Assembly (NCBI GenBank): GCA_016283195.1
Contig: JAEEML010000004.1
Span: forward strand, 1 to 49,416
DNA: 49,416 nucleotides
DNA from: Deltaproteobacteria bacterium
GTDB lineage: Bacteria; JAEEML01
Reading direction: 5' to 3'
Shown here piece by piece: positions 1 through 49,416 of this stretch (position 1 is its first letter; every line of letters starts with the position of its first letter). The translations under genes and the position numbers were made by a program. Under the pieces are notes generated by a model. The model was not told the origin of the DNA and searched no databases. It worked only from the letters and a program-made list of their open reading frames with translations.

Positions 1-527
1 AAAACCACGGTATTGCAGGTTAAAAGCATAGCTCTTTTAGGATGGCCGGCCGAGCGAAAAACGGCATTTTGTCCATAGTAAATATGGGTGATGATGTTGC
101 CGTAGAGAATAATCTCCATATATTCTCGCGAATAGGGGAGAGTATCGGGACTGGCGCCAAAAAATATGAGAATGGGATCCAAAAAGATGAGGGCGATGAT
201 GGCAAAGAGGCCGCCAATGATAAAATTGAGCACCATGACATTGCCCAAAATGCGCCTTGCCGTGTCGTAATCCTTTTCGCCCAGTTTCACGGAAACCAAA
301 GTGGCAGCTCCCACACCAACTAAAGTGCCAAAGGCGGCTGAAATATTCATAAAAGGAAAGGTGAGAGCGATGGCGGTGATGCCAAGGGCCCCTACTCCTT
401 TGCCGATAAAAAAGGTATCGGCGATGTTATAGAGGGATGAAGCCATCATGGCGATAATGGCCGGGATGGCAAATTTCCATAATAATTTCTTTATGTTCTC
501 GGTTCCGAGATAGAGAGGTAAGCTCAT
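1..527 (-). CDS. MATE-family efflux transporter, N-terminal part (runs off the window)
   Basis: The reverse strand from an ATG at 525-527 reads open to the window edge, so about 175 N-terminal residues are present and the stop lies outside. The translation starts MSLPLYLGTENIKKLLWKFA and continues with hydrophobic segments typical of MATE multidrug/Na+(H+) antiporters. These include 'ASSLYNIADTFFIGKGVGALG' and 'GVGAATLVSVKLGEKD' followed by 'YDTARRILGN', the usual loop between TM2 and TM3. A later 'FRSAGHPKRAM' resembles the 'IRAEGNPKRAM' region of MATE proteins. The protein would sit in the inner membrane and export cationic compounds, but the substrate cannot be read from sequence. The family call is firm; the exact subgroup (NorM- or DinF-like) is open. 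Confidence 0.85.
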   Translation of the reverse strand, partial: MSLPLYLGTENIKKLLWKFAIPAIIAMMASSLYNIADTFFIGKGVGALGITAIALTFPFMNISAAFGTLVGVGAATLVSVKLGEKDYDTARRILGNVMVLNFIIGGLFAIIALIFLDPILIFFGASPDTLPYSREYMEIILYGNIITHIYYGQNAVFRSAGHPKRAMLLTCNTVV

Positions 528-763
528 TTTTACACACTATAAATATATATAATTAAATAGAGGCAAGCACATTATAAAGAGGCGCATTAGGCACCTGGCC
601 CGCTCCGCAAGCTATATATGCCAAAAGACAAGCTATGGGCAAGTCATAAGCCTGGCGCCCGGTTAAAAAATAGCGCCTTTGAAGAAATGGTGATTATTTA
701 CTGACTTTTTTCACATTATGGTGTAAGAGGCTAGGGGCTTTGGATATGAGAAAGGAAAGCTCA

Positions 764-1846
764 ATGAAAAAGAATTTCTGTTTTTACTGCTCTTTGATTT
801 TTTTGACCACGTTGTTTACCGGGGCTTGTAACCGTCCCTGCCCGCCTGTTGCTCCGGCTAAAGAGTGCCCGGTGGTGAGCGATGCTAAAGAAAAGCCTTT
901 TTACGCCAAGGTCAACGGCCAGACCATTGAGCTTAAAGGCGAACGTTTAAATGCGGAAATAAAAGAAGAAATTGAGCGCATGGAGAAAGAACATCAGCAA
1001 AAAATGTTTCAAATGCGCTCTTTGGCTTTAAGCATGGCCATAGATGATGAGCTCCTAAAAAATGAGGCCCAAAAAAGGGGCACTACGCTTGAGGAGATGG
1101 TAAAGAACGATTTTATGGTTAAAGCTCCGCAGCCGACGGACGAAGAAATTAAGCAATTTTATGAGGATAACGGCCTTGATGCTCAGGGTATTCCGCTTGA
1201 TCTCATAAAAGAGCGCATTGGTGCCATGCTCTGGCAGAGAAAGCTGGATGATGTGCGTGATGAATTGGTCTCAAAACTGCGCAAAGAGGCCAAAATAGAA
1301 TACTTTATGACCCCGCCGGTTATAGAAAAAGAAAATATCCCCCTGATGGATGCCTCCTCTTGGGGTGATGCGCAAAAAGCCAAAGTAATTATTGTGGAAT
1401 ATTCCGATTTTGAGTGCCCGTATTGCAGCCGGGCCTCAGCGGTTATTGATAAAGTTATTCCCAGTTACGGTGATAAAGTTCTAAGAATTTTCCGCCATTA
1501 TCCGCTGCCCATGCACGAGCACGCTAAGGAGGCAGCTCAAAGTGCCGAGTGTGCCAGTAGGCAGGGTAAATTCTGGGAAGCACACGACATCCTCTTTAAG
1601 AATCAAACTAAATTAAGTGCTGAAGAAATAAGCGCTTATATGCAAAAAATCGGCCTTAATATGGATAGTTACAAGGCTTGTTTAACTTCCGGCGCAGCTG
1701 ATAAAATCATCGAGCGCGATATAGATAGCGGAGCTGAACTAAAGATTGACGGCACGCCGACTATTTTTGTTAACGGTATGCGTTTTGAAGGTATGCCGGA
1801 TGAATCGATGCTCATAGCTTATATTGAAGCTGAATTGCATAAGTAG
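764..1846 (+). CDS. DsbA-like thioredoxin-fold lipoprotein with SurA-like N-terminal region
   Basis: An upstream TTG (740) and ATG (746) are in frame, but the ATG at 764 follows 'aaaggaaag' and begins a classic signal peptide, so I take 764. The signal MKKNFCFYCSLIFLTTLFTG runs into a Cys (lipobox-like TGAC), suggesting a lipoprotein. Residues ~45-190 are helical and Lys/Glu-rich ('IDDELLKNEAQKRGTTLEEM'), resembling the chaperone part of SurA/PpiD-type proteins without a visible PPIase core. Residues ~195-355 form a DsbA/Thioredoxin_4 domain with the redox motif FECPYCS and a cis-Pro loop 'GTPTIFVNG'. The expected role is thiol oxidation or isomerisation in the periplasm, which fits a genome rich in Cys-rich secreted proteins. 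Whether it acts as oxidase or isomerase is unknown. Confidence 0.85.
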   Translation: MKKNFCFYCSLIFLTTLFTGACNRPCPPVAPAKECPVVSDAKEKPFYAKVNGQTIELKGERLNAEIKEEIERMEKEHQQKMFQMRSLALSMAIDDELLKNEAQKRGTTLEEMVKNDFMVKAPQPTDEEIKQFYEDNGLDAQGIPLDLIKERIGAMLWQRKLDDVRDELVSKLRKEAKIEYFMTPPVIEKENIPLMDASSWGDAQKAKVIIVEYSDFECPYCSRASAVIDKVIPSYGDKVLRIFRHYPLPMHEHAKEAAQSAECASRQGKFWEAHDILFKNQTKLSAEEISAYMQKIGLNMDSYKACLTSGAADKIIERDIDSGAELKIDGTPTIFVNGMRFEGMPDESMLIAYIEAELHK

Positions 1847-1879
1847 CCGATAATAAAGAATTTTGCTTGCGGAATACTC

Positions 1880-2977
1880 ATGGAAATATCCTGGTGGAAC
1901 GAAATAAAGCCGGAAATTCAGGCGGAGCTTTCGGCTCTTAATTTTGACCCGGTGGCCATGGAAGAACTTAGGCAAAAAGTTCTTTCCGGTGAGTATTCCC
2001 AAAAGGCTAATTATTGCCGTCCGCCGCCTGTTCCTCCCGAGGCTGAGCACCTGGCTTATTTTCCGACCAGAGAGAGTGCCAGTTATCGCTATTTTTATGA
2101 GCTGGGAATTAAGGCTCTGGCAGCCGGCCGGGTAGGCGTGGCTATTTTAAACGGCGGCATGGCTACTCGCTTTGGCGGGGTGGTGAAAGGGGCGCTGGAG
2201 GTAAATCGTGAGCGCTCTTTTCTGAAAATGAAAATCGACGATGTGCGTCTCTGGCAAGAGCGCTTAAATGTCAATATTCCCGTATTTATTATTAATAGTT
2301 TTGCTACCGATGCCGCCACCAAAGAGCACCTTTTAGGTGAAAAAGAGGTAAAAATAAATTACCTTAAACAAGGTGTGGGTTTGCGGCTTTCGCCTGCGGG
2401 TGAGATATTTTGGCCGGAACCGGGGCGGCCGAGTTTATATGCTCCCGGGCATGGCGATATGCTTAGAGCCTGGCTTGGCAATGAGGAGGCCATGGCTTGG
2501 AGCCGGGCGGATGACCATATTTTACTCATTGGCAATGTAGATAACATCTATTACACAATAAATCCTGTTATTATAGGGATATATATCAGCCAAAACCGGC
2601 CGCTTTTGGCCGAAATGGTGGAAAAAAGGCCCGGCGATGTCGGCGGCGCTCCGGCTTGGTACAATAATAAATTACAAACTATCGAAGGCTTTAGATTTCC
2701 GCCGGATTTTGATCAAGAACAAATTCATGTTTTTGCCACCAATAGCTTTGTAATAAAAGCCAGTGAACTCACCATAGAGCGGGAGTTTACCTGGTTTTAT
2801 GTTTTAAAAGAGGCCCATGGGCGAAAACTCTTGCAACTCGAAAAACTGATAAATCAGCTAACAGCCTATATTAACACAACTTTTTTGGTGGCTCCGCGCC
2901 TGGGAGAAGATGGGCGCTTTTTCCCGGTGAAAACGGCTATGGATATGGATAAAGCCCGTAAATCATTCTTGGCATAA
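1880..2977 (+). CDS. UDPGP-family UTP--sugar-1-phosphate uridylyltransferase
   Basis: This 365-residue protein carries the nucleotide-binding signature of the eukaryotic-type UDPGP family: 'LNGGMATRFGG' at residues 90-100, followed by 'KGALEV', then 'SFLKMKIDDVRLWQ', and later 'LLIGNVDN'. The family joins UTP and a hexose-1-phosphate to give a UDP-sugar and pyrophosphate in the cytoplasm. Bacterial members act on glucose-1-phosphate or N-acetylglucosamine-1-phosphate, and I cannot separate these by eye. The gene starts 33 bp after the DsbA-like gene and probably shares its transcript. It is shorter than the ~470-500 residue eukaryotic enzymes, as bacterial members often are. A second sugar nucleotidyltransferase of a different fold (glgC) lies at 29.8 kb. 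Confidence 0.8.
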   Translation: MEISWWNEIKPEIQAELSALNFDPVAMEELRQKVLSGEYSQKANYCRPPPVPPEAEHLAYFPTRESASYRYFYELGIKALAAGRVGVAILNGGMATRFGGVVKGALEVNRERSFLKMKIDDVRLWQERLNVNIPVFIINSFATDAATKEHLLGEKEVKINYLKQGVGLRLSPAGEIFWPEPGRPSLYAPGHGDMLRAWLGNEEAMAWSRADDHILLIGNVDNIYYTINPVIIGIYISQNRPLLAEMVEKRPGDVGGAPAWYNNKLQTIEGFRFPPDFDQEQIHVFATNSFVIKASELTIEREFTWFYVLKEAHGRKLLQLEKLINQLTAYINTTFLVAPRLGEDGRFFPVKTAMDMDKARKSFLA

Positions 2978-3065
2978 AAAGCCGCTTTTGTTATAAAGTG
3001 GGGGCAGTTTTCCCCGCCTTGTCTTTCAAGAAAACGGGAATTAGTAAAAATAAAGGAGAAAAAAT

Positions 3066-4733
3066 ATGCTTAAAGGGCATCCCATAGGGTTATTGGTAGC
3101 GAGTCTTGCCAACATGGGCGAGCGTTTCGGTTATTATACCATGCTGGCCATTTTTTTGCTTTTTGTGCAGGCCAAGTTTGGTTTTTCGGCGGCGACAACC
3201 GGCCAGTTTTACGCCATCTTTTTGGCGGCTGTTTATTTTATGCCGGTTTTCGGCGGTATGCTGGCCGATAAGATTGGCTTTGATAAATGTGTTATTACCG
3301 GTGTTTCCATTATGTTTGCCGGTTATGTGCTTTTGGCTATTCCCACCGCCGCTAGCACGCTCGGCATGGTGATGATGATAGCCGCTCTTCTTTTGATTGC
3401 CCTTGGTACCGGCCTTTTTAAAGGCAATTTACAGGTTTTAGTTGGCAATCTCTATGACGATCCTAAATATGCCGCCAATCGCGATTCGGCTTTTAGCCTC
3501 TTTTACATGGCTATTAATATTGGCGCCATGTTTGCTCCTTCGGCAGCTACGGCCATCACCAATTACTTTTTGGGGCAAAACGGCCTCACTTATAATGCCA
3601 ATGTGCCGCCGCTGGCTCATCAGCTTTTAAATGGCACTATTACGCCGGAAAACAGCAGTAAATTAGCTGAGATAGCTGCCAGTATGAATAATTCCGGCGA
3701 CCTTTCGACTTTTGCCTCTTTCTACCTGGAAAAGCTGGCTACAGCTTATAATTTGGGCTTTGCCGTGGCTTGTGTTTCGCTCATCTTTTCCATCACCATT
3801 TATTTAACTTGCCGTAAAACGCTCACCGGCACCGCCGCCAAAAAAGCCGATAAAGAGAGTGCTAGCCAAAATGCGGCCGCTCCCGAACTCACTCCGGCCC
3901 AAACCAAAGAGCGCATGGTGGCGCTCTTTATGGTCTTTGCCGTGGTTATCTTCTTTTGGATGGCTTTTCACCAAAACGGCTCTTCGCTCACTTTCTTTGC
4001 CCGCGATTACACCGAAAGCCAGGTAAGTGGCCCCTTAAAAGCCGGCTTTAATATTTGGATTTTGGCAATACTGGCCGCTGCCGTTTATACTATTTTTGCT
4101 TTTATTAAAGCCACTGCCGCCAAAGGGCGGATTATCTTTGGCCTGGCCACTTTAGCTCTTCTTGGCGGCGCTTATGCCCTCTTTGCCGGCATGGCTGAGA
4201 GTATCCATATTTTACCGCAAGAATTTCAACAATTTAACCCATTTTTTGTGGTGGCTTTAACTCCCATTTCCATGGCTATTTTTGGGGCACTTGCCAAAAA
4301 AAATAAAGAGCCCTCGGCGCCTAAAAAAATCGGCCTCGGTATGTTTGTGGCTGCTCTCGGTTACCTGGTGATGATGGTGGCTTCCATGGGGCTTATGGCC
4401 CCAAGCGAACTTAACGGCACTGTTTCACCGCAGCTTGTCACCCCGACTTATCTCATTTCCACTTATTTGGTGCTCACTTTTGCCGAACTTTTGCTCTCGC
4501 CTATGGGCATTTCTTTTGTCTCTAAAGTGGCTCCGCCCAAATATAAAGGCATGATGATGGGCTTTTGGTTTGCCGCCACCGCCATTGGCAACTATCTTTC
4601 TTCCATTCCTTCTCTGCTTTGGAACAATGTGCCGCTCTGGGTCAACTGGACAATTCTAATGGCTCTTTGCGTTATTTCCGGTCTTGTGATGTTTGCCATG
4701 CTCAAGAAGCTGGAAGCAGCAACAAATAGCTGA
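3066..4733 (+). CDS. POT/PTR2-family peptide MFS transporter
   Basis: The product is a 555-residue polytopic membrane protein. It opens with 'ANMGERFGYYTMLAIF', the TM1 signature of proton-coupled oligopeptide transporters (consensus ExxERFxYY). It continues with 'GGMLADKIG' after TM2 and 'FSLFYMAINIGAMFAP', the PTR2 motif around TM5. A long hydrophilic loop at about residues 255-285 separates the two MFS halves. Family members import di- and tripeptides with protons across the inner membrane. The first Glu of the TM1 motif is Asn here (residue 16), so proton coupling may differ from the textbook members. A ribosome-binding site 'aaaggag' precedes the ATG. ruvB follows 27 bp downstream. Confidence 0.9.
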   Translation: MLKGHPIGLLVASLANMGERFGYYTMLAIFLLFVQAKFGFSAATTGQFYAIFLAAVYFMPVFGGMLADKIGFDKCVITGVSIMFAGYVLLAIPTAASTLGMVMMIAALLLIALGTGLFKGNLQVLVGNLYDDPKYAANRDSAFSLFYMAINIGAMFAPSAATAITNYFLGQNGLTYNANVPPLAHQLLNGTITPENSSKLAEIAASMNNSGDLSTFASFYLEKLATAYNLGFAVACVSLIFSITIYLTCRKTLTGTAAKKADKESASQNAAAPELTPAQTKERMVALFMVFAVVIFFWMAFHQNGSSLTFFARDYTESQVSGPLKAGFNIWILAILAAAVYTIFAFIKATAAKGRIIFGLATLALLGGAYALFAGMAESIHILPQEFQQFNPFFVVALTPISMAIFGALAKKNKEPSAPKKIGLGMFVAALGYLVMMVASMGLMAPSELNGTVSPQLVTPTYLISTYLVLTFAELLLSPMGISFVSKVAPPKYKGMMMGFWFAATAIGNYLSSIPSLLWNNVPLWVNWTILMALCVISGLVMFAMLKKLEAATNS

Positions 4734-4760
4734 TTATAATTATTATTTTTGAGGCAATAA

Positions 4761-5843
4761 ATGGCAGGACGCCGCAAAAAAGTTGAGGACGAAGAATTTA
4801 TCATGGAGAGCGACAGCGTTTTCGGACGCGGCGATCTCTCTGCTGAACTGGAGCCCTTGGAACTCGATGAAGAGCTTTCGCTCCGGCCCAAAAAATTTAG
4901 CGAATATATTGGCCAGGAGGAGCATATTCGCAATTTAAAAGTCTATGTCACAGCGGCCGGGCAGCGCGGCGAAGCCCTTGATCATGTGCTCCTTTCCGGC
5001 CCGCCGGGCCTTGGCAAAACCAGTCTGGCTCATGTTATTGCCAATGAGCTGGGAGTTACTATTCATTCCACTTCCGGGCCGGCCCTTGAAAAGAAGGGCG
5101 ATTTAGCCGGCCTTTTGACCAAACTGGCCGAGCGCGATGTGCTCTTTATAGATGAAATTCACCGTTTGCACCCGGCGGTGGAAGAAAATCTCTACCCGGC
5201 GATGGAAGATTACGAGATGGATTTGGTGCTGGATAGCGGCGCCCATGCCCGTTCTTGCAAAATTCCTTTGAATCACTTTACCTTAATTGGGGCCACCACC
5301 AAGAGCGGCATGCTGACCGGCCCTCTGCGTGACCGCTTTGGCGTTATTTTGCGCCTCGATTACTATAGCCACCAGGCTCTTGAAACCATTGTGCGCCGCA
5401 GTGCTGATATTTTGCAAATTCCCTGCACGCCGGAAGCCGCCCATGAAATAGCCACCCGCTCGCGCGGCACGCCGCGTATTGCCAACCGCCTGCTCCGCCG
5501 CCTGCGCGATTTTGCCCAGGTGGAGGGCAATGGCACTATTGATCTCGATATTGCCACTATCGGTCTTACCCGTTTGCAAGTTGATAAAAAGGGCCTCGAC
5601 CAGCTGGATCACCACTTTTTGCTCTCTATTATTGACAAATTCGGCGGCGGGCCGGTGGGGCTCGATACCCTGGCCGCTGCTATTGGAGAAGATAAGGGTA
5701 CCATCGAGGATGTGGTGGAACCCTATCTAATTAAAGAGGGCTATATCCAGCGCACGCCGCGTGGCCGTATAGCCATGGAAACGGCCTATGCCCACTTTGG
5801 CCGCGAGATGAAAAGCCACACCAAGCAGCGAAAACTTTTTTAA
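4761..5843 (+). CDS. ruvB: Holliday junction branch migration ATPase RuvB
   Basis: RuvB is the hexameric AAA+ motor that, with RuvA, drives branch migration of Holliday junctions during recombinational repair. The 360-residue product has Walker A 'GPPGLGKTS' (residues 80-88), Walker B 'DEIHR' (131-135), sensor-1 region 'GATTKSG', the arginine finger segment 'GPLRDRFG', and the C-terminal winged helix '[14 protein letters not shown]' with 'TPRGR'. Length is near the usual 330-350, with about 25 extra acidic N-terminal residues. The gene is 27 bp behind the POT transporter on the same strand. ruvA and ruvC are not adjacent. Confidence 0.97.
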
Positions 5844-5887
5844 TTTCCAGTAAATATAATATTTCTTATCGAATCTTAATTTTTTGC

Positions 5888-5917
5888 TTGACATTTAGCA
5901 AGACACCCAAATATGGT
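5888..5917 (+). promoter_or_regulatory. Candidate sigma-70 promoter of the Cys-rich lipoprotein gene
   Basis: A perfect -35 TTGACA (5888-5893) is followed after 18 bp by TATGGT (5912-5917, 4 of 6 to TATAAT). The start codon at 5950 lies about 25 bp beyond the expected start point. The preceding region is AT-rich. Confidence 0.6.
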
Positions 5918-5949
5918 AGCTGCCAATTACTAACTTGTTGGAGTTACCA

Positions 5950-8421
5950 ATGAAGAAGCTATGTTTCCTGATATTGCAATTGGTTTTTTGTTTTTCTTTT
6001 GCTGCTTGTAGTGAGCCGCAAACTCCTAACGGCGAAAGCGAAATAGCTATAGGCTCGGCATGTAAAGATACACCCGAGTGCGTAGAAGGGGCTTTATGTG
6101 TTGAAGGTGTTTGCCACTCCGTTTGCAAAAATCCTGATGAATGTGCCCAAGGCGAAGGCTGCCATGAAGGTGTTTGCCAAAAATGTTATAATGACGATGA
6201 ATGTAAGGGCGGTTACGCCTGTGATGTAAAGCGCGGCATTTGCGGAGCTCATTGCGAAGAAGATAAAAACTGCAGCAAATGGCATTATTGCACAGATGGC
6301 GGAGTTTGCGCCAAAAGAGGCGGCCGCGGTGAGGCCTGCAAAAGTGATCATGAGTGTTATGGCCGGCCTTGTGTTGATGGCGTTTGCTGTGAAGATAGCT
6401 GCACCGATAGCTGTATGGCTTGCAATATGCCTGGCGATGAGGGCTACTGTATGCCTGTGCGCATGGGGCAACTTGATGATGCTGGTTGCCCGGGGGAAAA
6501 GGCCTGTTCCGGTAATAATAACGATTTAGGCCACATGGCCTGCGATGGCCACGGCCAGTGTGATTATTTTGTGAGTGATAGAAACTGCGGCGACTATTAT
6601 TGCGTAAGCGGCGACAGCGTTAGCGATGAAGACGCTAGCTGCGCTGCAAGTTGCAAAGAACATAGCGATTGTCGCAACGGAAAAGTTTGCCATAATGGTA
6701 GTTGTATTTCCAAATTACCTTTGGGCGGTGCTTGCGAAGGTGATTTTATGTGTGTGATAGGAGGAATGTGCGTTAATGGCATTTGTTGCGATAACAAATG
6801 CGATGTTGATTGTAAATTCTGTAATAAAGAAGGGCACTGTCAGCCGGTGGCCGACGGCGAAACTGATGGCGCTTGCGATGGCTCGCAACTGGTTTGCCAC
6901 GATGGTGATGGGCAATATTTTACCAATCTTTGTGATGGGAAGGGAGCTTGCTCGCAACTGGTCAATAAGCAATGTGGTGGCGGATATCTTTGTAACGGCA
7001 ATGAGGCCAGTTGTTATCAAGATTGTTTGACCACCAACCTCTGCCAGGTGGGCTTTTATTGTGATACCAATAGCGAAAGCCCTACTTACGGTTCCTGTTT
7101 GGCACTGCATGAGCAAGGAGAAATTTGTGACGGCAGCAATATTAAATGTGCCGCCGGCCTTTTTTGTGTCGATGGCTATTGCTGTGATACCCAGTGCGGA
7201 GGCCTCTGTGAGGCCTGCAATGTACCTGGTAAGGAGGGTACTTGCAGCGCGGTAGTAAATAGCCTGGATGACAGCTGCCAGGGTGATAAATGCGTTTTTG
7301 ATGGCGAGGATCAGCAATATATGCACTATACGCTGGGTTGCGATGAAAACAGCACCTGCGCTGGCCTTTTTATGCAGGAGAGCTGTGGTAATTATGATTG
7401 TGCAGTAAGCAATAAATGTAACACTGGTTGCAAGGTAACATGCGAAAATAACACCATTATTGAAAATGGATGCAATGGGAGTAACAGTGATATTTATTGT
7501 AAAGCTCCAGACGGTACACCGGCTTTTGTTTGCGGTGCTATAAGCGATAAATTCACCGATAACGGTACCTGTGTTTATAGAGAAAAAAACGGCACATCCT
7601 GCCTGGCAGGGCGGGAGTGCCAAAGCGGAAATTGTGTGGATGGCACCTGTTGCAATGCCAGTACTTGCAAAACTACCTGCAGTGAAGGTAATCAATTAAC
7701 TCTACGTAACTGTGGCAGCGGCCAGTGCGAGATTTCCGCGACTGTTTCCTGCACCGGCCATTTGCGCTGTGCCGATGCCAATTCCTGTAAAGATAAATGT
7801 ACCGTTGATGGTGATTGCCTGGATGGCTACTACTGCGACGGTAATAATATTTGCCAGAAAAAACTCGATAACGGTGCTGAACCGGCTATGAACATGGCTG
7901 GATTAGCGGCTGTTACCTGTACCTCAGGTTTTGTCAGCGATGGTGTTTGCTGCGATAAAAAATGCGACGGAGCCTGCGAATCATGTGCTTTAGAGCATTT
8001 TGTCGGCACTTGCAAAGCTCTGGCTGATGGTACGCAACCGGAAGGATGCCAATCGGAATGTGGAGAGGCATTTCAAATTGGACATGCCGCAGGGTCTTAT
8101 ACGCCAGTTATTATATATTACAGTTTGCTAACTAAGAGAAAATGCCAAAGTGGGGTGTGTCAATCGGAAACACTCGATAGATCGGTGTATGCCTGTCTGC
8201 CGGATTTAAGCGGTTACTATACTTCGTGTTCTGCTACTGGACGCAGCGGAATAAGGCTCATACAATATGGGCCACTTGGAGAAGAAGAACTAAGAGAGAG
8301 AGCCGGTGAAATGTGCCATGCCAATTATAGTTGCCATGATGGAACCTATGGGATAGGTACGATGAGTTTTGCCGGTGGTACTGAAAGATATGAACATTAT
8401 TCAGACGGTGTTTGTTATTAA
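5950..8421 (+). CDS. Large Cys-rich modular lipoprotein
   Basis: The start is taken at the ATG 5950 (upstream TTG at 5935 rejected) because it follows 'ggag' and begins a signal peptide ending in the lipobox FAAC. The mature ~800 residues are dense in Cys and consist of dozens of short modules of the form C-x(n)-C-V-x-G-V-C, for example 'ALCVEGVCHSVC' and 'GRPCVDGVCCEDSC'. The repeated 'DGVCCD..CD..CESC' submodules number about five. These recall the Dickkopf/EB/EGF-like small disulfide modules seen in myxobacterial surface proteins. It should be exported, disulfide-bonded and lipid-anchored on the cell envelope. No catalytic domain is visible, and adhesion or surface structure is only a guess. 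The DsbA-like lipoprotein at 764 could service it. The long open antisense frames here come from codon bias, not genes. Confidence 0.85.
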   Translation: MKKLCFLILQLVFCFSFAACSEPQTPNGESEIAIGSACKDTPECVEGALCVEGVCHSVCKNPDECAQGEGCHEGVCQKCYNDDECKGGYACDVKRGICGAHCEEDKNCSKWHYCTDGGVCAKRGGRGEACKSDHECYGRPCVDGVCCEDSCTDSCMACNMPGDEGYCMPVRMGQLDDAGCPGEKACSGNNNDLGHMACDGHGQCDYFVSDRNCGDYYCVSGDSVSDEDASCAASCKEHSDCRNGKVCHNGSCISKLPLGGACEGDFMCVIGGMCVNGICCDNKCDVDCKFCNKEGHCQPVADGETDGACDGSQLVCHDGDGQYFTNLCDGKGACSQLVNKQCGGGYLCNGNEASCYQDCLTTNLCQVGFYCDTNSESPTYGSCLALHEQGEICDGSNIKCAAGLFCVDGYCCDTQCGGLCEACNVPGKEGTCSAVVNSLDDSCQGDKCVFDGEDQQYMHYTLGCDENSTCAGLFMQESCGNYDCAVSNKCNTGCKVTCENNTIIENGCNGSNSDIYCKAPDGTPAFVCGAISDKFTDNGTCVYREKNGTSCLAGRECQSGNCVDGTCCNASTCKTTCSEGNQLTLRNCGSGQCEISATVSCTGHLRCADANSCKDKCTVDGDCLDGYYCDGNNICQKKLDNGAEPAMNMAGLAAVTCTSGFVSDGVCCDKKCDGACESCALEHFVGTCKALADGTQPEGCQSECGEAFQIGHAAGSYTPVIIYYSLLTKRKCQSGVCQSETLDRSVYACLPDLSGYYTSCSATGRSGIRLIQYGPLGEEELRERAGEMCHANYSCHDGTYGIGTMSFAGGTERYEHYSDGVCY

Positions 8422-8425
8422 TTAA

Positions 8426-8464
8426 AATTTAAATAAATCAATAAAATATTATTTATTTTAAATT
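8426..8464 (+). repeat. AT-rich inverted repeat after the Cys-rich gene
   Basis: AAATAAAT (8431-8438) pairs with ATTTATTT (8451-8458). The dyad extends imperfectly to 8426 and 8464. It lies just after the stop at 8421 and could weakly terminate or stabilise the transcript, but there is no GC-rich stem. Confidence 0.3.
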
Positions 8465-8482
8465 CACTAAAAGGAGTGAAAA

Positions 8483-9853
8483 ATGGTGGATTTTATCAAA
8501 AATCAGCAGAAATGCGGGAGAGAAGAGCAATTTTATTGGAACACTTTTGAGCCGCAAGCGAGCCGGCCATCAGTAGCAAAAACGGCAGAAAAAGAGATAG
8601 GCACTAAGACGGCCGATAAGTCTATGCCGGCTAAAGAAGTTGACACTATGCAAAGAGTGCGCGGGCAAAATAAGAAGACAAGGCATAGCGGATTAACCAG
8701 AAAATATATCCCTACCATTAATAGCCTGGCTAGAGCCTCCAAAGCGGCCGCGCCCGATTTAAGCGAGCTGCAAAGTCAGCTAAAGACTAAGCTTTCGGAG
8801 AATGATTATGCGGCTATATGCCAGAGTATTAGCCTTTTTCCTAAAGAAGAACAAGTAGAAATACTTAATAAAATTAATGAATTAAGTAAAAATTGCGGAG
8901 ATGTTGGGGAGAATATAAATTTTTTTGTTAAGGTTAAAAAATGCGAAAAAATAAGCCAAATTCTCCGCCATGAACTTGGCAAATTAGATGAAAGAAATTT
9001 AATGTTTTATTTGGATAAAGGGCCGCATTTTACCGCAGAAGCAGTTAAAGATATTTTTAAAAAACAAAATAATATAGCTTATTTTGCCGGCCTTGATGAA
9101 GCTGTTTTAAATACACTTACCGGTGAAGTGCTCAGCGATATAACAGGCAAAGAGGCGGCAGATATTCAGGTTGCCAATATGGTGAGCGGCATCAAAATGG
9201 CTCTTGCGGCTAGGATTACCGATAAAGTTTTAAAACAAAATGCGGAGCTTGAGAAAAATAGCGGCACTTACGGAGCGGCGCTTGATCCCAAAATATTGGT
9301 GCTGGCTCCTCTGGAAACGGCGCTGGTTTTGGAAAATCTCGGTGCTAGCCCCGGCGACGTGCTGGTAAATTCGGTGGTAGAGGCCTATAAAGAGCGCGAA
9401 GGGCTTGATTTAGCACTAAAACTTTATAGCAACTTGTTGGCTAATATTACCACCGCTTACATGAATACGGCACTTAAAAGCGGCAAAGCACTGGTAAATA
9501 ACGGCAAAAAAGCTATGGCTTTCGGCACAACGTTTTTAAAAAATTTAAGGAGCGGCACTCAGGAAAAACCAGCCGATGAGCTTTCAAATATTTGCCTCAA
9601 AACGCTTACCGATACCATCAAAGGCACATTTATTCCCGGGGCAACTGCGGTAACCGGCTTGTTAGAAAGTTTTATGCAAAGGGAAGTCGCCGAAAATACT
9701 GCTGAAATAAACATTAAAAATGAGCTGGAAAAAGCGCAGGCCGATGTTAATTTAATTAAATCCGTTATCAATTTGAGCAGCTTTTTTGTGAGTGTCGGCA
9801 AAGAAAAAATAAGTGCCAAAATGAGCGATAAGATTGATTTTACAGCAAATTAA
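8483..9853 (+). CDS. Hypothetical helical protein, no signal peptide
   Basis: I do not recognise this 456-residue protein. It has a strong ribosome-binding site (aaaggag, 8 bp before the ATG). The first ~90 residues are polar and low in complexity, with many Lys, Ala and Thr, so probably disordered. The rest is predicted helical, with amphipathic stretches such as 'SELQSQLKTKLSENDYAAIC'. There is no lipobox, transmembrane helix or obvious catalytic motif. It lies 61 bp after the Cys-rich lipoprotein and may share its transcript, and it converges on the gene at 9865-10818 with 11 bp between the stops. A cytoplasmic or secretion-system substrate role are both possible; nothing in the sequence decides. 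Confidence 0.7.
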   Translation: MVDFIKNQQKCGREEQFYWNTFEPQASRPSVAKTAEKEIGTKTADKSMPAKEVDTMQRVRGQNKKTRHSGLTRKYIPTINSLARASKAAAPDLSELQSQLKTKLSENDYAAICQSISLFPKEEQVEILNKINELSKNCGDVGENINFFVKVKKCEKISQILRHELGKLDERNLMFYLDKGPHFTAEAVKDIFKKQNNIAYFAGLDEAVLNTLTGEVLSDITGKEAADIQVANMVSGIKMALAARITDKVLKQNAELEKNSGTYGAALDPKILVLAPLETALVLENLGASPGDVLVNSVVEAYKEREGLDLALKLYSNLLANITTAYMNTALKSGKALVNNGKKAMAFGTTFLKNLRSGTQEKPADELSNICLKTLTDTIKGTFIPGATAVTGLLESFMQREVAENTAEINIKNELEKAQADVNLIKSVINLSSFFVSVGKEKISAKMSDKIDFTAN

Positions 9854-9864
9854 GTTAAATCAAA

Positions 9865-10818
9865 TTAAGCGATTTTATTAACTGTATTAATGGCTTTGCC
9901 TTCATCGCGGAAGATTTTCAGCATGCGGATGACCTCTTCGGCCACGGCATCCTGGGCCTGATCGGTGGAAGCGCCGATATGGTGTGTGCCATAGACGCCG
10001 GGGAGAGAGAAAATTTCATGGCTATAAGCGCCCTCTTTATCTTTCGGCTCATTGGGCGGCACATCCATAGCTACTCTTAGGCCGTCTTCTTTTACCGCTT
10101 TCATCACGGCGTCGATATCAAAGAGCTCAGCGCGGGCGGCGTTAATAATGAGAGCGCCCTTTTTCATTTTGCTCAAAAATTCGCTATTTACCATTTTTTC
10201 CGTTTCGGGGATGGCCGGAGCGTGCAAGGAGATGATATCGGCATTTTTGATGACATCATCCTGGCTCATCATCTCGGCGCCGAACTCAGCACCTTTTTCT
10301 TTGGAAACAAAGGGGTCTGAAGCGATGATTCTCATGCCAAAAGCTTTAGCCCGGGCGGCCACTTCTTTGCCGATGGCGCCAAAGCCGATGAGGCCGAGCG
10401 TTTGCCCTTTAAGGCCGGCTGCTTTTGAGTAGCCCTTTTTGTTCCACTTGCCGGCTCTAAGATCGGCCACGTTATCGGGAATGTGGCGATCCATAGCCAA
10501 AATGAGGCCCATGGTGAGCTCGGCCACAGCTACCGAGTTTTTGCCCGGAGTATTGGCCACATGAATACCTTTGGCTGTAGCTTCTTTGACATCTATGGTG
10601 TTGGTACCGCTGCCGGCACGGATAATCATTTTGAGGGCGTCGCCGCTATCTATCACAGCTGCCGGTACTTTGGTGCTGCGCACAACGAGCACATCAAAGC
10701 CCTTAACCGCCGCATCGAGGCCGTCTTTCAAAGTTGGGCGATAATCCACATCAAAGCCCGCTTCTTTCATTTCGGCAATGCGCTTATCCGGAAACTTGTC
10801 AACCACCAGTACCTTCAT
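9865..10818 (-). CDS. D-2-hydroxyacid dehydrogenase, phosphoglycerate dehydrogenase-like
   Basis: The start is set at the ATG 10816-10818, preceded by 'aaaggag'. A longer frame to 10878 adds 20 residues unlike the family. The 317-residue protein begins MKVLVVDKFPDKRI and has the NAD-binding fold of SerA-type enzymes: 'GLIGFGAIGKEVAARAKAFGM' region (GxGxxG) with a downstream Asp ('IIASDPF'). It also has the substrate-binding 'VRAGSGTNTID'-like stretch (IIRAGSGTNT), the catalytic Arg segment 'NAARAELFD' and the His 'GTHHIGAST'. It lacks a C-terminal ACT domain, as in short PGDHs. The likely reaction is oxidation of 3-phosphoglycerate at the first step of serine synthesis, but other 2-hydroxyacids are possible. 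It is a single-gene unit, divergent from the CHAT gene. Confidence 0.85.
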   Translation of the reverse strand: MKVLVVDKFPDKRIAEMKEAGFDVDYRPTLKDGLDAAVKGFDVLVVRSTKVPAAVIDSGDALKMIIRAGSGTNTIDVKEATAKGIHVANTPGKNSVAVAELTMGLILAMDRHIPDNVADLRAGKWNKKGYSKAAGLKGQTLGLIGFGAIGKEVAARAKAFGMRIIASDPFVSKEKGAEFGAEMMSQDDVIKNADIISLHAPAIPETEKMVNSEFLSKMKKGALIINAARAELFDIDAVMKAVKEDGLRVAMDVPPNEPKDKEGAYSHEIFSLPGVYGTHHIGASTDQAQDAVAEEVIRMLKIFRDEGKAINTVNKIA

Positions 10819-10954
10819 TTCTTTTGCTCCTTTTAAAAGCTGCACCGTGCAGCATATCGGCCCATAAGAGTGGCGCATAAGGCGGGATAAGTCAACCGGA
10901 ATAGCCGTTTTTTGCGTTTTTAAAGTAAAAAAGAGTTTCAGCGCATTATAGAGT

Positions 10955-10982
10955 TTGGACTAAGCTGCCGATATGCTATAGA
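10955..10982 (+). promoter_or_regulatory. Candidate promoter of the CHAT lipoprotein gene
   Basis: TTGGAC (10955-10960), a 16-bp spacer and TATAGA (10977-10982) lie 27 bp before the chosen start at 11009. This leaves room for the Shine-Dalgarno 'gggag' at 10998-11002. Confidence 0.45.
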
Positions 10983-11008
10983 ATATGTGGTTTTTTTGGG
11001 AGCCTGAC

Positions 11009-14000
11009 ATGGGTAAAAGAAGCACCTTTTTAATTATATTAGTATTCTCAATTTGTCTTGCCGGCTGCGGCCCCAAAGAATTTATGGGCTTAAAGGCCAG
11101 CGATCTTTTTCCCGAGCTAAGTAATGCTCCGGGGACTTTCAGAGAACCTGTGACCGTTTTGAGTACGCCGGCCAATGAACTCTCGGCCGTTGTTTCGCCG
11201 CTTGGCGACTCACTGCTTTATGTCTCCGATGAGCAGGGCAATACTAATATTTATCTGAGCCCCATTCGCGGCAATGGTTATACACAGCTCACAACCCAGA
11301 GCGCTGATGATTTGGAACCGGCCTTTTCGCCGGATGGCGCGCTTATTGCCTATGTTTCCATGGAAGAGGATTCCAAAGGCGATATTTGGCTGATGAAAGC
11401 TAACGGCAAACGCAAAAAACGGCTCACTTTTCGTGAAACCGCCGACAGAACGCCTATTTTTTCTCCCGATGGCCGCTATATTTATTATGTAGGGCGGCGC
11501 GGTGTAAAAGATATTGCTACTATTTATCGCGTGCCGGTTAAGGGCGGCAAAAGCGAAGATTTAGGCCCCGGTTTCGACCCGGCTCCTCTCTATGACGGCC
11601 AATATTTAATTCATACCGTTTTTGATGAAAATCACCATCCGCGCCTGGCTGTGCGAAATTTGCAACATGGCGATAAAAAAAGCACTTATTTGACTAAAGG
11701 CGATTATTTGGAAGGCTTTCCCCGTGTTTTTAGCGGCCAAAAATATCACCACCTGGTATTTAGTCGTTTTTGCGACGACACCAACGGCGACGGCCTGGTT
11801 GACGGTGACGACCGCCCCAGCCTCTGGCGCCTTGATATAACCATTACCGATAGCGGCCTTAAATATGGCGAGCCCTTTCCGCTCACTACCGGGCAAACAG
11901 CGGAAATATTTGGTTTTATTAGCGGAAATGTGCTCTTTTTTACGGCAACTGATAACGACCACGAAATAAAAGCGCTGCCGATAGACGGCGTTATTTCCCG
12001 CGAAGTAAACGACGAGACCATCTATGCTCTGGCCCTGGCCAGCCATAAGCCAGTGGTGCGGCGCACGCTTTTGCGCTACTTGGTGAGCCGTGGCGGAGTG
12101 CCGGCCGGCCGCGCCCGCTACGAACTTGCTAAAGAGCTTTCGGAAAATGAAGAATACGATATGGCCCTTAAAGTCCTGAGAGCGGCCATTGACTCAGCTC
12201 ATGATGAGCCGGATTTTGAAAAAGTGCTCATTTTGGAAGAATACCGCATTACGGTTTTTAAAGAGGAAAAAGAGCTAAGTGGCGGTAAAGTGCATAGCTA
12301 TTTAAAGGATAGACTCGAGAATCTGCCCAATATTCATCAGGAGAGCCCGGAGGATTCCCTGGCTGTTGCGGCCCGCTATGCCACTATAAAAGCCGAGCTT
12401 TCATATAAAGTTGGTGAGCGCTCTAATCTGGTGAAAAATTTAGAAAATCTTTTAGCTAAGAAGGATGTTCCGCTGGAAGATGTGGCGCGGGCCAGGCGCG
12501 TTTTGAGTAACTTGGCTCTCTCTTTGGGGCGCTTGGATGAAGTTAAAAATCTGGAATTTAATGTTTTGCGCCTTAATGCCCAGCTGGATTATCATAAAAA
12601 TAAAGCGGTTAATGTGCTTTTAAATAATATGCCGGCTGCTGAAACTCCGGCCGATTATTTGCAAAATTTGGCCGACGGTGCCAGCGATATTCCCCTTTTG
12701 GCTACCAGCGCGCGTTTAAAACTGGCTGATTATTACAAAGAACGCACCTTTATGGCTTTAGCTGCTGCCGAATATGAAAAAATACTCACGGCTTATCCGG
12801 CCGAAAAGGCCGAAGCGGTAACAGCCCTGCGTGAACTGGCCAAAATGGCCGAAGATAGCGGCGATAGGGCGGCTGCTCTCGATTATTGGGAGCGCATTGT
12901 CAGCGATTACTCTACAGAGTGGCAGGAAGTAAAAGAGGCCAGAAGTTCCATTTCGCGCCTGGCCCTTTTAAACGCCAAAGCCGAAGAAAATAAAGGCAAT
13001 ATAAAAGCGGCGCTTGAAAATTACCGCCGCATGATAAAAGCCGATGAAAACTCCATTATTGCCCATAGACACTTAATAGCCCTCTCGGCAAAGCTGGGTA
13101 CCATAAACGAAACTATTGCCTCTTACCGGGCAGAGGTGGCCAAAAATCCCGATAAAGCCGCCTATGTCTATGGTCTTGGCCTGGCCTTAACCTGGCAAAT
13201 TCCTTTAAAAATCGACGAAGCTGAAAAGTATGTGAAAAAGGCCAAAGCACTGGATCCGCGCCTGGCTGAGGCCTATTTGACTCTGGGCTGGATAGAGGAG
13301 CAGCGCTACAATAAAGATCCCTTTGGCGACCATTTGGAAAAGGCGGTTGACCATTATATGACAGCCCTAAATGAAGGGGCGCTGAGTGAAACCGTAGCCG
13401 ATGCCAAACAAAATATCGGCAATGCCTTTTTTCTCATGGGTAAAGATGATTTGGCTTTTAGTAATTACTTAAGCCGCGAACTGGATCCCGAGCCTTTTTC
13501 CGGCATAGAAAGCGAACTTATCTTTCGTGAGCGCTTTGGGCGCGTGGCTCTCCGAAAAGAATATTTTGATGTGGCCTTAACCGAGCTTAATGACGCCGAA
13601 CGCCTAAGCCGCGATATTAATTACCCGAGGCGCGGCGAACTTTTAATGCTTTTGGGCTTTTCGGCTTATGCTCAGGAAAATTACGACAAAGCCGCCAAGT
13701 GGTATCAAAAAGCGGCCGAAACTTTTACCGCCGCCGCCCGTTACGACAAAGCGCTTACTGCCCGCCGCGCAGAGGGCTATGCTTTGGAACTGGCCGGAAA
13801 ATATCAGGAAGCCGAAGAAGTGCTCGGCGAAAGTTTGGCCATGCTGGCCCGCTATGGCGGCGCTCCCAGCCATAAATATGCGCTTTTGGAATTTGAGATG
13901 TCGCTCGAGAGCAATAATGTCACGAGAGCCCCATACGGTTTTGACGCCGCCGGCGAAGAGGAACTTTTGCGCCATAGGCTGGCTACTATTTTTGGCCGTG

Positions 14001-17000
14001 AGGGGCGTCTTGATGAAGCTCTTAACCACTATGAGCGCAAGCTGGCTCTTTTGGAGAAAGCCAAAAGTAATCGCCATGTGGCCGAAGCGGTCGATGACGA
14101 GCTCATTTATACCTATAATCAGCTTGGTGTTTTGCGCATTTTGCTAGGTGAACTCAAAGTCGGTGAGGAATTTTTCCTCAAGGCTTTTACCCTTGCCGAG
14201 CAGGAAGAATATCTCAATTTCGGCGGCAAACTGGCCGCAGCTAATAATCTCCTTAGTTTACTGCGCTACGGCCTGCCGCTATCTGCCGAACTGGAAAAAT
14301 CGCTTAACGAATTTTGGGAGAAATATCACGATAATTGCCGCCGGGAACTTCGAAAGCCTTGCAATAAATTTTTAATAAGTATGGCTAGTTATGAGCTCTC
14401 TAAGGTGGGCGGCCGGGATAGCGGAGAAATTAACGGCGGCGCTAAGATTATTGAGAAATTTATGCAAGATACCGCGCTTATTAGCCGGGCCTATAAAAGG
14501 GCCAAAGAGGTTAACGCCATAATTAATGATGCTGCTACCGAGGGCGCCGCTGTAGCGGATTACGGCGATTACAGTGCGGCCGCCGATAATATCAAAGCTC
14601 ATGGAGAGGCGCTTTCCGGCAATTTGGAAGAAGCCAGAAAAATTAGCTTAAAGAGTATTAAAACAGCTTCGGCAGCTATGAAATGGCGCCTTATTTGGGA
14701 CCGCTATTTCTGGGATACCGAAGAGCGGGCAGCACTTACTAAAGAGCTTCTTGATGAATTGCTTAAAGGCGGCCAGGCCATGGGTAGAGCCAACCTCTGG
14801 AGCCATGATTTCCGCGAAGCTCTTTCCGCTATCTTTAGTACTCTTGGTGATGAAGATGGCAAAAAACTCTTGGAACTTGCTAACTTATGGCGTTCTCTGC
14901 AATTAAAAACCACTCCTTGGGGAGGCAGCGCCGCCATAGCCGGTAAAGCGTTTAATGCGGCCGAACTGCTCCTAAAACTTAACGGCAGTGCTTATATTTT
15001 GGAGCAAAATTTGCTTGGTAAAGAGCTTTTGCTTATTGCTTACGGCGAAAATATTTTCAAATTTTATGGCGAAAAAAAGGCCGCCGAGGATTGGCTTAAC
15101 GAAAAACTTACCGCTTATGAGGGGCAGGTTTTTTATTTGGATACTTTGAGCCAAGACGGCGAAAAAACGCTGAAAAATGCTCTTATGAAGCGCGAAAATA
15201 TTTTTACTCTTTTAGCCATTAGTCCGGCGCATCTTTATAAAGCTTTAACGGCGCAAACTTTTTCTACCAGAGGACCGCTTTATATCGGAGGCGAGACAAT
15301 TAACGGCCTAAAGGGGCTAAATACTCTGGCTGGCGTGAAGGACTTAAAAGAGCAAAAAGATCAAATATTTTCGCGTGAATATGTGATTGTTGATATACCT
15401 CTTACCGTCTCTTTGGACGGCCAACCGCTTTATATTGGTGCAGATGGTAAATTAAGTGCCTATCGCCCGGCCGCCTTGCGCACACCGCTCATAATTTTTA
15501 ACCGTTTATATAAACTCGATGACCTTTGCAATACCGTGAAAAACGGCACCTATTTGGCCGGAAATATCTGCCTGCCTTTGGCGCCGGATTTTGTAAAAGC
15601 GGTTAATGAGCGGCTTGGCGCTGATGCCGATCGCCTGGCCGAAGCGCGCCTAGTGGCTGCCTCTATGGAGCAAGGAGCGGCATTGGTAGCGGTGACCAAA
15701 GAGCAAAGTTTGCCGCGCCTGGCCGGTGAGCTCGATGCCGTCACCGATGATTTAAAGAAAGAATCGCCGGGAAAAATATTAACAGAGAAAATAAATGATA
15801 AAATTAAATTAAATATTTATGGAGCTATAGGTCTTGATGGCGCCGCCGGAAAGAAGTTGGCCGAGAGCGAGTACAAAAAAGCGGCCGGCGAGGGTAGTAA
15901 ATATTATAAAAATAAAATTTGGGCTGCTGCCACCGAGCCCTTTATCGAAGCTACCGCCGCTTTGGATTATCAGGGAAAATCATCAGCCAGTGTGCGCAAC
16001 TTGCTCTCTCAGGTTTATGGCAACCTGGGCGAAGTGGATAAGGCTATTGCCGAGCAACAGAGTGTGCTTGATGAATATATCAGAGAGAAGAAGTCGGCTA
16101 ATATTGCCACCTCCATGCGCATTTTAGGCAAACTTTATCGCGATAAAGATAACATTGTAGCCGCCGAACTGTTTGAAAAAGCGGCAAAAGAGTTTAATAA
16201 ATTAAATAAAAAAGCCGATGAAGGTGATTCTTATATTTTGGCCGGTAAAGCCTATAGTGCCGTTGGAGCTTACGATAAAGCGCTTAACGCTCACCGGCGG
16301 GCTCTGGCGATTTTTATAAAACTGGATAATAATCGCCAGTACGAAGCCAATCGCTATATAGGCATAATTTATGAAAATAATTACAGTAATTATCGCAGCG
16401 CCATGAATTCTTATAATGCTATTTACAGCGCCGCTTTGAAAAAGGGCGACGAAAAAGAGGTGCGCACCGTTTTGGTGGATTTGACGCGTGTGGCCCGCAG
16501 CCAGGGTAATTACCAAAAAGCTCTGGAACTGGCCGGCCGGGCTTTAGCCAGCTTGCCGGAAAACGAAGAAAAGGCCAAAGCGGAAATTCTTTTGGAAATG
16601 GCTAAAATTTATTGGTATCGCGGCGAATATCGCCAGGCGCTTTTAACCGATGGTGAGGTGCTTGATATAGCGCAAAAGTTAGGTAATATTTTCCTTGAGA
16701 TTCAAGCAGTTTCCCTAAAGGGACTCATTGCCCGCAATCAAGGTGATTTAGATAATGCGGCTATCTTTTTGGAGCAGGCGCTCAATATGGCCGAGCGCAC
16801 CGGCCGCCAAGGCGAGGTGGCCAATCAGCTCAATAATCTGGGGATTGTTTACCGCGAACAAGGCAATATCAAGGAGGCTATAGAGACTTTTAATCACGCC
16901 TTGGCACTTGATGAAAAAATGAATAATAAAGAAGGCATAGCTTTTGATAAGCGTAATCTTGGCGTAGCGCAAACCGAGGCCGGTGATTTAAAAAATGCCG

Positions 17001-18580
17001 AAGAGAACCTTTTGGCTTCTTTAAAAGTCAGCCAAAGAATTAGTAGTAAATTCAACGAACTTGAGTGCAGATACGCTCTCGGCCAGCTCTATGAAAAGCA
17101 AGGTGATAATAAAAGTGCCAGAGAGTATTACCAAAGTGCCAGTACCTTGGGGCAAAAGATTTCTGTGGCCGATGTAGAATGGCGCGCCCTCTATGCTCAG
17201 GCATTGCTTGATATTGGGGCCCAAAAAACAGCTGCCGCGCGGGAAGAACTATTGCAAGCGGTGACAATAGTGGAAGGTATTGGGCGTAGCGGCGGCAAAG
17301 AGCGCACTCCGACGCGCGAAGAGCTCTATGGTACTTTGGTGGCTCTCTTGCTGGAAGAGGGGGAAGCTGCCCTGGGCCTGGAATTTTTTGAGCGCTATAA
17401 AGAGCGCAGTTATCTTGATTTTGTCAGCGGGCGCGATATCGGTTTGCAAAAAGAGGAAGGTTATGCAATTTGGGAAGAAATAGAAGGGCTTTCCGCCGGT
17501 GACCAGAATAGCGATACTAATCCTGCGGAAATCGCTACCCGCAAAAATGAGCTGAAAAACGAACTACTGGCTAAAAATTATCGCCTGGCGGCCAATCTTT
17601 TTGTCGATGGCTCCTCACTGGATTTAGGAGCTCTCACCTGGCCGGAAAAGAGCGCCTTCTTGGCTGCCTTTTTAACGCCCCAGGGCGTAGCTCTCTGGTG
17701 GTGGGATAAAAGCGGCGGCCTTACGGCGCGTCTCATTAAAACCGATATGAAAAAATTCCGTACCACTATTAATAATATACCGAAATTACTAAATAATTTT
17801 GTGCCAATGGAAGAAGAGCTCACGCAAATAAGCGAAATTATTCTGGCTCCCTTTGCCGCCAAATTGCCGGAAGTAAAATCTTTGGCCTTTGTGCTTGAGG
17901 GGCCGCTGGCCGCTCTGCCGGTGGCCGCTCTTAGTTATAAGGGCAAAAGCCTTTTAAAACGTGATATTGCTACTTGGCTGGTGCCTTCTCTTAAGCTGGC
18001 GGTGAAGGAAAGCGCGGCTTTGGCGGTGCCAAGTGTTCTTTTGCTGGCCGGAAGCGGCCCGGAGGTTACACCCTATGCTAAGCTTGAGATTAAAGCCATA
18101 GCGGCAGAGCACAAAAAACTAAGTGAGCAGCTAAACGGCTTTGAGCCCAAAAGGCAGGGCATAGCGCGCGGCAATGTTCTCCATTTGGCCGGCCACACTG
18201 TGGTTGACAGCCAGGACCCTCTGGCCACCATTATTCGCATAGATGATAAAAATAGCCTTACATTACAGGAGCTTTTACAAAATGGCCATTTGCCGCCGCT
18301 TTTGGTGCTGAGCTCCTGCGCTACCGCTGCAGGCGGTGAGGGGCCCTGGCTAAATATTCGCAAAGCCTTTTTACTGGCCGGCAGCAAAACTGTAGTGGCC
18401 AGCAATTCGCGTGTTTCTGATTTAAGTACTGGACTTTTAATGAAATATTTTTATCGCCACTGGCTAAAGGATGGTGAGCCGATGCTTTTAGCCTGGCATG
18501 AAGCCCAAAAACAGGTAGCGGAAAAATATCGCCACCCGGCCCACTGGGCCTCTTTTAACCTCGCCGGCCGGCCGGAATAA
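11009..18580 (+). CDS. Giant lipoprotein: PD40 beta-propeller, TPR array and C-terminal CHAT protease domain
   Basis: The ATG at 11009 is preferred to 10985 because it follows 'gggag' and starts a clean lipoprotein signal (lipobox LAGC). The 2523-residue product has three parts. Residues ~40-330 are TolB-like PD40 propeller blades ('EPAFSPDGALIAYVS', 'TPIFSPDGRYIYYVG'). Residues ~350-2100 hold many tetratricopeptide repeats ('AEYEKILTAYPAEKAEAV', 'NNLGIVYREQGNIKEAIE'). Residues ~2180-2523 form a CHAT (caspase HetF-associated with TPRs) peptidase with the His of 'LHLAGH' (~2396) and the Cys of 'LVLSSCAT' (~2437) as the putative dyad. CHAT domains are separase/caspase-like proteases usually switched by partner proteins. 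The signal peptide places this one outside the cytoplasm, which is unusual. folP follows after 4 bp, so they are probably co-transcribed. Confidence 0.9.
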   Translation: MGKRSTFLIILVFSICLAGCGPKEFMGLKASDLFPELSNAPGTFREPVTVLSTPANELSAVVSPLGDSLLYVSDEQGNTNIYLSPIRGNGYTQLTTQSADDLEPAFSPDGALIAYVSMEEDSKGDIWLMKANGKRKKRLTFRETADRTPIFSPDGRYIYYVGRRGVKDIATIYRVPVKGGKSEDLGPGFDPAPLYDGQYLIHTVFDENHHPRLAVRNLQHGDKKSTYLTKGDYLEGFPRVFSGQKYHHLVFSRFCDDTNGDGLVDGDDRPSLWRLDITITDSGLKYGEPFPLTTGQTAEIFGFISGNVLFFTATDNDHEIKALPIDGVISREVNDETIYALALASHKPVVRRTLLRYLVSRGGVPAGRARYELAKELSENEEYDMALKVLRAAIDSAHDEPDFEKVLILEEYRITVFKEEKELSGGKVHSYLKDRLENLPNIHQESPEDSLAVAARYATIKAELSYKVGERSNLVKNLENLLAKKDVPLEDVARARRVLSNLALSLGRLDEVKNLEFNVLRLNAQLDYHKNKAVNVLLNNMPAAETPADYLQNLADGASDIPLLATSARLKLADYYKERTFMALAAAEYEKILTAYPAEKAEAVTALRELAKMAEDSGDRAAALDYWERIVSDYSTEWQEVKEARSSISRLALLNAKAEENKGNIKAALENYRRMIKADENSIIAHRHLIALSAKLGTINETIASYRAEVAKNPDKAAYVYGLGLALTWQIPLKIDEAEKYVKKAKALDPRLAEAYLTLGWIEEQRYNKDPFGDHLEKAVDHYMTALNEGALSETVADAKQNIGNAFFLMGKDDLAFSNYLSRELDPEPFSGIESELIFRERFGRVALRKEYFDVALTELNDAERLSRDINYPRRGELLMLLGFSAYAQENYDKAAKWYQKAAETFTAAARYDKALTARRAEGYALELAGKYQEAEEVLGESLAMLARYGGAPSHKYALLEFEMSLESNNVTRAPYGFDAAGEEELLRHRLATIFGREGRLDEALNHYERKLALLEKAKSNRHVAEAVDDELIYTYNQLGVLRILLGELKVGEEFFLKAFTLAEQEEYLNFGGKLAAANNLLSLLRYGLPLSAELEKSLNEFWEKYHDNCRRELRKPCNKFLISMASYELSKVGGRDSGEINGGAKIIEKFMQDTALISRAYKRAKEVNAIINDAATEGAAVADYGDYSAAADNIKAHGEALSGNLEEARKISLKSIKTASAAMKWRLIWDRYFWDTEERAALTKELLDELLKGGQAMGRANLWSHDFREALSAIFSTLGDEDGKKLLELANLWRSLQLKTTPWGGSAAIAGKAFNAAELLLKLNGSAYILEQNLLGKELLLIAYGENIFKFYGEKKAAEDWLNEKLTAYEGQVFYLDTLSQDGEKTLKNALMKRENIFTLLAISPAHLYKALTAQTFSTRGPLYIGGETINGLKGLNTLAGVKDLKEQKDQIFSREYVIVDIPLTVSLDGQPLYIGADGKLSAYRPAALRTPLIIFNRLYKLDDLCNTVKNGTYLAGNICLPLAPDFVKAVNERLGADADRLAEARLVAASMEQGAALVAVTKEQSLPRLAGELDAVTDDLKKESPGKILTEKINDKIKLNIYGAIGLDGAAGKKLAESEYKKAAGEGSKYYKNKIWAAATEPFIEATAALDYQGKSSASVRNLLSQVYGNLGEVDKAIAEQQSVLDEYIREKKSANIATSMRILGKLYRDKDNIVAAELFEKAAKEFNKLNKKADEGDSYILAGKAYSAVGAYDKALNAHRRALAIFIKLDNNRQYEANRYIGIIYENNYSNYRSAMNSYNAIYSAALKKGDEKEVRTVLVDLTRVARSQGNYQKALELAGRALASLPENEEKAKAEILLEMAKIYWYRGEYRQALLTDGEVLDIAQKLGNIFLEIQAVSLKGLIARNQGDLDNAAIFLEQALNMAERTGRQGEVANQLNNLGIVYREQGNIKEAIETFNHALALDEKMNNKEGIAFDKRNLGVAQTEAGDLKNAEENLLASLKVSQRISSKFNELECRYALGQLYEKQGDNKSAREYYQSASTLGQKISVADVEWRALYAQALLDIGAQKTAAAREELLQAVTIVEGIGRSGGKERTPTREELYGTLVALLLEEGEAALGLEFFERYKERSYLDFVSGRDIGLQKEEGYAIWEEIEGLSAGDQNSDTNPAEIATRKNELKNELLAKNYRLAANLFVDGSSLDLGALTWPEKSAFLAAFLTPQGVALWWWDKSGGLTARLIKTDMKKFRTTINNIPKLLNNFVPMEEELTQISEIILAPFAAKLPEVKSLAFVLEGPLAALPVAALSYKGKSLLKRDIATWLVPSLKLAVKESAALAVPSVLLLAGSGPEVTPYAKLEIKAIAAEHKKLSEQLNGFEPKRQGIARGNVLHLAGHTVVDSQDPLATIIRIDDKNSLTLQELLQNGHLPPLLVLSSCATAAGGEGPWLNIRKAFLLAGSKTVVASNSRVSDLSTGLLMKYFYRHWLKDGEPMLLAWHEAQKQVAEKYRHPAHWASFNLAGRPE

Positions 18581-18584
18581 GTCG

Positions 18585-19349
18585 ATGTTTAGCTCGAATA
18601 GTCTTAAATACCCAGTAATTATGGGTATTTTAAATATTACGCCCGATAGTTTTTCCGATGGCGGCCTTTATATGGATGTGCCGGCGGCTTTGGCCCAAAT
18701 TTCCGCTATGCTTGAGGCCGGGGCTACTATTATAGATATCGGTGCCGAAAGCAGCCGCCCGGGGGCCGAAACTATTAGCGCCGCCGAAGAGGAGCGGCGT
18801 CTCCTGCCCCTTTTGGAAGCGTTGCCCCAAAAGCGGAATTACCTTATTTCCATAGATACTTATAAAGTAGAAACAGCGCGCCAGGCTCTGCGACTCGGAG
18901 CAGATATTATCAATGATATTCATGGGATAGATGTAAATAAAGATATGGCAAAGACCATTTCCGCCCATGGAGCCGGCTGGGTTATTATGGATTATAAGCC
19001 CCTGATTAATCTTTTAGAGGCTGTGGAACGCATGCGGGCAGCCGTTAAAAAAGCTTTGGCTCTGGGGCTCAAAAAAGAGCAGATTATTATAGATTTTGGC
19101 CTGGGTTTTCACAAAAACTCCGCTGATAATCTGGCTTTAACAGGCGCTATTCCGCTCTATAAAAAACTTGCTTTGCCCATTTTATATGGCCCATCGCGCA
19201 AGCGCTTTTTGGGTGAGCTCAGCGGCGAAAGCACGCCGACCGGGCGCGATGAGGCCACAGCGGCTGTTTGTGCTCTGGCCTGCGCTTTGGGTGCCGATAT
19301 CTTTAGAGTACACAATGTGCCTAAAGTAAAAGCGGCCTTATGTAATTAA
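18585..19349 (+). CDS. folP: Dihydropteroate synthase
   Basis: FolP condenses 6-hydroxymethyl-7,8-dihydropterin pyrophosphate with p-aminobenzoate to give dihydropteroate, the sulfonamide-sensitive step of folate synthesis. The 254-residue protein shows 'IMGILNITPDSFSDGG' at residues 12-27, 'IIDIGAESSRPGA', 'ISIDTYK', 'IINDIHG', 'IIIDFGLGFHK' and 'GPSRKRFLGE', all diagnostic. It is a little shorter than the usual 265-280 residues but complete. It begins 4 bp after the CHAT gene. The pairing with the protease is probably only positional. Confidence 0.97.
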   Translation: MFSSNSLKYPVIMGILNITPDSFSDGGLYMDVPAALAQISAMLEAGATIIDIGAESSRPGAETISAAEEERRLLPLLEALPQKRNYLISIDTYKVETARQALRLGADIINDIHGIDVNKDMAKTISAHGAGWVIMDYKPLINLLEAVERMRAAVKKALALGLKKEQIIIDFGLGFHKNSADNLALTGAIPLYKKLALPILYGPSRKRFLGELSGESTPTGRDEATAAVCALACALGADIFRVHNVPKVKAALCN

Positions 19350-19426
19350 ATACTTGCCAATAACCGGCCGACTGACAAAAATACAGCTTGCCGATTGCTT
19401 AGGCAAAAAGCTCAAGGAGTAAATTA

Positions 19427-20632
19427 ATGGCTTTTAAAAAACTTAATTCTTCCAAATACATGGGCGAATTATTAAAAAATTATTTTGCCAGCCTTTTTCT
19501 TGATGACGGGCGGCCTGTCGCCTGGTGTAGCAGCGTGGGGCCGGTGGAATTGCTGCGCGCTATGGGGTTTAAAGTCTTTTTCCCGGAAAACCACGCTGCT
19601 ATGATTGGCTCCTCCAAAACGGCCCATGAACATATTCCGAGCTGTGTGGCTAAAGGCTATGCGCCGGAAATTTGCAGCTATTTAACATCCGATATCGGCT
19701 CTTTTTTAGATGGCTTTTGCGCTCTTGAAAAAGCTTTTGGTTATAAAGAATTACCGCGCCCAAGTGTTATAGTTTACCAAACTAATCAATGCCTTGATGT
19801 AGCGGAATGGTTTAAATGGTACGGCCGCTATTATAAAGTGCCGGTCTTTGGTGTTGATAGCTTTAGGCAACTTATGAGCGTTGACGAGAGCGCAATAGGC
19901 GCTATTGTGCATCAGCTCAAAAATCTGGCGGATAATTTAGCCCCCATAGCCGGAAAATCCCTTAATATGGCGGCCTTAAAAGAGAGTGTGGCTATTTCTA
20001 AAGAGGGCAGTATTTTTTGGCAAAAAGTGCTTAACGCGGCAGCCGCCCATCCGGCGCCTTTAACCTTTTTTGATGCCATCACGCAAATGGCGCCGGCAGT
20101 GGTTATGCGCGGCACCAAAGAGGGAGCGGATTATTATAAAACCCTCTTAAGTGAGCTTGATGAGCGCGTAAAAAGCGGAGTGGCCGCTATAGACGGCGAA
20201 AAAGTGCGCCTCTACTGGGACGGTATGCCCATTTGGCCCAAAACGCGCCTTTTAGCCGATTTTTTTGCCGAGCGCGGCGTAAATATTGTGGCTTCAACTT
20301 ATGCTAATTCCTGGATTTTTTCTGCTTTGGATCCGGAAAAACCTTTGGAGTCTATGGCTAGAGCTTCCTTGGAGCTCTTTATCGATCGCGATGAAGAATA
20401 TAAGAGCGCCTATATCAGCCGCATGGTTGATTTTTTTGGCGCCCAGGGGATTATCTTTCACGATTGCCGCACCTGTCCCAATAATTCCAATAATCGTTAC
20501 GGCCTGGCTGAGAGGATGAAAAACAAAAAAATTCCCACAGTTACCATTCAGGGAGATATGAATAATTCGCTGCTCTTTAACGAAAACCAGACAGTAACCA
20601 TTTTGGAAGCCTTTTTGGAAAATATAACATAA
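19427..20632 (+). CDS. 2-hydroxyacyl-CoA dehydratase-family Fe-S protein (HgdB/BcrC/YjiM type)
   Basis: This 401-residue protein matches the HgdB/BcrC family, whose members bind Fe-S clusters through conserved cysteines and receive electrons from an ATP-dependent activase. Visible family features are 'VAWCSSVGPVELLRAMGFKV' near the N-terminus, 'CVAKGYAPEICSYLTSDIGS', 'RLYWDGMPIWPK' in the second domain and 'HDCRTCPNNSNNRYG' near the C-terminus. About seven cysteines could serve as ligands. Only one subunit gene is present, although classical dehydratases use two (HgdA and HgdB). A matching activase is encoded at 26618-27385. A single-subunit relative, the double-cubane cluster protein (DCCP), is a real alternative. 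Ribosome-binding site 'caaggag'. lon follows 25 bp downstream. Confidence 0.85.
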   Translation: MAFKKLNSSKYMGELLKNYFASLFLDDGRPVAWCSSVGPVELLRAMGFKVFFPENHAAMIGSSKTAHEHIPSCVAKGYAPEICSYLTSDIGSFLDGFCALEKAFGYKELPRPSVIVYQTNQCLDVAEWFKWYGRYYKVPVFGVDSFRQLMSVDESAIGAIVHQLKNLADNLAPIAGKSLNMAALKESVAISKEGSIFWQKVLNAAAAHPAPLTFFDAITQMAPAVVMRGTKEGADYYKTLLSELDERVKSGVAAIDGEKVRLYWDGMPIWPKTRLLADFFAERGVNIVASTYANSWIFSALDPEKPLESMARASLELFIDRDEEYKSAYISRMVDFFGAQGIIFHDCRTCPNNSNNRYGLAERMKNKKIPTVTIQGDMNNSLLFNENQTVTILEAFLENIT

Positions 20633-20657
20633 AACATAAAGATAAAAGGCGCCGCTC

Positions 20658-23018
20658 ATGTTGGATGAATTTGCCGAAATCACTACCCCGAAAGCAGAAG
20701 AAATACCGGAAAAACTCCCGCTGCTGGCCGTTAGAGATTTGGTGGTTTTTCCGCTTATGATTGTGCCGCTCCAGGTGACGCGGGCTTTTTCGGCCCGAGC
20801 TATCCGCGAGGCTATGGCCGGCAATCGCCTCATTATGGTGGTAGCGCAAAAGGAAGCTCAGGAAAATGAGCCGGCGGCCGAAGAGCTTTATCATACAGGC
20901 ACAATATGCGTAATTATGCGCCTTAAAGAGCAGGATGAAGCCAGCGCCCAGGTGCTTTTGCAAGGCCTTTTAAAAGCAAAAATAAATGATATCAGTGAGT
21001 TAAACGGCCATTATCAGGCGGCTGTCGAACTTTTGCCGGAGGAAGAAAGAGGCCCGGAAAATTTGCAGGAAGAGGCGCTTTTAAGGGCGATACATGAAAA
21101 TATGCACACCTTTGCGGCCCTTAAGCCCAAGCTGATTGGCGCCGATATTATGCCGGTGATAGATACTTTAAGCGATGCCGGTAAATTAGCCGATTTAGTA
21201 GCCGCCTATTTAGGGCTCAATGTGGCTCAGGCCGAGGAGCTTTTAAGAACTGCCGATTCTTGGAGGCGTCTATTAAAGGTTAATGAGCTCTTAAGCCGCG
21301 AAATAGCTGTGCTCTCTTTGCAAAACGAGATGCAACATCAGATAAATGCCGAGCTGAAGTCCAGTAGGCGCCAATATATTTTGGAGCAGGAGCTGGAGCG
21401 TATTAAAGAAGAACTCGGGCAAAAAGATTTGGATGCCGCCGGTGAGCTTAGGGAGCGCCTGAATAATATGGACCTCCCGGACGAAGTGCAACGGGATGCC
21501 GAAAAAGAGCTTAAATTACTTGCCAAGATGAATGCCGCCTCGGCGGAATATAGTGTAATATATAATTATATAAACACTTTGATTGATTATCCCTGGTTTA
21601 TTACCAGCTGCGATAATTTAGATATCCCCCATGCCAGGAAGGTTTTAAACAGCCGCCATGCCTATTTGGAAGCGGCCAAAGAGCGCATTTTGGAATATTT
21701 GGCCGTGCGCAGCTTAAAAGGGCAAAAAGCGGGAGCTATTCTTTGCTTTGTCGGCCCGCCGGGTGTGGGCAAGACCTCTTTAGGTTATGCCATAGGGGCA
21801 GCTCTCATGCGCAAAGTGGTGCGCATTGCTCTGGGTGGCGTTAGTGACGAAGCCGAAATAAGAGGCCATAGGCGCACCTATGTGGGAGCTATGCCCGGGC
21901 GCATTGTTGAAGCAATGATGCAGGCCGGCACCTCAAATCCCTTAATTATTCTCGATGAGATCGATAAACTGGCCATAGGTTCGGCCGGCAACCCGGCGGC
22001 CGCCCTTTTGGAAGTACTTGACAGCGAGCAGAATAAGGCTTTTCGCGACCACTATTTTAATGTGCCGGTGGATCTTAGTTCCGTAATTTTTGTGGCCACA
22101 GCCAATCAGCTGGATACCTTGCCGCCGGCCTTGCGCGATCGGTTGGAAATTGTGGAATTTTCCGGTTATAGCCTGCCGGAAAAGGTGGAAATAGCCCGGC
22201 GCTTTATTGTGCCGGAAGCTTTAAAAGAAAGCGGCCTTTCCCCCAAAGATTTGCTCTTTTCACCGGCCATTTTGCGCCTTATTATCAGCAATTATACCAA
22301 AGAGGCAGGTTGCCGCTCTTTGAAAAGAAAAATCAGTGCCATTTGCCGTAAACAAGCGCTTTTTCTGGCCGAAGAAAAGCATCCCATAAAGCGCCTTTCC
22401 GCAGCCGGACTCACCTCTCTTTTGGGGCCGGCTCCTTTTGCCGCCGATGAGCGGGAAATGCATAGCCAAATCGGCGTAATTAAAGCTCTCGCCTGGACGC
22501 CGGCCGGCGGTGAAATTCTCTATATCGAAGCAGCGGCTATGGCGGGCAAAAGCGGCCTTATTTTAACCGGCCAGCTTGGCAATATTATGAAAGAGAGCGC
22601 ACAAATTGCCCTTACTTTTGTGTGCAGCCACGCCGCTGAGCTCTCTATTGCCCCCGATTTTTTTGAAAAGCACGAGATTCATATTCATGTGCCGGCGGCA
22701 GCTATGCCCAAAGACGGCCCCAGTGCCGGTTTGGCTATGGCTATTTGCCTGGCCTCTTTGGCCGCCGGGCGCCCGGTGAGTGCGAATTTGGCGGTGACCG
22801 GTGAAATATCCCTGCGCGGTCGCATTTTGCCTGTCGGCGGCATAAAGGAAAAAATTCTGGCTGCCAGGCGCGCGCAAATAAAGAAAGTGCTCTATCCGGC
22901 GCCAAATAACAGCGATATTAAGAAGATATTTGCTTTTGAGCGCCGCCCGGCCGGGCTTTTTGCCGTAGATGATTTGCTTAAAGCTATAGGAATGGCTTTT
23001 GAAGATATAAGTGAATGA
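20658..23018 (+). CDS. lon: ATP-dependent protease Lon
   Basis: Lon is the cytoplasmic homohexameric protease that removes misfolded and short-lived regulatory proteins. The 786-residue product has the N-terminal LAN domain ('LLAVRDLVVFPLMIVPL'), a coiled-coil segment, an AAA+ core with Walker A 'GPPGVGKTS' and Walker B 'IILDEIDK', and a C-terminal S16 peptidase domain. Its Ser is in 'KDGPSAG' (S689) and Lys in 'GGIKEKIL' (K732). The 43-residue Ser-Lys spacing equals that of E. coli Lon (S679/K722). Length is normal. The stop lies 2 bp from the stop of the converging gene at 23021. Confidence 0.97.
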   Translation: MLDEFAEITTPKAEEIPEKLPLLAVRDLVVFPLMIVPLQVTRAFSARAIREAMAGNRLIMVVAQKEAQENEPAAEELYHTGTICVIMRLKEQDEASAQVLLQGLLKAKINDISELNGHYQAAVELLPEEERGPENLQEEALLRAIHENMHTFAALKPKLIGADIMPVIDTLSDAGKLADLVAAYLGLNVAQAEELLRTADSWRRLLKVNELLSREIAVLSLQNEMQHQINAELKSSRRQYILEQELERIKEELGQKDLDAAGELRERLNNMDLPDEVQRDAEKELKLLAKMNAASAEYSVIYNYINTLIDYPWFITSCDNLDIPHARKVLNSRHAYLEAAKERILEYLAVRSLKGQKAGAILCFVGPPGVGKTSLGYAIGAALMRKVVRIALGGVSDEAEIRGHRRTYVGAMPGRIVEAMMQAGTSNPLIILDEIDKLAIGSAGNPAAALLEVLDSEQNKAFRDHYFNVPVDLSSVIFVATANQLDTLPPALRDRLEIVEFSGYSLPEKVEIARRFIVPEALKESGLSPKDLLFSPAILRLIISNYTKEAGCRSLKRKISAICRKQALFLAEEKHPIKRLSAAGLTSLLGPAPFAADEREMHSQIGVIKALAWTPAGGEILYIEAAAMAGKSGLILTGQLGNIMKESAQIALTFVCSHAAELSIAPDFFEKHEIHIHVPAAAMPKDGPSAGLAMAICLASLAAGRPVSANLAVTGEISLRGRILPVGGIKEKILAARRAQIKKVLYPAPNNSDIKKIFAFERRPAGLFAVDDLLKAIGMAFEDISE

Positions 23019-23020
23019 AA

Positions 23021-24184
23021 TTACCAGCAAATCTTGCCAGCGGGGAAGTCGGCCGGCAAGGTGTATTTGGCTTTGTTTATAATGACACCTTCAGCTGGGT
23101 CTATACAATCTGCAGATGCACTTAAAGGTGTACAATCTTCCTTGGTATTGCATTTTTTGAAACGCATACAATAGCCATTGAGATCATCATTATTATTGGT
23201 TGCGCCATCTTTATGGAAATAGCCACAGGCCCTTATAGTGCCTTCAGGAATATCTTGGCAGTTTATATCTGTTGAACCGGGAGCGCAGAGGCAAGTGGCA
23301 TTTTCTTCGCATAACACTCGGCACGTACCGTGCACGCGATCAAGGCTGTCATAACCGGCGTAATATTGCCCGGCATCAGTGTCTTCTATAGCGCCATCGA
23401 AGAATATGTCATCGAGAAGACATATAGCGTCGGTATTTTGGTCATCGCTACAGGCAATAAGATTGCCATCACAGTAGCTGCCTTCAGTACGCGGTTTGGC
23501 AACAGCGCACATTCCGATACCGTCCACACCGGCTACAGGGACGCAACTCATGGTTTCTTTGTTTATTCCCCAAAAAGCGAAATCAAACATTGATGCGGTT
23601 TGGGTATCGGTACTGAGATCGGTTGGAGCAGGGCAAGTATTCTCTTGAGCGCTGGTATTACATACTGGAATACAAAAACCCATCATCTTGAGTGGATCAT
23701 CTGCGCCGGCATCGTTAAAGAAGTATTTGGCATACCAAACGGAACCTTTGTCTAGGCGGTTATCGTACCCTTCGGTACAAATGGCACCTTCTCCGCATTG
23801 CATAGGCAAGCCATCGGCTACACAAAAGGCGTAATTGGGTATTGGATCCACACAAACGCCGGCGAATTCATAGGTTTTTGTCTCTTTAGCCTTGCCGCAG
23901 AGCATACCATCCGGACAGTCGGCAGATACTGTACAATTTTGCATACATAATGCAATTCCGTAGGCTTCAATTTCGGTGCATGTCAAACCATCTTTGCAAG
24001 GATTTTTCATGCTGGGGGTACACTCGGCGCCAAACTCGAGTTTAGTGGTTGTTGTTTGATCGGGCGGCACATAGCCCGGATCCTTCTGTGTTGGCTGTTT
24101 GTTGTTCTCGTTAGGTTTGTCACCACACGCGGCGCTACCCAGTAACAACGCTGCTCCTAGTGCTAAATAAACTAGCTTTTTCAT
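23021..24184 (-). CDS. Cys-rich secreted lipoprotein
   Basis: The 387-residue product starts with MKKLVYLALGAALLLGSAAC, a textbook lipoprotein signal (lipobox SAAC), after a strong 'aggagg' ribosome-binding site. The mature part carries about 26 cysteines in spaced pairs such as 'CKDGLTCTEIEAYGIALCMQ' and 'CPDGMLCGKAKE', again the modular disulfide style of the 5950-8421 protein but with longer inter-Cys segments. No enzymatic motif is visible. It probably lies on the cell surface or outer-membrane inner leaflet. Its own promoter seems to lie at 24250-24278, since it faces away from the AI-2E gene. I cannot assign a function. Confidence 0.8.
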   Translation of the reverse strand: MKKLVYLALGAALLLGSAACGDKPNENNKQPTQKDPGYVPPDQTTTTKLEFGAECTPSMKNPCKDGLTCTEIEAYGIALCMQNCTVSADCPDGMLCGKAKETKTYEFAGVCVDPIPNYAFCVADGLPMQCGEGAICTEGYDNRLDKGSVWYAKYFFNDAGADDPLKMMGFCIPVCNTSAQENTCPAPTDLSTDTQTASMFDFAFWGINKETMSCVPVAGVDGIGMCAVAKPRTEGSYCDGNLIACSDDQNTDAICLLDDIFFDGAIEDTDAGQYYAGYDSLDRVHGTCRVLCEENATCLCAPGSTDINCQDIPEGTIRACGYFHKDGATNNNDDLNGYCMRFKKCNTKEDCTPLSASADCIDPAEGVIINKAKYTLPADFPAGKICW

Positions 24185-24249
24185 TGTATCCTCCTACAAA
24201 TACATCCCACTTAAGGGGTAACGGGCGACATGCCCGCACTAGATCTTTA

Positions 24250-24278
24250 ATTTAATGACATATTGCGGTTGTATGCAA
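24250..24278 (-). promoter_or_regulatory. Candidate promoter of the Cys-rich lipoprotein gene
   Basis: On the minus strand TTGCAT (24273-24278) is followed after 17 bp by TTAAAT (24250-24255), about 65 bp before the start codon. The leader holds a small hairpin, CGGGC/GCCCG (24222-24226 with 24232-24236). Confidence 0.4.
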
Positions 24279-24366
24279 TAAAAATATTTGTTGCTATTGC
24301 AAAATTTTATAGAAATTCCGTTTTTTTTATTATATAGTGCAACTTTGTTTTTTTGACGGAGCCGTT

Positions 24367-25482
24367 ATGCCCAAATTAACACCTCTTATTCATTGGCTCA
24401 CCCCAACGCGACTTGTTTTAACGATTTTAGCTGTGATTTTTCTTGGGGCTTTATATTATTTGCGTTTTACACTTCTCCCTTTTTGGCTGGCTCTCTTTGC
24501 TGCTTATGCGCTCTCACCGCTTATAGATAAATGGCAAAAAAAGGTAGGCCGCGGCGGCGCTATAGCTATTTTAATGGGCATGGTACTCATTTTCTGTACT
24601 TTGCTTTTGCTTTACCTCATCCCGGCTATCAGCGGTGAAATAGCTCTGCTCCGCACCCGCATGCCGACTTATTTTGCCGCTCTTAAACAATTTAATCAGG
24701 GCACCATTAATACTTGGTTTGAAAACACTTTGCACATGAGCACGCCTTTTTCTTTCAGCGCTATTGAAAGTATGCTGGAAGGGCAGATGGAAGCTGTGCT
24801 GGCCAAAGTGGCAGCTCTAGTCAACGGCGGCCTGCGCTCGGCTATCGCCGGCACTGTGGGCGCGGTGCAGCTTTTGCTCGATGTATTTCTCTTTTTCTTC
24901 TTTTTAACGGCGCTTCTGGCCGACTTTCCCAAAGTAAAACGCCTGGTTATGGAGTGTGTCCCACCGCGCTACCGGGAGAAAACAGCCGCCTGGGGCGGTA
25001 TGGCCAATGAGACGCTTTCGCACTTCTTTCGCGGGCAATTTACCGTGGCTTTTATTTTAGCCGCTTGTTACAGCCTGGGGCTTTCGCTTTTAGGTGTAGA
25101 TATGGCTATCTTTTTGGGGCTTATGTCCGGTCTCCTCTTTTTAGTGCCGTATGTGGGGCTGGCTATTGCTGTATCCTCTTCTCTGGCTCTCGCGTTTTTA
25201 AATTTTTCCGGCTTTGGGCAAATACTCGGCATTGTCCTGCTTTATGCCATTATGCCGCTTATTGAGACGCTTGTTTTAACCCCGCGCATTACCGGCTCCA
25301 AGCTGGTTCTTTCACCGGCTATGGTGATTTTATCTATTCTCATTTTTAGCGGTCTTTTTGGTTTTATCGGCCTTATTTTTGCTCTCCCCGCTGCCGCACT
25401 TCTCAAAATTGTGGTGCAGGAACTCTTTGTTAAATACAAAAATTCCGGCTATTATCTCGGAGAAGAGCAATCTGCCTCCTAA
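24367..25482 (+). CDS. AI-2E/PerM-family membrane transporter
   Basis: An in-frame GTG at 24337 is possible, but the ATG at 24367 follows 'gacgga' at the right distance and is preferred. The 371-residue protein has the family layout: two N-terminal helices ('LTILAVIFLGALYYLRFTLL', 'LLPFWLALFAAYALSPLIDK'), a membrane-proximal segment 'ISGEIALLRTRMP', then five or six C-terminal helices with 'LSLLGVDMAIFLGLMSGLLF' and 'IETLVLTPRITGSKLVLSP'. The family includes a reported autoinducer-2 exporter and Na+/H+ antiporters, so the substrate cannot be stated. It heads a four-gene run: 17 bp to the glycosyltransferase, then two 4-bp overlaps. Confidence 0.88.
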   Translation: MPKLTPLIHWLTPTRLVLTILAVIFLGALYYLRFTLLPFWLALFAAYALSPLIDKWQKKVGRGGAIAILMGMVLIFCTLLLLYLIPAISGEIALLRTRMPTYFAALKQFNQGTINTWFENTLHMSTPFSFSAIESMLEGQMEAVLAKVAALVNGGLRSAIAGTVGAVQLLLDVFLFFFFLTALLADFPKVKRLVMECVPPRYREKTAAWGGMANETLSHFFRGQFTVAFILAACYSLGLSLLGVDMAIFLGLMSGLLFLVPYVGLAIAVSSSLALAFLNFSGFGQILGIVLLYAIMPLIETLVLTPRITGSKLVLSPAMVILSILIFSGLFGFIGLIFALPAAALLKIVVQELFVKYKNSGYYLGEEQSAS

Positions 25483-25499
25483 AACCTACGAGGTAAAAA

Positions 25500-26621
25500 A
25501 TGCACATCCTATTTTTAAATCTGGAATTTCCCCCCATCGGACAGGGGGCTGCGGCTCGTCATTATGCCTTTATTAAGGCGCTGGCCAAAGAATACGGGGT
25601 GACGGGCACTCTTATAACTTCAAGCTACGATCGGCAGGATCATATTGAAGAGGCGGCGCCCGGGGTTAAAATGATTCGCCTTAATGTGGGAAAGAAAAAG
25701 CCCTATTTTTGGACAGCCGACGAGGTGGCTCGCTATCTTGTGCGCGCTCCTCTCGCCATCAAAGAGGCGCTCCGCCGGGAACATTTTGATATTTGCCACA
25801 GCTTTTTTGGCTTTCCCTGCGGCCTTTTGGCCTGGCGTATTCGTAAAGAATTGCCCTATATAATCTTTTTAACCGGAGTGGATGTGCCGGGGGAGGGAAC
25901 GCGCCTCTCCAAATTGCAGCCCTTTTTGCTGCCGGTTTACAAAAGAGTTTGGGGAAAAGCCGGGGCTCTGGTGGCTAATAGCGCCGATTTAAAGGAGCGG
26001 GCGCTTAAAGCCTTTCCCGATATGGATATTAAAGTTATTCATAACGGCGTGGATACCGCCATCTTTTCGCCGGCCGAGAAAATAGCCGCCGGCCAGAAGC
26101 TCCTCACAGTGGCCCGGTTGCAAAAGCATAAAAATATCCACCTGATTATTGAGGCTTTAGCCGGGCTTAAAAGTAAATATCCGGAAATCTCCTTTAAAGT
26201 AGTGGGCGACGGCCCGGAGAGCGCTAATCTTAAAGAGTTGATTTCTAAAAATAATCTGGAATCTTCAGTGGAACTTCTCGGCTATAAACAGCGCAGCGAA
26301 ATGCCGGATATATATAGAGCGGCTAATTGTTTTTTACTGCCTTCAGCCTGGGAAGGTATGTCTAACGGCCTCCTGGAAGCTATGGCCAGCGGGCTCCCGG
26401 TGATAGTGAGCGATGTAGGCGGAGCACGGCAACTGGTAAAAGGTAACGGAGTTATTTTGCCGGAAATTAGCGCTGCGGCAATTGGGGATGCTCTTTGTGC
26501 GGTGTATGAGCACAAAGAAAAACCGGCAGAAATGGGGCAAAAGAGCCGGCAGATTGCCGAGACGCTGAGCAGTAAAAAGGCGGCAGAGAAAGTATATGAG
26601 CTTTCAGAGAAGGTCATATGA
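25500..26621 (+). CDS. GT4-family glycosyltransferase
   Basis: The 373-residue protein has the two-domain GT-B pattern of family GT4. The N-terminal part reads 'MHILFLNLEFPPIGQGAAAR'. The C-terminal part has 'LLTVARLQKHKNIHLIIEAL', 'FKVVGDGPE' and the donor-site E-x7-E segment 'SAWEGMSNGLLEAMASGLPV'. Such enzymes transfer a sugar from a nucleotide donor to a lipid or glycan acceptor with retention of configuration, typically in LPS or exopolysaccharide assembly. Donor and acceptor cannot be read here. Its stop overlaps the next start by 4 nt (ATGA), indicating translational coupling to the activase, an odd functional partner. Confidence 0.9.
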   Translation: MHILFLNLEFPPIGQGAAARHYAFIKALAKEYGVTGTLITSSYDRQDHIEEAAPGVKMIRLNVGKKKPYFWTADEVARYLVRAPLAIKEALRREHFDICHSFFGFPCGLLAWRIRKELPYIIFLTGVDVPGEGTRLSKLQPFLLPVYKRVWGKAGALVANSADLKERALKAFPDMDIKVIHNGVDTAIFSPAEKIAAGQKLLTVARLQKHKNIHLIIEALAGLKSKYPEISFKVVGDGPESANLKELISKNNLESSVELLGYKQRSEMPDIYRAANCFLLPSAWEGMSNGLLEAMASGLPVIVSDVGGARQLVKGNGVILPEISAAAIGDALCAVYEHKEKPAEMGQKSRQIAETLSSKKAAEKVYELSEKVI

Positions 26622-27385
26622 AATATTTTATGGGGATTGATATAGGTAGCAGCGCTGCCAAAGGAGTGCTAATAGATGAAACAGGGGCTATAGTAAGCCG
26701 CGCGCTTCTGCCGAGCGGCCTTAATTTTAAGGAAAGTGCCGAGCGCCTAAAAGCCGAGCTCATAGCCGGCTACCCGCCGGCAAAAGAGAGCCAAATATTT
26801 ATTTGCGCTACCGGGTATGGCCGTGCCCAGGCTGCCGCGCAAATGACCAAAACCGAAATTGCCTGCCATGCGCGGGCGGCCTGGGCTGAATTTCCGGCCG
26901 GCGGCACCGTGGTGGATATCGGCGGCCAGGATGCCAAGATAATCTCCTTGGGGCAAGACGGCAAAGTGCTTGATTTTAAAATGAATCGCTCCTGTGCCGC
27001 CGGCACTGGCTCATTTTTGGAAGAGCTTTCGCGCCGGGCCGGGCTGGATCTCGCCGCGCTGCCCCGCCTGGCCAGGGAGAGCCAAAATGATTTGCATTTA
27101 AACTCTTTTTGCACGGTATTTGCCGCATCGGAGCTCATCTCCCTGGCCAGGGAGGGGGCAAAAGTTCCCGATTTGGTAAAAGCCGCTTATAAAGCCGTGG
27201 TGGAGAGAGTGCGGGAACTTGCCCCCTTAAGGGCCCCGCTAATCTTTTCCGGCGGCGTCATCTTTTATCATCCTATGATAGGTGAGCTCTTAGCCGCCGG
27301 AAAAGATTACACTATTCTAAAAGATGCCCAATTTTGCGGGGCCCTCGGGGCAGCGCTCTTTGCACGCAGCGGGCAAAACCTATGA
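26618..27385 (+). CDS. ATP-dependent activase of 2-hydroxyacyl-CoA dehydratase-type enzymes (HgdC/YjiL family)
   Basis: This 255-residue ASKHA-fold ATPase shows phosphate loop 1 'GIDIGSSAAKGVLID', 'ATGYGR', loop 2 'VVDIGGQDAKII', and the two cysteines that hold the intersubunit [4Fe-4S] cluster of the homodimer. These are C126 in 'NRSCAAGTGSF' and C165 in 'NSFCTVFAASE', almost the numbering known for HgdC (127 and 166). It uses ATP hydrolysis to fire a low-potential electron into a partner such as the protein at 19427-20632. The length of 255 equals that of E. coli YjiL. It overlaps both neighbours by 4 nt, so it lies inside the AI-2E/glycosyltransferase operon and not beside its likely partner. 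Confidence 0.92.
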   Translation: MKYFMGIDIGSSAAKGVLIDETGAIVSRALLPSGLNFKESAERLKAELIAGYPPAKESQIFICATGYGRAQAAAQMTKTEIACHARAAWAEFPAGGTVVDIGGQDAKIISLGQDGKVLDFKMNRSCAAGTGSFLEELSRRAGLDLAALPRLARESQNDLHLNSFCTVFAASELISLAREGAKVPDLVKAAYKAVVERVRELAPLRAPLIFSGGVIFYHPMIGELLAAGKDYTILKDAQFCGALGAALFARSGQNL

Positions 27386-27822
27386 CTATTTTTGCCGCTA
27401 AGAAGTGGCTCATTTTGTTAGGTGTAGGCGCTATCGACTTTGTTCTGGCTATAGTGCTTATGTTTTGCCTAAATGATTATAGCGGCTTATTACTATTTGT
27501 TTTTATTGTGGAAATTGTGGTGGCACTCGTCTTTGGCATTATTTTGCTGAACCGCTACGCTAAAGATTTTGTAGCCTATTATTTTGCGATAAAAAAAGGC
27601 GAAAATGTCACTTTTGCTGCGAGCGTAAAGGCACTTCTTTTTCTTTTGGGCTATTTTTTGGCTATGCCCGGCCCGCTCTCTTTTCTTTTGGGGCTGATTC
27701 TGCTGCTACCGCCTACGCGGGCCCAAATTGCCCGTTTTTTAACCGCACGTTACACCAGGGCCGAAGCGGTGATTATTGATGTCGCTTTAGGCGGTGATAG
27801 TGAGGAAGGAGAGCTCAAATGA
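27382..27822 (+). CDS. fxsA: FxsA-family membrane protein
   Basis: The start is set at the ATG 27382, which overlaps the activase stop (ATGA); an upstream in-frame start at 27334 would lie deep inside the activase gene. The 146-residue protein has three or four hydrophobic helices and the family signature 'ALLFLLGYFLAMPGPLSFLLG' followed by 'LILLLPPTRAQIARFL'. FxsA overexpression relieves F-plasmid exclusion of phage T7 in E. coli; the native role of the family is not known. The last 36 bp overlap the converging histidine kinase gene. Confidence 0.8.
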   Translation: MTIFAAKKWLILLGVGAIDFVLAIVLMFCLNDYSGLLLFVFIVEIVVALVFGIILLNRYAKDFVAYYFAIKKGENVTFAASVKALLFLLGYFLAMPGPLSFLLGLILLLPPTRAQIARFLTARYTRAEAVIIDVALGGDSEEGELK

Positions 27823-29682
27823 GGCTCCTTTGCCGGCAATATCCAAGTAGCGGATGCTGCCCTGATTATCGCCGATAAGTTGCAAAGTGATGGAGAGCCC
27901 CAGGCCGGTGCCGCCCTTTTTGGTGGAGAAGAAGGGGTCAAAAATAGCGGCCCGCTCTTTTTCCGGCACACCGGAGCCTGTATCAGAAATAGTAATAAAT
28001 ACGCGATCTTCTTTGGAAATTGTTGCAATACTTATCAGCCCGCCGCCCGGCATGGCCTCCTTGCTGTTGCGCAAAATATTCAAAAGTGCCTGGCGGATTT
28101 GCCCGGGATCCACTTGGATAAAAGGCTTTTCGGCCAAAAGCTTTTGCTCCACGGTAATGTGGCTGTTTTGCAGCTCGGCACTATAAAATGAAATGGTTTC
28201 TTTAATAATTTCATGTATATCTGCTTTGACTTTTTCGGGCATGGGCAGGCGGGCCAAATCGAGATAACGCTCGGTGATTTCGGTGAGCAGGGTAACCTCT
28301 TTTTGGATGGAAGCCAGTAAGGCAGCGGCTTCTTCTTTATCGCCGTTTTCGCCGATTTCATCATTTAGAAGGTCGCTGTTTAAGGCAATGGAACTTAAAG
28401 GATTTCTTATTTCGTGCGCCACTTGCGCCGCCAGACGCCCCACCGTTGCCAGCCTTTCGTTTTCCAGCAAGCGCCGGCGCATGGTGTTGGTGGCCGAGAC
28501 ATCATCAATTAGCAAAATAGTTCCGTATAATTGCCCGGTTTCGGTGGTATAAGGAGAGATGACGATATTTAAAAAGCGTTTCGGAGCCTCCGGAAAGTTC
28601 AGAATCAGATTATCAACTTTTTGTAAATTCCGCGTTTTTATTACTGTTTTAAGCGCTAATTCCAATTCGCTGCGCCGGTCTAAATTGTGCCACCAGGGGA
28701 GTGATTTCAGCGGCTTTTCCTTTTCTTTATCGCCCAAAAGCAGAAGCTCCCTAGCTGTTTGATTGGCGGAGAGCAAAACACCTTCTTTATCTACCATGAC
28801 CATGCCCAAGCGAATATTATTAGCCAGAGTTTCATGGTAAAGGCGCAAAAGAGCCAGTTCATGGCGCAGGCGCTGACTTTGCTCTTCGGCTGCCGAAAGG
28901 CGGTTTTTTAGGCCCTCGGCTTTTTCCGCTTCCGCTTGCTCTTTGTTTTGAAATTCTGCTAATTTATTGAAATTATACTTGTATTTTTTACTTAACCGCC
29001 AAAGGGGCAAAAGAATTAACAAAAAGAAAATATTGGTGCCGATGATGATAAAAAGGCGCTTTTTGCCATCTTGAGGAGTGAGTGCGGCCTCCGTAAACTG
29101 GGTATAGCGATTTTGCAAAAGCAAAAATCTGGCCGAAAGCTGGCGGATGCGCAAATGGGCGCGCATGGCCACTTTGTTATTTTCGCTGATGAGAGAGGGA
29201 AAATTATTTAAATCCTGCTCATTTGAGGAGATGATGCGCAGTATTTCTCCCAGGTTGGAGATATATTCATCAATGTGGTGAATTATTTGTTCATATTGCT
29301 CTTCAAGCTGATTTTGTCCGCGCGGAAAATATAGAACATCTCCTTGATAACTAGCTAATTTTTCTCGTACTTTTCCCCAGCGCTCCCCGATAGTATTGCT
29401 GGAATTGGCTAGGCGATTACTGAGTTCTCCCAGCTGCACAATGGCGGTATCTGTGTTGGTGTCGAAAAGTTGCAATTGGGCATTGATGTGGGTGCTGAAA
29501 ATTAAATTATCCAGGTCATCTAATATTCTGCCGGCTTCAATGCTCTCTTCGAGGAGGGTAAGTCGGCGCGTTTCTTCAGCTCTTTCAAGTGGGGGTAATT
29601 CCGTAAGCAAGAGATTGGCTATAAGCCAGGCGATGAGCCAGGGAATAAAGAGAAGCAGTACAAATTGCTGGTGTTTCATCAT
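27787..29682 (-). CDS. Membrane-bound sensor histidine kinase with PAS domain (orphan)
   Basis: The 631-residue protein has TM1 at residues ~5-27, a ~180-residue helical periplasmic sensor region without Cys, and TM2 at ~209-228. A coiled coil follows (~240-285). Next come a PAS domain ('LGMVMVDKEGVLLSANQTA', ~290-395), a HisKA domain with the phospho-acceptor H423 ('VAHEIRNPLSS'), and an HATPase_c domain (N box 'LRNSKEAMP', G1 'DTGSGVP', F box 'FDPFFSTKKGGTGLGL'). It should autophosphorylate in response to an envelope signal and pass phosphate to a response regulator. No regulator gene is nearby. The family context resembles NtrB-type kinases that drive sigma-54 activators, which is of interest given the promoter at 46706. 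Two ATGs (29682, 29679) are equally good. Confidence 0.92.
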   Translation of the reverse strand: MMKHQQFVLLLFIPWLIAWLIANLLLTELPPLERAEETRRLTLLEESIEAGRILDDLDNLIFSTHINAQLQLFDTNTDTAIVQLGELSNRLANSSNTIGERWGKVREKLASYQGDVLYFPRGQNQLEEQYEQIIHHIDEYISNLGEILRIISSNEQDLNNFPSLISENNKVAMRAHLRIRQLSARFLLLQNRYTQFTEAALTPQDGKKRLFIIIGTNIFFLLILLPLWRLSKKYKYNFNKLAEFQNKEQAEAEKAEGLKNRLSAAEEQSQRLRHELALLRLYHETLANNIRLGMVMVDKEGVLLSANQTARELLLLGDKEKEKPLKSLPWWHNLDRRSELELALKTVIKTRNLQKVDNLILNFPEAPKRFLNIVISPYTTETGQLYGTILLIDDVSATNTMRRRLLENERLATVGRLAAQVAHEIRNPLSSIALNSDLLNDEIGENGDKEEAAALLASIQKEVTLLTEITERYLDLARLPMPEKVKADIHEIIKETISFYSAELQNSHITVEQKLLAEKPFIQVDPGQIRQALLNILRNSKEAMPGGGLISIATISKEDRVFITISDTGSGVPEKERAAIFDPFFSTKKGGTGLGLSITLQLIGDNQGSIRYLDIAGKGASFELSFLTITA

Positions 29683-29769
29683 ATTAGCCCTTTTTCGGCT
29701 GTTTTGAGCCAGAAGGCAAATATATGAAACAAATTCTTGGACTATTTTGTCAAGATCTCACACATAAAC

Positions 29770-29797
29770 TGGACAAAGCAGAATTTTATTGTAGAGT
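29770..29797 (+). promoter_or_regulatory. Candidate promoter of glgC
   Basis: TGGACA (29770-29775), a 16-bp spacer and TAGAGT (29792-29797) lie 33 bp before the glgC start, with 'agggagga' as ribosome-binding site between. Confidence 0.4.
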
Positions 29798-29830
29798 GGG
29801 AAATGTGTTTTTTATTTAAGGGAGGACACG

Positions 29831-31063
29831 ATGTACGGATCACGGGTTCTGGCAATGGTTCTAGCAGGCGGTACAGGTACCAGGCTTATGCCTTTAACTA
29901 AGGATAGAGCTAAACCGGCTGTGCCCTTTGGCGGGCGCTATCGCCTCATTGATTTTGTACTCTCAAACCTGGTAAATAGCGGATTTTTCAAAATAAAAAT
30001 CTTAACGCAATACAAGGCCGATTCCCTTATTACCCATATTAGCCGCGGCTGGCACCTCTCCACGCTCATCGGTGATTATATTGAAGTTTTGCCGGCGCAG
30101 CAGCGCACCGGTCTCAATTGGTATCAGGGCAGCGCCGATTCCCTCTACCAGAATTTAAATATTGTAACCGATGAAAACCCCGATTATGTGCTCATTTTCG
30201 GTGCCGACCATATTTACAAAATGGATGTGCGCTCCATGCTCGATTTTCACCGCCGCATGGCCGCCAACCTGACTGTGGCTGCTATCCCTGTGCCTACCAG
30301 CGAAGCCAGCGCTTTTGGTTGTATTCAGGTTGATGCCAACTGGCGGATGCTCGATTTTCAGGAAAAGCCGGAAAATCCGCCGGAAATTCCCGGCCGCCCC
30401 GGTTGGACGCTTGTCTCTATGGGAAATTACATCTTTACTACCCCGGCTTTGGTCAGAGCCATTGAGGCCGATGCCGCTCAAGAAGACAGTGCTCACGATT
30501 TCGGCAAATCCATCATCCCCAATATGTTCCGGGAGCAGCCGGTATATGTCTATGATTTTACACAAAATACTCAGCCAGGCATGGGCGAGACGGAGCGCGG
30601 TTACTGGCGCGATGTAGGGAGCCTGGAGTCCTATATGCAAGCCAATATGGATCTTATTGAAGTTTCGCCTATCTTCAATCTTTACAACCAAAGCTGGCCT
30701 ATTCACACCTTCTACCGTCCTCTGCCGCCGGCCAAATTTGTCCACGACAATACCAAAGAAGGGCGCGTCGGTATGGCTACACAGTCGCTGGTCAGCGAGG
30801 GGTGCATTATTTCCGGCGGCAGTATTCACCGCTCGGTGCTCTCGCCTTGCGTGCGCATTAATTCTTATTCCGAAGTTAGAGAATCTATTCTCTTTGAAGG
30901 CGTAAATGTAGGCCGCCATGCGAAATTAAATCGCGTCATTGTGGAAAAGAATGTGCACATTCCGCCCAATACCGAAATCGGCTTTAATAGAGATGAAGAT
31001 GCCCGCCGCTTCCATGTGAGCGACAGCGGCATTGTGGTGGTCACAAGAGACGCCCATTTTTAA
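29831..31063 (+). CDS. glgC: Glucose-1-phosphate adenylyltransferase (ADP-glucose pyrophosphorylase)
   Basis: GlgC makes ADP-glucose from ATP and glucose-1-phosphate, the committed and allosterically controlled step of glycogen synthesis. The 410-residue product shows '[25 protein letters not shown]' split across residues 12-36, 'RLIDFVLSN', '[10 protein letters not shown]', 'FQEKPENP', and a C-terminal left-handed beta-helix ('[19 protein letters not shown]'). Length is normal. The start follows 'ggagga'. It is a monocistronic gene divergent from the histidine kinase; no other glycogen gene is in the window, so allosteric control rather than operon context is expected to matter. Confidence 0.96.
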
Positions 31064-31102
31064 GATTTAGGTACATTTTTCAGCTATTCTTAGTTTTATG
31101 AC

Positions 31103-31131
31103 TTCCAAGACATCTTAATTTGTAGTATAAA
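31103..31131 (+). promoter_or_regulatory. Candidate promoter of the STN-lipoprotein/bamD operon
   Basis: TTCCAA (31103-31108), a 17-bp spacer and TATAAA (31126-31131) lie 28 bp before the start at 31159, with 'gagggta' as ribosome-binding site. Confidence 0.45.
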
Positions 31132-31158
31132 AAGAGCGACTTTTGCCGTGAGGGTAAT

Positions 31159-31854
31159 ATGCGCTATAAGTCACTATTTTTATTTGCTTTTATTGGTGTT
31201 TGCAGCTTTACTGCCTGTGTGAGTCCGACGGCTACCCAAAAGGGAGTTTTGGTTTTAAAAGCCGGTTCCGATATCCCGGCCGATGCCGAGCGCACCGATT
31301 TACTCGGGAAAAATGCTCCGGCTGCCGGGCGCATCAATCTTATTGTTGACGGAGCTGATTTAAAGAGCGCTCTTAATACTGTAGCCCAGCTCGGTGGCAT
31401 CAATATTTCCATCGACAAAGAAGTTTGGGGTGATAATATCCGTGCCCGTTTTCTTAATGTTCCCTGGGATTTAGCTCTGGCTTCACTTTTGCAATCGCAT
31501 AATTTGGCTCTTAAAAAAGTCGGTTCTGTTTACCGTGTTGGGCCGCGCGATAAACTCTCTTTGGAGCGCGATAACAATTCCATGGAAGGCGTTGGCAAAG
31601 AGAATATCAAGACCAATTTTATTAAACTCAGCAAAACTCCTGCCGCTGAGGTGGCTCCGGTAGTTAAAGAACTTTTGCTCTCCCCTTGGGGCGTGGTTAT
31701 ACCTTATCCGCCGGCCAATTTGCTCATTATCCGCGATGATGACCGGGTGGTAAACCGCATTAAAGATTTTGTGCAAAAACTGGAAGAAAACCAAGCTTCT
31801 TCCGCTGCATCCGATGACGGATTGCTCTCTCTGGATTCTTTTGACGTACCATGA
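31159..31854 (+). CDS. Lipoprotein with secretin/STN-type N-domains but no secretin barrel
   Basis: The 231-residue product has a lipoprotein signal (lipobox FTAC). Residues ~50-125 look like an STN/N0 domain ('NLIVDGADLKSALNTVAQLG', 'ARFLNVPWDLALASLLQSHN', 'YRVGP'), as found at the N-terminus of PilQ-type secretins and TonB-dependent transducers. Residues ~150-215 resemble the NolW/N1 fold ('FIKLSKTPAAEVAPVVKELL', 'NLLIIRDDDRVVNRIKDFV'). The C-terminal beta-barrel domain of secretins is absent. It may therefore be an accessory or pilotin-like envelope protein. The stop overlaps the bamD start by 4 nt (ATGA), so the two are translationally coupled and probably act in the same compartment. Confidence 0.8.
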   Translation: MRYKSLFLFAFIGVCSFTACVSPTATQKGVLVLKAGSDIPADAERTDLLGKNAPAAGRINLIVDGADLKSALNTVAQLGGINISIDKEVWGDNIRARFLNVPWDLALASLLQSHNLALKKVGSVYRVGPRDKLSLERDNNSMEGVGKENIKTNFIKLSKTPAAEVAPVVKELLLSPWGVVIPYPPANLLIIRDDDRVVNRIKDFVQKLEENQASSAASDDGLLSLDSFDVP

Positions 31855-32771
31855 AATTATCTTTACATTCTACCTTCTTAGTTCTTGTAGCCGGCACCTT
31901 TTTTCTTGCTGCCTGCGCCAAAACGGCAACGCTACCTAAAAATGCTTCGGCCGAAGAATACTTCAAAGCGGCTACTACCGATATGGAGCGCCGTCTTTAT
32001 CCGGAAGCGGCCGGCGGCTTTGAAAATGTGCGCATAAAATATCCTTATTCACCACTTGCGCCACTTGCTACTTTGCGGGTTGGTGATTGCCGCCTGAAAA
32101 ACGGTGATCACTTGGAAGCTGTTGAGGCGTATCGCCTCTTTTTGCAATTATATCCGCGCCATGCCGAGGTGCCTTATGCCACTTATCGCATCGGTGAGTG
32201 CCATTTGGCGCGCGCTTCTAAAGATTATTTCTTTATGCCCCCGGCTTATGAAAAGGATTTGGCGCCTGTTAAGCAAAGCGTGAGCATTTTGCAAGATTTT
32301 TTAAAGCGCTATAGTGCTTCTACTTATGTAGAAGAGGCACGGCGTCTTTTGGAAGAAGGGCAGGGGCGCTTGGTACAGCATGAGCTCTATGTGGCTGAAT
32401 TTAATTACAAACGCAAACAATATAATGCCGCCTTTAATCGAGCTATGGGGCTTATTGATGCTTATCCGGAACATAAAGCACATAGCGCAGCTTATCTTCT
32501 GGCTGCAAAATCGGCGCTCGGAATGGATAATTTTTCGGTGGCTCGTTCTATTGCCGGGTTGATTATTAAAGATTACCCAGAAAGCAAAGAAGCTAAAAAA
32601 GCCGCAAAATTATTGGAAAAAATTTCGCGTGGCGAAAAGCGCTTCCAAAAAAAGCAAGAAAAAGAAGCGCAGAAAAAAGGTACTTTAAAAGAGGCCAAAA
32701 ACGTGGCTGATGATCCAGCTTTGAGCGCCGAAGAAACTTCCGACAGCTCCTCAGAAATTTCGGCAGAGTGA
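31851..32771 (+). CDS. bamD: Outer-membrane assembly lipoprotein BamD (YfiO-like)
   Basis: The 306-residue lipoprotein (lipobox LAAC) has the BamD layout: repeated TPR-like helices starting 'SAEEYFKAATTDMERRLYPE', 'IKYPYSPLAPLATLRVGDCR', 'AVEAYRLFLQLYPRHAEVPY', and the C-terminal 'FNYKRKQYNAAFNRAMGLID' and 'YPESKEAKKAAKLLEKI'. BamD binds BamA and substrate signals in the BAM complex that inserts beta-barrel proteins into the outer membrane. The product is longer than E. coli BamD (about 245) owing to an acidic/Lys-rich tail of ~45 residues. It is direct evidence for a diderm cell. The methyltransferase gene follows after 3 bp. Confidence 0.9.
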   Translation: MKLSLHSTFLVLVAGTFFLAACAKTATLPKNASAEEYFKAATTDMERRLYPEAAGGFENVRIKYPYSPLAPLATLRVGDCRLKNGDHLEAVEAYRLFLQLYPRHAEVPYATYRIGECHLARASKDYFFMPPAYEKDLAPVKQSVSILQDFLKRYSASTYVEEARRLLEEGQGRLVQHELYVAEFNYKRKQYNAAFNRAMGLIDAYPEHKAHSAAYLLAAKSALGMDNFSVARSIAGLIIKDYPESKEAKKAAKLLEKISRGEKRFQKKQEKEAQKKGTLKEAKNVADDPALSAEETSDSSSEISAE

Positions 32772-32774
32772 ATA

Positions 32775-34607
32775 ATGAATAGTGATTTTAAGTGTCTTTG
32801 GAGCGAAAAAGCGCTGCTTTTTGATGGCGCCATGGGCACGGAACTTTACAAAAGACACCAGTTTTTAAATGTTTGTTATGAAGAGCTTAATTTCAAGAAT
32901 CCCGCTTTGGTGGAAGCGATTCACCGGGAATATCTGGCAGCCGGCGCGCAGGTCTTAACCACTAACAGCTTTGGTGCCAACAAGCTAAAACTGGCCGCCA
33001 ATTTTTTAGCCGATAAAACTTATGAAATAAATTTTAGAGCAGCGGAACTGGCGCGCCAAGTAGCGGGCCGCGAACACTTTGTTGCCGGCTCCGTAGGGCC
33101 GGCGCAAGCTGCCTCCGGAAGGCCAATAACCAGCGAGGAATTAACTGATATTTTTAAAGAATCCATTAAAGGCCTCATGGATGGCGGCGCCGATTTTATC
33201 ATCTTTGAGACTTTTACCAAAAGAAGCGAAATTTTGGCGGCAGCCAGAGCGGCCACTGCTTTGGGAGCACCATATATTCCTTCTATGGCTTTAACCGAAA
33301 GCGGTTGCTCGCGGGCCGGAGAAACCATAGAGCAATTTTTTGCTTCCTGGCCGCAGGATATAGCCGCGCCGCTCATGTTGGGGCTAAATTGCGGCCTGGG
33401 CCCAAAAGATATGCTAAAGCAGCTGGAAAAACTTTTGCCCATAGCCGGCGCCCTCCCGGTACTAGCGGAGCCCAATAGCGGGACGCCGCAGCTCATAAAC
33501 GACCGCTTAATCTCCCTTACCAGCCCGGAATATCTGGCTACTTATGCCGGTCACATGTTGCAAATGGGAGTAAAAGCCATCGGCGGTTGTTGCGGCGTCT
33601 CGCCTGAGCATATCAAAGAATTGGCTCAAAGTTTAAAGACGCGCCAGGTAAAAAGCATTTCCGTGCTCCCGCCGGCGGCCGCGCCGGCAGCGGCTGAGCC
33701 GCTGCCTCTCCCCCAACGCAGCGCTTTTGCCGCTAAACTGGCCCGTGGCGAGTGGGTCTCCAGTGTGGAAATTACCCCGCCAACAGGTTGTGATTTAAGT
33801 AAATTTTTAGAAAAAGCCGCTCTTTGCCGGGAGGCGGGGATAGATGTTATTAATATTCCCGACGGGCCACGGGCCAGTGCCCGCTGCTCACCTCTGGTGA
33901 GCGCGATTAGCGTGCAAAAGGCGCTGGGGCAGGAGGTCGTCCTGCATCTGGCCTGCCGCGATCGCAACATTATTGGTATGCAGTCCGACCTCCTGGGCGC
34001 GGCCGCCGCGGGTCTTGGCAATATTCTGATAATTACCGGCGATCCGCCGAAAGCGGGCAATTATCCCTTTTCTTCGGCGGTATTTGACATAGATTCTATT
34101 GGGCTCATCGCTATTGCCGCCCGTCTGAACCGGGGCATTGATATCGGCGGCGCCGCTATTAAGCCGCCTACTGCCTTCGCTATAGGCTGCGGCGCCGATC
34201 CTAACCACCTGGACCGGGCGCGGGAGATTGCCCGCTTAAAAGAAAAAATTGCCGCCGGTGCCGATTATGTGGTGACTCAGCCCATTTTTGACCCCAAAGT
34301 GCTGGCCGATTTTCTTAATGCTGCCGGGCCGCTCGGTGTGCCGGTGATTGCCGGTGTCTGGCCGCTGATGAATGCCAAAAATGCGGAATTTATGAATAAT
34401 GAGGTGCCGGGAGTTTCGGTGCCGGAAGCTATAATCGAGCGTATGCGGGCGGCTAAGAGTAAAGAGGAAGCTCACGCTATAGGGGCTGATATTGCCGTAG
34501 AAATCATTGGTGAGATTCGCCATTTAGTGCAAGGAGTGCAAGTGAGCGCGCCGCTTGGCAATACCAAAATGGCCATAGAGGTAATAAAGCGCTCCTCTGT
34601 AGGATAA
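32775..34607 (+). CDS. Bifunctional homocysteine S-methyltransferase / methylenetetrahydrofolate reductase
   Basis: This 610-residue fusion has two domains. Residues 1-300 are a homocysteine S-methyltransferase with 'LLFDGAMGTEL', 'LTTNSFGANKLKL', and the Zn ligands C206 ('LGLNCGLGP') and C272/C273 ('GGCCGVSPEHI'). Residues ~325-605 are an MTHFR barrel with 'VSSVEITPPTGCDLSKFL', 'ILIITGDPP' and 'ADYVVTQPIFD'. The architecture equals that of YitJ-type proteins. It would reduce 5,10-methylene-THF to 5-methyl-THF and methylate homocysteine to methionine. Alternatively, the first domain may only serve or regulate another methionine synthase. It belongs to the operon starting at 31159, an unexpected partner for bamD. 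Confidence 0.92.
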   Translation: MNSDFKCLWSEKALLFDGAMGTELYKRHQFLNVCYEELNFKNPALVEAIHREYLAAGAQVLTTNSFGANKLKLAANFLADKTYEINFRAAELARQVAGREHFVAGSVGPAQAASGRPITSEELTDIFKESIKGLMDGGADFIIFETFTKRSEILAAARAATALGAPYIPSMALTESGCSRAGETIEQFFASWPQDIAAPLMLGLNCGLGPKDMLKQLEKLLPIAGALPVLAEPNSGTPQLINDRLISLTSPEYLATYAGHMLQMGVKAIGGCCGVSPEHIKELAQSLKTRQVKSISVLPPAAAPAAAEPLPLPQRSAFAAKLARGEWVSSVEITPPTGCDLSKFLEKAALCREAGIDVINIPDGPRASARCSPLVSAISVQKALGQEVVLHLACRDRNIIGMQSDLLGAAAAGLGNILIITGDPPKAGNYPFSSAVFDIDSIGLIAIAARLNRGIDIGGAAIKPPTAFAIGCGADPNHLDRAREIARLKEKIAAGADYVVTQPIFDPKVLADFLNAAGPLGVPVIAGVWPLMNAKNAEFMNNEVPGVSVPEAIIERMRAAKSKEEAHAIGADIAVEIIGEIRHLVQGVQVSAPLGNTKMAIEVIKRSSVG

Positions 34608-34644
34608 CTAAGTAAATTAAAAGATAAATTAAAGAGGATTAAAT

Positions 34645-35319
34645 ATGTCAAAAGATGCTGTTGTTTTGCTTTCCGGTGGCCTTGATTCCACCACCGTGGC
34701 CGCCATGGCTCTGGCTGAGGGGTACACATTACATGCTCTCTCTTTCCAATATGGTCAGCGCCATCAAGCCGAACTTACCGCCTGCCGCCGCGTAGCCACT
34801 GCCCTGGGGATAAAAGATCACCGCATTGCGCAAATCGATCTCCGCCTCTTTGGCGGCTCGGCTTTAACAGCCGATATTGCCGTGCCTAAAGACAGAGAAC
34901 CGGTTCAGGATATTCCCATTACTTATGTGCCGGGGCGCAATACAATATTTCTCTCTTATGCTCTGGCTTTTGCTGAAGTCACGGGTTCCGAAGCTATATT
35001 TATCGGTGTAAATTCCGTTGATTACAGCGGTTATCCCGATTGCCGCCCGGAATATATTGCCGCTTTCCAAAAAGTGGCTGATTTGGCCACCCGCCACACT
35101 GTTACCGGCCATCCTTTGCAAATAAAGGCGCCTATTCAGTATATGAATAAAGGGGAAATTATCAAAACCGGCCTGGCACTCGGAGTTGATTACAGCATGA
35201 CCATAACTTGCTATGATGCCGATGGCGAGGGCCGGGCTTGCGGCCGCTGTGATTCCTGCAAACTGCGCTTGGCCGGCTTTGCGGCTAACGGCATAAAAGA
35301 CCCGGCGCCATACCGCTAG
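34645..35319 (+). CDS. queC: 7-cyano-7-deazaguanine synthase QueC
   Basis: QueC converts 7-carboxy-7-deazaguanine to preQ0 with ATP and ammonia in the queuosine pathway. The 224-residue protein has the PP-loop 'SGGLDST' (residues 10-16), '[11 protein letters not shown]', '[13 protein letters not shown]' and the C-terminal zinc site with cysteines at about 189, 199, 202 and 205 ('[10 protein letters not shown]'). Length is typical. It starts 37 bp after the methyltransferase fusion, with 'aaagagga' as ribosome-binding site, so it may be the last gene of that operon. I looked for a preQ1 riboswitch in the leader and saw none; the gap is too short. Confidence 0.96.
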
Positions 35320-35343
35320 GCTTTAAGTCAGTGGCCTTTGGTG

Positions 35344-35551
35344 TTCGCAGGCTTGGCGCCCAAATTTTTGGGGCTCAATATGCTTGAAGCGCTGCGCGCT
35401 TTTTGGGGACCTCACCTCCTAACTTATTGGATTTTTATGAAAATCGCCCCTCTCCCAAGCGGCGAGGGGCTCCGCTCATTGAAAGCTAAAACTTATTAGC
35501 TGTTATTTTGTCCTCTCCCCACAGTGTGGAGGGGAGATATGCTTGAATTCT
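35344..35551 (-). repeat. Dispersed non-coding repeat, copy 1 (3' of cassette 1)
   Basis: This ~208-bp stretch is similar over its length to the reverse complement of about 46361-46554. Shared blocks, read on the plus strand here, include 'agcgctgcgc' (~35388), 'cacctcctaactta' (~35412), 'ctcccaagc.gcgaggggctc' (~35454) and 'tgttattttgtc' (~35501). A GC-rich stem TCTCCCC/GGGGAGA (35514-35520 with 35531-35537) encloses 'acagtgtgga'. It lies directly downstream of the secreted-protein gene in both cassettes, in the same orientation relative to the genes. It probably carries a transcript 3' end or marks the duplicated unit. Confidence 0.75.
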
Positions 35552-35558
35552 GCCTGAG

Positions 35559-35574
35559 TGTTTCATGTGAAACA
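35559..35574. promoter_or_regulatory. Near-consensus parS (ParB-binding) site
   Basis: TGTTTCATGTGAAACA matches the widely conserved parS palindrome TGTTTCACGTGAAACA at 15 of 16 positions; the only change is C to T at position 8. It lies in non-coding DNA between queC and cassette 1. No parA or parB gene is in the window. It could also be a chance dyad. Confidence 0.5.
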
Positions 35575-35609
35575 AGTTGGCTTATTGCCCGGCGCCTACT
35601 TTGAAAAAA

Positions 35610-36596
35610 TTATGGGCACACGGAAAGTATGCCGGTGGAGTTGATACATAAAGGCCCGCTGGTGCCGCTTGCGGGTAAACTTTCGGGAGCTATACGCACA
35701 TTCAGCAGGTAATCAACTTCTTTTGAACCTTCTGGTTGCCCTTCATCAGTATCAATTTGCATGGAACCCAGACGTTTTATATCCGGTATATAAGTGCCAT
35801 TGGCGTTTTGCAGTACACTGACCTGTAGAAGAGAGCTACCAGCAATTTTAACATAAACTTTTATAATTTTTTTATTATCTTCGTAGCTTCCTTTAACATA
35901 AAAGCGTGTTTTATAATATTTTTCTCTAAATTTTCGGCCATCCAGCTGGGTAAAACGGGCTATAACATGATCACTGGAGAAATTATTAATATCTTGAGGA
36001 ACTTGATATTCTCCGCCTTGAACAAACAGAGTGCCCATTCTATTTTTGCCCTCATTATCGCGGTAAGTTATAAGCAATAAAAAACCGGCATAAGCAGGAT
36101 TAGGATCATTTCCGGGCTTGACTGTAAGTGTTCCTAGTTCATACCAGCCTGAATCCGTAATGACTTGCCTGGACAAGCTATCCGCCGTACCAGCTTTGCC
36201 GGCGCTATCGGCACTTTGGGCATGACCAGCTTCGGCGGCCTGGATGGCAAAAGGCACGGAGGAAACGGCAATGCGCGGAGTCATTTCGTCATCGTCACCA
36301 ACTTTGATGCCCAGTTCGATTTTGTCGGCGGCGACAATTTTATTTTTGTCGACACCGTCTATTGTGAAGTTGTAAAAGCCGTTTTCCACGGTAATATTTT
36401 TAGTAACCGCTTTAATAACTTCGCTGTTACCATCATAAAGAGTGGCCACAATTTTAACCTGTCCGTTCATTAATTCGCCATCTTCCCAGAGCAGGCCGTG
36501 GTGGGTAAAGCTCATGGGGACGGCGGCCATGGCCGATGAAGCTGCCAGCAGAAAGCCAAGAGTGGTAAGTGTCGTTAATAATTTTTTGCTCTTCAT
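35610..36596 (-). CDS. Secreted protein, conserved 'THHGLLW' N-domain with unique C-terminal domain (cassette 1)
   Basis: The 328-residue protein has a signal peptide ending ASSAMA-A. Residues ~25-125 are a domain shared with the cassette 2 protein at 44901-46298: 'VP.SFTHHGLLW', 'ELMNGQV', 'VTVENGFYN.TID', 'ELGIKVGD', 'EMTPRIA.SSVPFAI'. After a short linker ('AEAGHAQSADSAGKAGTAD'), the remaining ~190 residues are unrelated to the paralogue and rich in beta-like patterns ('TRFYVKGSYEDNKKIIKVYV'). No catalytic motif is seen. It should be exported to the periplasm or surface. It follows its lipoprotein partner (36615-37277) after 18 nt with 'aaaggaga' as ribosome-binding site. Confidence 0.8.
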   Translation of the reverse strand: MKSKKLLTTLTTLGFLLAASSAMAAVPMSFTHHGLLWEDGELMNGQVKIVATLYDGNSEVIKAVTKNITVENGFYNFTIDGVDKNKIVAADKIELGIKVGDDDEMTPRIAVSSVPFAIQAAEAGHAQSADSAGKAGTADSLSRQVITDSGWYELGTLTVKPGNDPNPAYAGFLLLITYRDNEGKNRMGTLFVQGGEYQVPQDINNFSSDHVIARFTQLDGRKFREKYYKTRFYVKGSYEDNKKIIKVYVKIAGSSLLQVSVLQNANGTYIPDIKRLGSMQIDTDEGQPEGSKEVDYLLNVRIAPESLPASGTSGPLCINSTGILSVCP

Positions 36597-36614
36597 TTTC
36601 TTCTCCTTTTAGCT

Positions 36615-37277
36615 CTACTTCCAAGAGCCATCGTTTACCTTAACTTCATGGGTGGAATCTTGAGCGCTGCCAGCCATGGAACCGCCTAAAACCTGCACTT
36701 TATAACGGTTGCTGCTGGCTTTGCCGGCAATATTGGTTAGAGTTGCTCCAGCCGGTAATTTTATTGGTGTTTCAGTAACAATTTCAGTGTTTTCCCGGCA
36801 AATATTCCCTTCACAGACTAGACCTTCGGCGCATTTATTTTGCTCATCGCAAGCTTCGCCTTTACCTCGCGGGTTGCTTGCTTTTAGGACACACTTCTTG
36901 TTTTGGCAGGTATAGTTGTCTTGGCAATCAGTATCGTTTTTGCAAGGTTTTTGGCAAATGCCGTCCAGGCATTCAAGGCCGCTTTCGCAGAGTATTTTAA
37001 GATCGCAGCTTTCGCCGTTTTTGCTCCTTGGTGTGGTATTTTTTACGCAGCGCTCATCTAGGCAGGAGGAATCATTAGGACAATCGCTGTTATCTTGGCA
37101 AACTTTTCGGCAAATGCCGTTTTCGCATAATAGGCCGGGCATACAGTCATGCTCGGCATCGCACTGGTCACCCAGTTGCCCGGTATTGCTTGGAGGCACA
37201 GGCTTATCCGGGCAACCAGTAAGCATGGTTAGAGCAACAATGGAGGGAGCAAGAATCAGGCGGGGGAAGAGTTTCAT
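36615..37277 (-). CDS. Cys-rich lipoprotein of cassette 1
   Basis: The start at 37277 (after 'gaggtg') gives a lipoprotein signal with lipobox LTGC; a longer frame from 37331 is rejected. The 220-residue product has three or four disulfide modules like 'CENGICRKVCQDNSDCPNDS' and ends in a conserved ~45-residue tail ('LPAGATLTNIAGKASSNRYK', then 'VQVLGGSMAGS' and 'VNDGSWK'). The same tail ends the cassette 2 lipoprotein at 44226-44882. The modules resemble those in the 5950-8421 protein. The tail, being the most conserved part, may be what contacts the partner or envelope. Function is unknown. Confidence 0.82.
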   Translation of the reverse strand: MKLFPRLILAPSIVALTMLTGCPDKPVPPSNTGQLGDQCDAEHDCMPGLLCENGICRKVCQDNSDCPNDSSCLDERCVKNTTPRSKNGESCDLKILCESGLECLDGICQKPCKNDTDCQDNYTCQNKKCVLKASNPRGKGEACDEQNKCAEGLVCEGNICRENTEIVTETPIKLPAGATLTNIAGKASSNRYKVQVLGGSMAGSAQDSTHEVKVNDGSWK

Positions 37278-37318
37278 TCTGCACCTCAAACTTGGTAAGG
37301 CGAACCGATTTTCGCGCT

Positions 37319-37365
37319 TAGGTCTTTTCAAGACCTAATATACAGGCTAGCCTGTAAAATTTGAA
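37319..37365 (-). promoter_or_regulatory. Candidate promoter and two palindromes upstream of cassette 1
   Basis: On the minus strand TTCAAA (37360-37365), a 17-bp spacer and TATATT (37337-37342) form a promoter-like pair. The spacer and the edge of the -10 box contain a perfect 16-bp palindrome TACAGGCTAGCCTGTA (37341-37356). Next to it, TAGGTCTT/AAGACCTA (37319-37326 with 37330-37337) forms a perfect 8-bp dyad at the expected transcript start. A regulator bound to either would block or activate this promoter. Confidence 0.5.
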
Positions 37366-37411
37366 AAAATTTGCGCAATGTCTTCGGAGGAAACTCTGTG
37401 AAGATGGCGGG

Positions 37412-38038
37412 TTACAATAAGCGATAACGCATTTTATTGAGCTGAGCTCTGGCGGCCGGCGACCAGGTAGTGCTGCTATTGGCTACCGGCGACATGACAT
37501 AAGAAGAAGCATAATCATCGTGCTCAACATAAAAAAGATGCGCCAGTTCATGTTGCAAAGTGGAAACAAGCCGCGTCGAATTTAAGAGCGATTCAGTGGA
37601 AAGCGCTATAATTACAAGGTTTTTTTGTGGATAGGCCAGGCCGGCGACATCCAGCCACTCATGATCGCTCTTAATGGCTTGCGGATTTCCGGAAAGTATT
37701 ACCGTAAAATGGCCGGGGCGCTTAGGCGATATTTTGTGCTCTTCACCTATGGGGAGAGGGTGCACTTTAAAGGAATCTATAGTGAAATTTATGCCGGCGG
37801 CTTGAAATTGCTCAAAACTTTCGCTAACAGCGGCTAAAATAACCTCCTGTTGTGAAAAGGCGCTATCACTTATTATATCAACTTTAATGTTCACCGGCTT
37901 ATACGGATTGGCCCAGAGAGAGGCAACTTTGCTGCTGACTATGGCTGAATAGCGTCCGCCGGCCATAAAAGTATCCAGTGTATAAAGGAGCAAGAGCAAA
38001 AGCCCAAAAAAGAAAGTGTGTTGCATTAGCCTTTTCAT
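37412..38038 (-). CDS. Membrane-anchored metzincin-like zinc metalloprotease
   Basis: The 208-residue protein has a single N-terminal hydrophobic helix (residues 8-25) acting as anchor or signal. The zinc motif is 'HELAHLFYVEH' (H163, E164, H167, H173), that is HExxHxxxxxH as in metzincins. It is followed nine residues later by 'VMSP', a plausible Met-turn (M182). The usual Gly of HExxHxxGxxH is Tyr here. Family assignment (matrixin- or archaemetzincin-like) is uncertain. It would cleave proteins at the envelope. The gene stands alone, divergent from 38210-39703, with a cassette transcript below it. Confidence 0.75.
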   Translation of the reverse strand: MKRLMQHTFFFGLLLLLLYTLDTFMAGGRYSAIVSSKVASLWANPYKPVNIKVDIISDSAFSQQEVILAAVSESFEQFQAAGINFTIDSFKVHPLPIGEEHKISPKRPGHFTVILSGNPQAIKSDHEWLDVAGLAYPQKNLVIIALSTESLLNSTRLVSTLQHELAHLFYVEHDDYASSYVMSPVANSSTTWSPAARAQLNKMRYRLL

Positions 38039-38209
38039 GATCTACTCCAATGTAGGTCTAAATGCCACTTTTCAGCTTATACAACTACAAGAATATAGCA
38101 AATAAATAGCGATTTTTTTATAAAGTAGTTGAAAATTACCCTGTTTTTTGTCAGATAGCAAAGGACATTTGGCAATTGGCTGCTTTATGATAAGTGGAAG
38201 TGTGTCAAC

Positions 38210-39703
38210 ATGAAAATTATAAAAAAGGCACCTCATATTTTACTTTTTTGCTGCTCTTTCCTGCTGCTCACATCTTGCGGCGGCACCACCTTGGCCCAGC
38301 ATCATGCTAATGTTTATCGGGCCATGGAAAGAGAAGATTGGCCGGGTGCCAAAATCTATGTCGAAAACAATAAAAAAAGCATGTACGATAAGCAAAATGC
38401 CAAATTGCTTTATCAACTGGATAAAGGCTATTTTGCCCAGCATTCCGGCGAACATCAAGAGGCCGCCGCAAATTATGAAAAAGCAGTGGAAATAATAGAT
38501 GATTTATGGACTAAATCCATCCGCAAAGAAATTGGTGCAGCCACGCGCGGCGAGAAGGTCAAAGACTATGCCGGGACAGATTATGAAAAAGTACTCGCCC
38601 ATATATATGCGGCTATAAATTACGCTCTGGCCGGCGATTTGGAAAACGCCCGCGTGGAAGCCAGGGCTGTGAGCGACCGTTTGCAACAATACAATGATCA
38701 TGCCGGCAAGAAAAATACCTATAAAGACGATGCTTTTGCCCGTTGGTTCAGCGGCTGGCTTTTGGAGTCCGAGGGCGATGAACAGGCCTTTAATGATGCC
38801 AAAATAGATTATGAAACTGCCTATGAAATTTATAGCGCCTCCGCCTATAGCGATATTTATCAGAGAACCGTCCCTGCTTTTGTAACAGAAGATTTGCTTA
38901 GAGCGGCCTCTTATGCCGGTATAGAAGATACTATAAAAAAAATAGTTAAAAAAAATTCAAAAGTTAAGTATCTACCGGCCAATGAATTTAAACAAAAAGG
39001 GCAAATTCTTTTTATCCACCAGGTGGGAATGGCGCCAGAAAAAGAAGAGACGGTAGAAACCACCTCGGTGGCCAGAGAAATTTTGCGCGCCGCCGTAAAT
39101 GACATGGAAGCCGATGGGGAAAATCAAAATTCAATGCGGCAATCGGGCCTTAGTGGCAGTTCTTTTTTAAGCGGCGCTTTTGGGGCGGCTGTCGGGCAGG
39201 CCACTATTGCCTATCCGGTGCTCGTTAATAAGCCATATTCGCTGGTTGGCTCGGAAATTGCAGCTGATGGCCAGGTGGCGGAAACTGTCTTAGTGGAGGA
39301 TATCGAAGCTCTGGCTCACAAAATTTACGCCGAAGAATTGCCCAGGATTAAGCGCCGGGCCATGACCCGCACGGTTATAAAAAATATTATGGCCGGTATC
39401 GCGGCTTATGCCAGTAAATCCATTTTGATTAAGGCCCTTAACTTGAATACTAAGCCCACGGTGGCCGATTTTGCGCTTGGTTATGCTCTGGCCGACAGGG
39501 GTTATTACCATGCCGATATTCGCAGCTGGTTTGTTTTGCCCGCTAAATTAAGAGCCGCTAAATTATATCTTGATCCGGGTACTTACACGCTAACGGTGAA
39601 TTATAAAAACCACAGCGGCGCGGTTGTTAAAACCAAAACTTTTGCCGATATTAAGGTAAAAGCCGGGCAGTATATTGTGCTTAGCGACAGAACAGTAAAT
39701 TAA
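38210..39703 (+). CDS. TPR-containing lipoprotein (COG3014-like)
   Basis: The 497-residue product has a lipoprotein signal (lipobox LTSC). Residues ~30-220 contain TPR-like helices ('QLDKGYFAQHSGEHQEAAANY', 'AINYALAGDLENARVEARAV'), matching the N-terminal half of COG3014 lipoproteins. The C-terminal half has 'GQILFIHQVGMAP', a Gly/Ala-rich hydrophobic stretch near residue 320 ('SGAFGAAVGQATIAYPVLVN') and a beta-rich end ('DPGTYTLTVNYKNHSG'). The family is uncharacterised and found in diderm envelopes. The last four bases overlap the 3' end of tilS on the other strand. Confidence 0.75.
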   Translation: MKIIKKAPHILLFCCSFLLLTSCGGTTLAQHHANVYRAMEREDWPGAKIYVENNKKSMYDKQNAKLLYQLDKGYFAQHSGEHQEAAANYEKAVEIIDDLWTKSIRKEIGAATRGEKVKDYAGTDYEKVLAHIYAAINYALAGDLENARVEARAVSDRLQQYNDHAGKKNTYKDDAFARWFSGWLLESEGDEQAFNDAKIDYETAYEIYSASAYSDIYQRTVPAFVTEDLLRAASYAGIEDTIKKIVKKNSKVKYLPANEFKQKGQILFIHQVGMAPEKEETVETTSVAREILRAAVNDMEADGENQNSMRQSGLSGSSFLSGAFGAAVGQATIAYPVLVNKPYSLVGSEIAADGQVAETVLVEDIEALAHKIYAEELPRIKRRAMTRTVIKNIMAGIAAYASKSILIKALNLNTKPTVADFALGYALADRGYYHADIRSWFVLPAKLRAAKLYLDPGTYTLTVNYKNHSGAVVKTKTFADIKVKAGQYIVLSDRTVN

Positions 39704-41148
39704 ATTATCTCTTCGGCTTTTTTGGTTTCTTCGGCTTTTTCGGCCTGGAGCTCTTGATAATAATAAATAGCTAAAATTTTTTGGGTTTCCGGCCGGCATA
39801 AAGCAAGCGCACTGCGACGCACGCCCACTATCCAGAGCGGATTTTCGTCTGCATCACATAGAAGTAATTTTTGTGCCCGCTCAGCCGGGGGAATTTTGGC
39901 ATCGGAGAGTATTTTATTTACTTTAACCGGCTTTTTATGGCCCAGTACGGGCAGCGCCAGATTAGCTGGTAAAAGGTCGATTTTAAGTGGCCAGGTGATT
40001 TCCTCTGCGGCCACATATATTAAATTGGCATCACTGGGCGGATTGCTTTTTATTTCTTCCGGCGTAACTTCTTTAATAATAAGCTTGGCATTAGGTAGAT
40101 TATAGCTGCCTGGACCCGGAAGCTTTAGTGTGTTCTGCTGCTTTTGCTCTTCGAATAATTCAGCGATTTTACTAGCTATTTCGCGGCGCTCGGCCAGAAT
40201 CAGCCGGCCGGAGCTTACGGCCAAAACCATATTATCCGCCAGCCACAAGAGGGCGCTTTTAGCGGTAGCCGCTTTAATAAACTCTGCCACTTGCTCAAAG
40301 GAAGGCTGGTAATAATGATTAAGAACTTTTTGAATAGCCAGGCGGGCTACCCGCCTTTGCATGGCCAAATGGAGCTTTTGAAAGTCACATTGGCTTAAAG
40401 TTAGGGGATTATAATTTTGAGCCAGCCGATTAAAGGCCGCCTCGGCCTCTTTGGCCATATAATCTTCTTCGGCGGCAATAATTTGCCCGGAGCGCACCAG
40501 CATAGGTCTTACATCGCGGCCGGCAAATTCCGCCCAGAGGGGCAGTAGTTTTAGTCTAAAGCGATTCCTTAAATAATCCAAATGGTTATTTGAAGAGTCA
40601 CGCACCGGTGAGACCCCTTTGGCGCGGCAATATTCTTCAATTTCTTCGCGGCGCATGGCAAGTAACGGGCGGATAAAGTGCCCTCTTTTGGGGGGAATAC
40701 CGGAAAGGCCCAAGGGGCCGCTGCCGCGCGTTAAATTGATTAAGAGTGTTTCGGCTACATCGTCGGCTTGATGAGCAATAGCCACCAGGTCAAAACCCTC
40801 TTTTTTAAATATAGAATCTATTAATTTGTAACGTAAATCGCGGGCGCGCTCCTGGAGAGCCGGCCCATGCTGCATATTTAGCTTGCCGGTGTAAAACTCG
40901 GCGCCATGCTGTTTGGCCAAATCAGCTACAAATAATGTTTCGCTTGGGGATTCCGGGCGGAGACCATGATCGACATAAATAGCTGCCAGGCGCTTTATAG
41001 CCAGTTTTTGGCGCAAGGCCGAGAAAAGGAGGAAAAGAGCACAAGAATCTGGCCCCCCGCTGACAGCTACTAATACAGAGCTGCCCGGGGGAACCAGTTC
41101 ATGGCTGGCTATAAAGTCTCTAGCCCGCTCTTCAAAGGACGCTGCCAC
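39700..41148 (-). CDS. tilS: tRNA(Ile)-lysidine synthase TilS
   Basis: TilS modifies C34 of tRNA-Ile(CAU) to lysidine, which changes its reading from AUG to AUA, an essential step. The 482-residue protein has the PP-loop 'SGGPDS' (residues 30-35), 'AIYVDHGLRPES', 'IAHQADDVAETLLINLTRGSG', 'GLSGIPPKRG' and 'IRPLLAMRREEIEEYCRAKG', plus the TilS C-terminal domains. The start is a GTG (41146-41148), the only usable one, with 'gaggag' just upstream; it overlaps the preceding gene's TAG by one base. The last four bases overlap the converging 38210-39703 gene. Confidence 0.95.
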   Translation of the reverse strand: MAASFEERARDFIASHELVPPGSSVLVAVSGGPDSCALFLLFSALRQKLAIKRLAAIYVDHGLRPESPSETLFVADLAKQHGAEFYTGKLNMQHGPALQERARDLRYKLIDSIFKKEGFDLVAIAHQADDVAETLLINLTRGSGPLGLSGIPPKRGHFIRPLLAMRREEIEEYCRAKGVSPVRDSSNNHLDYLRNRFRLKLLPLWAEFAGRDVRPMLVRSGQIIAAEEDYMAKEAEAAFNRLAQNYNPLTLSQCDFQKLHLAMQRRVARLAIQKVLNHYYQPSFEQVAEFIKAATAKSALLWLADNMVLAVSSGRLILAERREIASKIAELFEEQKQQNTLKLPGPGSYNLPNAKLIIKEVTPEEIKSNPPSDANLIYVAAEEITWPLKIDLLPANLALPVLGHKKPVKVNKILSDAKIPPAERAQKLLLCDADENPLWIVGVRRSALALCRPETQKILAIYYYQELQAEKAEETKKAEEII

Positions 41149-41459
41149 TACTCCTCGGCGGCTTTCTTTTTGAGCGAAGCTATGATTCTGGATTTGGCGG
41201 TAATGGGTTTTAATTGCCCCCGCATCTCCAGAGCGCGGCGCTCGATAGCTCTGATCTGGGCGACAGCTTCTGCCGGCATCCCGGGTAGCTCGTCCATCAT
41301 GGTCAGTTCAGCGCTACCGTCTAGCGTGGTTCCGCTGCGCATGCGTACAACATGCTCTTCTTGTGGCTCCAGCATTAAGAGTTCGTCACTATCTTTTTTG
41401 ACTTTCGTCCTAGTGCGAACTTTAGTGCTGGTGGCCGTCTGCACTGTTTGTCTCGTCAT
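41148..41459 (-). CDS. Small hypothetical protein upstream of tilS
   Basis: The start is set at ATG 41457-41459, preceded by 'gggagga'; the frame stays open to 41618, but the extra residues look like untranslated leader. The 103-residue product is basic at the N-terminus ('TKVRTRTKVKK') and helical at the C-terminus ('EAVAQIRAIERRALEMRGQL'), with no signal peptide or known motif. It ends in TAG overlapping the tilS GTG, so it is translationally coupled to tilS. I do not recognise a family. Confidence 0.6.
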   Translation of the reverse strand: MTRQTVQTATSTKVRTRTKVKKDSDELLMLEPQEEHVVRMRSGTTLDGSAELTMMDELPGMPAEAVAQIRAIERRALEMRGQLKPITAKSRIIASLKKKAAEE

Positions 41460-41684
41460 GACAAATATTCCTCCCGCCGGCCGCTTTCTGAGAACAGACT
41501 CAAAAGTCCGGCTCCGGATACTTTCGCATATTATCACAAAATAGCAATTTTTTGGCACTACTCTTTGTGATTTCTTATAAAATATCTTAAGTTGCATTAG
41601 CTTATTGCCAACCGGCAAGTGGTGCTTACTATTAGGGGGCCATGGACGGACTAAAAGCAGTCAGCCCGGTTAAGGGAGGAAAAA

Positions 41685-42647
41685 ATGGCACAGGATTATT
41701 ATAAAACACTTGGCGTGGAAAAAAATGCCAGCGCCGATGAGATTAAAAAAGCCTATAGAAAACTGGCAATGAAATACCACCCCGACCGCGTGCCGGAGGC
41801 TAAAAAAGCCGAAGCGGAAGCCAAATTTAAGGAAATCAGCGAGGCTTATGCCGTGCTCTCCGATGATAAAAAGCGCCAGCAATATGATACCTTCGGCTCC
41901 GATAACTTTAGCCAGCACTTTAGCCAGCAGGATATCTTTAACAATGCTGATTTCAGCTTCTTGGGTGACCTTTTTGGCGGCGGCGGCAGTGATATTTTTA
42001 GCCGCCTTTTCGGCGGTATGGGCGGCTCCGGCCGGCGGGTAAATATCAATTTTGGTGGCGGAGGCGGCGATATATTCAGCTCCTTTAGTGGCGGCGGTTT
42101 TGGCTCTTCGGGGCGGGGAAACGCCGCCGGCTTTGGTCAGGAAGGGCGCAGTCAAAACAGTGCCACTACCGCCACTTTGGCTATCTCTTTTGAAGAGGCC
42201 GCTTTAGGCGCCGAAAAGTCTCTCACCATAAAAGATACGGCCGGCGGGCAAAGAACCATCAAAGTAAAAATCCCAGCCGGTATCGAAAGCGGGCAAAAGC
42301 TCAGAGTAAAAGGCAGCGGCGGGCGGCCGGATATGTATTTGGAAATAAATGTGCAAAAAAGCCCGATTTTTACCCGCGAGGGCAATAATGTCCATGTGCA
42401 AGTTAGAGCCTCTATTTGGGATCTTATCCTTGGCGGCGGAGTGGAAGTGCCGCTCATTGGCGCTCCGGGGCGGCGTATCAAGATAAAAGCCGGTACTCAG
42501 CCGGGTACGGTAATGCGCCTCGCCGGGCTGGGGATTGCGCCCAAGAGCGCGAGCCCCGGCGATTTGCTCGTGACTATAGAGGCGGCTATCCCGCCGCTTA
42601 GTGCGGAGCAAACGGAACTTTGTAAGAAGATAAGGGATAATAATTAA
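41685..42647 (+). CDS. cbpA: DnaJ-like co-chaperone without zinc finger (CbpA type)
   Basis: The 320-residue protein has an N-terminal J domain (residues 4-70) with the HPD motif at 32-34 that stimulates DnaK ATPase. A Gly/Phe-rich linker follows ('[19 protein letters not shown]'), then two C-terminal peptide-binding beta domains ('[18 protein letters not shown]', '[19 protein letters not shown]'). The CxxCxGxG zinc finger of DnaJ is missing, which makes it a class B/CbpA-type partner of DnaK. It begins after 'ggagga'. The last four bases overlap the converging HTH gene. No heat-shock promoter or CIRCE element is obvious upstream. Confidence 0.9.
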
Positions 42648-43288
42648 ATTTTTTCAAGCAGATCCTCCATGTCGCAGCCTAACGCCAGGGAAAGTTTATA
42701 AATCGTCTGCGCCTGAGCTTTGTCGATGTCGTTTACTCTCTGCTCATAAAGCTGGATGGAGTGCAGCCCCACTCCCGATGCAGCCGATAGTTCCGACTGG
42801 GAAAAGCCCCTGTTTGGGCGGATATTTTTCAAATTCGTGCTGATAGAGCGCTCCGCAATTTTTTTATCCATCGCCTCGATAAAAGCGGTTATGTCCATTT
42901 CGTGATAGACGCTATACATTTTTATTATCTCGGAAAGCGGAACTTTGCCGAAAATTGCCTTAAAACTCTTTGCCGCCTGCCACTGATACTGCGCCAAAGC
43001 CTAGCCTGCCCAGTATTCAGGCGATCGGTTTGGCGAGAACACAGCTTCCGGAAGCTTACGGCCCGGATCGACCTTTTCAACAATGGAGCGAACAAGTTCA
43101 ATTCCCGATTTTCCGGCGATAACCGAAGGGTTTCCACGGCCGAATTTGTCGCTTATGCCGGACACAATAAAGAGCTCGGCAAATTCATCTGGTTTGAAGC
43201 CGCAGCTATTTAGCGCATAATCAAAAGCGATTGCCAGCGAGCTTTCTGCACTACCCAAATAAAGTTCACTGTATGCGCGGATCGCCAT
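42644..43288 (-). pseudogene. HTH (XRE) antitoxin-like protein, interrupted by an in-frame amber codon
   Basis: Two frames, 43288-43001 (95 residues) and 42997-42644, lie in the same reading frame and are separated only by a TAG at 43001-43003 plus one codon. Read through, they give ~214 residues: an N-terminal domain ('AFDYALNSCGFKPDEFAELF', 'DKFGRGNP'), a middle 'SPEYWAG[*]ALAQYQWQAAKSF', 'YSVYHEMDI', and a C-terminal helix-turn-helix ('NRGFSQSELSAASGVGLHSI'). In relatives as I recall them, the stop position is a Trp, so TGG to TAG explains it. TAG ends several other genes here, so recoding is unlikely. The gene follows the DUF3990 gene (43340-43971) and may be its antitoxin/repressor. The two halves could still be made separately (TTG at 42995-42997). 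Confidence 0.75.
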
Positions 43289-43339
43289 TTTTCATGCCCT
43301 CCCGGATAATATCCATCACAAAAATACTTTTAGCTACTA

Positions 43340-43971
43340 CTAAATGACGAAGTTCATTTTTATAAGCCGCGCGCGCCTTGGCATACGCGCCGTGTATTTC
43401 TGGTAGTAAGTTTCGCACCTTACTGTTTCAGTACCGGCAAAAGTTAGCTGGCCGAAGGCTTTATCCGAAACGAGGGCATACTGAATGCCGAGTTTTCCCA
43501 GGCGCATCGCTTTTTCCAGGCTTGCCAGCGGCAGAGTGTTGTTGATGAAGTCTCTGGCAAAAGAAAAATAGGAGTCGTCTGCGCGGTAGCCAACGATTAC
43601 ATCAAAAGGAGCGGTATCAATAGCGAAGTTGTTTACAAGATATTCCTTGGCCGCCGCCGCAATTGCGTTTTCCAGCGAAAAATTCTGTTTTGCAGCAAGA
43701 TGGCTAGCCAATTCAGAACATTGTAACATTTGTCCTGCATATCGAGCACTTTAAGCCCGCTTTTTCTTAAACTGTATTTATTGACGAAACCATTGCTGTT
43801 TTCTCTGGAGGCCCACTCTTTGGCAACTTCGATCTCCTTGGTGCAGTAGAATCCCTGCCCGTAGTCGTTGTGTTTTTTCCCGGCTGCAAGAGTTGGTTTC
43901 TCAATGATTTTCGTTGAACCATGGATAAAATCATAATGCGGCTCCAATTTTGTATCACCATAATGATACAA
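43340..43971 (-). pseudogene. DUF3990 (ADP-ribosyltransferase-like) protein, frameshifted
   Basis: The first frame (43971 to ~43680) gives 'YDFIHGSTKIIEKPTLAAGK', then 'HNDYGQGFYCTKEIEVAKEW' and 'CYNVLNWLAILLQNRIF', the N-terminal half of DUF3990 with its 'HGS...GFY.T' signature. The family continues, one frame away, as 'IDTAPFDVIVGYRADDSYFS' and 'FARDFINNTLPLASLEKAMR' down to 43340. The switch falls at a run of five A on the plus strand (43678-43682); one missing base there explains it. DUF3990 is placed among ADP-ribosyltransferase-like folds and is often next to an HTH gene in toxin-antitoxin-like pairs. The start is uncertain: TTG at 43969-43971 or TTG at 43945-43947. A -1 ribosomal shift is possible but no canonical slippery heptamer is present. 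Confidence 0.75.
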
Positions 43972-43993
43972 TTTTTTGTATCATTGTGGTGAT
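43954..43993. promoter_or_regulatory. Long palindrome over the DUF3990 gene start (probable operator)
   Basis: Two 18-bp arms match at 17 of 18 positions (43954-43971 and 43976-43993) around a TTTT centre. Each arm contains TTGTATCAT and GGTGAT. The palindrome covers the first candidate start codon of the DUF3990 gene, the expected place for autorepression by the HTH protein. Confidence 0.65.
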
Positions 43994-44125
43994 ATTTTTG
44001 TCAAACATGGATGCGGATTAGAGGATATAACAATGTGTGCACTTGTTTTTTGCTGGTGCAAAAGCAGCAAAAAACAAATATTTGCGGGAAAAATGCAAAC
44101 TCTATCACATAATATGTCTTTTTAG

Positions 44126-44152
44126 TTGACTCAAAAAAAAAAAAAATAGACT
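44126..44152 (+). promoter_or_regulatory. Promoter of cassette 2 with a poly(A)14 tract in the spacer
   Basis: TTGACT (44126-44131, 5 of 6) is followed by C, fourteen A (44133-44146) and TAGACT (44147-44152, 4 of 6 to TATAAT), a 15-bp spacer. An alternative -10 TAATTT (44152-44157) gives 20 bp. A change of two or three A would bring either to the optimal 17. A dyad GTTAGA/TCTAAC (44160-44165 with 44179-44184) lies at the expected start of the transcript. Confidence 0.6.
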
Positions 44153-44225
44153 AATTTATGTTAGATTGTATCAAAACGTCTAACACTGGCATATTTAAGC
44201 CTTTAAACAGGCCGAGGAGGGCAAG

Positions 44226-44882
44226 ATGAGGCGGACAATCTTAGTAATGGGTGTCTTACTCTTACCGTTTTTGTTGAGCAGCTGTTCCGATAAACCGGAA
44301 CAGAATGTGCCGCGTACAAGAGGAGTTAGCGAAGCATGTGACGACACCAAAAATCTCTGTGTGGCCGGGCTATATTGCGACAACGGCAAATGCCGCGAAA
44401 TGTGCAACGAAAATGTTCCCTGCGGCAGTAATGAAAAATGCGTTGATAATCGCTGTTTGCCTTGGAGCAATCCTGGTAGCAACACCGATGAGCCGGGCAG
44501 TAACACTGATAATCCCGGTAGTAACACCGATGAGCCGGGCAGCAATACCGATCTTCCAGGCACGCAATCACTGGGCGATAATTGCGATGCGCAAAATAAA
44601 TGTGCTTCCGGCCTCTCCTGCCTTGGCGGCACTTGTCACCAAAACTGCCAAGATAGCGCAGAATGCCAAACAGGCGAAGAGTGTAGAAACAGTATGTGCC
44701 AATTGCCACAAATAGCCGGGGAAACAAACAAAGTAGCTCTGCCGGCCGGCGGCGGGCTCACTAATATGTCGGGAAAAGCCAGTGATGGCCGTTACAAAGT
44801 GCAAATTTTAGGCGGCTCCATTGCCGGTAGGTCTAAAGACAATAACAAATCAGTGCAACTTAACGATGGCGCCTGGAAATAG
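44226..44882 (+). CDS. Cys-rich lipoprotein of cassette 2
   Basis: The 218-residue product has a lipoprotein signal (lipobox LSSC) after the ribosome-binding site 'gaggaggg'. It carries disulfide modules ('CVAGLYCDNGKCREMC', 'CASGLSCLGGTCHQNCQDS'), a central linker of four tandem 7-residue units PGSNTDx, and the conserved C-terminal tail 'LPAGGGLTNMSGKASDGRYK', 'VQILGGSIAG', 'LNDGAWK'. The tail is shared with the cassette 1 lipoprotein at 36615-37277. It should be surface- or envelope-anchored. Production may switch with the poly(A) promoter. Its partner starts 18 nt after the stop, the same gap as in cassette 1. Confidence 0.85.
   Translation: MRRTILVMGVLLLPFLLSSCSDKPEQNVPRTRGVSEACDDTKNLCVAGLYCDNGKCREMCNENVPCGSNEKCVDNRCLPWSNPGSNTDEPGSNTDNPGSNTDEPGSNTDLPGTQSLGDNCDAQNKCASGLSCLGGTCHQNCQDSAECQTGEECRNSMCQLPQIAGETNKVALPAGGGLTNMSGKASDGRYKVQILGGSIAGRSKDNNKSVQLNDGAWK
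44472..44555 (+). repeat. Four 21-bp tandem repeats in the cassette 2 lipoprotein gene
   Basis: Four in-frame 21-bp units (44472, 44493, 44514, 44535) each encode P-G-S-N-T-D-x with x = E, N, E, L. The units differ by several silent changes. They form a flexible linker whose length could vary by recombination. Cassette 1 lacks them. Confidence 0.85.
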
Positions 44883-44900
44883 AGCGCAAAGGAGAAAGCT

Positions 44901-46298
44901 ATGAAAAAGAGTGTATTAACAGGTCTCACAGCTCTAGGGCTCTTGCTTGGAAGTAGTACCTTGGCCAGTGCCGCCGTGCCACTTTCCTTTACTCATCACG
45001 GCCTGCTTTGGGACGGCGATGAGCTGATGAATGGCCAGGTAAATATTACCGCCACCATTTACAAGAGCAAGAGTGCTTCTGCCGTGGCTATTAAGGAAGT
45101 TACCAAACAGGTTACTGTGGAAAATGGATTTTATAACCTCACCATAGACGATATTGATCCGGAAGCCATTATTGCCGCCGATGGCAAAATGGAGCTCGGC
45201 ATTAAAGTTGGTGATGGTAATGAAATGACGCCGCGCATAGCTATCTCCTCAGTGCCGTTTGCTATTTTGGCTGCTCATGCCGATAGTGCAAGTACAGCCA
45301 CTACAGCCGAGACAGCCGGGGGGTTAATTTGTGACCGTTGTGTTGGTGAAGAATTACTTTCTGCCGAACTCGCACAACAATTGGCTAATAGTGGTAATAC
45401 CAGTGGTGACTTAGTGGTTGCTAATAATTCCATTACTACTGAGATGATTCAAAATGGTGCTGTCACCAAGGACAAAGTAAACTTCAATTATGCCGGCTCC
45501 AGCAGCAAAGGTGGTTCGGCTACCAGCGCTGTTAAATTAGATACTGCTACCGCTGGTACTGCGGCAAAGCCTGTTTATTTTACAGGTGGTAAACCGGAAG
45601 TTGTCACCAGCATTGATAGCAGCTTAATCTCTGGTATTAAGCCAGCGAATTTGGATAAAACAGCAATGCTTGACTACCTCTATCCTGTTGGTTCTATTTA
45701 TATTTCTGTCTCTTCTAACAATCCGAGCACCCATCTTGGTGGAACGTGGGAACAAATAAAGGATAGATTTATGCTGGCTGCCGGTACAACATACGCTGCT
45801 GGAAGTACTGGTGGCAGTGCTACTGTCAGTCATACTCATACCGTAACTGGTACTAATTCCGCAGTAACACTCACTTCAAGTCATATTCCTCAGCATACTC
45901 ATACTTTTTCAGGAACTGCCGCTACTATAACCGTAACCGGTGGTAGCCATTCACATACTATATTTGCAAACACTAATGGCAGTCCTGACGGACAGGGTGA
46001 TCATAATGCCAGTACCGGTCCGAATCGCTACTGGAATGGAGCTAAGGTACAAAACCAAAATGGTAGTGTATATTCAAATCCTTATAGTGGTAGTAATACT
46101 TCTAACACCAAACCTCTAACAGATGTTTCAGGTTCTTTGTCTCTGTCAGGTTCTTATACTCCCAAAGGAACACTTTCCTCTTACGGTTCCGCTTCACCAA
46201 GTTCTCATACCCACACTTTTTCAGGCACTGCAGCTTCAACAAGTGTTAGCAATATGCCGCCGTACCTCGTCGTTTATGTCTGGAAACGCACCAAGTAA
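44901..46298 (+). CDS. Secreted 'THHGLLW' protein with phage tail-collar-like C-terminus (cassette 2)
   Basis: The 465-residue protein has a signal peptide (ending ASA-A) and the ~100-residue N-domain shared with 35610-36596. Residues ~130-250 resemble tail-fibre shaft sequence ('NNSITTEMIQNGAVTKDKVN', 'GGSATSAVKLDTATAGTAAK'). From residue ~253 it follows the pattern of phage baseplate/tail-collar proteins: 'YPVGSIYISVSSNNPSTHLG', 'GTWEQIKDRFMLAAG', repeated H-T-H ('SHTHTVTG', 'QHTHTFSG', 'SSHTHTFSG') and the end 'MPPYLVVYVWKRTK'. In phages this tip trimerises, binds metal through His and contacts receptors. Here it is joined to a Sec-type signal and a bacterial domain, with no phage genes around, so it is probably a surface fibre or adhesin. 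Confidence 0.85.
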   Translation: MKKSVLTGLTALGLLLGSSTLASAAVPLSFTHHGLLWDGDELMNGQVNITATIYKSKSASAVAIKEVTKQVTVENGFYNLTIDDIDPEAIIAADGKMELGIKVGDGNEMTPRIAISSVPFAILAAHADSASTATTAETAGGLICDRCVGEELLSAELAQQLANSGNTSGDLVVANNSITTEMIQNGAVTKDKVNFNYAGSSSKGGSATSAVKLDTATAGTAAKPVYFTGGKPEVVTSIDSSLISGIKPANLDKTAMLDYLYPVGSIYISVSSNNPSTHLGGTWEQIKDRFMLAAGTTYAAGSTGGSATVSHTHTVTGTNSAVTLTSSHIPQHTHTFSGTAATITVTGGSHSHTIFANTNGSPDGQGDHNASTGPNRYWNGAKVQNQNGSVYSNPYSGSNTSNTKPLTDVSGSLSLSGSYTPKGTLSSYGSASPSSHTHTFSGTAASTSVSNMPPYLVVYVWKRTK

Positions 46299-46360
46299 TA
46301 TTTAGCAATACAGTTAGTGTCCAAATGCTATGGTAGCCTCACCACGAAAAATACTTGTAA

Positions 46361-46554
46361 ATTCAGGCATATTTCCCTTTCACACTGTGGGAGGGGACAA
46401 AACAACAGCTGATAAGTTTTATGTTCCAATAAGTGGAGCCCCTCGCTGCTTGGGAGAATGGCGATTTTATTAAGAAATTCACTAAGTTAGGAGGTGGGCC
46501 TGCGCAGCGCTCTCGGCATGTCGAGCCAAAAAATTTGGGCGAACCACCAGCGAA
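46361..46554 (+). repeat. Dispersed non-coding repeat, copy 2 (3' of cassette 2); rest of the 466-bp gap described
   Basis: The 466 bp between the stop at 46298 and the start at 46765 hold no gene. This part is similar to the reverse complement of 35344-35551, beginning 60-65 bp after the stop as in cassette 1. A stem CCCTTTC/GGGAGGG (46375-46381 with 46389-46395, including G-T pairs) encloses 'acactgt', the loop core also found in copy 1. Beyond it lie the TGACACA repeats and the sigma-54 promoter. A 66-codon frame over this region (46433-46633) is not a gene: it consists of repeat sequence. Confidence 0.7.
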
Positions 46555-46580
46555 AACAGGAGGACTAACTGTCTCACCAC

Positions 46581-46637
46581 TGTGTCACCTGACACACTTT
46601 GGCACACTTTTGACACACCTGACACACTTTTGACACA
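46581..46637 (+). promoter_or_regulatory. TGACACA repeats, probable activator-binding sites
   Basis: TGACACA occurs at 46590, 46611, 46620 and 46631, and inverted at 46581-46587, where TGTGTCA-CC-TGACACA forms a perfect 16-bp palindrome. A degenerate GGCACA lies at 46601. Spacing is 9-11 bp or its multiple, about one helical turn. The array sits about 70-130 bp upstream of the sigma-54 promoter, the usual distance for enhancer-binding protein sites. Confidence 0.65.
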
Positions 46638-46705
46638 CTTTGTTAAAACCACACAAAATGCGTTAAAGACTCATAATTACAACTGGTTATATGCTTTTTG
46701 AAGTT

Positions 46706-46721
46706 TGGCACGCAATTTGCA
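46706..46721 (+). promoter_or_regulatory. Consensus sigma-54 (-24/-12) promoter
   Basis: TGGCACG-N4-TTGCA (46706-46712, 46717-46721) matches the sigma-54 consensus TGGCACG-N4-TTGCW at every position, with GG and GC ten bases apart. Transcription would start near 46732, 33 bp before the Rpn start at 46765. Confidence 0.8.
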
Positions 46722-46764
46722 TTCAGATTGGCCGGCCAGACTATCTGGCAAAAAGGAGCTATTT

Positions 46765-47865
46765 ATGCGCATTCGAGTTACTAATGATGTCATCTTTCGT
46801 GCCCTCTTTGGCAACCCGGCCCACAAAGAGGTTCTCCTGGCCCTTATCAATGCTGTTTTTGACGACAGCGGCTCGGAACTCATTAAAAGTATCGAGATTA
46901 TCTCGCCTTATAACCTGCCGGAGGTCTATAGCGACAAAGAGAGCATTTGCGATATCAAAGCCATAAGTGAAAGCGGAAAGATTATCGACATCGAAATGCA
47001 GGTTTTGCGAAGGGCCGATTATATCGACCGCTCCCTTTATTACTGCGCCCATAATTTAAGCTCGCAGCTTAAAAGAAGCGAATCTTATAGCGAACTGCAC
47101 CAGGTAATCTGCATCAGCATTTTGGATTTTGACCTCTTCCCCGACGATGAAGAGCCGCACCACACCGCCCAGATGGTGGACCGCATAACCGGCGAGCCCC
47201 TAAGTGAAAAGATGACTATTCACTTTCTGGAGCTCCAAAAAGCGGAAAAATATGCTAATATTACGGCCGAACTTGCCGCCTGGGTGCGCTTTTTTGCTCA
47301 TGCGCACGAGGAGGATTACATGGAGAGCGCGGTTTCGGCCATCGGTGAGGCCCATAGCTTTTACCTTGAACTACTGAACAACACCAAGCTGGTGGGAATT
47401 GCTGCCGATCGTGAACGGGCCTATCGTGACTGGATATCGCTGATTAAGAATAAGGAAAAGGATGATAAGAGAATAGCCGAAGCTAAGCAGGAAATTGCCA
47501 AAGATAAGCGGGAAATAGCCAAAGATAAGCAGGAAATAGCTGAAGCCAAGAAAGAAATAACTGAAGCCAAGGAAGAAATAGCTGAAGCTAAGGAAGAAAT
47601 AGCCGAAGCTAAGGAAGAAATAGCCGAAGCCGAGCAGAAAATAGCCAAGGATAAGCAGGAGATAGCCAAGGACAAGAAAGAACTGGACTTAATTCGTATT
47701 CAGCTTGGGCAGGGACAAGCTGAATTGAAAAATCAAAAACAGCTTGTTTACGATCAAGGAAAACATGAGAAAGCCGTGACTCTGGCCAAAAAATTCATGG
47801 CTCTAGGCCACAGTAAAGAAGAAGCCGCGAAATTTGCGGAAATTGATGTGAAATTGCTTGATTAG
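46765..47865 (+). CDS. Rpn-family recombination-promoting nuclease/putative transposase (PD-(D/E)XK)
   Basis: The start at 46765 follows 'aaaaggagct'; an upstream frame from 46705 overlaps the sigma-54 promoter and is rejected. The 366-residue protein starts 'MRIRVTNDVIFRALFGNPAH', continues 'ALINAVF', and has the nuclease core 'CDIKAISESGKIIDIEMQV' (D...ExQ) followed by 'RSLYYCAHNLSSQLKRSESY', all typical of Rpn/PD-(D/E)XK transposase-like proteins. Residues ~237-306 form a coiled coil of ten 7-residue repeats. The C-terminus 'KKFMALGHSKEEAAKFAEID' is the usual family tail. Rpn proteins are Ca-stimulated DNA endonucleases that raise recombination; recent work also ties some to phage defence. 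The sigma-54 promoter makes regulation specific rather than constitutive. Confidence 0.88.
   Translation: MRIRVTNDVIFRALFGNPAHKEVLLALINAVFDDSGSELIKSIEIISPYNLPEVYSDKESICDIKAISESGKIIDIEMQVLRRADYIDRSLYYCAHNLSSQLKRSESYSELHQVICISILDFDLFPDDEEPHHTAQMVDRITGEPLSEKMTIHFLELQKAEKYANITAELAAWVRFFAHAHEEDYMESAVSAIGEAHSFYLELLNNTKLVGIAADRERAYRDWISLIKNKEKDDKRIAEAKQEIAKDKREIAKDKQEIAEAKKEITEAKEEIAEAKEEIAEAKEEIAEAEQKIAKDKQEIAKDKKELDLIRIQLGQGQAELKNQKQLVYDQGKHEKAVTLAKKFMALGHSKEEAAKFAEIDVKLLD
47473..47682 (+). repeat. Ten 21-bp tandem repeats in the Rpn coiled coil
   Basis: Exactly ten 21-bp units run from 47473 to 47682, each encoding I-A-E-A-K-E-E or I-A-K-D-K-Q-E type heptads (one unit starts I-T). The heptad spacing is that of a long helix with Ile/Ala at the core. 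Near-identical middle units, for example 'gaagctaaggaagaaatagc' repeated around 47580-47630, suggest recent expansion. Confidence 0.9.
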
Positions 47866-47965
47866 TCAGTAATAATTGCCCAGCGGTGCCTAGCTTAAGA
47901 ATAGCGCGATTCGCCAGCCTGCGGCGCCCTTACCCCACGAAAAATGGAAATTATAGCCGCGCACC

Positions 47966-47989
47966 CTCTCTGTTTTTACAAATAGAGAG
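47966..47989. other. Hairpin in the gap between the Rpn gene and the IS
   Basis: CTCTCTGTTT pairs with AAATAGAGAG (one G-T pair) around TTAC. It has no following T tract on either strand, so termination is uncertain. The rest of 47866-48069 shows nothing recognisable. Confidence 0.35.
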
Positions 47990-48095
47990 AGTCTATTTGA
48001 TTGAATTTATATGATTTTGCGGAGCTGCCCAGCAAGCTGAATCCGGGCGGTGTTCTGACCCCCAAAATTTGGACACCTTAACTTGAGGTGCAAAA

Positions 48096-48470
48096 ATGCT
48101 AAGTCAGTATATGAAAGAGTTGCGGGAAGAGATTCTAAAAGAGTATGAATTAGGAGTTTATGGTTACCGGTTGCTAGCGAAGCGGTACGGACTAAAGCGA
48201 GATACCGTCAGGGATTGGGTTAGAGCAGCTCGCAAAAAAGGAAACACAGTGGGAAAGCCAAAAGCAAAACTTAACAGGGAAAAGCCTAAAGATATAAAGC
48301 AAATGACTCGTGAAGAGCTTGAAGAAGAGCTTGATCTATCCAGGCATGCTGCTGACTTTTGGGAGTTTTACGCCAAGGAGCTACTTGAACAAATAAAAGA
48401 AGAAAGTAAAAAAAAGTGCAATTGGAACTCTCGACAAATACTGTCAACAAAAGAAAGTAAGCGTCAATAA
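48096..48470 (+). CDS. IS3-family OrfA (HTH transposase subunit)
   Basis: The 124-residue product carries an N-terminal helix-turn-helix ('YELGVYGYRLLAKRYGLKRD', 'TVRDWVRAARKKG') and a C-terminal leucine-zipper-like helix ('MTREELEEELDLSRHAADFW'), as IS150-type OrfA proteins do. OrfA binds the terminal inverted repeats and helps form OrfAB. Near its end is a run of eight A followed by G (48408-48416), containing A-AAA-AAG, the classical IS3 slippage site. A -1 shift there meets a stop after 14 codons, however, while the orfB frame is reached by +1 (or loss of one A). Confidence 0.85.
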   Translation: MLSQYMKELREEILKEYELGVYGYRLLAKRYGLKRDTVRDWVRAARKKGNTVGKPKAKLNREKPKDIKQMTREELEEELDLSRHAADFWEFYAKELLEQIKEESKKKCNWNSRQILSTKESKRQ

Positions 48471-48471
48471 G

Positions 48472-49376
48472 ATGTGTAAGGCTGTTAAAATTCCTCGTTC
48501 ATCTTTTTATTACAACCGGATGTCGACAGCGCATCGGGAAGCCAAGGATAAAGAAGTTCTGGAAGCAGTAATGCAACTTAATCCGTTGGAAATAAAAAAG
48601 GCTGGAGCGAAGCATAAAGCGCAAATTTTGAAGAAACAAGGCAAAGTAGTGAATCATAAGCGGCTAGCCAGAATTTGCAAAGAAGCCTAGAAACCACAAA
48701 CAGGCGACGCAAGTTTCCTAAAAACTATTATCAAATCTTAAAAGAAAACGAGAAAAATCTACCTAAAAACGAATTGAATCGTGATTTTAAGGCTTCTGAA
48801 CCGCTAAAGAAATTATGTACCGATGTTTCATATTTCAAAGTTAAAGAAGGTTGGCTTTATCTGAGTCCGATTTTGGATTTGCATGATCAATCGATAGCGG
48901 TTTATAAAATATCGCCTAATATAGACAGTAAACTCGCATGCGATACGCTCTCAGAGTTAGTTACCAAATACAAATTGCAGGATGCCATGATTCATTCTGA
49001 CCAAGGTGCGATTTACAAAGACAAAACTTACCGCAAATTCTTTAAAAACGCTGAAACAACAAGCGCTTCAGAAAGTAATAATTACGTGCCGACAGATAAG
49101 AAACTACCGGATAAAAATGATAAAAAGTATCAAAAAGCTTTAAAGCAAGCCAAGAAGTGCAATCTCATACAGAGTATGAGCCGCAAGGGTAACTGCTGGG
49201 ATAATGCCTGTATAGAACGATTCTTCGGAAGTATAAAATCGGAAACCGACTACTATGAAACACTTAAAAATGGATTACTTACTTATAAGGAAATGGAAAA
49301 AGTAATTACCGATTACATCGAATATTATAATAAGTTACGAATTCAGAAAAAGCTCAACTGGTTGTCCCCCTGTTGA
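48472..49376 (+). pseudogene. IS3-family OrfB (DDE transposase), frameshifted
   Basis: The first part (48472-48690, open in frame upstream to about 48405) contains 'MCKAVKIPRSSFYYNR' and the HTH_21 segment 'GKVVNHKRLARICKEA', then hits TAG. The rest continues in another frame from about 48675 ('SLETTNRRRKFPKNYYQ'). It holds the DDE residues: D in 'LCTDVSYF', D in 'IHSDQGAIY' and E in 'WDNACIERFFGSIKSE'. Loss of one base (or four) near 48685 explains the break. Between the second D and the E is an extra ~35-residue Lys/Ser-rich segment ('ETTSASESNNYVPTDKKLPD') not present in standard IS3 enzymes. The gene ends at 49376, 35 bp from the IS end. Confidence 0.8.
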
Positions 49377-49416
49377 ATTTGGAGAAAAACAATGCTACTA
49401 AATGTTGTCCAAAAAA

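Follow-up and report, generated by a model that had tools for sequence, protein, structure and literature searches.

A poly(A) spacer in a candidate phase-variable promoter of a lipoprotein and fibre-like protein operon

Why should a bacterial promoter hold a pure run of 14 adenines between its -35 and -10 elements, and could the length of that run set the transcription of a surface operon? The window (the whole stretch of DNA that was analysed, 49,416 nucleotides) raises this question at 44126-44152, where TTGACT (44126-44131) is followed by a single C (44132), by A14 (44133-44146) and by TAGACT (44147-44152). The first-pass annotation had read this as two promoter hexamers 15 bp apart with a spacer made almost entirely of A14, which was exact when we re-read the letters. 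The tract is the sole A or T run of at least 9 in the window, and it ends 79 bp before the lipoprotein ATG at 44226. The features of the locus are the following.

44118-44125, + strand: conserved block CTTTTTAG, directly 5' of the -35 element and sharp left edge of a common promoter module
44126-44131, + strand: -35 element TTGACT, present in 10 of the 10 family I loci compared (TTGACC in C47)
44133-44146, + strand: poly(A)14, the proposed slippage switch; C plus A14 make up the 15-bp spacer
44147-44152, + strand: -10 element TAGACT; TAGACT, TAGAAT or TAGACC in 9 of 10 siblings, with a spacer of 13-17 bp, mostly 15-17
44160-44184, + strand: inverted repeat GTTAG-N15-CTAAC, beginning 7 nt past the -10 element, at the expected transcription start
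44215-44220, + strand: ribosome-binding site AGGAGG, assigned by inspection
44226-44882, + strand: Cys-rich lipoprotein gene, 218 aa, lipobox LSSC, with four copies of a 21-bp in-frame repeat (GSNTDxP) at 44469-44552
44901-46298, + strand: secreted fibre-like protein, 465 aa, with a signal peptide and a Gp10_C domain at residues 256-464 (Pfam E 5.7e-19)

The assignment of the two hexamers as -35 and -10 elements is borne out by sibling promoters within the same genome. The sequence CTTTTTAGTTGACTC occurs exactly at 7 genome sites and with 1 mismatch at 3 more. In family I, to which the window locus (C82) belongs, the module runs CTTTTTAG-TTGACT-spacer-TAGACT-7 nt-GTTAG..CTAAC; homology between siblings starts about 6-14 bases 5' of the -35 element in most pairs, extends to about +45 (about +26 in C128), and holds even where the downstream genes have diverged (C22) or differ (C128). 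Across the nine aligned loci the spacer is 15 bp long in C82, C3 and C47, 16 bp in C22, C33, C121 and C58, 17 bp in C122 and 13 bp in C128, and TTGAC(T/C) and TAGA(C/A)(T/C) are retained throughout despite the changing spacer sequence, which is what a promoter predicts. The spacer of C122 is an interrupted A11TA4, and those of C33, C128 and C121 are A-rich but interrupted. A tenth family I locus, C176, is without a -10 element at the expected distance, and C104 and C96 have the left part of the module only. A simple sigma-70 scan, which accepts spacers of 16-18 bp only, leaves the window promoter off its list because the spacer is 15 bp. An alternative -10 element, ACTAAT at 18 bp, was dropped because TAGACT, and not ACTAAT, is conserved in the siblings. 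Past the -10 element, the arms of GTTAG-N14..16-CTAAC are invariant in 8 siblings and lie 6-8 nt from it; in most leaders the repeat forms a predicted hairpin (z-scores weak, 0.2 to -2.2), and it may act as a 5'-terminal mRNA hairpin or as an operator.

A census by pattern searches of the draft genome (3.22 Mb, 190 contigs) revealed how exceptional so long and pure a tract is. Only 11 A-tracts of at least 10 were found in the whole genome and five of at least 13, namely A14 in C82 (the window), C3 and C99, A15 in C22 and A13 in C169; beyond these five, no tract exceeds A11 anywhere in the genome. All five have TTGAC with 0-3 further bases on their left and TAG directly on their right, and each precedes a gene with a lipobox-bearing product (5/5). 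A rough extrapolation of the run-length distribution of the window gives about 0.25-1.3 tracts of at least A13 per genome, and the chance that a single tract would have TTGAC 0-3 nt to its left and TAG immediately to its right is about 2e-5, again a rough figure, with three of the five tracts sharing ancestry. The position of A14 within the promoter is not due to chance. The pattern TTGAC-N(0-3)-A(at least 12)-TAG was found 5 times in this genome, against 3 times in total in 385 other bacterial genomes that were sampled, all three in low-G+C genomes, and the reversed control pattern gave 0 matches in this genome.

Three promoter types without common flanking sequence carry the poly(A) spacer, i.e., family I (C82, C3 and C22), C169 and C99, and several lipoprotein paralogues have one common promoter module together with it (C82, C3 and C22, with C122 in interrupted form). 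The first-pass proposal of a candidate phase-variable promoter, made from this one locus, gains strength from the genome-wide set of five such candidates. Among the six shorter tracts (A10-11), those in C68, C104 and C158 are terminator-like and adjoin hairpins, one in C102 is coding, the one in C95 abuts the TTGACA -35 element of another lipoprotein gene, and the one in C122 is the interrupted family I spacer. A terminator origin was rejected for the window A14, which is without an adjoining hairpin. In another genome (0.8 Mb, 23% G+C at the locus), TTGAC-A16-TAGTAT stands before a long ORF that needs TGA = Trp to stay open (L180 1501-1523, G243:C1:486804); this may be a further spacer tract, in a genome resembling those of mollicutes.

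What would such a promoter drive? The operon had been annotated as encoding a surface lipoprotein and a fibre-like protein, and both identities hold: the 44226-44882 product has a lipobox (LSSC) and the 44901-46298 product, encoded 18 bp further on, has a signal peptide and a C-terminal Gp10_C phage-baseplate/fibre domain, matching phage tail families and, weakly, the T4 Gp10 structure 2fkk. Surface exposure of both is predicted from these signals. No Pfam family matched the 218-aa lipoprotein. Its 21-bp repeat is present in four copies in the window and in three in the C3 paralogue. A second lipoprotein and fibre operon of the same family lies at 36186-37262 (- strand) of the window; its promoter is unrelated and contains no A-tract.

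Further kinds of variation are found among the paralogues. The mature lipoproteins of C22 and C24 are closely similar (85.6% DNA identity over 1,112 bp, beginning inside the gene), and C22 stands under a poly(A) promoter, C24 under another promoter with another signal peptide; coding sequence thus appears to have been exchanged between switchable and fixed promoters. In both (L078 for C22, L081 for C24) the lipoprotein and fibre genes reach the contig ends, suggesting that the assembly broke at recombining repeats. The C68 operon, also of this family, has an (AG)13 array between TTGCA and TACATT (L082 1339-1364; C68:38838-38863), 131 bp 5' of the ATG of a paralogous lipoprotein gene and the sole array of at least (AG)7 in the genome; if its flanks are the -35 and -10 elements, the spacer would be about 25 bp, far from the optimum. 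The family II lipoproteins of C8 and C169 (L141/L125) contain a poly-Asn stretch whose codons are repeated AAC and AAT, in C8 almost exclusively AAC, and the two copies differ in length (13 vs 15 Asn).

On the 5' side of the operon, a DUF3990 gene (43340-43971, - strand) occupies two overlapping frames, covering profile positions 5-91 and 90-152, and so is either frameshifted or affected by an assembly indel near 43700. A small ORF and a Cro/C1-type HTH gene (43001-43288 and 42644-42997) come after it, an arrangement resembling a toxin-antitoxin operon. Between the DUF3990 gene and the poly(A) promoter lies a 20-pair inverted repeat, GTATCACCATAATGATAC...GTATCATTGTGGTGATAT (43952-43995), which could be an operator or a terminator. 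On the 3' side there are a PDDEXK_2 family transposase-like gene (46705-47865, + strand) and an IS3-like element (48096-49376, + strand) with an HTH ORF, an rve ORF and a short ORF between them.

The first-pass annotation had also considered the tract length to be off the optimum, and the siblings agree. The three poly(A) members of family I have spacers of 15, 15 and 16 bp, and those without a pure tract mostly 16; in detail, the spacing is 16 bp in three non-homopolymer siblings and one unrelated promoter (C79, TTGACT-16-TAGAAT), 17 in one sibling and 15 in another. The family II pair, near-identical on both sides of the spacer, has TC-A13 at 15 bp in C169 and TC-A8-TAATAA at 16 bp in C8. 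As 16 bp is the commonest spacing among the stable members, the window spacer is one base short. The C22 tract (A15) differs in length from those of C3 and C82 (A14), and the two closest copies, the window and C3 modules (113/115 identical), have no length difference, both being A14. C47, with no homopolymer, has a 15-bp spacer and C128 one of 13 bp, so that a promoter at 15 bp may not be switched off. A low-expression state at A14 (15 bp) is plausible, though the impairment may be only partial.

Slippage occurs at long, pure mononucleotide runs when they are replicated. Because of this, and because one-base changes in tract length alter transcription in porA, tp0126 and nspA, we consider phase variation in spacer length by slipped-strand mispairing at A14 to be the most likely reading, with a probability of roughly 0.78. 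In a promoter of the housekeeping (sigma-70-like) type, the tract would serve as the part of variable length; single A's would be gained or lost at replication, and their number would bring the -35 and -10 elements nearer to or further from the best spacing, about 16-17 bp. The lipoprotein and fibre operon would accordingly be transcribed more or less strongly, heritably yet reversibly. The same device would operate at four other lipoprotein promoters, next to related promoters with interrupted, stable spacers, and the surface lipoproteins displayed by a population could thereby vary stochastically and in many combinations. We infer here a useful slip rate, control of transcription by length and a reduced state at A14; a spacer of 16 bp would need A15.

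Other explanations account for part of these data. The A-tract could be a static element, a rigid or curved spacer that adjusts promoter strength or serves as a regulator-binding site, with no functional variation in length. The interrupted A-rich spacers of the related promoters C33, C128 and C121 point this way, as they make an A-rich spacer look like an ancestral property, and so does a MutS homologue in the genome, which may make slippage less frequent than in organisms deficient in repair. However, those interrupted spacers work without purity, whereas pure A13-15 runs are confined to these lipoprotein promoters; purity over such a length is what makes a run prone to slip, and the tract length in C22 does differ from that in C3 and C82. 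We regard a static role as improbable, though deserving more weight than the following two. Neutral drift, by which A-rich spacers mutate into homopolymers and are copied along with the duplicated module in the absence of selected switching, would suit the origin of three of the five tracts from one such module, and the identical A14 of the nearly identical window and C3 copies. It sits badly with the separate gain of the same structure by C169 and C99, and with all other tracts, those of terminators included, ending at A11, so that we hold drift to be distinctly unlikely. An artefact in the tract or in its length might be feared from a draft assembly in 190 contigs, homopolymer lengths being error-prone, but it would have had to arise at five loci of different sequence context and each time at one functional position, and the architecture would survive a miscount by one or two A's; we give an artefact hardly any credence.

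Relatives elsewhere are few. No second strain of the species was found, and the phylum is represented by this genome alone among the genomes compared; no copy of the locus was found in the viral contigs and plasmids searched. Fifty-eight other bacterial genomes gave one weak and partial match to the lipoprotein, a search of bacterial genome contigs gave mainly Gp10_C-domain matches in unrelated bacteria, and the N-terminal domain of the fibre-like protein has elsewhere only distant relatives (24-42% identity).

Slippage-driven spacer variation at A14, as proposed here, would have close precedents. In the vlp system of M. hyorhinis, a poly(A) tract lies between the -35 and -10 elements of variable lipoprotein genes whose coding regions contain variable in-frame repeats. 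Our system is similar in having a poly(A) promoter spacer at several paralogous lipoprotein genes with in-frame repeats, but differs in its unrelated host, in the 41-50% G+C of the window, in the presence of MutS, in the Gp10_C fibre-like protein added to the operon and in the location of the loci on different contigs. For the lipoproteins themselves we claim no membership in the Vlp family. M. hyorhinis is listed among the phase-variable promoter repeats (PMC3899988). In N. meningitidis porA and T. pallidum tp0126, too, a homopolymer between the -35 and -10 elements sets their distance, transcription being best at 17 bp (PMC7864442, PMC3899988), but these are poly(G) tracts, ahead of other outer-membrane proteins, not poly(A). 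In the N. meningitidis nspA promoter an extra A raises transcription (PMC6389960), but this involves strain alleles of only 5 versus 6 A's and not a long hypermutable run. Repeat length also alters the transcription of surface structures at the C-stretch of Bordetella pertussis fim2/fim3/fimX and the TA repeats of Haemophilus influenzae hifA/hifB (PMC1891110, PMC3899988). They differ from our case in that the fim tracts are proposed to act on the distance between activator and promoter, and hif is a divergent promoter with a dinucleotide repeat. From these comparisons, the window promoter appears to match known spacer switches in kind, above all the mycoplasma vlp promoters.

Taken together, the five poly(A) promoters, the (AG)13 array, the in-frame repeats and the coding exchange between switchable and fixed promoters (C22 vs C24) may reflect genome-wide, multi-locus surface switching, for which we see the odds as even. 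If true, this would amount to combinatorial, Vlp-like antigenic or phage-receptor variation, evolved separately in a lineage whose phylum has no other genome among those compared. The best-known cases of lipoprotein switching through poly(A) spacers are those of wall-less mycoplasmas, whose genomes are A+T-rich; the same design recurs here in an unrelated bacterium of balanced base composition that has otherwise no A run longer than 11. Since switchable siblings stand next to interrupted ones in this genome, the two can be compared directly to see what spacer length and tract purity do, and reads from any metagenome that holds the species would tell whether its surface is variable in natural populations.
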